This document shows, piece after piece, positions 1 to 39,611 of a stretch of DNA of 39,611 nucleotides. The stretch is from Acidobacteriota bacterium (lineage in GTDB: Bacteria; Acidobacteriota; Terriglobia; Acidiferrales; UBA7541): contig PMES01000046.1 in the NCBI GenBank assembly GCA_003154775.1, forward strand, positions 621 to 40,231. Reading direction: 5' to 3'. The notes under the pieces were generated by a model, which saw nothing but the letters and a program-made list of their open reading frames with translations, was not told where the DNA came from and ran no database searches. The position numbers and the translations under genes were made by a program. Each line of letters opens with the position of its first letter. Position 1 is the stretch's first letter.

Positions 1-2
1 AT

Positions 3-17
3 CCCCCGCAACCGGGG
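3..17 (-). terminator. Possible terminator stem at window edge
   Basis: Just after the stop of the first receptor gene there is a short GC-rich hairpin (five-base stem CCCCG/CGGGG around a four-base loop). The window ends before any T-tract could be seen, so this is only a candidate terminator for the minus-strand receptor gene. Confidence 0.3.
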
Positions 18-26
18 TGGGGGTGA

Positions 27-3000
27 TTAGAACGAAAGCTTCAATCCGAACTGGACAAGTCGCGGTAGGTTCGCTAATCCGCTCACTACGCCGAAGTTGC
101 TGGCGCCCAGGGCCGTACCGGGTGCCGCATATTGGTTGCGGTTGAAGAGGTTGAAGAACTCCGACCGGAATTCGAGGTTCAATTTCTGATCCGGTCCGAA
201 GTAGGTCCTCTTAAATACGGCAAAATCGAAATTGATAATGCCGTCTTGCCGTAGAGTTTGATCGGCGCGGGGCTCATCACCAAAGGTGTAAGGCGCGGGA
301 TCAACGAAGCATGCGGTATTAAACCATGCGATAGTGGTACGGGGACCGGTCTTGTCGCATCCGGACACCTCGTTGGGCCTCATCGTTCCAGTGCCCAACC
401 CCAAACCGGAAAGAAGATTCGCGTCGGAATCGGTGATTTTCAGCGGGAAACCGCGCTGGAGGGTGGTAACGCCGTCAATTCCCCACCCGGCAATAACCTT
501 GTCCTTGATTCCCGTGGCGTCGGACATCCACTTCTTGCCGTGGCCAAAGGGCAGGTCGAGAACGTAGTTGATGATCAGGCGTTGAGGAACGTCTTGCGAT
601 GAGAGCGAATACTCGCCCTTAAGGTTGTTCGCATCCTGAACTGCGCCCACGCCGCCGTTGGTGGCGCCTTCCAGCCACGATGTCAAGGTGTCCGTATTGG
701 AGAGCAGTTTCGAATTGGTGTAGGCGACAAGGAGCGTTCCGCCTTGCTTGAACCGCTTCGTCACCGTCAATTGCAGCGAATCATACCTGCTGCTGCAGCA
801 AGGGTCGCCGTATAGGTTCAGCCCCGAAAACTGCGGGAAAGGACGGTCCAATTGCCCCTGAACCAAGCCTGTTGGTCCTAAAGCACCAGGCAAGGTAGTT
901 CCCGCCACGCCATTAAGCTGGAAGGGGTAGTTAAGCGCGCCGACCGGTTGAGCAATCGCCACGGTCTGGCCCGCGGCGTATTGAGTTGCGGCCCCTGCGA
1001 TGAGGCTGTCCGATATCTGGTTGACGTTGGTGCTGTATTGCTGCAGGTGAACGCCGTGGGCTCCAGCGTAGGCTATATCCACGAAGAAGCCGGCAGGCAA
1101 TTCTCTTTGGATGTCGAGGTTCCACTGCTGAACATACGCGGGCTTATACCCGGCGTAGTCTGCGGACGTGAGTGAAGACTGATTCACACCGAAGGTAGAG
1201 ACATTCGGCAGAGGATTTCTCCCGGCTGGGGCGTTGAGATTCGAGGCACCTAGGGCACCAAATGGTCCCTGGCCGGTACAAGAAAATTGGTTTGCCCCAC
1301 TGACAACCGCTAATGTGCAGGTGTTTTGGTTGAGGGTGCTATTCGGAGTCAACCCGTGGTCGTCGCTTGCATAGAAATTTGTAGCGGCGAGGTTGACTGC
1401 GTCATTGATGGCGTTGGTCTGGAACGAAACATCGTTGGGAATAAAGAACACCCCGTAGCCCGCCCGAATGACCGTCTTCGTATTCAGCGCGTAGGCAACT
1501 CCCAAGCGCGGAGAGACTTCATGCTTGGGAAGTGGCAGGGCATTTCTGCTCGTGTCTGTCCCGTTTCCAATCATGAAGAGGTCGCCGGGACAAGTGCTGC
1601 CAATTGTCCCACTGCAACCCGTTGCCGCTGCGCTTGTGGCGGTGGGATTGAAGTAGTCCATATCGTTATACCGCTCCGACCAGGGACCAGCGAGTTCATA
1701 GCGCAAGCCCAGGTTCAAAGTCAGCTTGTGCGTGACTTTCCAGGTATCGCCGAAGTACAGGGCGCGGTAGGTCTGTTTTCCGGCGGTCGGCTTGGAAATG
1801 GACAACTGTCCTGAGGTCTGGTTGCCAAATGCGGCGCCTATTCCCAAGCCGTAGCCGAGAAGGAAGTCCGCGTAGTCGTTGCCGAGGACCGTGCCGGGCT
1901 GATTGGCCGCCAATGAACCGGTCCATGATCCGTTAAAGGAGACGATGCCGCCGCCAATGTTCGTTTGCAGATAGTTGTCAAAGGTCTGTTCGAGCTGGGC
2001 GCCAAAGGCAAACGTGTGCCGGCCATGAATCTTGGTGAATTGGGGAGAGATGTTCCATTGCGTGTCCCAGTCAACGATGGAACTCTGCCCCTGGCTGCAG
2101 GAGACGAGCGCATCGCTGTTGGCGAAGCAAGGAGTCATCGGCGTGAGCTCGGAGCCGGGAACAACGGAATTGTATGCCGCCGGCCAGCCTTCCTGGGTCA
2201 CGTCGAAGTTCGCATTGACAGGAGAGCGAAGGTAGTGGTACCGGCTGAAACTGGCGTTTATGCTGGCCGTGAATGTCGAACTGATAGCATCGGTCCATCC
2301 GACAGCGATGCTCCTGCTCGTCGTGTTTTCCCCGCAGCGGTCTTTACAAAGTCCCGTTCCGTACGGATCCTGGGACAAGCTGAGCATCTTGTAGTAAGTG
2401 AAGCGGCCAAAAAGGTGCTGGCTGTTGGTGAGGTTTTGGTCCACACGCGCGACGTATTGGTCGATGTCCCCGCCCGTGCTCGCTGATTTCGTGAAATTGT
2501 CCAGTGTGCCGGGGCCTGTGGGCGGGGCAATCAGCTTGGTCAACAGGTAGGCGGAGGTCGTATTGATGTAGGGCTGACCCGTGACCGGATTGGTACCGGA
2601 GATATCGTTGTTGGGAATCGGCGTCCTCGTGTAATCAGTGGTAGCGGGGTTCGGGTTCACCGTCAACGGGTTGTAGAGTTGATGATCTGCTGTGCTTGCA
2701 TCCGTGCAAACGCCGGAACTGTTGAAACCCGCTGTGCACAGGTCAGCAAAATTGCCAGCGCGCTCTGCCGTTGTCGGAACGGTCGTAGTGAAGACCATTC
2801 CCGCGCGCTGCCGGTATCCTTCATAACTGCCAAACACGAAGGTCTTGTTTTTTATGACGGCGCCACCGATCGTCGCGCCAAACTGGTTCTGAGTGTACGG
2901 CGGGGTCCTATTCGGTTCGTCAGCCTCCACTTCAGAGGCCTTCAGAAAAGGATCGTTGGCGTTCAGGATCCTGGCGCGCAAAAATTCGTAGCCCTCACCA

Positions 3001-3782
3001 TGCCACGTATTGGTTCCCGATTTTGTGCTGAAATTGATGATTCCGCCGGAGAATTTACCCCATTCGGGACCCAGGTTGCTGTACTGCACCTTGAATTCCC
3101 CAATGGAATCCTGGGTGGGCACCAGCAGCGGCAAATTGATGTAGCCGATATTGAGCGGCTGGCCATCCAGATACTCTGCGCCCTGATTCGCGAAGGATCC
3201 ACCGATCTGAAAATTTCCCAGATCAAAGGGGTTCTTGCCCACGATATTGCCGAGCGAGCTTCCTTGCGGAACCACGGAAGGAGACAGTTGGGCCAGGTTG
3301 AAAACGTTTCGGCCATTGAGGGGCAGTTCGTTCGCCTCGCGCTGGTCAATCACCTGGCCGAGGGAAGAAGTATCCGGCTGCATCAGCGGCGTCTCGCCCG
3401 TGACTTCCACCGTCTGCGTGACTTGGCCCAGTTGCATGGTCATGTCAATGCGAGAAGTCTGTTGCACCTCAACAACGACTTCCGTATGCGAGGTGTGCTT
3501 GAAGCCCGCTTTCTCGGCGTCTACCCGGTAGCGGCCTGGAAATAGGTTCGTAAACTGGTACAGACCATCCGTGCCGGTGGTCTGAGTGTGCTTTTCGGAT
3601 GTACCAAGATTGGTTAGTGTGACTTGCGCATCGGCAATGGCGCCCCCGCTGGTGTCAGTTATGGTTCCTGAGACGGTCCCATACGTTGACTGTGCGTAGG
3701 ATTGATGGCTGAACACACCCATAAAAACAAGACAAAGAGCCAACCCCAACAAGAAAACAAAACTAGAACGCAAGTTTCTCAT
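27..3782 (-). CDS. Oar-like TonB-dependent outer-membrane receptor (1)
   Basis: 1251-residue outer-membrane protein of the acidobacterial Oar/TonB-dependent type. It begins with a clear signal peptide (residues 1-31, ending SYAQ). A carboxypeptidase-regulatory-like beta-sandwich follows (about 34-115), then a plug region with the PLNGRNVFNL motif (about 150-160) and a long beta-barrel ending in LKLSF. The terminal Phe is the usual outer-membrane insertion signal. An AGGAG sequence lies upstream of the chosen ATG. By family it should bind and import a large substrate, probably an oligosaccharide or peptide, but the substrate cannot be read from sequence. It is a clear paralogue of the receptor at 6274-9987: both share the GQPLNIGYINLP and NLGPEWGKFSGG blocks. 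It lies downstream of a sigma/anti-sigma pair, so regulation by that pair is possible. Confidence 0.92.
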   Translation of the reverse strand: MRNLRSSFVFLLGLALCLVFMGVFSHQSYAQSTYGTVSGTITDTSGGAIADAQVTLTNLGTSEKHTQTTGTDGLYQFTNLFPGRYRVDAEKAGFKHTSHTEVVVEVQQTSRIDMTMQLGQVTQTVEVTGETPLMQPDTSSLGQVIDQREANELPLNGRNVFNLAQLSPSVVPQGSSLGNIVGKNPFDLGNFQIGGSFANQGAEYLDGQPLNIGYINLPLLVPTQDSIGEFKVQYSNLGPEWGKFSGGIINFSTKSGTNTWHGEGYEFLRARILNANDPFLKASEVEADEPNRTPPYTQNQFGATIGGAVIKNKTFVFGSYEGYRQRAGMVFTTTVPTTAERAGNFADLCTAGFNSSGVCTDASTADHQLYNPLTVNPNPATTDYTRTPIPNNDISGTNPVTGQPYINTTSAYLLTKLIAPPTGPGTLDNFTKSASTGGDIDQYVARVDQNLTNSQHLFGRFTYYKMLSLSQDPYGTGLCKDRCGENTTSRSIAVGWTDAISSTFTASINASFSRYHYLRSPVNANFDVTQEGWPAAYNSVVPGSELTPMTPCFANSDALVSCSQGQSSIVDWDTQWNISPQFTKIHGRHTFAFGAQLEQTFDNYLQTNIGGGIVSFNGSWTGSLAANQPGTVLGNDYADFLLGYGLGIGAAFGNQTSGQLSISKPTAGKQTYRALYFGDTWKVTHKLTLNLGLRYELAGPWSERYNDMDYFNPTATSAAATGCSGTIGSTCPGDLFMIGNGTDTSRNALPLPKHEVSPRLGVAYALNTKTVIRAGYGVFFIPNDVSFQTNAINDAVNLAATNFYASDDHGLTPNSTLNQNTCTLAVVSGANQFSCTGQGPFGALGASNLNAPAGRNPLPNVSTFGVNQSSLTSADYAGYKPAYVQQWNLDIQRELPAGFFVDIAYAGAHGVHLQQYSTNVNQISDSLIAGAATQYAAGQTVAIAQPVGALNYPFQLNGVAGTTLPGALGPTGLVQGQLDRPFPQFSGLNLYGDPCCSSRYDSLQLTVTKRFKQGGTLLVAYTNSKLLSNTDTLTSWLEGATNGGVGAVQDANNLKGEYSLSSQDVPQRLIINYVLDLPFGHGKKWMSDATGIKDKVIAGWGIDGVTTLQRGFPLKITDSDANLLSGLGLGTGTMRPNEVSGCDKTGPRTTIAWFNTACFVDPAPYTFGDEPRADQTLRQDGIINFDFAVFKRTYFGPDQKLNLEFRSEFFNLFNRNQYAAPGTALGASNFGVVSGLANLPRLVQFGLKLSF

Positions 3783-4054
3783 TCTTAAACGCTCCTAACT
3801 TCCATGATTTGCTGAGTACTGATACTGATTCGGAGAGACAAGCTACCCCTTGTGAGTTCCTCCTAGCGGAACCCTTTGTTGCTACACCATCCCCTCGACA
3901 GTTTCCTTTACCTATTAGTACGAAAGCACTATGCAATCTGTACCAATCACAATTTCCGGGTGATAAAAAAGAACAAAAGCGTGTAAGAATGCACACACAA
4001 ACACACGTCAAGCTGGCAAGTCACTGAGATATGGAAAACTGTATCCGGCAGGCC

Positions 4055-5359
4055 CTACGGATGATTCGCTTCGTTCCGAAGAAGTGCATACAAAAATGGC
4101 TTGCTCGTCGGTTTGTGGCTGCCGCCGCGCGGCTCGACCGTGACAAACACGGCATCGATCTCGGCTAATTGCTTGGGGTCGTCAAACCGCATCACCCACC
4201 GGCGATTCGACTCGTTGTCCATATACAATATGCCCAGATTCTTGGGCGAGGCCTGCTCTCCCTGTGGCGTCTCCCGTTGCCCCCACACCTGGAAGGCGCT
4301 GGCATTGACTACCCCCGGCTCGTGATCGAGATCGAAGGCGTAAAAAATAAGAGACTTCCCCTGCGTGTAGAAAACCCGGCCGAATGGTTTCTGCGTGCGG
4401 CTGTTGCCGTCAACATCAAACACGTCGGTGATATAGAGCTTTCTGGCGCCCATCAATTCGCGGATATCCCGGTCGTAGCTGAGGTACTGCCCAGTGTCCT
4501 CGAGGCGGCGCTGTTGATCGCGATTCCTGGCGGTGAGTTCGTCAAGCTTCGCCTCCAGCGACGACGTTCGCAGCACGGCGGTGTCGCGCTCTGTGCGCAG
4601 GCTCGCCAGTTCTGTCTGGTCATTCGCGTAGGCCTGGCTCTGGGCCTGAAGCTGAGCGTTCAAAGAGTCCCGTTGCTGCGAGAGGGCTCGCAATTGCGCC
4701 TCGGACTGGCCGCCGGCGGCCGTGAGTTCGCTGGCATGATCCTCCAGCGCGCGTAATGCCGAGCGGAGTTGCGCCAGCTCTTGCCCTTTTGCCGAGCTTT
4801 CCAGTTGCAGTTGAGCCAGCCTCTTTGCCTGGGCGGCTGACAATTCGTCCGCCGCTTTCTTTTCGTCTGAAAGCCTTTGGAGCCCATTATCAGCAGCCAA
4901 AGGAGTCAAGCTGGCGCCGGTCCGCGTCTGCGTTCGAGCACCCAAATGGTAGGCTCCGTAGGCCACGGTGAAGATAAGGGACGCCGCAAGGGCCATCTTT
5001 GCAAAAGAACTCACGCTCGTTCGGCCCAAGACGTCAGGCAGGACCCCAGCGGGCGCTTGACTCTCCCGTTCCCGGGCGGTTTGCTGATCAGCCCGGACGC
5101 GCGCCAACAATCGCTCGCACGCAAGCGCACCGTCCCACCCTACTTGCGCCTGTCTTTCCATGTACGCGTCCGCAAGGATGGTGATTCCTTGCGTGGCCAG
5201 TATTTGGTACTGCCGAAAGACCTCGCGGCATTTTTCGCAATGCTTCAGGTGAGCTTGCAATTCGGGCAACTCGAAAGGCTCCAGGCTGCCCGCGGCCGCC
5301 AATGCGCAAAGCTCCTTGAATTCGTCATGCTCGTCGCAACCGCCCTGTATCTTTAGCAT
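4055..5359 (-). CDS. Zinc-finger anti-sigma factor with coiled coil and RskA-like C-terminus
   Basis: 434-residue membrane anti-sigma factor. The N-terminal cytoplasmic part carries a zinc-binding anti-sigma motif (H37-x3-C41-x2-C44 in HLKHCEKC). One transmembrane segment lies at about 120-140. A long Gln/Ala/Leu-rich coiled coil follows (about 155-290), then a C-terminal domain (about 300-427; AFQVWG, FVTVEPRGG) resembling the RskA anti-sigma-K domain. Its start codon overlaps the end of the sigma gene by seven bases, so translation is probably coupled. Inferred role: it holds the ECF sigma at the membrane and releases it on an extracytoplasmic signal. The roughly 135-residue coiled coil is an unusual addition and may form a periplasmic stalk or oligomerise the protein. 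Confidence 0.88.
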   Translation of the reverse strand: MLKIQGGCDEHDEFKELCALAAAGSLEPFELPELQAHLKHCEKCREVFRQYQILATQGITILADAYMERQAQVGWDGALACERLLARVRADQQTARERESQAPAGVLPDVLGRTSVSSFAKMALAASLIFTVAYGAYHLGARTQTRTGASLTPLAADNGLQRLSDEKKAADELSAAQAKRLAQLQLESSAKGQELAQLRSALRALEDHASELTAAGGQSEAQLRALSQQRDSLNAQLQAQSQAYANDQTELASLRTERDTAVLRTSSLEAKLDELTARNRDQQRRLEDTGQYLSYDRDIRELMGARKLYITDVFDVDGNSRTQKPFGRVFYTQGKSLIFYAFDLDHEPGVVNASAFQVWGQRETPQGEQASPKNLGILYMDNESNRRWVMRFDDPKQLAEIDAVFVTVEPRGGSHKPTSKPFLYALLRNEANHP

Positions 5360-6024
5360 CGTTTGGTCATCCGAAGCTTCTGCACAAATGCACTCTTACG
5401 CAGCCGTTCCAAACCGCGGTAGAAATGGTGCCGCGTATTTCCCAATGGCTGGTTGAACTTTTCGCTGATCTCCCGTAAGCCCAATCCCTCAAAGTAAAAC
5501 AACTCCAGAGTCACGCGCTCAAAGTCTGGCAGTTCCTCGAAAGCCTTCTCGAGAAATGCCCGGTTCAGCTTGGCGCCGACTTCGCGGTCCAGATCCGTCC
5601 CTCCCAACAATGTATCGTCGAGCGAGCGTAAATCTGTACCAAGGTAAAACCCTCTTCGGGCCAGGTGCGCTTTCCTGTCCAGCGCGCGATGAAGCGCGAC
5701 CTGCAGGATCCAGTTCTTTACCGTGCCCTTGGCCCCATCGAAGAGCATGGGTTTCTTATACAGGTAAAAAAACGTCTCCTGCACAACATCTTCGGCCTCG
5801 CCGTGATCGCGTACTACGCCGTAGGCAATCCTGAACACCAGGCGAGCGTAACGCTCGAAGAGAATCTCCAAGGCGCCTGCGTCGTGCGACTGCAGACGGG
5901 CCATTACTTCTTTATCGCTGGGAATGCGCCGTTCGGGAGCATCCGGCAGGGTAACCGGTCGCTCCTGGCTTCTGCCCAAGGCAATGGGAATGGTTAGCGG
6001 GCGTCGTTGCGGAACAGAACTCAT
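5353..6024 (-). CDS. ECF-family RNA polymerase sigma factor
   Basis: 223-residue ECF sigma factor. Sigma region 2 spans about 50-120 (ILFERYARLVFRIAY, then EDVVQETFFYLY), and region 4 about 155-212 (ELPDFERVTLELFYFEGL, then the helix-turn-helix around LREISEKFNQPLGNTR). The reading frame is open 68 codons further upstream. I chose ATG 6024 because a GGGGA sequence lies about nine bases before it and because the upstream codons look non-coding. It overlaps the following anti-sigma gene by seven bases. The pair sits between two paralogous receptor genes, which makes receptor expression a plausible target, but no autoregulatory promoter was recognised. Confidence 0.92.
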   Translation of the reverse strand: MSSVPQRRPLTIPIALGRSQERPVTLPDAPERRIPSDKEVMARLQSHDAGALEILFERYARLVFRIAYGVVRDHGEAEDVVQETFFYLYKKPMLFDGAKGTVKNWILQVALHRALDRKAHLARRGFYLGTDLRSLDDTLLGGTDLDREVGAKLNRAFLEKAFEELPDFERVTLELFYFEGLGLREISEKFNQPLGNTRHHFYRGLERLRKSAFVQKLRMTKRC

Positions 6025-6273
6025 GCGTTGGTCCCCACTGAGCGTTGAACGCCATATTGCCGATATCATCAGCAACGCACCCTTGGCATCGACGTGCTCC
6101 CCCGTCGAAACTCCTATTGTATTTAAGACCATACACCAGTTGCAGTTAAGTGGGAAGATTTTTCGATACGAACGAGCGCTCTTGCCCCTAAGTAAATGCC
6201 TGGCACGTTGGTACAAAAGTACCCGCAAATTCGCACTTTGTTAAAATGGGAGCGCTCTTATTCCCCTCTCGCC

Positions 6274-9200
6274 CTAGAACAAGAACTTCAGTGCAAACTG
6301 CACCAACCGCGGATTTGTCCCCTGGGCCGTTGCCGTGATGACCCCGAAATTCTGATTGTTGGCTATGCAGCAAACCGTGTTTGGCGGAGCGAATTGCGCT
6401 CTGTTGAAGATGTTTAAAAACTCCGTGCGGAACTCCAGGCCTAACCTCTCGTCGCTCCCGAATCTTGTCCTCTTGAATATCGCCACGTCAAAATTTGCAA
6501 TTCCGTCGGAACGCAGCCGGGGATCTACGCGCGCCTCGTCGCCGAATGTGAAATCAGCAGGCGCTTTAAAGCACGCAGTGTCAAACCATCCCCCAAGCCG
6601 GGAGGTAGCGCTCCCAGACACCATGGCGTCGCAGCCGGGCACGACATTCGGGCGCGACCCGCCGCCAAATAGCGTGGTTCCGTTCACTTGCCCGTTCGTA
6701 AACGCCAGCGGGAAGCCTCGCTGGAAGATGGTCACGCCGTCGATTCCCCATCCGCCCACGATTTTGTCCAGCGTTCCCCCAGCGCCCGCGAGATACTTTT
6801 TGCCCTTGCCGATCGGAACATCGAGAACGTAGCTGATGACCAGGCGCTGAGGAACGTCTTGCGAGGATAGAGAACGCTCTCCGCGCAAATTGTTATTGTC
6901 TTGAATCCCGCCCACGCCCGGCTCCAGCCAGGCCGTCAGCGTGTCCGTGTCGCTGATGAGCTTCGCGTTGGTGTAAGCAACCAACAACGAACCAGCCTCC
7001 GCAAAGCGCCTCTGCACCGTGAGCTGGAACGAGTGGTAGATGCTGTCGTACGACCCCTGGCCGGCAAGCTGCAAGCTGGTGTACTGCGGGTACGGACGGA
7101 GAAGCTGCCCGATGGTCGTCGTGGGCCCCGTGAGCGCCAACGCCTGGCCATTGACGAAAAACGGATTCGGCGTCGGCTGCACTAAAGTCACATTCTGCCT
7201 CGGATTGGGAAGTGAGGGGTTAACTTGCAAGGCTGCCTGCGCAAGCAGTGTGTCGGAGATCTGATCGATCTGCTGGGAATACTGCGCCAGGTGCGTTCCC
7301 TTGGAACCCACATACGCCGCCGACACGAAGAAGCCCGCCGGCAGCTCCCGCTGCACGTCCAGGTTCCACTGCTGGACGTAGCCTTCGGGGTGGTCGCTGG
7401 GATTCGCTTCCGTGATGGACTGCACGACCTGGGTCAGGTATTGCTGTGTCCCCGTGGTGCCCAGGCTCCGCCCAGGCGGCGCCGAAATTCCCGCGGGGAA
7501 CGGCAGAGCGATGGTGTTCACCGGGTGGGTCCCGTCCACGGTTCCGGTATATGTAGTTGTCCCGGCGTTGACCATATCGTTCAGCGGGTTCAGGGCGAAC
7601 GACACGTAGTTTGGAATCCAGAAGATCCCGTAGCCGCTCCGGACTACCATTTTCGAATCAATGCTGTACGCCAGGCCAACCCGGGGAGAGAAATCGATCT
7701 CTTCGAGCGGGATGTTGTTCCGGTGGCCGGGGCTTACCAGAAACACGTCTCCTTTTACCGGAGCCGAGCCTGCTGGAAGAAACTGCGTCAAGTAATTCGT
7801 CGCCGTCGGGTCGAAGTAGGATAGCCGGTTGAAGCGTTCGGACCAGGGTCCCTGAAGGTCGTAACGCAGCCCCAGGTTCAGAGTGAGCCTGTTCGTCGCG
7901 TGCCACGAATCGTCAAAATACAAAGCTCGGTAAATCTGCTGGCCCGCCGTGAAGTCCGGCACGACAGCTTGGGCAAAAAAATGGTTTTCAAGGTTATTGA
8001 AATTGTCGGCATATCCGAACAGGAAATCAGCAAAAGAAAAACCCGTCCCAGAGACCCCAGGTAAGGAGGTGAAACACGCCTGGCCGGAAACGCAGAAGTC
8101 AAAGGACCCGCTCGCGATGTTGGACTGAGCGTAGTTGTCCCGCCCGACTTCGAACTGGAACCCCAAATGATATTGATGGCGCCCCCGCAACATGGACATG
8201 GACGGCGACATATAGTATTGCGTGTTGCGGTCCTGAATGTAGCTCTGGCCCTGGGTACACATGATGCTGTCCGCGAAGTTCGCGACGCAAGGCGTTGGTG
8301 GCGTGCGCATCTCGGAGGGAACGACGCTGTTATAACTCGCCGGCCAACCGATCGTTGTTAAGTCAAAACCGGAGTTCTCCGGAGTCCGGTTATATCTGAA
8401 CCGGCTGAGGCTCGCATTGAATCCAAACACGGTCGTCGGATTAACGCTGTACGTGTACCCGGCAGCGAGTGCGTTGCTGTGATAGTCCTCGGCACAGCGG
8501 TCCGCGCACAGGCCATTCCCCAACGGATCAATGGGCAGGTCCCGAACGTGCCAATAATTGAAACGCAAAAACAGCCTCTGTTTATTCGTGAAGTTATGGT
8601 CGAGGCGCGTGACCACCTGGTTGTGGTCACCACCGGTAGGGCCGGCTGTAGTGAAATTGTTGGTCATCGCGCTTGCGTTGGTAGGCGCGGGCCACAGGTC
8701 CAACAGTTTCGCGGAAGTGCCATTGATCCGGTTCGCCGGAATGACGTTGTTCAGGAATGGCGTGGGAGTGGCGGTGCTCCCAGGGCAAGCCCCTTCCGCG
8801 TTCACGATTCCTCCACAAGGGTCGTAAATCTGGTCGATCACAACCGGCTTGCCGCTTGCGTCCACGCCTCTATCGTTGCAAATACCCGCCGTGAACCCCG
8901 ACTTGCATATTTCCGAAAAATTACCCGCTCTTTCCATCGCGTCGGGAACCGTGGCTGTGAATGGCTGGCTCGTCCGCAGCCGGAAGCCTTCCGCGCTGAG
9001 GAACCAAAACGTTTTGTTTCGCCCACCAAGGTGAGAAATGTTCAAGGGCCCGCCGGCATTTGCTCCGAATTGGTTTTGCACCCACTGGGGTCTCGGCTTC
9101 TGGCCGGCACTCAGAAAGAAATCGTTGGCATTGAAGATCTTGTTGCGAAGGTATTCATACGCTTCGCCGTGGATGGAGCTTGTGCCGGTTTTGGTGCTGA

Positions 9201-9987
9201 GATTGGTTACTCCACCGGAAAACTTGCCCCACTCCGGCCCTAGATTGCTGGTCTGAACCTTGAATTCCTGAATCGAGTCCTGCGTCGGAATCAAAATGGG
9301 CAGGTTAATGTAACCGATGTTCAGTGGCTGGCCATCCAGGTACTCGGCGCTCTCGTTGCCAAATGAGCCGTTGACCTGATAGTTTCCCCAACCAAACGGA
9401 TTCACTCCCACGGGCGTCCCAGTGGAGCTCCCCTGCGGAACCACGGATGCCGCCAATTCGATCAAGTTAAACACGTTGCGGCCGTTCAACGGCAGTTCAT
9501 TCACCTTCCGCCGCTCCACCACCGTGCCCACCGCGGAAGATTCGGTATCCAACAGCGGCGCTCCGCCCCGTACCGTGACGCTCTCTGAGGCAGAACCCAG
9601 CACCATTTCAAAATTGATTTCCAAAGCGTCCTGCACGTGGAGAATGAGATCCGACTTGATCACCACCTTGAATCCCAGCTTCTCCACTTCGATGCGATAC
9701 GTCCCGGGAGGCAGGTTCGTCACGTAGTAACTGCCCGTTTGGTTGGTGATGGTTTCGTAATGGATGCGCGTGCCCGAATTGATGACGGTCACTTTCGCCG
9801 CGGGGATGACGGCCTTGCTCGAGTCGGTAACGCGCCCCGTCAGCGATGCGCTTGTCGATTGCGCCTCGACACGAGCGGAGCCCGAAAGAAGAATTACAGT
9901 GAAGATGACCAGTGCCCGTAAAACCGCTACGCGGCCCGGCGTGCGGAGGCGAACGAATCCGCCGGTAGCGGTTTCATAAAACTTCAT
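6274..9987 (-). CDS. Oar-like TonB-dependent outer-membrane receptor (2)
   Basis: 1237-residue paralogue of the receptor at 27-3782. It has an N-terminal hydrophobic signal segment (about 23-42, ending RVEAQ), a carboxypeptidase-regulatory-like domain (about 45-130), a plug with LPLNGRNVFNL, and a beta-barrel ending LKFLF with terminal Phe. The open frame extends to 10485, but that extension runs antisense-like through the upstream transporter gene. ATG 9987 directly precedes a credible signal peptide and lies only 41 bases after the MFS stop. As the last gene of the hexuronate operon, it is best read as the outer-membrane entry route for the sugar acid or oligosaccharide degraded by that operon. 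Substrate assignment is inference from context. Confidence 0.92.
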   Translation of the reverse strand: MKFYETATGGFVRLRTPGRVAVLRALVIFTVILLSGSARVEAQSTSASLTGRVTDSSKAVIPAAKVTVINSGTRIHYETITNQTGSYYVTNLPPGTYRIEVEKLGFKVVIKSDLILHVQDALEINFEMVLGSASESVTVRGGAPLLDTESSAVGTVVERRKVNELPLNGRNVFNLIELAASVVPQGSSTGTPVGVNPFGWGNYQVNGSFGNESAEYLDGQPLNIGYINLPILIPTQDSIQEFKVQTSNLGPEWGKFSGGVTNLSTKTGTSSIHGEAYEYLRNKIFNANDFFLSAGQKPRPQWVQNQFGANAGGPLNISHLGGRNKTFWFLSAEGFRLRTSQPFTATVPDAMERAGNFSEICKSGFTAGICNDRGVDASGKPVVIDQIYDPCGGIVNAEGACPGSTATPTPFLNNVIPANRINGTSAKLLDLWPAPTNASAMTNNFTTAGPTGGDHNQVVTRLDHNFTNKQRLFLRFNYWHVRDLPIDPLGNGLCADRCAEDYHSNALAAGYTYSVNPTTVFGFNASLSRFRYNRTPENSGFDLTTIGWPASYNSVVPSEMRTPPTPCVANFADSIMCTQGQSYIQDRNTQYYMSPSMSMLRGRHQYHLGFQFEVGRDNYAQSNIASGSFDFCVSGQACFTSLPGVSGTGFSFADFLFGYADNFNNLENHFFAQAVVPDFTAGQQIYRALYFDDSWHATNRLTLNLGLRYDLQGPWSERFNRLSYFDPTATNYLTQFLPAGSAPVKGDVFLVSPGHRNNIPLEEIDFSPRVGLAYSIDSKMVVRSGYGIFWIPNYVSFALNPLNDMVNAGTTTYTGTVDGTHPVNTIALPFPAGISAPPGRSLGTTGTQQYLTQVVQSITEANPSDHPEGYVQQWNLDVQRELPAGFFVSAAYVGSKGTHLAQYSQQIDQISDTLLAQAALQVNPSLPNPRQNVTLVQPTPNPFFVNGQALALTGPTTTIGQLLRPYPQYTSLQLAGQGSYDSIYHSFQLTVQRRFAEAGSLLVAYTNAKLISDTDTLTAWLEPGVGGIQDNNNLRGERSLSSQDVPQRLVISYVLDVPIGKGKKYLAGAGGTLDKIVGGWGIDGVTIFQRGFPLAFTNGQVNGTTLFGGGSRPNVVPGCDAMVSGSATSRLGGWFDTACFKAPADFTFGDEARVDPRLRSDGIANFDVAIFKRTRFGSDERLGLEFRTEFLNIFNRAQFAPPNTVCCIANNQNFGVITATAQGTNPRLVQFALKFLF

Positions 9988-10028
9988 GATGACCAGGGAA
10001 ATTTCAACGAAACAGCCAGCATGTCCGT

Positions 10029-11432
10029 CTAGCCGGGTAAGCGTTCCGCGACCGGTTTCTCTTGAATCCATAATTTCGTGATCTCTTCCAGCGACCGGCC
10101 TTTGGTTTCGGGAATCAGCCAGCCGACCAGAATGACCGTCAACAATGCGCCCGCGCTGAAAAACCAGAAAGTGCCATCCGATCCCAAATGCTTCTGCATG
10201 ATCGGAAACAGTTGGTTCCCCAGGTACCCCACCAACCAGAGCGCGGTCGTAGCGATGGACATGCCGCGGCCGCGAACCTTTGTGGGATAAATCTCCGAGA
10301 TGATAACCCAGCAGGCCACGCCATTGCCAAACGCGTGACCCGCGACGAAGCTCATCACAAAAATCAAGACTGCCAGCCCGCTGCCGTGGACGTGATAAAA
10401 CCAGCCCACCAATGCAAACGAGACAAATTGCAGCCCCGTACCGGCCAGGATCAGGGTCTTGCGCCCGGCGCGGTCCACCAGCCACAGGGCAAAGAGGGTA
10501 AACATCAGATTGATGAGGCTGACCAGCACGGACTGGAAAAATGCGTCACTGGTCGCGGTTCCGGCGGCGCGAAAAATCTCCGGCAAAAAGGAAAACAGCG
10601 GCGTGATACCGCTGATTTGTTGCAGCGCCGCCAGCATGATGCCCAGCAGCAGCGGGCGCCGGAAGGTGGTGAAAAGTTCCGAGATGTGCCCTTCTTCACT
10701 CGCCAGCGCGCTCTCGATTTCAGCAGCTTCGAGCCGGGCAGCCTCAGCGCCGTTAATCTTGGCCAGTACGCCGATGGCCTGATCCCGCCGGCCCATTTTC
10801 ATAAGCCAGCGCGGGCTTTCGACCGCCGGCAGAATCATGATTCCGAACAGAATCGCGGGTACCGCGCCGGCAAGAAACATCCAGCGCCAGCCCGTGGAAA
10901 TGTTCCAGGCTTCGTCGCCCGTGCGTTGAATGAGCATGTTGACGAAGACGGCGGCGAGAATTCCAACCACAATCCCCAGTTGATACAAGGTCACACAGCG
11001 GCCGCGAACCCGCGTCGGAGCAATCTCCGCAATGTAGTTCGGAGAAAGCACTGACGCCGCCCCGATGCCCACGCCGCCAATCAGCCGCCAAAGAACAAAC
11101 TGATGAAGGTCCGCGGCAAAGAGTATGCCTACGGAAGAAAGCACGAAACACAGGGCGCAAAGCGCGAGACCCTTTTTCTTCCCCAGGAAATCAGCGACGC
11201 TTCCCGCCGCCGCGCAACCCGCGATGCATCCCAGCAACGCGCACCCAGCGGCCCAGCCCACGCCCGCGGCGTCCAGGTGAAACCGTTGGCTTAAGAAACC
11301 AATCGCGCCGCTAATTACGATGTTGTCGTACCCAAAGAGCAGGCCCCCGAGTGTGGAAACAGTGGCCGCGATAATGAGGGGGATACGTGAATGTGCCTTG
11401 ACCGCTTCGGCGTTTGGGTTATTTGTCGCCAC
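10029..11432 (-). CDS. Sugar porter family MFS transporter
   Basis: 467-residue inner-membrane transporter of the MFS sugar-porter (XylE-like) type. It shows the family signatures GGLLFGYD in the first helix, DFLGKKKG after helix 2, VESPRWLM before the central loop and IPETKGRSLEEI after helix 12. I place the start at GTG 11432, which overlaps the end of the mannonate dehydratase gene by 14 bases. The in-frame ATG at 11543 would add about 37 Arg-rich residues that look non-coding. Position between mannonate dehydratase and a TonB-dependent receptor indicates uptake of a hexuronate or a derived sugar across the inner membrane. The exact sugar is not determinable. Confidence 0.88.
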   Translation of the reverse strand: MATNNPNAEAVKAHSRIPLIIAATVSTLGGLLFGYDNIVISGAIGFLSQRFHLDAAGVGWAAGCALLGCIAGCAAAGSVADFLGKKKGLALCALCFVLSSVGILFAADLHQFVLWRLIGGVGIGAASVLSPNYIAEIAPTRVRGRCVTLYQLGIVVGILAAVFVNMLIQRTGDEAWNISTGWRWMFLAGAVPAILFGIMILPAVESPRWLMKMGRRDQAIGVLAKINGAEAARLEAAEIESALASEEGHISELFTTFRRPLLLGIMLAALQQISGITPLFSFLPEIFRAAGTATSDAFFQSVLVSLINLMFTLFALWLVDRAGRKTLILAGTGLQFVSFALVGWFYHVHGSGLAVLIFVMSFVAGHAFGNGVACWVIISEIYPTKVRGRGMSIATTALWLVGYLGNQLFPIMQKHLGSDGTFWFFSAGALLTVILVGWLIPETKGRSLEEITKLWIQEKPVAERLPG

Positions 11433-12588
11433 GAGTAGTGGGCTCCAGATCCGCACCGCATCGTTGAGGAGATTCGATGACCGCCTTCGCCGCCAGCATA
11501 AAACCGAGCGTGTGCGCCATTCCCGCATGCCACGGCGCTGCACAGGTCATTTGCGGGGTGTGGTCGGGAATGACCACGCCGTCGAAATTGTTACGGTGAA
11601 GAATCGCGAGGATGCGGATCATGTCCACATCGCCTTCGTCGATAAAAGTTTCGCGATAGTGCGGCACTTTCCCCACGACATTGCGGAGATGAATATAAGC
11701 GATCTTGTCTTGTTTGCTGTATTGCTCCACCGCGTCGTAAATGTCGCCTTCCGTCATTTCGGCTAGCGTTCCCACACAGAGTTCCAGGGCGTTACTGCGG
11801 CTTGGAGCCAGGTCGATCAACCTTTGATACATGTGAGGTTGGTAGACCAGGCGCGGCTGCTGGCGCATTGTCGGCATGGGAGGATCGTCAGGATGGGCGG
11901 CGAGCTGCACTCCCGACTGCTCGGCCACGGGAATGACATCTTCGAGAAATCTCTGCAGTCGCCGCCAGAGTTCTTCATGGGAAATCGCGGGCAAGTTGCC
12001 GGCGGGTGCGTTGCGGTCGTACACCATATTCCAGACCGTCCCATTCGGGACCGGCACCTCTTCGACGGGACCGTCCATCCCCACGGTGACGGCATTGCCG
12101 CGCCCCAGAGGGACGCTCACACGGCCGCATACGCCCGCCAAACTGAAGTTGTAACCGAGTACCGGGATGCCGGCTTCGCCAAGCCGGCGAATGATGCTCT
12201 TCACCTTCTCGATCTGTTGCGGACGTTGGGGACCATCGAGCAGAATATCGTGCCAGTGCGCCGGGTCGATATTCTCAATCGCGGCGAGGATCAGCCCCGC
12301 TTCCTCAATCTCCGCGCGAAGGGTCCTGAGTTCCTTTACCGTCCAAAGTTCATTCGGATTTCCTGCAAATCCCCAAGGTTCGTATTTTGAGCCGGTGGGC
12401 TGATTGTTGCGCGGGTTGCAAGGGCCCTGGCTGAAATAATCCACCAGATGGACGACGACGTGAGTACAGCCAGCCTGGCGCGCGAAATCGTAATAGTCGC
12501 GCGTCAGCATGTGACGGTAGAGGCCGAGGCCAATCTTCATAGGCGGCTTCCAATCCCCGCGCCATAATCCGGACTGAGGACTCTCCAT
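11419..12588 (-). CDS. uxuA: Mannonate dehydratase
   Basis: 389-residue TIM-barrel enzyme of the UxuA family, which dehydrates D-mannonate to 2-keto-3-deoxygluconate (KDG). The metal and active-site positions of the family are all visible: H232 in AAHPDDPP, C271 in LELCVGT, H300 in YIHLRNV and D342 in IPDHTPQ. ATG 12588 is three bases after the stop of the RraA-like gene. An alternative start at 12540 (MKIGLGLYRH) begins right at the conserved barrel and has a GGAAG sequence upstream, so the first 16 residues are uncertain. Length is close to that of E. coli UxuA. It feeds KDG to the divergent kinase at 14253. Confidence 0.9.
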   Translation of the reverse strand: MESPQSGLWRGDWKPPMKIGLGLYRHMLTRDYYDFARQAGCTHVVVHLVDYFSQGPCNPRNNQPTGSKYEPWGFAGNPNELWTVKELRTLRAEIEEAGLILAAIENIDPAHWHDILLDGPQRPQQIEKVKSIIRRLGEAGIPVLGYNFSLAGVCGRVSVPLGRGNAVTVGMDGPVEEVPVPNGTVWNMVYDRNAPAGNLPAISHEELWRRLQRFLEDVIPVAEQSGVQLAAHPDDPPMPTMRQQPRLVYQPHMYQRLIDLAPSRSNALELCVGTLAEMTEGDIYDAVEQYSKQDKIAYIHLRNVVGKVPHYRETFIDEGDVDMIRILAILHRNNFDGVVIPDHTPQMTCAAPWHAGMAHTLGFMLAAKAVIESPQRCGADLEPTTRGDK

Positions 12589-12591
12589 TTT

Positions 12592-13293
12592 TTACATGAT
12601 TCCATATTTCTCGAACGCTTCGACCGCGCTGCTTCCTTCCTCGATGGCCTTCCTTACCAGCTTTTCGCCGCGAGCCTTTTCGAGCGCCCGAGTGAAAACC
12701 TCGGTTTCAGCCTCGGCGGGAACCAACAGGACCCCATCCACGTCGCCGAAAAGAACATCTCCGGGACGCACGCGCACCGTTCCAATCTCAACGGGAATGC
12801 GGAAGTCGACCACTTTGTAGCGCGGGGCCGAGTCTTGTCCATAAGAGCCAAAACCGAATGTAGGAAAGCTCATGTTCAGAATGGCCTTGGTATCTCTCAC
12901 ATAGCCATTCAACACCGCCCCCCGGCTGCCGAGTTTCCGTGCTCGCGTGCTCATTAATTCACCCCACAGCGCGTTTCGGGGCGAGGAGCCCGTGTTGACG
13001 TACACTTCGTTACTCCGAAGGTCGTCGAGCGCTTCCAGCATCAGGCCAAACGATTTGTCCATTAACTTGTTGGCGCTGCCGGAGATTTTTTCGGCAAACA
13101 CATCCACCGAGAGAACCGGCATGGCGCGGCCGATCACCACCATATCCTGCCGAAGAGGCTGGATCCGCGGCGGCAAGAACTGGTGCTGAAGATCCAACTT
13201 GTCCATCACATCGCCCACGACACAGGTGAACAGCTCGCGTTGCACGATGGCGAAGAGTTCGTCGTCGGACTTCCAAAACCTCGCCGCACTCAT
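12592..13293 (-). CDS. RraA-family protein (aldolase/decarboxylase-like)
   Basis: 233-residue member of the RraA / 4-hydroxy-4-methyl-2-oxoglutarate aldolase family. Recognisable blocks are GSRGAVLNGYVRD and the C-terminal VRPGDVLFGDVDGVLLVP. Some RraA-fold proteins inhibit RNase E, while others are metal-dependent keto-acid aldolases or oxaloacetate decarboxylases. Its place between KDPG aldolase and mannonate dehydratase favours an enzymatic role on a keto-acid. Its ATG overlaps the stop of the aldolase gene by four bases (ATGA), indicating coupled translation. The substrate is unknown. Confidence 0.85.
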   Translation of the reverse strand: MSAARFWKSDDELFAIVQRELFTCVVGDVMDKLDLQHQFLPPRIQPLRQDMVVIGRAMPVLSVDVFAEKISGSANKLMDKSFGLMLEALDDLRSNEVYVNTGSSPRNALWGELMSTRARKLGSRGAVLNGYVRDTKAILNMSFPTFGFGSYGQDSAPRYKVVDFRIPVEIGTVRVRPGDVLFGDVDGVLLVPAEAETEVFTRALEKARGEKLVRKAIEEGSSAVEAFEKYGIM

Positions 13294-13937
13294 CGGGCGC
13301 GCGCCTCTTTTATTTTTTCCGTGATGGCCCGGGCAAGTTGCGTAATTGACGCGAAATCACCGGTTTTTGCTCCCGCCGTGAGGTTGCCCCCAATCGCAAC
13401 GGCAACCGCACCGGCGCGGATCCAGTCGGCAACATTTTCCAGGCTTACGCCACCGGTGGGCATCAACGATGCTTGGGGGAGTGGAGCTCTTACCGCCTTG
13501 ACGAATGCCGGCCCGAGGATTTCGCCGGGAAATACCTTCACGATGTCCGCGCCGCACTCCATGGCCTCGACCACTTCGCGCAACGTCCCAGCCCCCGGCA
13601 TGTAGGGTATTTGATAGCGATTGCAGAGGCGCGCGGTATCCGGGTTGAGCGAAGGGCTGATCACATATTGCGCGCCCGCGAGAATGGCGATGCGCGCCGT
13701 TTCCGGATCGAGCACCGTGCCCGCGCCCACCAAAATTTGGCCTGAGAATTTTTTCGCCAGATGCTCGATCACCCCTGTCGCTCCCGGCACGGTGAAGGTG
13801 ATTTCCATGGCAGCAACGCCCCCAAGAGCGCAGGCCTCGGCGATGCCCGCGGCCTGGTCAGGACTGTCCGCACGGATCACGCAGACCAGACCGGAAGCGA
13901 CAATTTTCCCCAAAACTTCTAATTTTTTAATCGGCAT
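13290..13937 (-). CDS. eda: KDPG / KHG aldolase
   Basis: 215-residue class I aldolase that splits 2-keto-3-deoxy-6-phosphogluconate into pyruvate and glyceraldehyde-3-phosphate. The Schiff-base lysine is K134 in DIVKVFPGE. The general base is E45 in MEITFTVPG, and the phosphate-binding MPTGG lies at 159-163. Start ATG 13937 has a GGAGGA sequence about ten bases upstream; the in-frame ATG ten codons earlier is less likely. It is the first gene of the minus-strand operon eda, rraA-like, uxuA, MFS, receptor, and is divergent from the KDG kinase that makes its substrate. Confidence 0.93.
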   Translation of the reverse strand: MPIKKLEVLGKIVASGLVCVIRADSPDQAAGIAEACALGGVAAMEITFTVPGATGVIEHLAKKFSGQILVGAGTVLDPETARIAILAGAQYVISPSLNPDTARLCNRYQIPYMPGAGTLREVVEAMECGADIVKVFPGEILGPAFVKAVRAPLPQASLMPTGGVSLENVADWIRAGAVAVAIGGNLTAGAKTGDFASITQLARAITEKIKEARAR

Positions 13938-14252
13938 AAAACTCAATTCCTCCGCTTGGCCCCGCAACTTACGAGTTCCTTCGAGGTTTAGCCTACCGCA
14001 TCACCGCCATGGGATGCACGCGCTCTCATTCAAAAAATGGTTCGCCTGGAGAAAGACTCAAACATCGCATATTATGGCGAGCGTGCAGTTGTGAACCGGC
14101 GCGGGTATTCCCCTTTGGCGCAAGGCGAAGAACGTAGAGTAGTAGATGTTAGCAATTTGTTCGCTGGCGAAGTTGTGGGCTTGGTGAATTTCAGCTTGCA
14201 GACAATCGCCGAGGGGAAATAGCCGCCAGGTGGAAGCGTCACGAGGGAACTC
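13938..14252. other. Divergent intergenic region between eda and KDG kinase
   Basis: 315 bases between the divergently transcribed aldolase operon and KDG kinase. A 61-codon open frame (14037-14222) has no recognisable features and I do not call it. No perfect long palindrome or riboswitch fold was recognised. No GntR- or LacI-type regulator gene is present in the window, so regulation of the divergon is unknown. One weak promoter candidate is listed separately. Confidence 0.6.
14047..14075 (+). promoter_or_regulatory. Candidate promoter for KDG kinase
   Basis: A TGGAGA hexamer (four of six matches to TTGACA) is separated by 17 bases from TATTAT (five of six matches to TATAAT). It would give a leader of about 170 bases before the kinase start. 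This is a pattern match only. Confidence 0.3.
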
Positions 14253-15293
14253 ATGGAAAAACCAATGACTACCGTAACGTTTGGCGAAGTGATGCTGCGC
14301 CTGACACCGCCCGGCTTCGAGCGTTTTCTGCAAAGCGCACAGTTTGCGGCCACCTTCGGCGGGGCTGAGGCGAATGTCGCAGTGGCTCTCGCTGGCTGGG
14401 GTTTGCCTTCTGCCTTCGTCACCGTTCTTCCCGACAAGAATGCACTGGCGGATGCCGTGATAGGAGAGTTGCGGCGCTTTGGAGTGGATACTTCCCGGAT
14501 TGTGCGCGGCAAGGGGCGCCTGGGAATTTATTTTGTGGAAACGGGCGCAAATCAGCGTCCCTCAAAAGTCATCTATGATCGCGAATTCAGCGCCATCGCT
14601 ATAGCCAAGCCGGGAGAGGTTCGTTGGGACAACGTATTGCAAGGGGCCAGTTGGTTTCACATTACGGGCATCACGCCCGCGATCAGCGAGCCGGCGGCTG
14701 CCCTGGCGCTCGAGTCGGTGCAGAAGGCGCGGGAGAGACGGATTACGGTGTCTTGCGACCTTAATTTTCGCAAGAACCTCTGGAAGTGGGGGAAGCCCGC
14801 CGCGGCGGTGATGCGTGAAATGCTCAAGCATGCGGACATCGCCATAGCCAACGAAGAAGATGTGCAAATGGCCCTGGGCATCAAGGTGGATGTGGATGTC
14901 ACGTCCGGCAAACTCGATCAAGCCCAGTACGAAGCGCTGACGGGTCGAGTGCTTTCCGAATTCCCGAATCTCAAGGCCATTGCCATCACTTTGCGGGAAT
15001 CCAAAAGCGCTTCCCACAATGGCTGGTCAGCGTGCCTGAATGATCGAGAAAAATTCATGGTGAGCCGCGCGTACGAGATCACTCATATTGTGGACCGTGT
15101 TGGCTCGGGAGATAGCTTCGCCGCCGGGCTCATTTACGGCTTGCAAAAGCTGCCCACCCACCAAGATGCGCTTGAATTTGCGGTTGCGGCGAGTTGTCTG
15201 AAGCATTCCATTACAGGGGACTTTCACCGTTGCAGCGTCGAGGAGGTCGAGGCCCTGCTCAAAGGCGGGGGCTCGGGAAGAGTGCAGCGATAG
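14253..15293 (+). CDS. kdgK: 2-keto-3-deoxygluconate kinase (PfkB family)
   Basis: 346-residue PfkB/ribokinase-family sugar kinase that phosphorylates KDG to KDPG. Evidence is the N-terminal [16 protein letters not shown] block typical of KDG kinases, the substrate-binding FGGAEANVA (35-43), and the C-terminal ATP/anion-hole signature [12 protein letters not shown] (281-292) with catalytic base D287. ATG 14253 has GAGG about eleven bases upstream; a second in-frame Met is four codons later. It is divergent from the eda-uxuA operon and completes the route mannonate to KDG to KDPG to pyruvate and triose phosphate. Confidence 0.92.
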
Positions 15294-15377
15294 TCCTCGT
15301 TCGGGAGAGCCATCGAGCCATTTTCAGATTAGTGGACTATTTGTGCAGGAATCTCTAAACGCCATCGGGAGCAGGTT

Positions 15378-16412
15378 TTACTCTTGTCGTATTTTCCCGT
15401 CGGCCGTCAAGCGTTCCAAATAGCGCCGTGCGGTCACAGCTTCCAGGCCCTCACTGTGGTTCTTCAGCAGTTCTCGCAATACCGTTGCGGAGTCCTCGTA
15501 CCGCCCCACGGCCGCGAGCGCCTGGGCAACCAGCAAAGCAACGTGCGGCACCTGCCCATTGGACTCTGCCTGCGCCTGCTGTGAAGCCTTCAGGGCCTCT
15601 TCATACCGTGCGCTGTGGTAATACGACTGCGCCAGTGACCAATGCGTCTCCCATCCGCTGGCCGCGTCCAGTTGCATGGACTTTTCGAGTGGCGGAATAG
15701 CCTCCGCGTATTTCTTCTGATTGCACAGCGCCATTCCCAATGCCGCTAAAGCGCGCGCGCTGTTCGGATCCATCTGCGCGGCTTTCTCCAGAACGCTTTG
15801 CGCCTTCGTCCACTCGTGCTTTTTCAGATCCAACAGACCCTGCATGTAAAGCACGTTCGGATTATTGGGAGCGAGTTTCATGGCCTGGTCCAGGGCCTTC
15901 TCCGCCTCGTCCAGCTTGTCGTCTCTCAGAGCCTGCATTCCCTTGGACATGGCTTCTTCCGCCTTAGGAGCGAGTATGGGATTCCCCGCTGCCCCAGGGG
16001 TAAGACTCGAAGATGTCTCCCGCTGCAGGTTTATCTCCACATCAAACCTATCCGGCTCGGAAATCTCCAAGTCGCTTTGGCCGGGCTCGTATCCTGCCGC
16101 TTCCACAACGACGGTAAACTTGCCTAGGTTGCTCTTGGTGAAGGAGATTCGCCCATCTGATGTCGATCCCTCGTCGCACGGGGTGCCATTCCAATAGAGT
16201 TTCACGATCGCGGGCACGGAGAGGAACGCTCCGGAACTATCGCGTATGGACACGTCGATTTCTACTTGGAAACCGAGATGCCTAGTCGCCCCGCTTGAAT
16301 GGGTCTGGCACGAAGGTGCAAGTGGGCAGAAAAAATTACCAAGCAGGATCGGCAGTAGAACCGCCCCGATTCGCAGCAGCATGCGTTGGCTCGGCTGGTG
16401 CATACGTGCCAT
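15378..16412 (-). CDS. Secreted TPR protein with carboxypeptidase-regulatory-like domain
   Basis: 344-residue exported protein. The N-terminal hydrophobic segment (about 10-28) is followed by a Cys-containing region (LAPSC), so it could be a signal peptide or a poorly matching lipoprotein signal. A beta-rich carboxypeptidase-regulatory-like domain covers about 45-130 (VVVEAAGYEPGQ). Several tetratricopeptide repeats follow from about 150 to 335 (for example AEKALDQAMKLAPNNPNVLY and ARALAALGMALCNQKKYAEA). This suggests a protein-interaction scaffold in the periplasm or at the cell surface. No partner is evident from the neighbours, and the start could equally be three codons later. Confidence 0.8.
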   Translation of the reverse strand: MARMHQPSQRMLLRIGAVLLPILLGNFFCPLAPSCQTHSSGATRHLGFQVEIDVSIRDSSGAFLSVPAIVKLYWNGTPCDEGSTSDGRISFTKSNLGKFTVVVEAAGYEPGQSDLEISEPDRFDVEINLQRETSSSLTPGAAGNPILAPKAEEAMSKGMQALRDDKLDEAEKALDQAMKLAPNNPNVLYMQGLLDLKKHEWTKAQSVLEKAAQMDPNSARALAALGMALCNQKKYAEAIPPLEKSMQLDAASGWETHWSLAQSYYHSARYEEALKASQQAQAESNGQVPHVALLVAQALAAVGRYEDSATVLRELLKNHSEGLEAVTARRYLERLTADGKIRQE

Positions 16413-16771
16413 GAAAAACTACCCGAAGCCTGGCCCTCCTAATCTGGGGGGCAAAGTGTTGTCTCGCTTTGGGACCAGGCTATTGGATCTGCCTCGATAC
16501 TACGCCTTCGAGCGTGAGGTGGCCGGGAAATTATCCTCCGCCCCGGTGCGGATGCGGGGGCCTGATGAGCGGCGCGTCGTTTTCGGCGAGAGGAATCGAA
16601 AAGCCGTGAAATTCCCCAGGCGCGGAACCCGCACCGGGGCACCCGAACACCCAAGCATCCCACGAGAAGTTCTGGAGCGTCTGATGTAGGTATGGAAGTG
16701 CGCTGCACTCACGGGTATATTCTGAGGGTCGGCAAGCGAACTGAGTTTCTGCGACTGCGGACGAATCTCCG
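16413..16771. other. Intergenic region with a dispersed repeat copy
   Basis: 359 bases between two divergent genes. The stretch 16545-16655 is a copy of a dispersed repeat (listed separately). Open frames here lack homology signals and Shine-Dalgarno sequences, so I call no gene. Confidence 0.6.
16545..16655. repeat. Dispersed intergenic repeat, family A, copy 1
   Basis: Shares ordered blocks with 19058-19193: GGTGCGGA, then GGGCCTGATG, GCGGCGCGTC, GCCGTGAAA, CGCGGAACCCGC and ACCCAAG. Copy 1 lacks the hairpin tail seen at the other two copies. All three copies are intergenic. Confidence 0.7.
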
Positions 16772-17314
16772 ATGAAGAAGTACATCCTTCTTGCCTATGT
16801 GCTATTGGCTCTGGGAGTGGGCCGTGTGGCCGCCCAAAGCCCAAACTACGGTTTTGACAGGGATGCTGATTTCTCTAAATACAAAACGTATAAGTGGGTG
16901 AGTATCGAGAGCGCGCAACACTTGGATGAGCTGACCGCGGACCAGCTCATGGGCACGCTGGAGATGGAACTTGCCAAGAAGGGCCTGACAAAGTCGCCTT
17001 CGGACAAGGTGGATCTCTATATTGGTTATCAGATCGCTCGCGCCAACGAGAAGCAGTTGAACCACTATGACATTGGTGCGGCGTACGGGTCGGCAGCGGG
17101 AGCAACTACGGGAACGGCAGGGGAGACGACAACTATCGTTCATTCCGGGCAGTTGGTTCTGTACATCTATGATTCGGCAAGAAACCAGTTAGTATGGTGG
17201 GGCGTGTTGCCCAATGCGATCGACGCGGACGCCAATCCAGATAAGAAACAGAAGCACCTGGACAAGGCCATTGAGAAACTATTGAAAGACTACCCGCCAC
17301 GGAAGAAGCCGTAG
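16772..17314 (+). CDS. DUF4136-type exported protein
   Basis: 180-residue protein with a signal peptide (residues 1-22, ending GRVAAQ) and the layout of the DUF4136 family: FDRDADFSKYKTYKW near the mature N-terminus, a central variable segment, a GQLVLYIYDSARNQLVWWGV block, and a C-terminal helix with IEKLLKDYPPRKK. These proteins are usually periplasmic or lipoproteins of unknown function. This one has no lipobox Cys. A strong Shine-Dalgarno sequence is not evident. Nothing in the neighbours points to a role. Confidence 0.82.
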   Translation: MKKYILLAYVLLALGVGRVAAQSPNYGFDRDADFSKYKTYKWVSIESAQHLDELTADQLMGTLEMELAKKGLTKSPSDKVDLYIGYQIARANEKQLNHYDIGAAYGSAAGATTGTAGETTTIVHSGQLVLYIYDSARNQLVWWGVLPNAIDADANPDKKQKHLDKAIEKLLKDYPPRKKP

Positions 17315-17474
17315 CGAATGGCAATTCCGATGGACTTGGATAAGCGTCCGTCAGGCTAGCGGCATTTCAATTGGCAGAGTTCGTGACGCATGGTAATTCC
17401 AGCGCAATCTTGAAATCCTGTAATGCCTCGTTTTGTCCCTTGTTCAGGCGGAAGGCTAAACCGCCAGCGCCTCC

Positions 17475-17527
17475 GGGACACCCGCAAACCCAAGAGCCCA
17501 CCCTCAAAAATCGAGGATGGGGCACCC
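17475..17527. repeat. Dispersed intergenic repeat, family A, copy 3 (tail only)
   Basis: A 53-base fragment matching the right end of the copy at 19058-19193. It includes ACCCAAGAGCCCACCCTC and the imperfect hairpin CCACCCTC / GAGGATGGGG with an A-rich loop. It lies just downstream of the stop of the PEP-CTERM gene, where such a hairpin could also act on transcript ends. Confidence 0.7.
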
Positions 17528-17544
17528 AGAATTGTCCTGGAGTT

Positions 17545-18450
17545 TCATGCCCGGGCCATCTGCCGGAATTTCCAGAAGAGAAGAAGGACTGCGGCGCCAG
17601 CGATCAACAGCACGAGAGAGGCTGGCTCGGGCGTGGCTACCACTGGCGGAGGATCAGGCGGTGTTAAAGGTCCGGGCGATGGCGAAGGAGATCGTCCTGG
17701 CGAAGAACCGCAACAAGGAAAAGGGAAAAATGGAAGCAGGCCAGGGTCTGTCCCACCGGGAGCGCCGGGCCCAGGTAGCAAAGGCGTGGACCCATCAGAC
17801 CAGATTGGTCCCGGCAAGGGAGAGTCGGTTGTTTCCGGGATGAGTGGTGCAACCGGATGGTCCAAAACTTCTTTCCCCGGCTCGGAAGGCGAAGTGGGTA
17901 CGGCGGGAGTTTCGGAGATGCGATTCCCGCAACGCGCACGCGCAAGGTGCTTGCCGTCGGTGAAAAGCGTTTCGCCGGCTTGAAGGGTTACTTTCTTGCG
18001 TGTCCAGTAGATGCGATCCGCCAGGCGATAAGAAACATAAACGTGCCGCGTGTGCGCCAAGCGAACGATGCGGGCGGACTTTGTCTGGAAGTCCGAGTAA
18101 TGCTTGGCAGCGACGGGGTCCTGGTGCAAAGCGGCCTGGAGTTCTTTGGCGCTGGCGACGCCGCCGGGAATAACCGAGTAGGCATAAACGGGACGGTCCG
18201 CGGAGAGTGCTGCGGGTGCAGAGAAGCCGGCATCGTTCCAATTCCAGTAGAAAGGCAAAGAGGAGGAATCGGCTGAAAGATTGGACTGGGAGTTATCCGA
18301 AGACGAGGGGTGGAAGTGGGTCCAGGACAGAAGAATAAGGACGCTCAGTAGTCCTAATACCAGGAGCGCGGCTGCTGTTCGTTTCTTCTGGATTTTGTTT
18401 GGTTTTGCATTGCGAATGTGGCCCGCAGCCATCTGGAAAAGGGTGAACAA
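17545..18450 (-). CDS. PEP-CTERM sorting-signal protein
   Basis: 301-residue exported protein with no recognised catalytic domain. The N-terminus has a hydrophobic segment (about 24-42) after a basic stretch. The middle (about 65-185) is globular, and the region around 185-270 is very rich in Pro, Gly and Ser. The C-terminus is a textbook PEP-CTERM signal: PEP at 274-276, a hydrophobic helix, then a basic tail (WKFRQMARA). By family knowledge this targets the protein to an exosortase (EpsH-type) that cleaves and anchors or releases it, often with exopolysaccharide. No exosortase lies in this window. The start could be six codons later (18432). Confidence 0.75.
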   Translation of the reverse strand: MFTLFQMAAGHIRNAKPNKIQKKRTAAALLVLGLLSVLILLSWTHFHPSSSDNSQSNLSADSSSLPFYWNWNDAGFSAPAALSADRPVYAYSVIPGGVASAKELQAALHQDPVAAKHYSDFQTKSARIVRLAHTRHVYVSYRLADRIYWTRKKVTLQAGETLFTDGKHLARARCGNRISETPAVPTSPSEPGKEVLDHPVAPLIPETTDSPLPGPIWSDGSTPLLPGPGAPGGTDPGLLPFFPFPCCGSSPGRSPSPSPGPLTPPDPPPVVATPEPASLVLLIAGAAVLLLFWKFRQMARA

Positions 18451-19017
18451 ACCTTACCCTGAAACGCCTCTCCGCTAAGCAAGGAGCAAGTGTAATGCCA
18501 AAGGCGGCGATCGGCAAATTCGTGGCATACAAGGGAGATGTCGATAAGGATAGGTGAAACACGCGGGGTGTCTAAGCCCAACAAATGGAATGAGTTTTCA
18601 GGTATCAGGAAAATCCTCATGACCTGCAGGACTAAGTGGGTTCTAACGAAGTTCATTTTGAAACAGACACCCCTTCTGTCAAGGGGTAGCCCCAGGCGCA
18701 GATGAGCAGATGCAGATCGTCCTGTTAGGAGACGCCCGAGATTCGCGCGACGGTGAACGGCAAATGAAGGGCAGCAGTGCCACACAGGCGAGTGGTGCTG
18801 ACCCTCCCCCCTCCTCTTTTTTTGTAAGTGTTGATTCTAATGGGGGATAAAATCGTTTGTTTTCATACACTTTTAAAAGTGTTGATTCTGCGGGAGGTTG
18901 CGGGAAGGTTTTCGATAAGTGCGGATTCCAAAGCACTTGCCAAAATGGAACGTGCGGTGAGTCCTTTGCTGACAAGTCCGATGGACCAATGCGCCCTCCC
19001 TCTATATACACTTAATC
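18451..19017. other. Region without convincing gene, downstream of a strong promoter
   Basis: About 570 bases between the PEP-CTERM gene and a perfect minus-strand promoter. It is more AT-rich than its surroundings. It contains two copies of AAGTGTTGATTCT (18826-18838 and 18877-18889) and a 16-base perfect palindrome overlapping the second copy. The 110-codon open frame 18679-19011 (minus) starts at the predicted transcription start, has no Shine-Dalgarno sequence and no recognisable fold. A non-coding RNA or a long leader for the PEP-CTERM gene is possible. Confidence 0.5.
18867..18882. promoter_or_regulatory. 16-base perfect palindrome, operator-like
   Basis: ACACTTTTAAAAGTGT is fully self-complementary. 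It lies about 140 bases downstream of the perfect promoter at 19018-19045 and overlaps one of two direct repeats. It could be a dimeric regulator site or an RNA hairpin; no regulator is identified. Confidence 0.4.
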
Positions 19018-19045
19018 ATTATACTATGTTATTTATATTTGTCAA
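19018..19045 (-). promoter_or_regulatory. Perfect consensus sigma-70 promoter
   Basis: On the minus strand TTGACA (19045-19040), a 16-base AT-rich spacer and TATAAT (19023-19018) match both hexamers exactly. The predicted transcription start is near 19011. No convincing gene begins behind it for more than 500 bases, the next being the PEP-CTERM gene at 18450. Confidence 0.75.
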
Positions 19046-19057
19046 GGGGAAAACTGA

Positions 19058-19193
19058 GGTGCGGAGACAAGGGCCTGATGTGCGGCGCGTCTTTAGAAAA
19101 GTCGAGGGGCCGTGAAAATTCCCAGACGCGGAACCCGCGCGGGGCATCCGGCAACCCAAGAGCCCACCCTCAAAAACCGAGGATGGGGCACCC
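19058..19193. repeat. Dispersed intergenic repeat, family A, copy 2 (longest)
   Basis: This 136-base copy contains both the body shared with 16545-16655 and the hairpin tail shared with 17475-17527 (CCACCCTC, A-rich loop, GAGGATGGGG). It abuts the perfect promoter on one side and the tRNA-Arg gene on the other. Confidence 0.7.
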
Positions 19194-19252
19194 GGCCGGA
19201 CACACCGGTTTTCCCGGTGTATCGAAATTGCCTTTGTTTTATTGGGGGGAAA

Positions 19253-19329
19253 TGGCGAGCCTGAGAGGACTTGAACCTCCAACCTTCTGGTTCGTAGCCA
19301 GACGCTCTATCCAGTTGAGCTACAGGCTC
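19253..19329 (-). tRNA. tRNA-Arg (anticodon ACG)
   Basis: A complete 77-base cloverleaf on the minus strand with encoded CCA. The acceptor stem is GAGCCTG/CAGGCTC and the discriminator is G. The anticodon stem is TCTGG/CCAGA around the loop CTACGAA, giving anticodon ACG (decodes CGU, and CGC/CGA after A34-to-inosine editing). The TadA deaminase that makes inosine-34 is encoded at 33615. A hairpin with stem ACACCGG/CCGGTGT lies 33 bases beyond its 3' end but lacks a T-tract. Confidence 0.95.
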
Positions 19330-19337
19330 GTGTCAAC

Positions 19338-19365
19338 AGATTAGCACAGCGTTGGGAAAATCCAA
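19338..19365 (-). promoter_or_regulatory. Candidate promoter for tRNA-Arg
   Basis: On the minus strand TTGGAT, a 16-base spacer and TAATCT preceded by TG (extended -10 style) end eight bases before the tRNA. The match to consensus is moderate. Confidence 0.4.
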
Positions 19366-19420
19366 ACGAGGCGGGCAGGTTTTCACGCGCGGGTGCGTGC
19401 AACCCGAAGTCCGAAGTTGA

Positions 19421-19480
19421 GGAGGGATTCCTCCACTCCGGGACGGCAAAAAGGCGCCGTCCCTCCGGTCGGAATGACAG
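19421..19480. repeat. TCATTCCGA-type dispersed repeat with internal hairpin
   Basis: Read on the minus strand this is CTGTCATTCCGACCGGAGG, then a hairpin (GGACGGC/GCCGTCC), then GGAGGAATCCC. The outer blocks match the repeat at 20875-20903. It lies between the tRNA-Arg and the MFS gene. Confidence 0.55.
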
Positions 19481-19572
19481 GTTTTGGAAGGTGGATGATG
19501 CGAGAGAATCCGAGGCAAGAAAACCCAGGAACCGACCTGAAGGTCGGCCACTACAGGGGATTTGCGAAGGTT

Positions 19573-20775
19573 TTACAGGGGATTCACGAAGGATTTGCCA
19601 TGGGCTTCGGCGCCACGCCAGAGGAGGACGGCCAGAGCCACGATCGTGACGACCTCAAAGCTTGCCAGCGCCCATTGATAGCCGAACCTTCCTCGCAGCG
19701 CGAACTCGACATTATTCGTAGGTGCGGCGAACAATATCCCCAACTGGTAAGCAAATCCCGGGATCAGTCCGCGCGCCGAGTCCGCCGCGAGTTCGTTCAG
19801 GTGCACCGGAATCACTCCCCACGCTCCCTGCACGCCCATTTGCATCAGCACGGCCGCGGCAATCAACAGGGGAATGCTCCAGCCAAACGCCCAGAGTGGA
19901 ATAATCGCCAGCGATAATGCCAGCGCGCACATCATTCCCTTGCGCCGGCCCAGCACCTGCGAGAGATGGCCAAAAATGATCGCGCCGAGAACCGCTCCCG
20001 CGGTGTAAATCATGGCGATGTTGGCAACCAGCGCGGGACGCAGCCCGTGCACTTCTTTCAGGAAATCCGGATAAAGGTCCTGCGTGCCATGAGACAAAAA
20101 CATCATGAAGGTCATCAGCACGACAAGATACGCGAAGCGCTTCCATTGGGAAGCCACGGTGCGCAGCACATCTCCCATGGAGCCGGCGCGGTGCTGTTGC
20201 CAGGCCTCGGACTCCGGCACCTTGGTCCTTATATACAGCGCGAGCAGCGCCGGCAATGCGCCGAGCCAAAACATGGGCCGCCAGCCCCAGGCCGGGAGAA
20301 CAAATCGCGCCGCCACGGCAGCCAGCAGGTTGCCAATCGAGTAGCCGCTTTGCAGGATGCCGCTGAGAATGCCGCGCCACCGCGGAGGAGCGGCTTCCAT
20401 CGCAAGGGACGCGCCGACTCCCCACTCGCCGCCCATGCCGATTCCAAACAGTGCGCGAAGGATCAGAAACACGGTGAAATTCGGAGCAAAGCCGCAGCCC
20501 AGCTCGATCAACGAAAAAAAGACCACGTTGGCCATCAGCGGAATGCGCCGGCCGAACCGGTCGGCCAGCAATCCGAACACGAATGCGCCAACGGGCCGCA
20601 ACGCCAGCGTGGCCGTGGTCGTGAAAATGATCGCTTGTTTGGAAACGCCAAACTGCTTCGCCAGCGTGTCGTACAGGAAGACGATTACAAAAAAGTCGAA
20701 CGCGTCGAGCGTCCACCCCAGGAACCCCGCGAGGACGGCGTGATGCGAGCCAGCTCTGCGTTGCGTTGCAGCCAT
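19573..20775 (-). CDS. MFS metabolite/H+ symporter (sialate/carboxylate type)
   Basis: 400-residue, 12-helix inner-membrane MFS transporter. The N-terminal FLGWTLDAFDFFVIVFL, the GLLADRFGRRIPL loop after helix 2 and the GMGGEWGVGASLAMEAAPPRWRG block before helix 5 are typical of the sialate:H+ (SHS/JEN1) and metabolite:H+ symporter groups. Likely substrates are organic acids or acidic sugars. No substrate-specific enzyme sits beside it. The neighbouring gene upstream is an Na+/solute symporter, but a 153-base gap with a repeat separates them, so co-transcription is uncertain. No clear Shine-Dalgarno sequence precedes the ATG. Confidence 0.85.
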   Translation of the reverse strand: MAATQRRAGSHHAVLAGFLGWTLDAFDFFVIVFLYDTLAKQFGVSKQAIIFTTTATLALRPVGAFVFGLLADRFGRRIPLMANVVFFSLIELGCGFAPNFTVFLILRALFGIGMGGEWGVGASLAMEAAPPRWRGILSGILQSGYSIGNLLAAVAARFVLPAWGWRPMFWLGALPALLALYIRTKVPESEAWQQHRAGSMGDVLRTVASQWKRFAYLVVLMTFMMFLSHGTQDLYPDFLKEVHGLRPALVANIAMIYTAGAVLGAIIFGHLSQVLGRRKGMMCALALSLAIIPLWAFGWSIPLLIAAAVLMQMGVQGAWGVIPVHLNELAADSARGLIPGFAYQLGILFAAPTNNVEFALRGRFGYQWALASFEVVTIVALAVLLWRGAEAHGKSFVNPL

Positions 20776-20874
20776 GGCGCTAGTATTGTGTCCCGAAAAT
20801 GATGTGAAGATGTCCAGAAACTTCAGGGACTATCGGCGCCGGCATAAGTAATGTCCCAATCGCACAAGGGAAAA

Positions 20875-20903
20875 GCAGATTCCTCGCTCCGCTCGGAATG
20901 ACA
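20875..20903. repeat. TCATTCCGA-type dispersed repeat
   Basis: On the minus strand TGTCATTCCGAGCGGAGC followed by GAGGAATCTGC. The centre is partly self-complementary. It matches the outer blocks of 19421-19480 and lies between two transporter genes. Confidence 0.6.
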
Positions 20904-20928
20904 AGCTGGGGCATGACGTGTGGAGCCG

Positions 20929-22749
20929 CTAGACGCGCCATTCGGTTGGCTTCGGCATCAGCCGATACAATGCCACACCGCACGTCAACGATACCAGTCC
21001 CAGCACAAATCCAGAGCCAAGCCGGCCAAAGCAGAGTTGCCCGATGCTGAATAGCGCCGCATACACAAACACGCAGCCGATCACCCATCTCATCAAATTC
21101 TTACCCAGATCCTGCGTGATCTCTTCCACGCCGCTGATCTTTGCCACCGGCCCCCACCCGAGCGCATCCGGCTTCACCTTCCGGTAAAACTCGACCAGCG
21201 TTCTCGTGTCCTCCGGCGGAGTCAGCAGTGTGACCGCCACCCACACCAGCGTCGTCACTGCCGTAGTGCAGAGCGTGGCCTTCGCAAAGACCACCGCGTC
21301 CGAGCCCTGGAAAGGTTCCGGGCGTCCCGCCAGCGCCATCCACAGCGCGTGACTTCGCATTAACAGCGTCGTCACCAGCGCCGCGGCCATCGCGGAAATC
21401 TCGCTCCACGCGTTCACCCGCCACCAATACCACCGCAACAGGTACACTCCTCCCGTTCCCGCTCCCAACTCCAGGACGATTTTCCAGCCTTCGCTTACCG
21501 ATTGCAGTTGCATGGAAACCCACGCCGCCGCCACCACCAAAAATAGCGTCGCCAGCCGCGAGGCGTTCACGTAATGCGCTTCACTGGCCTTCTTCTTCAA
21601 GAAGCGCCGGTAAAAATCCTCCACCAGGTACGAGCTTCCCCAATTCAATTGCGTCGCCACGGTGGACATGAACGCGGCCATGAATCCCGCCAGCAAAATC
21701 CCCAGCAACGCGTGCGGGGTATGCCGCGTCGCCACCATCATGTATCCGCGCTCGGGCTGCGCCAATCCCGGATACAACACCACCGCCACCAGCGCCGTCA
21801 GAATCCACGGCCACGGGCGCAGCGCATAATGCGCCAGGTTGAACCAAAGGACCGAGAGCATCCCGTGGCGTTCATCGCGCGCGCTGAAAATCCGCTGCGC
21901 GATATAACCTCCGCCTCCGGGCTCCGCCCCCGGATACCAAAAGGCCCACCACTGCACCGCCAGATGCACCACAAACGTAATCACCGGCAGCGTCCAGAGC
22001 GCTTCGCCCGTCAGCCCGCGTGAAAAATCCGGCAGCATCTTGGTGATGTCGCTCGCACCGGGCCCCGCCGCATTGCGCATTTCCGCCAGCCTCGCGAGTA
22101 ATTGCGGCATCCCGCCCACGGCGCGCACGCCATACCACGCCACCGCGATCACGATGGCCATCTTCAGCACGAATTGAAACAGGTCGGTCCACAACACGCC
22201 CCACAGCCCGCCCAGCGACACGTAGATCCCCGTGAAGGGCATCAGAAAAAATACGCAAATCGCCAAGGCCTCGGCGTCGCTGATCCCCAGCGAGGTGCTG
22301 ATGATATTCACCATCGCCTTCGTCACCCAGCCAAGGATCAGGCAATTCATCAGCAAGCCCAGATACACCGCGCGGAATCCCCGCAGAAAGGCCGCCGGCT
22401 TGCCGTGATAGCGGAACTCCGCGAACTGCACGTCCGTGATCAGCCCGGAGCGCCTCCACAATCGCGCGAACAGGAACACCGTCATCATTCCCGAAGGCAG
22501 GAAACTCCACCACAGCCAGTTCCCCGCCACTCCTTGCGTGTACACCAATCCGCATACCGCCAGCGGTGTATCCGCCGCAAACGTGGTGGCCACCATCGAG
22601 GTTCCCGCCAGCCACCAGCTCACTTGGCGACCGGAAACAAAATAATCCGCGGTGCTCTTTCCCGATTTCCCGCGGAAATACAGCCCCAGCACCAGCGTTA
22701 TAAGGAGGTATCCCGCGATCGCGGCCCAGTCGAGTGATGTGAGATGCAA
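20929..22749 (-). CDS. Sodium:solute symporter family protein
   Basis: 606-residue polytopic membrane protein of the SSS (SLC5-like) family. Evidence: the N-terminal helix DWAAIAGYLLITLVLGLYF, then ADYFVSGRQVSWWLAGTSMVATTFAADTP (the ADYFxxGR and helix-2 region typical of the family), about 13-14 hydrophobic segments, and a mid-protein FMAAFMSTVATQLNWGSSYLVEDFYRRF block characteristic of the Na+-site helix and following loop. It should couple Na+ influx to uptake of a sugar, amino acid or organic acid; the substrate is unknown. Confidence 0.88.
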   Translation of the reverse strand: MHLTSLDWAAIAGYLLITLVLGLYFRGKSGKSTADYFVSGRQVSWWLAGTSMVATTFAADTPLAVCGLVYTQGVAGNWLWWSFLPSGMMTVFLFARLWRRSGLITDVQFAEFRYHGKPAAFLRGFRAVYLGLLMNCLILGWVTKAMVNIISTSLGISDAEALAICVFFLMPFTGIYVSLGGLWGVLWTDLFQFVLKMAIVIAVAWYGVRAVGGMPQLLARLAEMRNAAGPGASDITKMLPDFSRGLTGEALWTLPVITFVVHLAVQWWAFWYPGAEPGGGGYIAQRIFSARDERHGMLSVLWFNLAHYALRPWPWILTALVAVVLYPGLAQPERGYMMVATRHTPHALLGILLAGFMAAFMSTVATQLNWGSSYLVEDFYRRFLKKKASEAHYVNASRLATLFLVVAAAWVSMQLQSVSEGWKIVLELGAGTGGVYLLRWYWWRVNAWSEISAMAAALVTTLLMRSHALWMALAGRPEPFQGSDAVVFAKATLCTTAVTTLVWVAVTLLTPPEDTRTLVEFYRKVKPDALGWGPVAKISGVEEITQDLGKNLMRWVIGCVFVYAALFSIGQLCFGRLGSGFVLGLVSLTCGVALYRLMPKPTEWRV

Positions 22750-22940
22750 AGTCTCTCTCTCCCCGTCCCGGCATTTTGGAGACGTTTTAACTCTTGTCCG
22801 TGCTCATGTCGCTATGCTGCGAATCCGCCTGCTGCCAATTTGCAGCCGAGTGCTTGGAATCGCTGCTAAGTTTCCTCACCGCGGGGTTTGCTGTCAAAGG
22901 AATTCTAAATCGATTCAATAGCTATGAACCGCTCTCGCCG

Positions 22941-22981
22941 GAAAAAAGAAACCCCGGCTCGCTGGGGGCAACGAGCCGGGG
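22941..22981 (-). terminator. Rho-independent terminator of the small two-gene operon
   Basis: On the minus strand a ten-base perfect stem (CCCCGGCTCG / CGAGCCGGGG) with a ten-base loop is followed by TTTCTTTTTT. It lies 43 bases after the stop of the small HTH gene, so that operon probably ends here. Confidence 0.85.
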
Positions 22982-23024
22982 CGGGGGGGCCTGCCGAGGG
23001 GGGCCGGAGGAAACGCAATCTCTC

Positions 23025-23231
23025 TTAGTGTGCTGCCGCTCCTTCACACGTCGCCAGCACGCAAATCTTCTGCAGCTCTTTGTAGGTAAAGAACCGCTCT
23101 TCTTCGTTCCCGGCGCGTTCGTAATGCCCGATTCCCTTCTCTTCCGAAATCCGCGAGATCTCCGCCGGAGGCAAGCCCAACAAATACGCCGCCCGCGCCT
23201 GCGTTACATACTTCGGGATCTGATTTTTCAT
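23025..23231 (-). CDS. Small MerR/excisionase-like helix-turn-helix protein
   Basis: 68-residue cytoplasmic protein. VTQARAAYLLGLPPAEISR followed by ISEEKGIG and RFFTYKELQKIC resembles the winged helix-turn-helix of small MerR- or excisionase-type proteins, where a helix-turn-helix precedes a short wing and a tyrosine-containing strand. ATG 23231 has a near-ideal GGAGGA seven bases upstream. The frame is open further upstream, but that part overlaps the neighbouring gene in another frame. It is the second gene of a two-gene operon, 11 bases after the first, and ends before a strong terminator. It may bind DNA or RNA; the function is unknown. Confidence 0.75.
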   Translation of the reverse strand: MKNQIPKYVTQARAAYLLGLPPAEISRISEEKGIGHYERAGNEEERFFTYKELQKICVLATCEGAAAH

Positions 23232-23242
23232 GGTTCCTCCCC

Positions 23243-23449
23243 TCACGCTGGAAACATTGCCATCAGGTCTTCTTCCACATTCAGGATCATCGTCTTGTAA
23301 ATATCGACGTCCCAGCCTTCCCCAATCCTCATCCGCACCGTTTCGCGATTCTCTTTCAGCAGCTTCCCTCGCAGGGGCACCTTGATATCCCCCAGTTCCA
23401 CATGAAGAACCACCGCATGCCCCAGCCAATTCGTGTACCCGGTGTTCAT
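23243..23449 (-). CDS. Small beta-rich protein of unknown function
   Basis: 68-residue protein, first gene of the operon with the small HTH protein. I do not recognise the family. The alternating hydrophobic pattern in LGHAVVLHVELGDIKVPL, then GKLLKENRETVRMRIGEGW and DVDIYKTMILNVEED, predicts four or five strands and recalls small Sm-like or SH3-like barrels, as in RNA-binding proteins. This is a pattern impression, not a family assignment. A GAGGGG sequence six bases before the ATG supports expression. Confidence 0.7.
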   Translation of the reverse strand: MNTGYTNWLGHAVVLHVELGDIKVPLRGKLLKENRETVRMRIGEGWDVDIYKTMILNVEEDLMAMFPA

Positions 23450-23676
23450 GAATTTCCCCTCAGAGATCCGTTTGGACTCCCTGTCGCGCTAGCTAGATTC
23501 GCGCACACCGAAGTGCGCAGCAATGGTACAGCCAGGGTAGCGAGCTAGTATTTCCGTACTGCTTTCGTCGGCTTCCTTCTGCTCTAGCAACAATTCCCAA
23601 TGGGTACTTTCGTACCGGATCTTCGGGACGCGCGTCCCATCGCCCCCTTCCAACCACATATGGGACTCTCTCTGTC

Positions 23677-24558
23677 GTGACGCGACGCTTTCATCCTGTC
23701 TCCTTGTTCACTCCCACGACGGCGTTGCGTCCTGGCATTGGGTTGGCGCTCGGCGGTGGGTTTGCGCGCGGCTATGCGCATCTTGGGGTTCTGCGCGTTT
23801 TGGAAGAGCACCACATTCCCATCTCCTGCATTTCCGGCAGCAGCGTCGGCAGCATCCTCGCCGCCGCCTATGCCAGTGGCACCCCCCTCCCCAGCATCAT
23901 TGCCAAATGCCGCGAGATTCGCTTCCGTGATTTTGCGCGCTGGCGTGTCTCTCGCTTCGGCTTGGCCAGCAACAAACGCCTCGGCGCCCTCGTCCACCGC
24001 TTCTTCGATTCCAATCAGTTTGAGGATCTCGCTATCCCCACCGCCATCGTGGCCACCGACCTTGGCACCGGTGATCCCGTGGTCTTCAAGCAGGGCAGCC
24101 TGGCGGATGCCATCCGCGCCAGTTGCGCTTTCCCGGGGCTTTTCGAGCCGGTCATGATCGGTACGCGGTGCCTGGCCGACGGGAGTCTGGTGGCACCGGT
24201 GCCCACGCAAGCCGCGCGCGAACTCGGCGCCGAAACGGTCGTAGGCGTCTCCGTTGGATTGCACGACGGCCACCACGGCGCTCCCACCAACATCTTTCAA
24301 GTAGTCAGCCGCGCCGTCAGTGCCGCGCAGAAGCACCAGCTCGAAACCTGGGAGCGTCACGCCAACCTCGTCCTGCGTCCCGACGTGCAGTCCTTCGCTT
24401 GGGACGATTTCGACCGCATTGACGACGCCATCGAAGCGGGCGCCTCTGCCGCTCGCAGCGCCCTTCCCCAGCTCCACAGACTTCTTTTCCAACAGCAGGA
24501 AGGCCATTCCGAACTGGGTCGCCAGGGCGAATTCCTCCTCGCGGAGGCGCTGCAATGA
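23677..24558 (+). CDS. Patatin-like phospholipase
   Basis: 293-residue patatin/RssA-type lipid acyl hydrolase. The oxyanion-hole glycines are in GLALGGGFARGYAHLGV, the nucleophile serine is in GSSVGS, and the catalytic Asp is in LADGSLVAPVP (DGS instead of the common DGG/DGA). There is no signal peptide, so it is probably cytoplasmic or peripheral to the membrane. The start is a GTG without an obvious Shine-Dalgarno sequence, and the first ten or so residues are uncertain. It heads a compact plus-strand cluster with a DedA membrane protein and a HAD hydrolase, suggesting a role in lipid turnover. Confidence 0.88.
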   Translation: MTRRFHPVSLFTPTTALRPGIGLALGGGFARGYAHLGVLRVLEEHHIPISCISGSSVGSILAAAYASGTPLPSIIAKCREIRFRDFARWRVSRFGLASNKRLGALVHRFFDSNQFEDLAIPTAIVATDLGTGDPVVFKQGSLADAIRASCAFPGLFEPVMIGTRCLADGSLVAPVPTQAARELGAETVVGVSVGLHDGHHGAPTNIFQVVSRAVSAAQKHQLETWERHANLVLRPDVQSFAWDDFDRIDDAIEAGASAARSALPQLHRLLFQQQEGHSELGRQGEFLLAEALQ

Positions 24559-24788
24559 TTCGTCCCGCCTGGTGGCTCCTTCTGGTCTGCGCCGTCGTCG
24601 TGCTATGGCAGGAATGCGGAGAGAATCTGGCCATTTTCTGTTACCGTATAGGTTGGGAAGTGATTTTGAATCTGCGTGCCCGCGCGCTCTTTCTAATTCC
24701 CGTCTCTGTGAGGTCTGAGGCCGCTTGCTGGAATCCATCCTTCACTTCCTTCACTCACTCTACGACCCCGAAGGGCTCAAACAGCTAA
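24555..24788 (+). CDS. Doubtful small membrane peptide
   Basis: A 77-codon open frame whose ATG overlaps the patatin stop (ATGA), a layout typical of coupled genes. It has one hydrophobic segment (AWWLLLVCAVVVLW) near the N-terminus. It overlaps the start of the DedA gene by 64 bases and its C-terminal part has no protein-like features. It is recorded because the 166-base gap would otherwise be empty; it may not be real. Confidence 0.25.
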   Translation: MIRPAWWLLLVCAVVVLWQECGENLAIFCYRIGWEVILNLRARALFLIPVSVRSEAACWNPSFTSFTHSTTPKGSNS

Positions 24789-25393
24789 TCAGTTGGGGCG
24801 GCCCCGCTCTTGTGTGCACCATCATTTTTGTGGAGACGGGCCTCTTCGTTGGGTTCTTTCTGCCTGGCGATTCCCTGCTCGTCACTGCTGGTATCTTCGC
24901 CGGCCAACAGGTAATCCCTCTTCGCTGGCTGCTTCTCCCTGGTATCCTCTGCGCCATTGCTGGTGACCAACTGGGCTATTGGATTGGACGCTCAGCCGGT
25001 CCAGCATTGTATCGACGCGAAGACTCGCTATTCTTCCGCCGCAGCCATCTCCAGCGAGCTCACGAGTTCTACGAAAAATATGGCGGCCGGGCCGTAATTC
25101 TGGCGCGTTTCGTTCCGATCGTCCGTACCTTCTGCCCCCCGGTCGCCGGCGCTGCGGCAATGCGCTACTCCACATATCTCATGTACGACATTTTTGGTGG
25201 AACGCTTTGGGTCAGCACCATGCTCATTGGGGGGTATGTCGCTGGCTCCAGGATTCCCAACATTGGCAAATACCTTCACTACATAATTGCCGCGATCATC
25301 TTCCTTTCGATCTTGCCGCCAATCGTCGGCATTCTTCGCGCACGCCGCTCAGCTTCCTCATCTTCTTCCGATACCCCCACGGGAGGCCGCTAG
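24725..25393 (+). CDS. DedA family membrane protein
   Basis: 222-residue inner-membrane protein of the DedA/VTT family. Landmarks are the N-terminal FVETGLFVGFFLPGDSLLVTAG block, the GDQLGYWIGRSAG loop, the FYEKYGGRAVILARFVPIVRTFCPPVAGAAAM block with the conserved FxPxxR arginine, and a final helix. DedA proteins act as lipid scramblases, including undecaprenyl-phosphate recycling, and support envelope homeostasis. The start is TTG 24725 (or the adjacent CTG), with GAGG just upstream; no ATG is available in a sensible position. It lies between a patatin lipase and a HAD hydrolase. Confidence 0.88.
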   Translation: MLESILHFLHSLYDPEGLKQLISWGGPALVCTIIFVETGLFVGFFLPGDSLLVTAGIFAGQQVIPLRWLLLPGILCAIAGDQLGYWIGRSAGPALYRREDSLFFRRSHLQRAHEFYEKYGGRAVILARFVPIVRTFCPPVAGAAAMRYSTYLMYDIFGGTLWVSTMLIGGYVAGSRIPNIGKYLHYIIAAIIFLSILPPIVGILRARRSASSSSSDTPTGGR

Positions 25394-25396
25394 GGT

Positions 25397-26038
25397 ATGA
25401 GTTCTGCAAGCATCCGTGCGATCATCTTCGATATTGGCCGCGTTCTGGTCCGCATTGATCTCCGCCGCGCGCAAGCGGGACTCGCCCAGGGCCTCTCGCT
25501 GACTCCCGAAGAGCTTTGGTCCGCCATCGATAAAGATCCGCGCTGGCCCGATTGGCAGGAAGGCCGCATTCCCCCACACGATTGGCATCTCCATCTCTGT
25601 CAGCGCCTCGGCCTTTCTCTCAACTTTGAGCAATTCACCACGGCCTGGAATTTTGCTCTCGATCCCCAGCCCATCCACCCGTTACGCCTCTTCGAGGAGC
25701 TCTCCAAACGCTACCGCCTGATTCTTCTCTCTAACACCGATCCCATCCACGTCGCCCACCTCGAGTCGACTTATGAGTTCTACCAATATTTCCCCAAAGA
25801 GCAGCGCATCTATTCCTGCTCGGTGGGGGCCAGCAAACCCGATCCCCTCATCTACCGTGAGGCCGTGCGTGCCGCCAAAGTCCGCGCCGGCGAGGCTGTC
25901 TTCATCGATGACATCCCCGCAAACGTCGAAGCTGCCCGGCAACTTGGCCTCTCGGGGATCCATTACCAATCTCCGCAGCAGCTTCTCCAGGCTTTCGCCT
26001 CCCTGGGCATAAATGTGGAACATTTTTGCACTACGTAG
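25397..26038 (+). CDS. HAD-IA family hydrolase (YihX-like)
   Basis: 213-residue HAD-superfamily phosphatase. Motif I is IIFDIGRVL (nucleophile Asp in FDIG, as in YihX-type FDLGNV enzymes), motif II is LILLSNTD, motif III Lys is in GASKPDP, and motif IV is VFIDDIPAN. All catalytic positions are present. It starts three bases after the DedA stop with GGGAGG upstream, so the two genes are co-transcribed. Likely a small-molecule phosphatase; the substrate is unknown. Confidence 0.87.
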   Translation: MSSASIRAIIFDIGRVLVRIDLRRAQAGLAQGLSLTPEELWSAIDKDPRWPDWQEGRIPPHDWHLHLCQRLGLSLNFEQFTTAWNFALDPQPIHPLRLFEELSKRYRLILLSNTDPIHVAHLESTYEFYQYFPKEQRIYSCSVGASKPDPLIYREAVRAAKVRAGEAVFIDDIPANVEAARQLGLSGIHYQSPQQLLQAFASLGINVEHFCTT

Positions 26039-26275
26039 GAATTCATCGCCCGCGTTCACGTGCGCGTAAAGATTCCCGGAACTAGTACCACCCCCACTTT
26101 CCCACAGCTTCATCCAACGCACTGTTTTTCAATCACATACAGACAATTCTCAATTCGGTCTTCGCGGTATCCGGCTTGCACTTCTTCCTGTCAGGTTTAA
26201 CGCTCCGGCAGCAAATTTAGGCTGCCATTTCGCAAAATGTTGTACCCATTTAGGGGTAGAGGAGAAGGAATTCAC

Positions 26276-27145
26276 ATGTCAGAGCAAGATTTACAGAACA
26301 CTTACGTGGAAACGAAATCCGGTTCGTCTTGGCAGTTGCCCGCGATCATCCTCCTGGCGCTTTTGGCCGTGGGCGGTCTCGGCTTAGCTTGGAGTAACTC
26401 TTCCAAGCTGGATGCTACCAAGCAAGCCGTCGCCGATCAGGTGAAGTCAGTTCAGACTTCCGTCCAGTCGGATATGAACGCTCTCAAGGACCGCATTGCC
26501 GTGGACGAAAAGGCCAATACGGACCTCAAGGGTGATCTGAAGGTCGTTACGGATAAGCTGAAGATCACGCAGGGCCAGTTGAAGAAGTCGCGCAGCGAAG
26601 CAGAGCAGCTCAATTCCGATACGACTTCGAAGATCACCGCTCTCGACACTTCCGTCCATCAAGAACTCGCCACCAAGGCGACCTCTGACGACGTCAAGAC
26701 CGTCGATACCCGCGTTACTCAGGTCGATACCAACCTGAGCAAGACCATTAATGACCTCAACATGGCTCGCAGCGAACTCGGCACTCTCATCGCCCGCAAC
26801 CATGACGAGATCGACGTTCTCCGCCGCCAAGGCGAGCGCGACTATATCGAATTCTCCATCGCCGGCAAGAATCAGCCCCAGAAGGTCGGCAACATCACCG
26901 TCGAGCTCAAGGGCACCAACGAGAAGAAGAACCGCGCCAGCATGGTCCTGACCGTCGAGGACAAGCGCACCGAGGACAAGAATCGCGCTGTCAATCAGCC
27001 TCTCTTCTTCTACCTGAGCGGCACTCATCAGCCCCAAGAACTCGTCATCAACAAGATTGGCAAGAACCAGATCAGCGGCTATCTGAGCATCCCCAAGGCA
27101 AGCGCTCACCCGGTGACTGCCGCTGCTTCCAGTTCCGGCAGGTAA
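26276..27145 (+). CDS. Membrane-anchored coiled-coil protein
   Basis: 289-residue protein of unknown function. Residues about 20-40 form one transmembrane helix (AIILLALLAVGGLGLAW) after a short cytoplasmic tail. About 150 residues of heptad-rich helix follow (LKDRIAVDEKANTDLKGDLK, then further repeats), and then a beta-rich C-terminal domain (about 190-280; RDYIEFSIAGKNQPQKVG, ASMVLTVEDKR, FFYLSGTHQPQELVI). I chose ATG 26276 over the upstream in-frame ATG because of the GGAGAAGGA sequence before it. A strong terminator follows, so it is probably monocistronic. The layout suggests a periplasmic stalk with a sensing or binding head. Confidence 0.85.
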   Translation: MSEQDLQNTYVETKSGSSWQLPAIILLALLAVGGLGLAWSNSSKLDATKQAVADQVKSVQTSVQSDMNALKDRIAVDEKANTDLKGDLKVVTDKLKITQGQLKKSRSEAEQLNSDTTSKITALDTSVHQELATKATSDDVKTVDTRVTQVDTNLSKTINDLNMARSELGTLIARNHDEIDVLRRQGERDYIEFSIAGKNQPQKVGNITVELKGTNEKKNRASMVLTVEDKRTEDKNRAVNQPLFFYLSGTHQPQELVINKIGKNQISGYLSIPKASAHPVTAAASSSGR

Positions 27146-27162
27146 CCCAACTCGATGCGTTC

Positions 27163-27189
27163 AAAGGGGCGGCTTCTGTCGCCCCTTTT
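27163..27189 (+). terminator. Rho-independent terminator
   Basis: Perfect nine-base stem AAAGGGGCG / CGCCCCTTT with an eight-base loop, ending in TTTT. It lies 17 bases after the stop of the coiled-coil protein gene. Confidence 0.8.
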
Positions 27190-27290
27190 CCATTTCTATC
27201 GCTCTGACAGCTCTTAGCTGTTTTCGTTCCACGCTAGCCGGACTACCTAACGAGCTACCGTTTTGATGTCATTCAAAAGGCTCAGCACCC

Positions 27291-27333
27291 TGTCATCTTG
27301 AGGGGCGCGCCGTTTGCACCCCGAAAGATCTCA
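27291..27333. repeat. TGTCATCTTGAG-type dispersed repeat
   Basis: Begins TGTCATCTTGAGG and ends CGAAAGATCTC, with a central near-palindrome. The layout resembles the TCATTCCGA repeats elsewhere in the window. It overlaps the spurious upstream extension of the next gene. Confidence 0.45.
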
Positions 27334-27454
27334 ACGGACAATCGCAGTTTGCGTGAAGTCCGGTTTCGTTCTTATTCCGCTTCCTGATCTCCTCCGCGCA
27401 ATTTCTCCTATCCGCTCACTTCCGTTACAATCTGCCTGGACCCGGAGCCACCCA

Positions 27455-28309
27455 TTGCGCTCTTCCACCACCGTCGTTTTCTGTGCCATCGACAATCTAA
27501 TCTCGCCCACCGGCAAACCTCTTTCCGGTTTCCCGCAATTCCTCGACTCCCTCGCGGAATCCTCCGTGCCTTGTGTCTGGGTTACCGCGCGCACACGCTC
27601 GCAACTTGATGCCACCCTCCGCAAACTCGGCCAATCCGAACCCTTCATCGCCGAGGGAGGCTCTGGCGTCTACCTCCCCGAAGACTATTTCCATCTGAGG
27701 CCCGCTACCACCACGCGCCTGGGCCGCTTCACCTGCATCCCCGTCGCTTCCCCTCAGCCTGCTGCCGCGGAAGCCCTCGATCTCCTCGCGGAGGAGACCG
27801 GCATCTCCGTCGTGCCCTTGCGCGCACTCTCTCCCCGTGAACTCTCCCAGAACACCGGGCTACCGGAGCGCGAAGCGGAGCTTCTCCGTCTCCGCGATTT
27901 CGACGAACTCTTCTTTTTCGCCGGAGCTTCCGACGCCGACATTGCAGAATTTCAAGCCGAGGCCACCCGGAAAAAGCTTACGCTGCGCCTGCGCGGCGTC
28001 TTCTGGGCGCTGGCCGTCGGCGCCAGTCTCTCCGCCTGCACCCGCGAACTTTCCAAACTTTATGATCGCGCCCTGCGCGCGCACGCCTTCAACGTCGCCA
28101 TCGCTACTTCCGAGGAAGCTCCCGAACTCTTCCCCGCCTGCGAACACGCTATCCTCCTGTCGGACCAAGCCTCGGCCCCCGACTCTTCTTCCAGCCTGGC
28201 CCCGCGTCCAAGCACGCCCGCGTCTCGCCCCGCTCCCAAATCCTTCCCTCTCTCCTCGCCAAACACCTGGGAACTCGTGCTCGACACCATCCTCAACCGT
28301 CGCTTTTAG
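27455..28309 (+). CDS. Mannosyl-3-phosphoglycerate phosphatase-like protein, probably inactive
   Basis: 284-residue protein with the HAD/MPGP fold. The block after motif I (VPCVWVTARTRSQLDATLRKLG, then PFIAEGGSGVYLP) and the cap (LSPRELSQNTGLPEREAELL, then FDELFFF) follow MPGP closely. The catalytic positions do not. The motif I nucleophile Asp is Ala (FCAIDN instead of FSDLDG), the Lys after the cap is replaced (ASLSAC), and the motif IV GDxxND is ATSEEAPE. The frame is intact, so this looks like a pseudoenzyme rather than decay. I chose TTG 27455 because GGAG lies seven bases upstream and homology starts five codons later; the ATG at 27314 lies in a repeat. The C-terminal 50 residues include a Ser/Pro-rich insertion. 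Confidence 0.75.
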   Translation: MRSSTTVVFCAIDNLISPTGKPLSGFPQFLDSLAESSVPCVWVTARTRSQLDATLRKLGQSEPFIAEGGSGVYLPEDYFHLRPATTTRLGRFTCIPVASPQPAAAEALDLLAEETGISVVPLRALSPRELSQNTGLPEREAELLRLRDFDELFFFAGASDADIAEFQAEATRKKLTLRLRGVFWALAVGASLSACTRELSKLYDRALRAHAFNVAIATSEEAPELFPACEHAILLSDQASAPDSSSSLAPRPSTPASRPAPKSFPLSSPNTWELVLDTILNRRF

Positions 28310-28607
28310 CCGCCCCACTGGGAAGCAGGTCCTGGTTCCCTCAGTACGTTCGTGGCTGCAAAGGTCTCTCTCCCCACTGGAACTACTGTGTCCTTTGTGT
28401 GTGAACCTTTGCATACGCCTTGTGCAGGCGTTTTCCCCTTTTTCAGAAAACGTCAAAAAAGGCCAACAAAAGGCCGCGTTCTAAGAGTACTGATTACCCT
28501 GCTGCAACCTGGCACTCCGATTGCTCCTTCACCCTTGCTCGTCGCTCGCAATCCCATTGTCTTCCGGCTCACCCCGCGCGTGATCCGAAGCCAAGGAGTT
28601 TCCACCC

Positions 28608-28784
28608 ATGTCTTGGATGCGTCGCGTGTTTCATGTCCCCGCCTCGGAAACCCAGATGGGCCTGGTACTCGCGCTCTGCATTTTCACCATGAGCGTTATG
28701 TCCATCGCCCTCCTATGGCAGGCCCAGGTCATCGCCAAGCAGAACGCCGTCATTCGCATGCTCGAAACGCGTTTCGGCGGCTGA
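28608..28784 (+). CDS. Small single-pass membrane protein
   Basis: 58-residue protein with a good AAGGAG Shine-Dalgarno sequence nine bases before the ATG. After a short basic N-terminus (MSWMRRVFHVPASETQ) there is one transmembrane helix (LVLALCIFTMSVMSIALLW) and a short amphipathic tail (QAQVIAKQNAVIRMLETRF). The family is not recognised. It precedes a small secreted histidine-rich protein on the same strand, 114 bases apart. Confidence 0.6.
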   Translation: MSWMRRVFHVPASETQMGLVLALCIFTMSVMSIALLWQAQVIAKQNAVIRMLETRFGG

Positions 28785-28898
28785 TCGGTTCCCTGCGCAC
28801 CGGGAAACATCTCTCTCCGTTTCCACTTTTTCCGCTCACTTTCCCATCTTTGTGCTTTAATCCTTCTTGCGGGGGAATTTATTTTCGGGAGATTGCAC

Positions 28899-29084
28899 GT
28901 GAACCGCTTTGTCGTTGTATTCTTGCTTTCTTTATTTTTGGCGCTGGCATCGGCCGCGCAACACCCGGCTGCTTCAACAACCGGGACAAACAAAGCCACC
29001 CAGCACCATTTGCATCACCACAAACATCACGGCGGCAAAAATCATTCAGGCAAGCACCACGGACCTTCGCACCCCGCACACTGA
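28899..29084 (+). CDS. Small secreted histidine-rich protein
   Basis: 61-residue protein from a GTG start preceded by GGAG at seven bases. Residues 1-20 form a signal peptide (FVVVFLLSLFLALASAAQ). The roughly 41-residue mature part has 13 histidines in clusters such as QHHLHHHKHH and KHHGPSHPAH, along with Lys and Gly. This composition suggests binding of Ni, Cu, Zn or Co in the periplasm or outside the cell. An alternative TTG start lies two codons upstream. A terminator follows 28 bases after the stop, which supports a real transcript. Confidence 0.6.
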   Translation: MNRFVVVFLLSLFLALASAAQHPAASTTGTNKATQHHLHHHKHHGGKNHSGKHHGPSHPAH

Positions 29085-29112
29085 TCTTTTTTCCAAGCCA
29101 TCCCTGAAACGC

Positions 29113-29154
29113 AAGAAGGGCCCCAACCGGAGTCGGAGCCCTTCTTGTAATTTT
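29113..29154 (+). terminator. Rho-independent terminator after the histidine-rich gene
   Basis: Nine-base perfect stem AAGAAGGGC / GCCCTTCTT with a 16-base loop, followed by a weak T-tract (GTAATTTT). Confidence 0.65.
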
Positions 29155-29399
29155 GCTGTGTCGTGTGGTGAGCAGTAGTTACTGCGTTCTGCCACCTGCC
29201 GACTCGCACCGCAGCAGCGGTGTGCTCAGCGTTGTTTCGCTTCTAAGCCCGGTGGAGTCATCCGTCCCCTCCGGAACTCTGGGAGCTCACATTTCCCTTC
29301 TACTCCCCGGCACTGCACGCCGCAAGGGGAATCTCCAAAAATCATCAAAACGCACCTATTCCCTTGCTTATCTATCATTTGTCGTGTGATTTTTGGGCC

Positions 29400-30155
29400 T
29401 TACTTGAGGAAGAGTGTCTCTCGCAACTGGTCGCGGCCAATAAAGGTCTTGATGGTGCGGCAGTTGCCGAACAATCCCTGGATCTCGCGGTTTTGATAAA
29501 CCTTTTGCGCCGTGCAAATCGGCTTTGCCGAGAGCACTTGCAGCCTGCTTGTATCCGCCACGCGGTATCTCTGGAATCCTTCGGGCTTCTTGCTGTGGAA
29601 CATCGCAAACACCACGCCACCCGGCCGTAGCATCTCCTCCAGGTGCGTCACTGTCTGCTTCGCCACTGCCGGCTCCAGGTAATCCAGCACATCCCACAGT
29701 AACAACGCATCGAATGACGCCACTGGATACTGAAGATTCTCTTCCAGAAATTTCTTTGTTCTTCCTTCCGGCGTGCGCTCCAGATAATCCTCTTCCTTCA
29801 GCGGTAACTTGCTACGCGACTCTTGTTCTTTCACGAACTCCGACCATCCCCGCAATATGTCATCCGATGTTACGCGAAATCCGCGCTCGATGAAAAAGCT
29901 AATCGTCGTCTGCCATGCCGGGCCCAAGTCCAACAAGGTGCCGCGCCCCAACCCTTCCAGGTTCCATAGGAATTCTTTCAATCCGTTCGAAATGCGCGTC
30001 GTTTCCTGCATCTCTGGCGCTCGATTTGCTCCGACCGCCCTCAGACCGCCATTCCCGTTGCCGTTGTGCGCATCTCTGCTGTACGGCAGCGGCCGTGTGC
30101 CCGCCAATCCCGTGCTCGATCCAATCGCGATTCCCAGCTTGTTCAGAAATCCCAT
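29400..30155 (-). CDS. Class I SAM-dependent methyltransferase
   Basis: 251-residue methyltransferase. After a low-complexity N-terminus (about 1-55), the Rossmann core begins with motif I GTLLDLGPAWQTTISFF, followed by FRVTSDDI, then the motif IV-like DALLLWDVLDYLEP and the motif LEEMLRPGGVVFAMFHS. The GxGxG of motif I is reduced to DLGPA, which is seen in some families. Substrate unknown. It starts three bases after the bactofilin stop, so the two are co-translated, and is the last gene of the nuoI-galT-ydcF-bactofilin operon. Confidence 0.82.
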   Translation of the reverse strand: MGFLNKLGIAIGSSTGLAGTRPLPYSRDAHNGNGNGGLRAVGANRAPEMQETTRISNGLKEFLWNLEGLGRGTLLDLGPAWQTTISFFIERGFRVTSDDILRGWSEFVKEQESRSKLPLKEEDYLERTPEGRTKKFLEENLQYPVASFDALLLWDVLDYLEPAVAKQTVTHLEEMLRPGGVVFAMFHSKKPEGFQRYRVADTSRLQVLSAKPICTAQKVYQNREIQGLFGNCRTIKTFIGRDQLRETLFLK

Positions 30156-30158
30156 GGC

Positions 30159-30722
30159 TCAGTCCGCCCCCGCAACCGCCGCACCCGAGGCCGGCTTGTC
30201 TTCCGCCTTGCTCGCGTCTTTCGGCTTATTTGCTTCCGTCTTCTTGGAACCCTCGTGGCTGGCCCTTTCCAATGCACTCATGGGCGGCTTCCCCGCTTCC
30301 AGCATGCCGTGCAATTCCGCACCTTCCTCGATGGAAATTCGATCCGCCTTCAAATCACCTTGCACTCGCGCCGAACGCCAGACTTGAATTCGTTCCGTGC
30401 CCGTCAACTTCCCTTCCACGCGTCCGCGCACGATCACTTCTCGCGCGGTCACATCCGCCTTCACGGTGGCATTCGGCCCCAGCGTCACGGTGGAATTGCC
30501 GCACGTGATTCTTCCTTCGATCTGTCCATCCACAAAGAGATCTTCGCTTCCGCTGATTTCACCCTTGATCTTGATTCCCTGGCTCACACAAGCCGCTGCT
30601 TTGGGCGACACACCCGCAGGCACTGGCAGATTTTTCCCGCTCGCCGTTCCCATTGTGGAATTCACAGCACCTGTGGAAATCTCGGAAGGCCCTTGCGGCC
30701 TCCCATCCTCTTTGCGCCACAT
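30159..30722 (-). CDS. Bactofilin (polymer-forming cytoskeletal protein)
   Basis: 187-residue bactofilin. The central right-handed beta-helix (about 45-145) shows the family's repeating pattern: GIKIKGEISGSEDLFVDGQIEG, TLGPNATVKADVTAREVIVRG, VEGKLTGTERIQVWRSARVQGDLKADRISIEEGAELHG. It is flanked by disordered, Lys/Ala/Pro-rich tails. Bactofilins self-assemble into membrane-associated filaments that scaffold cell-wall or polysaccharide enzymes and polarity factors. GGAGG lies seven bases before the ATG. It is tightly linked to the methyltransferase downstream. Confidence 0.9.
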   Translation of the reverse strand: MWRKEDGRPQGPSEISTGAVNSTMGTASGKNLPVPAGVSPKAAACVSQGIKIKGEISGSEDLFVDGQIEGRITCGNSTVTLGPNATVKADVTAREVIVRGRVEGKLTGTERIQVWRSARVQGDLKADRISIEEGAELHGMLEAGKPPMSALERASHEGSKKTEANKPKDASKAEDKPASGAAVAGAD

Positions 30723-30773
30723 GGAGACACCTCCACCGTTTCTCAGTGTTTCAAAGTCGCCTTCGAGGACTGG

Positions 30774-31577
30774 CTATGGGATGCGACTCAGAAAGATAAA
30801 GATATTACAGCACTTATTCGCTGTAAAGGGCAAGGTCAGTTTTTTCCACAACCCGCGTGACCCGAATGAATACACCCCGCCTGGCCCTAGTACTGCTAAA
30901 CTCAATTCCGCCACTTGCCCTGCACTTCTGCTGCCATCCCCGCGTAATTCCCACAGGGCCAACAACATACCCATCATTTCCCGCGCAAAAAGTTTTATGG
31001 ACTTCCGCTTCTCCCACCAGCGTTGCGGGTCAAAATCCCCGTCGCGCGCACTCCCCACGCTCACCACAATCCCGGCGGGAAACACCTTCTGGAAAATATA
31101 TCGCGCTCGCCGCGAGTGATAGTTCGACGTCACCAGCACCACGCTTTTCCATTTGCGTTCTTCCGCAAAATGCGCCAGCGCCGCCGCCTCTTCGCTCGTG
31201 CTGTCCGCGTCATGAGCGAACCGCACGATCTTCTCTTTCGGCACGCCCCGCTCCACCAGGTCGTGCTCCATCAACTCGCTCATCCCCGCATTGGGCCGCA
31301 ATCTTCTTCCGCTGGCCACCACGATTCCCGCAACACCCTGCCGGTACAATTCCGTCGCGTGCGTGGCACGATCCGCATAAAAGTTGTCGTCGCCCAGCAC
31401 CACAATCGCATCGGCGTGCGGCGCGGGCTCATCCACCACCCACGATTCGGCCACGTACCGCATGATCGGATGCCGCGCAAAATAAACCAGCGCGCAAAGG
31501 GCCGCCACAAACAACAGCACCACAAGATTCACAAGGATTCCTCCTTGCTCACCGCGGCGCTGCATTCCTCTTCTCAT
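30774..31577 (-). CDS. YdcF/SanA-like (DUF218) membrane protein
   Basis: 267-residue protein with one N-terminal transmembrane helix (about 14-35) and a DUF218 domain: ADAIVVLGDDNFYADRATHA, GIVVASGRRLRPN, DSTSEEA, SVVLVTSNYHSRRARYIF. These conserved blocks mark the YdcF/SanA/ElyC family, linked to envelope integrity and polyprenyl-phosphate carrier metabolism. Its ATG overlaps the galT-like stop by four bases, so translation is coupled. The last 40 residues (after about 225) look variable. Confidence 0.87.
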   Translation of the reverse strand: MRRGMQRRGEQGGILVNLVVLLFVAALCALVYFARHPIMRYVAESWVVDEPAPHADAIVVLGDDNFYADRATHATELYRQGVAGIVVASGRRLRPNAGMSELMEHDLVERGVPKEKIVRFAHDADSTSEEAAALAHFAEERKWKSVVLVTSNYHSRRARYIFQKVFPAGIVVSVGSARDGDFDPQRWWEKRKSIKLFAREMMGMLLALWELRGDGSRSAGQVAELSLAVLGPGGVYSFGSRGLWKKLTLPFTANKCCNIFIFLSRIP

Positions 31578-32554
31578 GGGTTGGGATCGGTTGCGCGCAA
31601 CTGTTCCGCGGCTTGTTCCGGCAGGAACGCGTTGAAGTATACTTCCTTGATGCTGTAGGACTTGCTGGGCTTTTCCACGATCGGCAAGATCTCGATGTGC
31701 CAGTGGTAATCCTCGGCCAGCGTCTTCCAGTACCCGGAAAGCTCGCCTTTTTTGTTGCGTGTGTTCGGTGAAGTGTGCACCACCAGGTGAAACGCCGGGG
31801 ACACTTTCTCCAGTCGCCGCAGGACGCGCCCCAGCAGGGCCGCCAGGTGCTTGCGGTTCGCTCCCGGCCGCGCCTGCTCAAACAGATGATTGTGACGCCG
31901 GTGCATCACCCACACTTCAAACGGCACGCGCGAGGCGTACGGGCACAGCGCGTAGTAATCGCCCTGCACATCCACAATCCGCTTGCCCTGCTTTTCTTCT
32001 TGCCGCACGATATCGCAGAAAACGCAGCGTTCCCGGTCCTTGTACCACTCGTGCGCTGATGCCAGTTCGTACTTGATGCGCCGCGGCACGAAAATCGTCG
32101 CGGTCACTTCCGAATGCGCGTGACCCCACTCTTCTCCCGCCAGCGCCCCTTGGTTCTTGAACACGCTCACATACTTGAATCGCGCGTCCTTCTTCAAATC
32201 CGCGATCCGCAGGCCCCACACCCACAGCACCCGCTCAATTTCCTCATCGCTCAGTTGCGAGAATTTCTTGTCGTGCTCCCGCGTCTCGATCACCACTTCG
32301 TGCGCGCCGAGCGGCCCCATCTTGTCGTAGATCCCTTCGGCCACCCGCCCCGGATCGTTTTCCACGCGGTACAGCGCCTCCGGGTGCGGAATCACGCGCC
32401 CCTGCCACACGCCTTCGGCCGGCCACGTCAAAATCGCTTTCGTGTTTTCCACCACGCCCGGATCCAGGGGACACTGCTCTCCCGCCTCCCCCAATCGCTC
32501 GCGCTGCCCGCATACAACCCAGCTTTGTGTTATGGGATCTCGTCGAATTTCCAT
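31574..32554 (-). CDS. galT: Galactose-1-phosphate uridylyltransferase family protein
   Basis: 326-residue GalT-family nucleotidyltransferase with the duplicated HIT-like fold. It begins with the typical MEIRRDPITQSWVV. The active-site motif near 145 is HAHSE (family consensus HPHxQ), and the second-half motif is HWHIEILP (284-291). CVFCD at 177-181 is also typical. The family moves UMP between UDP-glucose and galactose-1-phosphate (Leloir pathway). Pro and Gln of the HPHxQ motif are Ala and Glu here, so the exact sugar phosphate may differ. It starts six bases after the nuoI stop and overlaps the YdcF-like gene. Confidence 0.82.
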   Translation of the reverse strand: MEIRRDPITQSWVVCGQRERLGEAGEQCPLDPGVVENTKAILTWPAEGVWQGRVIPHPEALYRVENDPGRVAEGIYDKMGPLGAHEVVIETREHDKKFSQLSDEEIERVLWVWGLRIADLKKDARFKYVSVFKNQGALAGEEWGHAHSEVTATIFVPRRIKYELASAHEWYKDRERCVFCDIVRQEEKQGKRIVDVQGDYYALCPYASRVPFEVWVMHRRHNHLFEQARPGANRKHLAALLGRVLRRLEKVSPAFHLVVHTSPNTRNKKGELSGYWKTLAEDYHWHIEILPIVEKPSKSYSIKEVYFNAFLPEQAAEQLRATDPNP

Positions 32555-32560
32555 GGAGTT

Positions 32561-33016
32561 TTATCGCGTGTACCGCGTCGGCGTCGGCCCTTCTTCCAAA
32601 AGGTGCCGGTCCCAAATCGCGCCTTCCCGGCTGTAATACGCCATCTCGAAATCCTGGGTCAGTTCCAGCGCGTCGGTCGGGCACGCGTCCTCGCAAAGCC
32701 CGCAGAACATGCACCGCGAAGTGTCATAGGTAAAGCTCGTCAACACTTTCCGCCGCGTCGCGTCATCCCGCTCCCAGCCCACCACAATCAGATTTTCCGG
32801 GCATGCCAGCGCGCACAAGTTGCACGCGATGCACAGCGTCTCTCCCGTCTCCGGGTGCTTGTTCAGCCGCGGCGCTCCGCGATAGCGCTCCGCCACCATC
32901 GGACGTTCCAGCGGGTACTGTTCCGTGTAAATGTTGCTCGGGTATTGCGTGCGGAAAGTGACCTTCATTCCCTTCAGGAAGTCCGCCTGAAAAATCCGTG
33001 CCACCAGTTCTTTCAT
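32561..33016 (-). CDS. nuoI: NADH-quinone oxidoreductase subunit I-like ferredoxin
   Basis: 151-residue 8Fe protein of the NuoI type. Two cysteine motifs bind [4Fe-4S] clusters: CIACNLCALACPE (C62, C65, C68, C72) and CMFCGLCEDACPT (C102, C105, C108, C112). The segment between them and the GAPRLNKHPETGET lead-in are typical of complex I subunit I, which carries clusters N6a and N6b. ATG 33016 is preferred; an in-frame ATG lies 12 codons upstream. No other complex I gene is in the window, and it heads an operon of unrelated genes. Confidence 0.88.
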   Translation of the reverse strand: MKELVARIFQADFLKGMKVTFRTQYPSNIYTEQYPLERPMVAERYRGAPRLNKHPETGETLCIACNLCALACPENLIVVGWERDDATRRKVLTSFTYDTSRCMFCGLCEDACPTDALELTQDFEMAYYSREGAIWDRHLLEEGPTPTRYTR

Positions 33017-33116
33017 GCTTTCAGTCTCTTTCCCCTGCGGCCCACTTGTCAAGGATACACGCCATACGACCTAACTGAGAGTAACTGAAAGCCAGGCTCA
33101 CCGGGGAGCTTTCAGT

Positions 33117-33467
33117 CTACGGATGCGCTCTTTCGGCTCGGCGGCCACCAAAGGCGTGAATGGTCCTGGTGCCAGCGACCACCTCACCGCCGTGCGAAAG
33201 TCCCTTGGGAATGAAATACTCCTCCCCGGCTTTGATGGGGATGCGTCTGCCACCAACGGTCAATGTATAGCAACCCTGCACCACCGTCATATATTCATCG
33301 TATTCATGCACATGCGGCGCGGAAATCGCAGTCTGGTGGCAAGTCCAGAATGCCATTTGACTGCCATCCACACCGTCAAAAACGTAACCCTCGACCCCAG
33401 GCGTCGACTGACTGCTCGTGGCAATCTTATTTGCAGAACACTTCATGAATTCCGGGAAATCGTCCAT
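33117..33467 (-). CDS. Cupin-domain protein
   Basis: 116-residue single-domain cupin. Motif 1 is PHVHEYDEYMTVVQGCYTLTVGG (two His and one Glu as metal ligands) and motif 2 is IPKGLSHGGEV (third His). Likely a small metal-binding enzyme or sensor; the substrate is unknown. The open frame continues far upstream, but that part is antisense to tadA. ATG 33467 has GAGGGAG just before it and starts the conserved domain. It is divergent from tadA. Confidence 0.82.
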   Translation of the reverse strand: MDDFPEFMKCSANKIATSSQSTPGVEGYVFDGVDGSQMAFWTCHQTAISAPHVHEYDEYMTVVQGCYTLTVGGRRIPIKAGEEYFIPKGLSHGGEVVAGTRTIHAFGGRRAERAHP

Positions 33468-33614
33468 CGTTTCTCCCTCAACCTGAACAATCGAACCCCT
33501 CTTCCAGCACCGGCCGCATCGAGGTCCCGATCTCTCGCGTAATTCTCCCACCCAGCCTGAGCATGTCAAGGCTCGAACCCTGCTCTGTGGTAAGCTTTTT
33601 TCTTCATTCATGCC

Positions 33615-34064
33615 ATGCCTGACGATCTCTACTATTTGCAGCTTGCTCTTGACGATGCCCGCGCCTCCGCCGCCGCCGGCGAAGTCCCCATTGGCGCCGT
33701 GCTCGTCCACAATGATGCCGTTCTCGTGCGTTCCGGTAATCGCACCATTCGCGATAATGACCCCACCGCCCACGCCGAAATCATCGTCATTCGGGAAGCC
33801 GCGCGCCTCCTCGGCAACTACCGCCTCGCTGGCACCGTCCTCTATGTCACCCTCGAGCCCTGCGCCATGTGTGCTGGTGCGATCGTCCAGGCGCGGGTTT
33901 CCCGACTCGTCTACGCCGCCGACGACCCCAAAGGCGGCGCCTTCCGTTCCTCCTTCGAGCTCCTTACCAGCCCCAACCTGAATCACCAGGTCGAAGTCAC
34001 TTCCGGCATCCTCGCCGAAGACTCTGCCGCCCTCCTGCAATCCTTCTTTGCCTCCCGCCGCTAA
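33615..34064 (+). CDS. tadA: tRNA-specific adenosine deaminase
   Basis: 149-residue zinc deaminase that converts A34 to inosine in tRNA-Arg(ACG). Zinc ligands are H53 in the HAE motif (catalytic E55) and C83/C86 in PCAMC. The block DDPKGGAFRSSFELL after the core is also typical of TadA. The substrate tRNA-Arg(ACG) is encoded in the same window at 19253-19329, and a tRNA-Ser gene follows 124 bases downstream. Confidence 0.93.
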   Translation: MPDDLYYLQLALDDARASAAAGEVPIGAVLVHNDAVLVRSGNRTIRDNDPTAHAEIIVIREAARLLGNYRLAGTVLYVTLEPCAMCAGAIVQARVSRLVYAADDPKGGAFRSSFELLTSPNLNHQVEVTSGILAEDSAALLQSFFASRR

Positions 34065-34140
34065 TTCCCTCCCGCGCCTTTGTGTCGCCCTCTTCTCTGT
34101 CCGCTCATTGATTTTGCGGCCAATCTCGTTCTTCTCTCCA

Positions 34141-34170
34141 TAGCCAGCGTCAAGCGGCATCTGCTAAAAT
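34141..34170 (+). promoter_or_regulatory. Candidate promoter for tRNA-Ser
   Basis: TAGCCA, an 18-base spacer and TAAAAT (five of six matches to TATAAT) end 18 bases before the tRNA gene. The -35 match is moderate. Confidence 0.4.
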
Positions 34171-34188
34171 AGCCTCAACGACCACTGC

Positions 34189-34278
<90 letters not shown>

Positions 34279-34393
34279 CTTCCAAACGAAAAAGTATCTT
34301 CCCTGCTGAGTACGCCCCACACGCGCGGGCAATGGCCGTCCGTGTAGGGGTCGCGCATCGCTCGACCCCATCTCGGCAAAGCGTAAACGCTCT

Positions 34394-34415
34394 TGTCATT
34401 CCGAACGCAGGGCGA
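34394..34415. repeat. Possible TCATTCCGA-type repeat fragment
   Basis: Contains TGTCATTCCGAACGCAGG, sharing the first block of the repeats at 19421 and 20875. The rest of the gap 34416-34540 includes CGGGAGTCCCG-like short palindromes and no gene. Confidence 0.35.
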
Positions 34416-34540
34416 GTATGCCCGCTTCAACCTGCCCGCGGCTTTCTGGCGGGAGTCCCGCGGCTTTTCTCTGGACACTCAACGGCGAGATCCCCAAAGG
34501 ACCTCTGAAGAAAATGCTCCCGGTGTTTGTCGGAATCCTG

Positions 34541-35371
34541 TTAGAGATACTTGATCAGCACAACCTCGTTGCGGGCCTCGTTGTACACCAACTCATCCAC
34601 CATTTGTTTGGTGAGCAGCAAGCCCAGCCCTCCGGGGCGTAGACCCTTTTCTTCGCGTGCTTGCTCATGGGCGAGCGGATCATCTTCGGGGTTGTTGATC
34701 GCGGCGTGCTTGAGCTCTTCGAGCTTGAACCCGGGGCCGGGATCGTCAAGGCGATACATCAGCATTTTGTTCGTGCGAATGTAGGAGATGCGCACCTTGA
34801 GGTTCGGATCGAGATGGCCGCCCCACTCGATGGCGTTGTTCAGGAGTTCGCGGAAGGCATAGCCGACTTTTTCCATGACGCCCGGAGGAAGATCGGTCTC
34901 CAGGAGATTCAAAAAGCTCTGCACGCGGTTGACGACCGAGCGTTCGCACGGCACCAGGAGTTCGACCCAGTGAGGCTTGGCGGAAAGGACTTCGATGGGG
35001 GGCGTAGCCGGATGAGTGGAGAGCGCATTTTCGACGATCCCGTGGAGGGTTTCGGCGTCGAAAGGCTTGGTGAGGAACTGATAGACGCGGCCACGCAGGG
35101 CGTTGAGCAGGGTCTCCGGCGTTTTGTCCGAGGTCATGACGATGATCTTCGGCATATGCGCTTCGCCGGTAAGGCTGCCGAGGAGGCCGAGGCCGGTCAT
35201 CTTGGGCATCCAGATGTCCAGGAGGACCAGATCGAATTTCTTCTTGCGAATGGCCTTCAGGGCCGCGACGCCGTCGGACGCGGTACTCACCGTGTAGCCA
35301 TGTTTTTTCAGGATGCCGCGGACCATCTGGCGTGTCGTGGCGTCGTCATCCGTTACGAGAATGTGGAGCAT
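34541..35371 (-). CDS. Response regulator fused to RsbW-type HATPase
   Basis: 276-residue two-domain protein. Residues 1-120 form a receiver domain with acidic pocket (TDDD), phospho-acceptor D52 (LLDIWMP) and K102 (LTKPF). Residues about 135-276 are a GHKL ATPase of the anti-sigma/serine-kinase (RsbW, HATPase_c_2) class, with N-box FRELLNNAIEWGG, G1 LDDPGPGF and G2 RPGGLGLLL. No DHp domain is present. Family knowledge suggests a phosphorylation-controlled switch protein that could sequester or phosphorylate an anti-sigma antagonist. ATG 35371 has GGAG seven bases upstream. It follows the hybrid-kinase remnant by 48 bases. No STAS-domain partner is in the window. Confidence 0.87.
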   Translation of the reverse strand: MLHILVTDDDATTRQMVRGILKKHGYTVSTASDGVAALKAIRKKKFDLVLLDIWMPKMTGLGLLGSLTGEAHMPKIIVMTSDKTPETLLNALRGRVYQFLTKPFDAETLHGIVENALSTHPATPPIEVLSAKPHWVELLVPCERSVVNRVQSFLNLLETDLPPGVMEKVGYAFRELLNNAIEWGGHLDPNLKVRISYIRTNKMLMYRLDDPGPGFKLEELKHAAINNPEDDPLAHEQAREEKGLRPGGLGLLLTKQMVDELVYNEARNEVVLIKYL

Positions 35372-35419
35372 GAAGAGACTCCGCATCGTGAAAATCGGCA
35401 TTACGCCGGCAGGTACGAT

Positions 35420-36718
35420 TCATTTTTTCTTGCGCTTCCCTGTCAGCCGCTGCGTTTGCTTGGAAACAGTGGATCGCGGCTGAGCCTGGGTTTGCTTTGC
35501 GTATCCTCTCAGGTTTTCTTCCAGCTTCGCAATCTCTTCCTTTAGCGCGGCATAGACGGCCGTTGCGCCGCTCAGTTCGGACTTACGGCCAAGATCTTCG
35601 AGCTCCTGAGCGCGATCGCGGGCGTGTTGCGCAAGAAAAATGCTGACGGAACCCTTCAGGGCATGGGCCAGTGAAGCGATTTCGTCCGCGTCCTTGCGGT
35701 GCAGCGCTTTTTGCAAGGCAGCGATGCGTATGGGAGTGTCGCGAAGAAATGTCCGAATCATTTTGTTCAGGAGCTTTTTGTCGCCGCCAATGCGCCCCAG
35801 CAGGTCGTCAATTCCAGCGGAAATCGCCGCGGCGGGCTTTTTCGGCACGGACGTGAGCGCGAGAGTGCTGCCGGCGGCCTCAAGAATTTCAACAAGCCCT
35901 TCCAGACGGAACGGCTTGCCAAGCACGGCGTCAAACCCCTCGCGGCGAAGACGTGCCCGATCGTCTTCGGTGTTATTGCCGGTGAGGGCGATGAGAAACG
36001 CGTGGCTGCCGGCGCGGGCTTCGTTTTCGCGGATGGTGTGGGCCGCTTGAACCCCGCCCATCGCGGGCATCTCTTCATCCAGCAGGATGACGTCAAAATG
36101 CTCTTGGAGAAGCGCACTGAGAGCTTCACTCCCGTTGCAGACAGCGTGAACGTGGTGGCCGCTGCGCTCCAGTTGATGGGTGGTCAGCGTGCGAATGTCT
36201 TCCTGATCGTCGGCAAACAAAATGCGCATGGCGCGCCTCCCCTTTACGGCAGGCCTGGGACCGGCCACGGCGGAAAGAAGTTCGTCAGGTGGCGCTTCCC
36301 CTTCCGCGTGGACTGCGGCCTTGGGCAAACGAAAATAAAAACGCGAGCCCATCTCCGGCAACGACGCACAACTGATCGAGCCGCCCCAACGCTCGACGGT
36401 TGTCCTGCAGAAGTATAAACCGAACCCTGCTTTCCCGCCGCCCTCCTTCCCCTTCGAGAAAAGCGCGCACATCTGCGCGGGACGCAAATCCGGCGGCAGG
36501 CCGGGGCCTTCGTCATCGACGAAAGCTTTGCGGAATTCGCCGTCGCATTGCAGGCCAACGGTAACGTTGCCGCCCTCGGATGAATAGCGCAGCGCGTTCT
36601 CCAGCAAATTCGTAAAGACGCGGCGCAACCCGGCGGTTTTACTGGCCAGCGGCCAGGATGGCGACGCCGTAGGTCGGCAAGTCAACGGATTGCTTGCTCC
36701 CGCCCTGCAGCACGTCAT
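35420..36718 (-). pseudogene. 5'-truncated hybrid histidine kinase (HATPase-REC-HPt)
   Basis: The 432-codon frame has an HATPase_c domain from its N-box (RRVFTNLLENALRYS, about 32-46) to about 133 (G1 DDEGPGL, G2 GKAGFGLYFC). A receiver domain spans about 164-285 (D214 in ILLDEEMP, K268), and an HPt domain about 305-405 (H352 in AHALKGS). The DHp phospho-acceptor helices and any sensor are missing. Homology starts right where the GH42 stop codon lies; the first 27 codons overlap the GH42 gene in another frame. As a kinase it cannot autophosphorylate in cis. The receiver-HPt part may still be made from an internal ATG at 36229 with an excellent GGGGAGG sequence. Confidence 0.75.
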
Positions 36719-38720
36719 TCATGGGCGCAGGCAGATTGACGGTCTGCGCTTGCTTCGCAAAATTAATCAGGATGTACACAACGCCATGCGCACCGTAGCG
36801 CGGATTGACTTCGACGCCCGCGGGCACACCGGGCAGCGGAGTCTGGATCCCGCTATCTTCCGCCATCCACTTGGCGGCTTGCGCCATCGTTTGCGGGTCC
36901 AGCCACGCACCAATATAAGTGATGCGGCCTTTGCCGACCTTGCGGGTGATAGCGGCGGGCTGGCCGTCGAGCCAGCCGTTGCTCTTGCCATACCTCATGA
37001 GCACGGACGTCTCCGGGTCCTTGGTGCTGAGGAGTTCCGCCCAAAGGCGTGACTCTCCGCTGCCCCACTGGCCCTCGAAGGGCACCGGCTCGGTGAGCGC
37101 GTAATACTGCTCCACGCGGCCACCCAGCAGAGCGGCAAGCGGGCCGGGTTGGCGTTCCGGCTGTAACGAGTTGTCGTCATCTTTCATGCCGGAGCGCTGG
37201 CCGAGCACCAGGTGCCCGCCGTTCTGCACGTAAGCGATCAGGTTCTTGGCGACGCCATCCGAAATAACATTCAGGCCGGGCGCGACAACCAGTTTGTACT
37301 GACTCAGCGGCGCGGCGGGCGAGATGATATCAATCGATTGCGCGATCGAGCGCAGCGGCCCGTAATAGCTCATCATTTCTTCGATGGGATTATATTGACG
37401 GTTGTGCTTCTGCCACTGGATGGCCCAGCGGCTGTCGTAGGAATGCAGAATGGCGATTTGCGATTTCGGCGATGTGCCGGCCAGCACGGGACCCGCTTTG
37501 GCGAATTCCTGGCCGACTTGTGAGACTTCGCTATACAGCGGCACGGGCGTTCCATCGGGGCCAACGATGTTGCCGTGATACTGCTCCTGTCCGTTCAGGG
37601 CGCTGCGCCACTGCCAGTAGCTGACGGCGTCGGCCCCGTGGCCAACATCGTGCCAGGCCATGGCGCGTACTTCGCCCTTGTCGAGTGAGTTGTTCGCCTC
37701 CGCCCAATTCACGAAGCCGGGCTGCGTTTCCATCACCCAGAAATTCTTCTGTTTGAAGCCGCGGGTCAGGTCATGCCCCGCGCCATTCAGAACGGGATTC
37801 AGGTGGCCCTCTCCCACATAGTCATCCCAGGCGGCAAAGTCCAGGTCCTGAGTCACGGTGTAGTGATCGAAGCCATCGTACGGGCCCATGGTGTTGGTGG
37901 TGATGAATTGCCGCGCATCGCAATTGGCGCGAATCACTTCCGTCTGATTCTTCTGGTAGCTGCGCCAGGTGTCGCTCACAAAACGCATCCAGCTCAGCAG
38001 CAGCCCGGGATTGCCGTAGCCGGTCTGGATGGGAATCTGGTCCCACGCGGTGTAGCTTTCGCTCCAGTACGACGTGGTCCAGCGGGCATTCAGGTTGTCC
38101 AGCGTGCCGTACCGCGCCTTCACCCATTGCTGAAACTGCGCGCGCGTCTCGGGATCGTAGGAGACTTCGGAGTACTCGTTGTCAATCTGCCAGCCCATAA
38201 CATTGGGATTGTGGCCAAAGCGCTTGGCCATTTGCTCCACGATCTTGCGCGCCAGTTCGCGGTATTTCGGATTGGCCCAGTTGCCTTGCGCGCGATTGCC
38301 ATGCTCGTCGCGCCGGCCGTCTTCGCGCATGCGCAGCGTTTCCGGATACTTTTGCGTAAGCCACGCGGGCGGCGCGGCGGTGGGAGTGCCGAGGACGGTG
38401 TAAATGTCATGCTTGGCCGCGGCAGTAACCGCGCGGTCCAGCCAGTCCAGATCGTAGTGCCCTTCCTCGGGCTCCATGCGGCTCCAGGCAAATTCCCCGA
38501 CGCGCACAAAGTGCACGCCGGCCTTTTGCATCAGCGTAAGGTCAGCCTCCCAGCGCGACTCCGGCCACTGTTCCGGGTACCACGCGGTGCCCAGCAGAAG
38601 AGCGGGCGGAGTTTTGGAGGAAGAAGTTTGCGCCAAACCAACTTGCGTGAGGCAAAGTGCGGCCAGACCGAGACAAACGATAAGACAGAGAATCACGGTG
38701 TTCCGTAAGCGTTTATTCAC
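36639..38720 (-). CDS. GH42 beta-galactosidase, secreted
   Basis: 693-residue glycoside hydrolase family 42 enzyme. An N-terminal signal peptide (about 1-31, ending VGLAQ) indicates export. The TIM barrel begins LLLGTAWYPEQWP. Acid/base E182 is in QIDNEYSE and nucleophile E331 is in FWVMETQPG. The trimerisation domain (about 440-620) and a small C-terminal beta domain follow, ending naturally at VAILAAGQ. I chose GTG 38720 because GGAG lies eight bases upstream and the signal peptide begins there; in-frame ATGs further upstream lack such support. It likely releases galactose from oligosaccharides in the periplasm. Its stop codon coincides with the break point of the downstream kinase. Confidence 0.9.
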   Translation of the reverse strand: MNKRLRNTVILCLIVCLGLAALCLTQVGLAQTSSSKTPPALLLGTAWYPEQWPESRWEADLTLMQKAGVHFVRVGEFAWSRMEPEEGHYDLDWLDRAVTAAAKHDIYTVLGTPTAAPPAWLTQKYPETLRMREDGRRDEHGNRAQGNWANPKYRELARKIVEQMAKRFGHNPNVMGWQIDNEYSEVSYDPETRAQFQQWVKARYGTLDNLNARWTTSYWSESYTAWDQIPIQTGYGNPGLLLSWMRFVSDTWRSYQKNQTEVIRANCDARQFITTNTMGPYDGFDHYTVTQDLDFAAWDDYVGEGHLNPVLNGAGHDLTRGFKQKNFWVMETQPGFVNWAEANNSLDKGEVRAMAWHDVGHGADAVSYWQWRSALNGQEQYHGNIVGPDGTPVPLYSEVSQVGQEFAKAGPVLAGTSPKSQIAILHSYDSRWAIQWQKHNRQYNPIEEMMSYYGPLRSIAQSIDIISPAAPLSQYKLVVAPGLNVISDGVAKNLIAYVQNGGHLVLGQRSGMKDDDNSLQPERQPGPLAALLGGRVEQYYALTEPVPFEGQWGSGESRLWAELLSTKDPETSVLMRYGKSNGWLDGQPAAITRKVGKGRITYIGAWLDPQTMAQAAKWMAEDSGIQTPLPGVPAGVEVNPRYGAHGVVYILINFAKQAQTVNLPAPMNDVLQGGSKQSVDLPTYGVAILAAGQ

Positions 38721-38924
38721 GATTTTATCTCCTGGGGAAAACGGCGAACCGACCGACGCGCAGGTCGCATTCGTCATTATCAAAGTGTGGAGCGACTCCG
38801 GCGTTCGCTCGCGCCGGCAGCCTGAGTGTACCTCAATTAAGGGTAGTCGATGCACCAGTCATCCTATCCACAGCCCCCGACCAGCCACCTGATTCTTCGC
38901 TTGAGGGCGCCCTTTTCCTCCGAA
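38721..38924. other. Upstream region of the GH42 gene
   Basis: About 200 bases between the GH42 start and the first REP hairpin. No consensus promoter or gene was recognised. The longer gap 38721-39148 is otherwise filled by the REP cluster. Confidence 0.5.
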
Positions 38925-39143
38925 GCGCCGGAGGCGCGCCACACGTTAGCCCAGCCCGTAAGGGCTGGGTACATGGTGTATAACAATTCCTAGCGCCGGA
39001 GGCGCGAAACAGGTTAGCCCAGGGCGTAAGCCCTGGGTACGTGCCCCACACAAAAATTCCCAGCGCCGGAGGCGCGCCACAGGTTAGCCCAGCCCGTAAG
39101 GGCTGGGTACATGGTGTATAACGATTCCTAGCGCCGGAGGCGC
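38925..39143 (+). repeat. REP/BIME-like hairpin cluster (three and a half units)
   Basis: Four copies of the palindrome GCGCCGGAGGCGC start at 38925, 38993, 39063 and 39131 (period 68-70). The first three are each followed by a second hairpin: eight-base perfect stem, GTAA loop, at 38950-38969, 39018-39037 and 39088-39107. The second unit has CCCAGGGC/GCCCTGGG where the others have CCCAGCCC/GGGCTGGG, a compensated change. Linkers after units 1 and 3 are nearly identical (TACATGGTGTATAAC). The fourth palindrome runs into the transposase gene. Confidence 0.88.
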
Positions 39144-39151
39144 GGCACTTG
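39136..39151 (+). promoter_or_regulatory. Shine-Dalgarno of the transposase inside a REP hairpin
   Basis: GGAGG (39136-39140) lies in the loop and 3' arm of the last REP palindrome, eight bases before the TTG start at 39149. Folding of the hairpin would hide the ribosome site. A Shine-Dalgarno at ideal spacing supports the TTG start. Confidence 0.65.
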
Positions 39152-39592
39152 TCCCACACATACGCGCAAAACCTGCTCCATATTGTCTTCAGCACCAAAG
39201 ATCGCCGCAAGGCGATCTCCCCAGAATTTCAGCCGCGCCTCTGGTCCTACGCCTCTGGCATCTGCCACAACCTCGAAATTCTTGTCCACGCCATTGGCGG
39301 CATGGAGGACCACATCCACCTCCTAATCCAGATACCGCCGAGCTTGCCCGTGGCCAAGGCGGTCCTCGCCATCAAATCCAATTCTTCCCGATGGGCCAAT
39401 GAGGAGGGTCACAATTTCGCCTGGCAACAGGGCTATGGAGCCTTCAGCGTGAGCAGTTCCAACGCTCCCGCCGTAATTCAATACATCCGAACGCAACAAG
39501 CGCATCACAAGAAAATGCGTTTCGAGCCGGAGTTTCTTGCCCTATTGAAGAAGCACGGTGTGGAATTTGATCCGAAATTTGTCTTCGGCTAG
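39149..39592 (+). CDS. REP-associated IS200-like (Y1, HUH) transposase
   Basis: 147-residue Y1_Tnp-family protein. The N-terminus YAQNLLHIVFSTKDRR is typical. The HUH metal motif is H55-I-H57 in EDHIHLLIQ, and the catalytic Tyr is Y112 in VIQYIRTQQAHH. Length and motifs are complete, so it is probably functional. The start is TTG 39149; the next in-frame Met is after the HUH-proximal region. The REP hairpin cluster immediately upstream places it among REP-associated tyrosine transposases (RAYTs), single-copy proteins that recognise REP hairpins in single-stranded DNA. No downstream REP is visible before the window ends. Confidence 0.88.
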   Translation: MSHTYAQNLLHIVFSTKDRRKAISPEFQPRLWSYASGICHNLEILVHAIGGMEDHIHLLIQIPPSLPVAKAVLAIKSNSSRWANEEGHNFAWQQGYGAFSVSSSNAPAVIQYIRTQQAHHKKMRFEPEFLALLKKHGVEFDPKFVFG

Positions 39593-39611
39593 CCTGACTT
39601 CCGCGGTCGAA

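Follow-up and report, generated by a model that had tools for sequence, protein, structure and literature searches.

In the insertion sequence IS200 of Salmonella, a stem-loop in the 5' leader is described as sequestering the ribosome-binding site (RBS) of tnpA, and the element combines this leader hairpin, a long one, with an antisense RNA (PMC12594629). The element described here shares with IS200 a Y1-transposase gene, a leader stem-loop over the RBS and a low expected translation (PMC12594629). It differs from IS200 in that the hairpin holding the Shine-Dalgarno sequence (SD), 13 nt long, is itself part of a terminal inverted repeat, of which it forms the inner hairpin; this repeat is also dispersed as solo ends. 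Another comparison is provided by ISPpu9 of Pseudomonas putida, whose transposase is of a different family, IS110. That transposase gene, too, is reported to be controlled by structure in the mRNA 5'-UTR, and the element is tied to REP sequences, but ISPpu9 has a long 5'-UTR and two small RNAs and is inserted into REPs rather than flanked by REPs of its own (PMC8450116).

For REP-associated tyrosine transposases (RAYTs), a proposal that REP hairpins lower RAYT expression via the mRNA is found in the discussion of Di Nocera 2013 (PMC3733652), and the general idea of such hairpins lowering transposase translation is thus already in print. The same paper describes TIRtrons/TIRYTs, which likewise combine tyrosine transposase genes with terminal inverted repeats, some in dispersed families, and which occur in Acidobacteria too. 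TIRYTs probably correspond to subclass 2.1, with an NP-type tyrosine motif (PMC6006769), whereas the protein studied here has the motif Y---Q--HH; the acidobacterial TIRYTs of PMC3733652 enter this comparison by their description only. A literature search that covered full texts in part returned no prior description of an SD inside a terminal hairpin.

The palindrome and its transposase gene

We analysed a stretch of acidobacterial DNA of 39,611 bases (the window). The palindrome GCGCCGGAGGCGC occurs near the end of the window in four exact copies, starting at 38925, 38993, 39063 and 39131. With one mismatch allowed there are five matches in the 39,611 bases against 0.26 expected, and none of 100 shuffles reached five. 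The original prediction was that the last copy supplies a GGAGG eight bases before the TTG start of a RAYT gene, and in position and spacing this is exact: the GGAGG is followed by eight bases (39141-39148) and then by the start codon (39149-39151) of a Y1-transposase gene (Table 1). The start call is sound, because the start codons of relatives (ATG, GTG or TTG) align there and TTG 39149 is the earliest ATG, GTG or TTG of the tnpA frame.

Table 1. Features at the left end of the element (coordinates of the window)
Feature	Position	Strand	Basis
Left-end unit 1: hairpin of outer type (38925-38937), linker of 12 nt, hairpin A, spacer with TATAAC box	38924-38991	+	direct repeat D1
RF01687 in unit 1	38924-38969	-	56.2 bits against a cut-off of 37
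Left-end unit 2: same plan, other hairpin A (CCCAGGG..CCCTGGG), spacer without TATAAC box	38992-39061	+	sequence, repeat
RF01687 in unit 2	38992-39037	-	covariance-model match
Left-end unit 3: hairpin 39063-39075, hairpin A 39088-39107, spacer	39062-39130	+	repeat, RF01687
RF01687 in unit 3	39062-39107	-	covariance-model match
TATAAC, candidate -10 box between hairpins A and B	39117-39122	+	sequence, predicted
Inner terminal hairpin B, GCGCC-GGA-GGCGC (13 nt)	39131-39143	+	sequence; kept in 13 of the 15 close genes, of which the window gene is one
Shine-Dalgarno GGAGG, made up of the triloop and the two adjoining bases of the 3' arm	39136-39140	+	sequence, homolog leaders
tnpA, 147-aa Y1 (HUH) transposase, IS200/IS605 type, TTG start	39149-39592	+	profile and motif matches

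What kind of transposase does this gene encode? The product matches Pfam PF01797 (Y1_Tnp; E 1.6e-26, 93.2 bits against a cut-off of 23), and its best match in the PDB is the IS608 TnpA (2a6m, E 1e-6). It carries DHIH at residue 54 and the catalytic-tyrosine motif YIRTQQAHH at residue 112, and residues H55, H57, Y112 and Q116 are invariant across 15 aligned sequences. The RAYT label is unsupported, because the protein fails the curated model for REP-associated tyrosine transposases (NF047646, 23.9 bits against a cut-off of 80) and has the motif Y---Q--HH; it passes the model for IS200/IS605 transposases (NF033573, 77.3 bits against a cut-off of 55). The class 2 tyrosine motif Y[IV]xx(x)NP, which ends in NP (PMC6006769, Table 1), is absent from the window protein and was found in none of its 185 homologs, and RAYT membership was rejected. 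The signature Y---Q--HH is present in the window protein and in 180 of the 185 homologs, the set that was kept after nine loci had been dropped (three with a missing N-terminus, five duplicates and one without a start). Y---Q--HH is given as the signature of TnpA-Y1 subclass 1.2 (Quentin 2018, PMC6006769), and by its motifs the TnpA of the element is subclass 1.2-like, sharing with that subclass DH[IV]H, WQ, Y---Q--HH, a length of about 148 aa and a low copy number.

Terminal inverted repeats and the RF01687 motif

From the outside inwards, the left end of the element consists of the outer hairpin, hairpin A, a spacer, the inner hairpin B and the gene. Hairpin, 12-nt linker, hairpin A and spacer form a unit that is repeated with a period of 68-70 nt, and units 1 and 3 are 98% alike over 83 nt. 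Unit 2 has a different type of hairpin A, which is also dispersed at three other loci (L014, L020 and L021), with a similar spacer at L020; by its repeats the left end in the window resembles a mosaic in which two sub-families are combined.

In relatives this block lies on either side of the gene as an inverted pair, the right end being a mirror image of the left; the terminal inverted repeats are clear on both sides in L054, L055 and L025. Upstream flanks aligned to inverted downstream flanks in 102 of the 145 homologs tested (median 88 nt) at a score of at least 40, the largest shuffled score being 33. Subclass 1.2, in contrast, is described as mostly from Cyanobacteria and Bacteroidetes and as generally without typical terminal IS200 structures (PMC6006769); given the word "generally", this difference alone is no reason to exclude membership. 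For the window tnpA the left end alone is visible, as just 19 nt of contig follow the stop codon (39593-39611). By eye these 19 nt are unlike the way in which right ends begin in relatives; that of the window copy is unseen, lost or diverged.

Outer hairpin, linker and hairpin A together match the Rfam motif RF01687 (Acido-Lenti-1). The matches lie on the minus strand and span model positions 1-46, with 58.2, 56.2 and 55.9 bits against a gathering cut-off of 37. The genome to which the window belongs has 21 RF01687 matches, 19 of them above the cut-off and three in the window, and one full-length transposase copy. We searched 80 chosen loci, a subset of all homolog loci, and found RF01687 within 150 nt of tnpA in 43 and none within that distance in the other 37 (L147 included). 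Its orientation there is that to be expected for terminal repeats: matches upstream of tnpA lie on the minus strand (32 of 35) and those downstream on the plus strand (25 of 28), with 24 other matches elsewhere in the loci. In a mainly Bacteroidota set, 16 of 18 rows had no RF01687 near tnpA, the exceptions being L156 and L173. Among 396 genomes of the phylum, in which TnpA was counted at E 1e-10 with at most 15 candidates scored per genome, 69 had both RF01687 and TnpA, 13 TnpA only, 27 RF01687 only and 287 neither (Fisher p 4e-41, which is no measure of independent events because the genomes are related).

Based on the inverted flanks in relatives and the orientation of RF01687 near tnpA, the best reading of the repeat in the window is that it constitutes the element's terminal inverted repeat, which also occurs in dispersed form as solo ends. 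The palindrome and its copies, originally taken for REPs, are real, but the name has to be corrected, since relatives have the palindrome as inner hairpin within their terminal inverted repeats. RF01687 is tabulated as an RNA, not as cis-regulatory, in Weinberg 2010 (PMC2864571), and a 2026 paper states that little is known of its function (PMC13298647). Here, differing from its published listing, it behaves like a transposon end, and RF01687 annotated as a small RNA near a Y1-transposase gene is probably a mobile-element end. In the same search, with full texts covered in part, no prior report identifying RF01687 as a transposon end was found. Should transposon ends be what RF01687 marks, then the motif may itself be the trace of a mobile element.

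Two further loci are of note. At L014 (G000:C15:168-213) the spacer is nearly identical to that of the window (GTATAACGATTCCT) and is followed by an imperfect inner hairpin with the loop GTA; this copy resembles a left end that has lost its gene. L199 and L200 (G573:C7) are related tnpA genes of a single genome, separated by about 0.9 kb and alike in hairpin and start context.

Conservation and predicted folding of the leader

We compared the leaders of 15 close genes, at least 57% identical and with a readable leader and N-terminus (the window gene counted, six from one genome). Hairpin B stands 5-6 nt upstream of the start in 13 of the 15 and contains GGAGG in 11 of these 13 and GTAGGTG in the other two; the remaining two of the 15 have no such hairpin. 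A palindrome half overlapping the SD, for which the original prediction proposed looking in the clade, is therefore common in it. Leaders without the repeat at the start, named there as refuting the idea, do exist and tell in part against it: two of the 15 close genes (L024 and L058) lack the hairpin, and in many distant homologs hairpin B lies farther upstream, in some together with a separate SD. Of all 185 homologs, 110 have a GC-rich hairpin no more than 45 nt from the start, and in the other 75 none was detected over that distance.

The arms of the hairpin vary in step (GCGCC/GGCGC, GCCCC/GGGGC, GCACC/GGTGC and, farther out, GTCCC/GGGAC and GCTCC/GGAGC). Among 18 distinct cores we counted 21 double changes, against a shuffled mean of 4.9 and a largest shuffled value of 10, in a test that leans towards structure because the cores had been picked for pairing. 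Recurrence in relatives and these compensating arm changes rule out a chance overlap of palindrome and SD.

Where is the GGAGG found? In the leader hairpins its presence depends on the distance to the start codon: 17 of 26 hairpins have it at 4-7 nt, four of 26 at 8-11 nt, six of 55 farther away and none of three closer (4-7 nt versus farther, Fisher p 1e-6, relatedness not removed). The right-end partners of hairpins at 4-11 nt carry it in only 6 of 46 cases. When left and right ends were compared with class relatives added, GGAGG was at the left only in 14 and at the right only in one (p 0.001); in an earlier, smaller sample of 146 homologs the p value was 0.07. The inner hairpins of 18 dispersed ends in the genome of the window, whose loops were read by eye, have the loop GTA in 14, GGA in two, AGA in one and none in one. 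Because GGAGG is concentrated in the copy beside the start codon and rarer in the right-end twins and in dispersed inner hairpins, these comparisons of sequence show SD use, though not regulation; the difference in loop between the two ends could also reflect DNA recognition instead of SD use. In a tree of 181 leaders the full SD-hairpin arrangement is present in 20, with at least eight gains or losses on well-supported branches. Tree-aware pairing gave seven independent pairs, a mean of 3.1 associating GGAGG with nearness and 0.1 against, and was not significant (median p 0.25). At the level of sequence, then, the comparisons establish the anatomy of the left end, its conservation, the covariation of the arms and the placing of GGAGG at SD spacing.

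We then consider what the hairpin would do in RNA. For the 20 SD-hairpin leaders the predicted cost of opening the SD has a median of 5.7 kcal/mol, and 2.8 kcal/mol for a transcript starting at GGAGG; the 5' arm is thus predicted to roughly double the cost. In a first sample, the opening cost was 5.7 kcal/mol in nine leaders, as against 3.85 kcal/mol in a group of 57 homologs that have a different SD-like match (p 0.0015); this comparison flatters the 57, as their matches are mostly only 4 nt long and so cost less to open. Folded to +45, the 20 leaders mask the SD by 3.4-6.9 kcal/mol, so that the predicted masking is modest.

That the hairpin might fold in the transcript had been part of the original prediction, and in the folding models the simple hairpin dominates in most leaders, whereas in the window's own genus it has rivals among other pairings. 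The simple hairpin has a mean pair probability of at least 0.87 in 15 of the 20 leaders and of less than 0.3 in the other five, namely the window gene (0.18), its three close kin L177, L178 and L179, and L205. In these five, rival pairings are predicted to mask the SD instead (3.4-6.9 kcal/mol). For the window leader to +45, the hairpin alone is worth -7.1 kcal/mol and SD opening costs 5.3 kcal/mol; a separate folding also gave another fold than the simple hairpin. When the window gene was folded to +150, a long-range pairing of 39129-39146 with 39232-39249 raised SD opening to 17.2 kcal/mol. Such leader-to-coding pairing was rejected as a conserved device, the other 19 SD-hairpin leaders giving only 1.8-7.8 kcal/mol.

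The start of the transcript can be placed only by prediction. A strict sigma-70 scan requiring a -35 returned no sites; a classical promoter was rejected, and we claim only a -10-like box. Scored against E. coli frequencies, -10-like boxes are better in left than in right spacers across 97 homolog pairs (window gene excluded, p 0.0005); a score of 5 was reached in 22 of the 97 left and 11 of the 97 right spacers, most left spacers having no good box on this scale. The good boxes lie at a modal gap of 4 nt before hairpin B, and the TATAAC of the window ends 8 nt before it. From this box, the window transcript would start just before hairpin B and its leader would be little more than the hairpin, 5 nt and the start codon, with the whole hairpin included in the mRNA.

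Possible roles of the hairpin

What, then, does the hairpin do? By analogy with IS200, we consider it somewhat probable that a terminal hairpin has been co-opted as an SD-masking leader that keeps TnpA translation low. On this reading the palindrome belongs, as inner hairpin B, to the left terminal inverted repeat that bounds a small element of IS200/IS605 type. The outer hairpin comes first in this element, then hairpin A, a spacer holding a -10-like box, hairpin B and, after another 5 nt, tnpA. In the clade of the window, hairpin B provides the SD with its loop and 3' arm, so that one 13-nt palindrome is a transposon end in DNA and a ribosome-binding site in RNA. In the mRNA, the arms or competing leader pairings would partly mask the SD and lead to low TnpA translation, as with the leader stem-loop of IS200. 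Masking may thus lower translation, and the arrangement may persist for that reason. The arrangement fits self-limited translation as reported for IS200, and this part of the original prediction gains from the leader hairpin kept in close genes, mostly with its GGAGG, from the covarying arms and from the predicted effect of the 5' arm on opening; promoter position and opening cost are themselves predictions.

Alternatively, the hairpin could be purely a DNA feature, serving recognition of the left end, with its GG-rich 3' arm used as SD and no regulation in RNA. The same hairpin does occur at the outer position and in dispersed copies that no tnpA follows, GGA loops are also present among the dispersed copies, and both the modest masking and the five leaders in which the simple hairpin is not favoured speak for this reading. 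Against this stands the concentration of GGAGG beside the start codon and its scarcity in right-end twins and dispersed inner hairpins, and we regard a role in DNA only as possible but unlikely. In IS10 and IS50, transcripts entering from outside are masked, which guards against read-through. A similar guard, with outside transcripts carrying the whole, masked hairpin and the element's own promoter starting within the 5' arm to leave the SD open, would suit those homologs with the modal 4-nt gap, in which +1 would fall about three bases into the 5' arm. It is at odds with the window itself, where the predicted start leaves the hairpin complete in the mRNA, and appears decidedly improbable.

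The original prediction went further and had the transposase bind its own leader hairpin as RNA, repress its translation and thereby link repeat copy number to enzyme level. Y1 transposases are known as single-stranded-DNA binders, which argues against such feedback, as do the 27 of 396 genomes that have RF01687 and no TnpA match at E 1e-10. In its favour, the leader hairpin and the end hairpin in DNA agree in sequence, and TnpA proteins of the IS200/IS605 type are described as recognising DNA end hairpins (PMC6006769). Protein-RNA feedback and the link to copy number are speculation, to which we give the least credence of all. Only slightly better, and still very improbable, is the joint proposal that the palindrome is at once a single-stranded-DNA target of the transposase, the mRNA 5' end and an RBS with TnpA-RNA feedback, and that RF01687 is a transposon DNA end in several phyla.

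The case makes the self-limitation of such elements testable with a single small reporter. As a side result, the motif RF01687 is linked with the ends of elements that carry a Y1 transposase. Where the end hairpin is also the RBS of the transposase, any change in the DNA end would simultaneously alter the translation of the enzyme.
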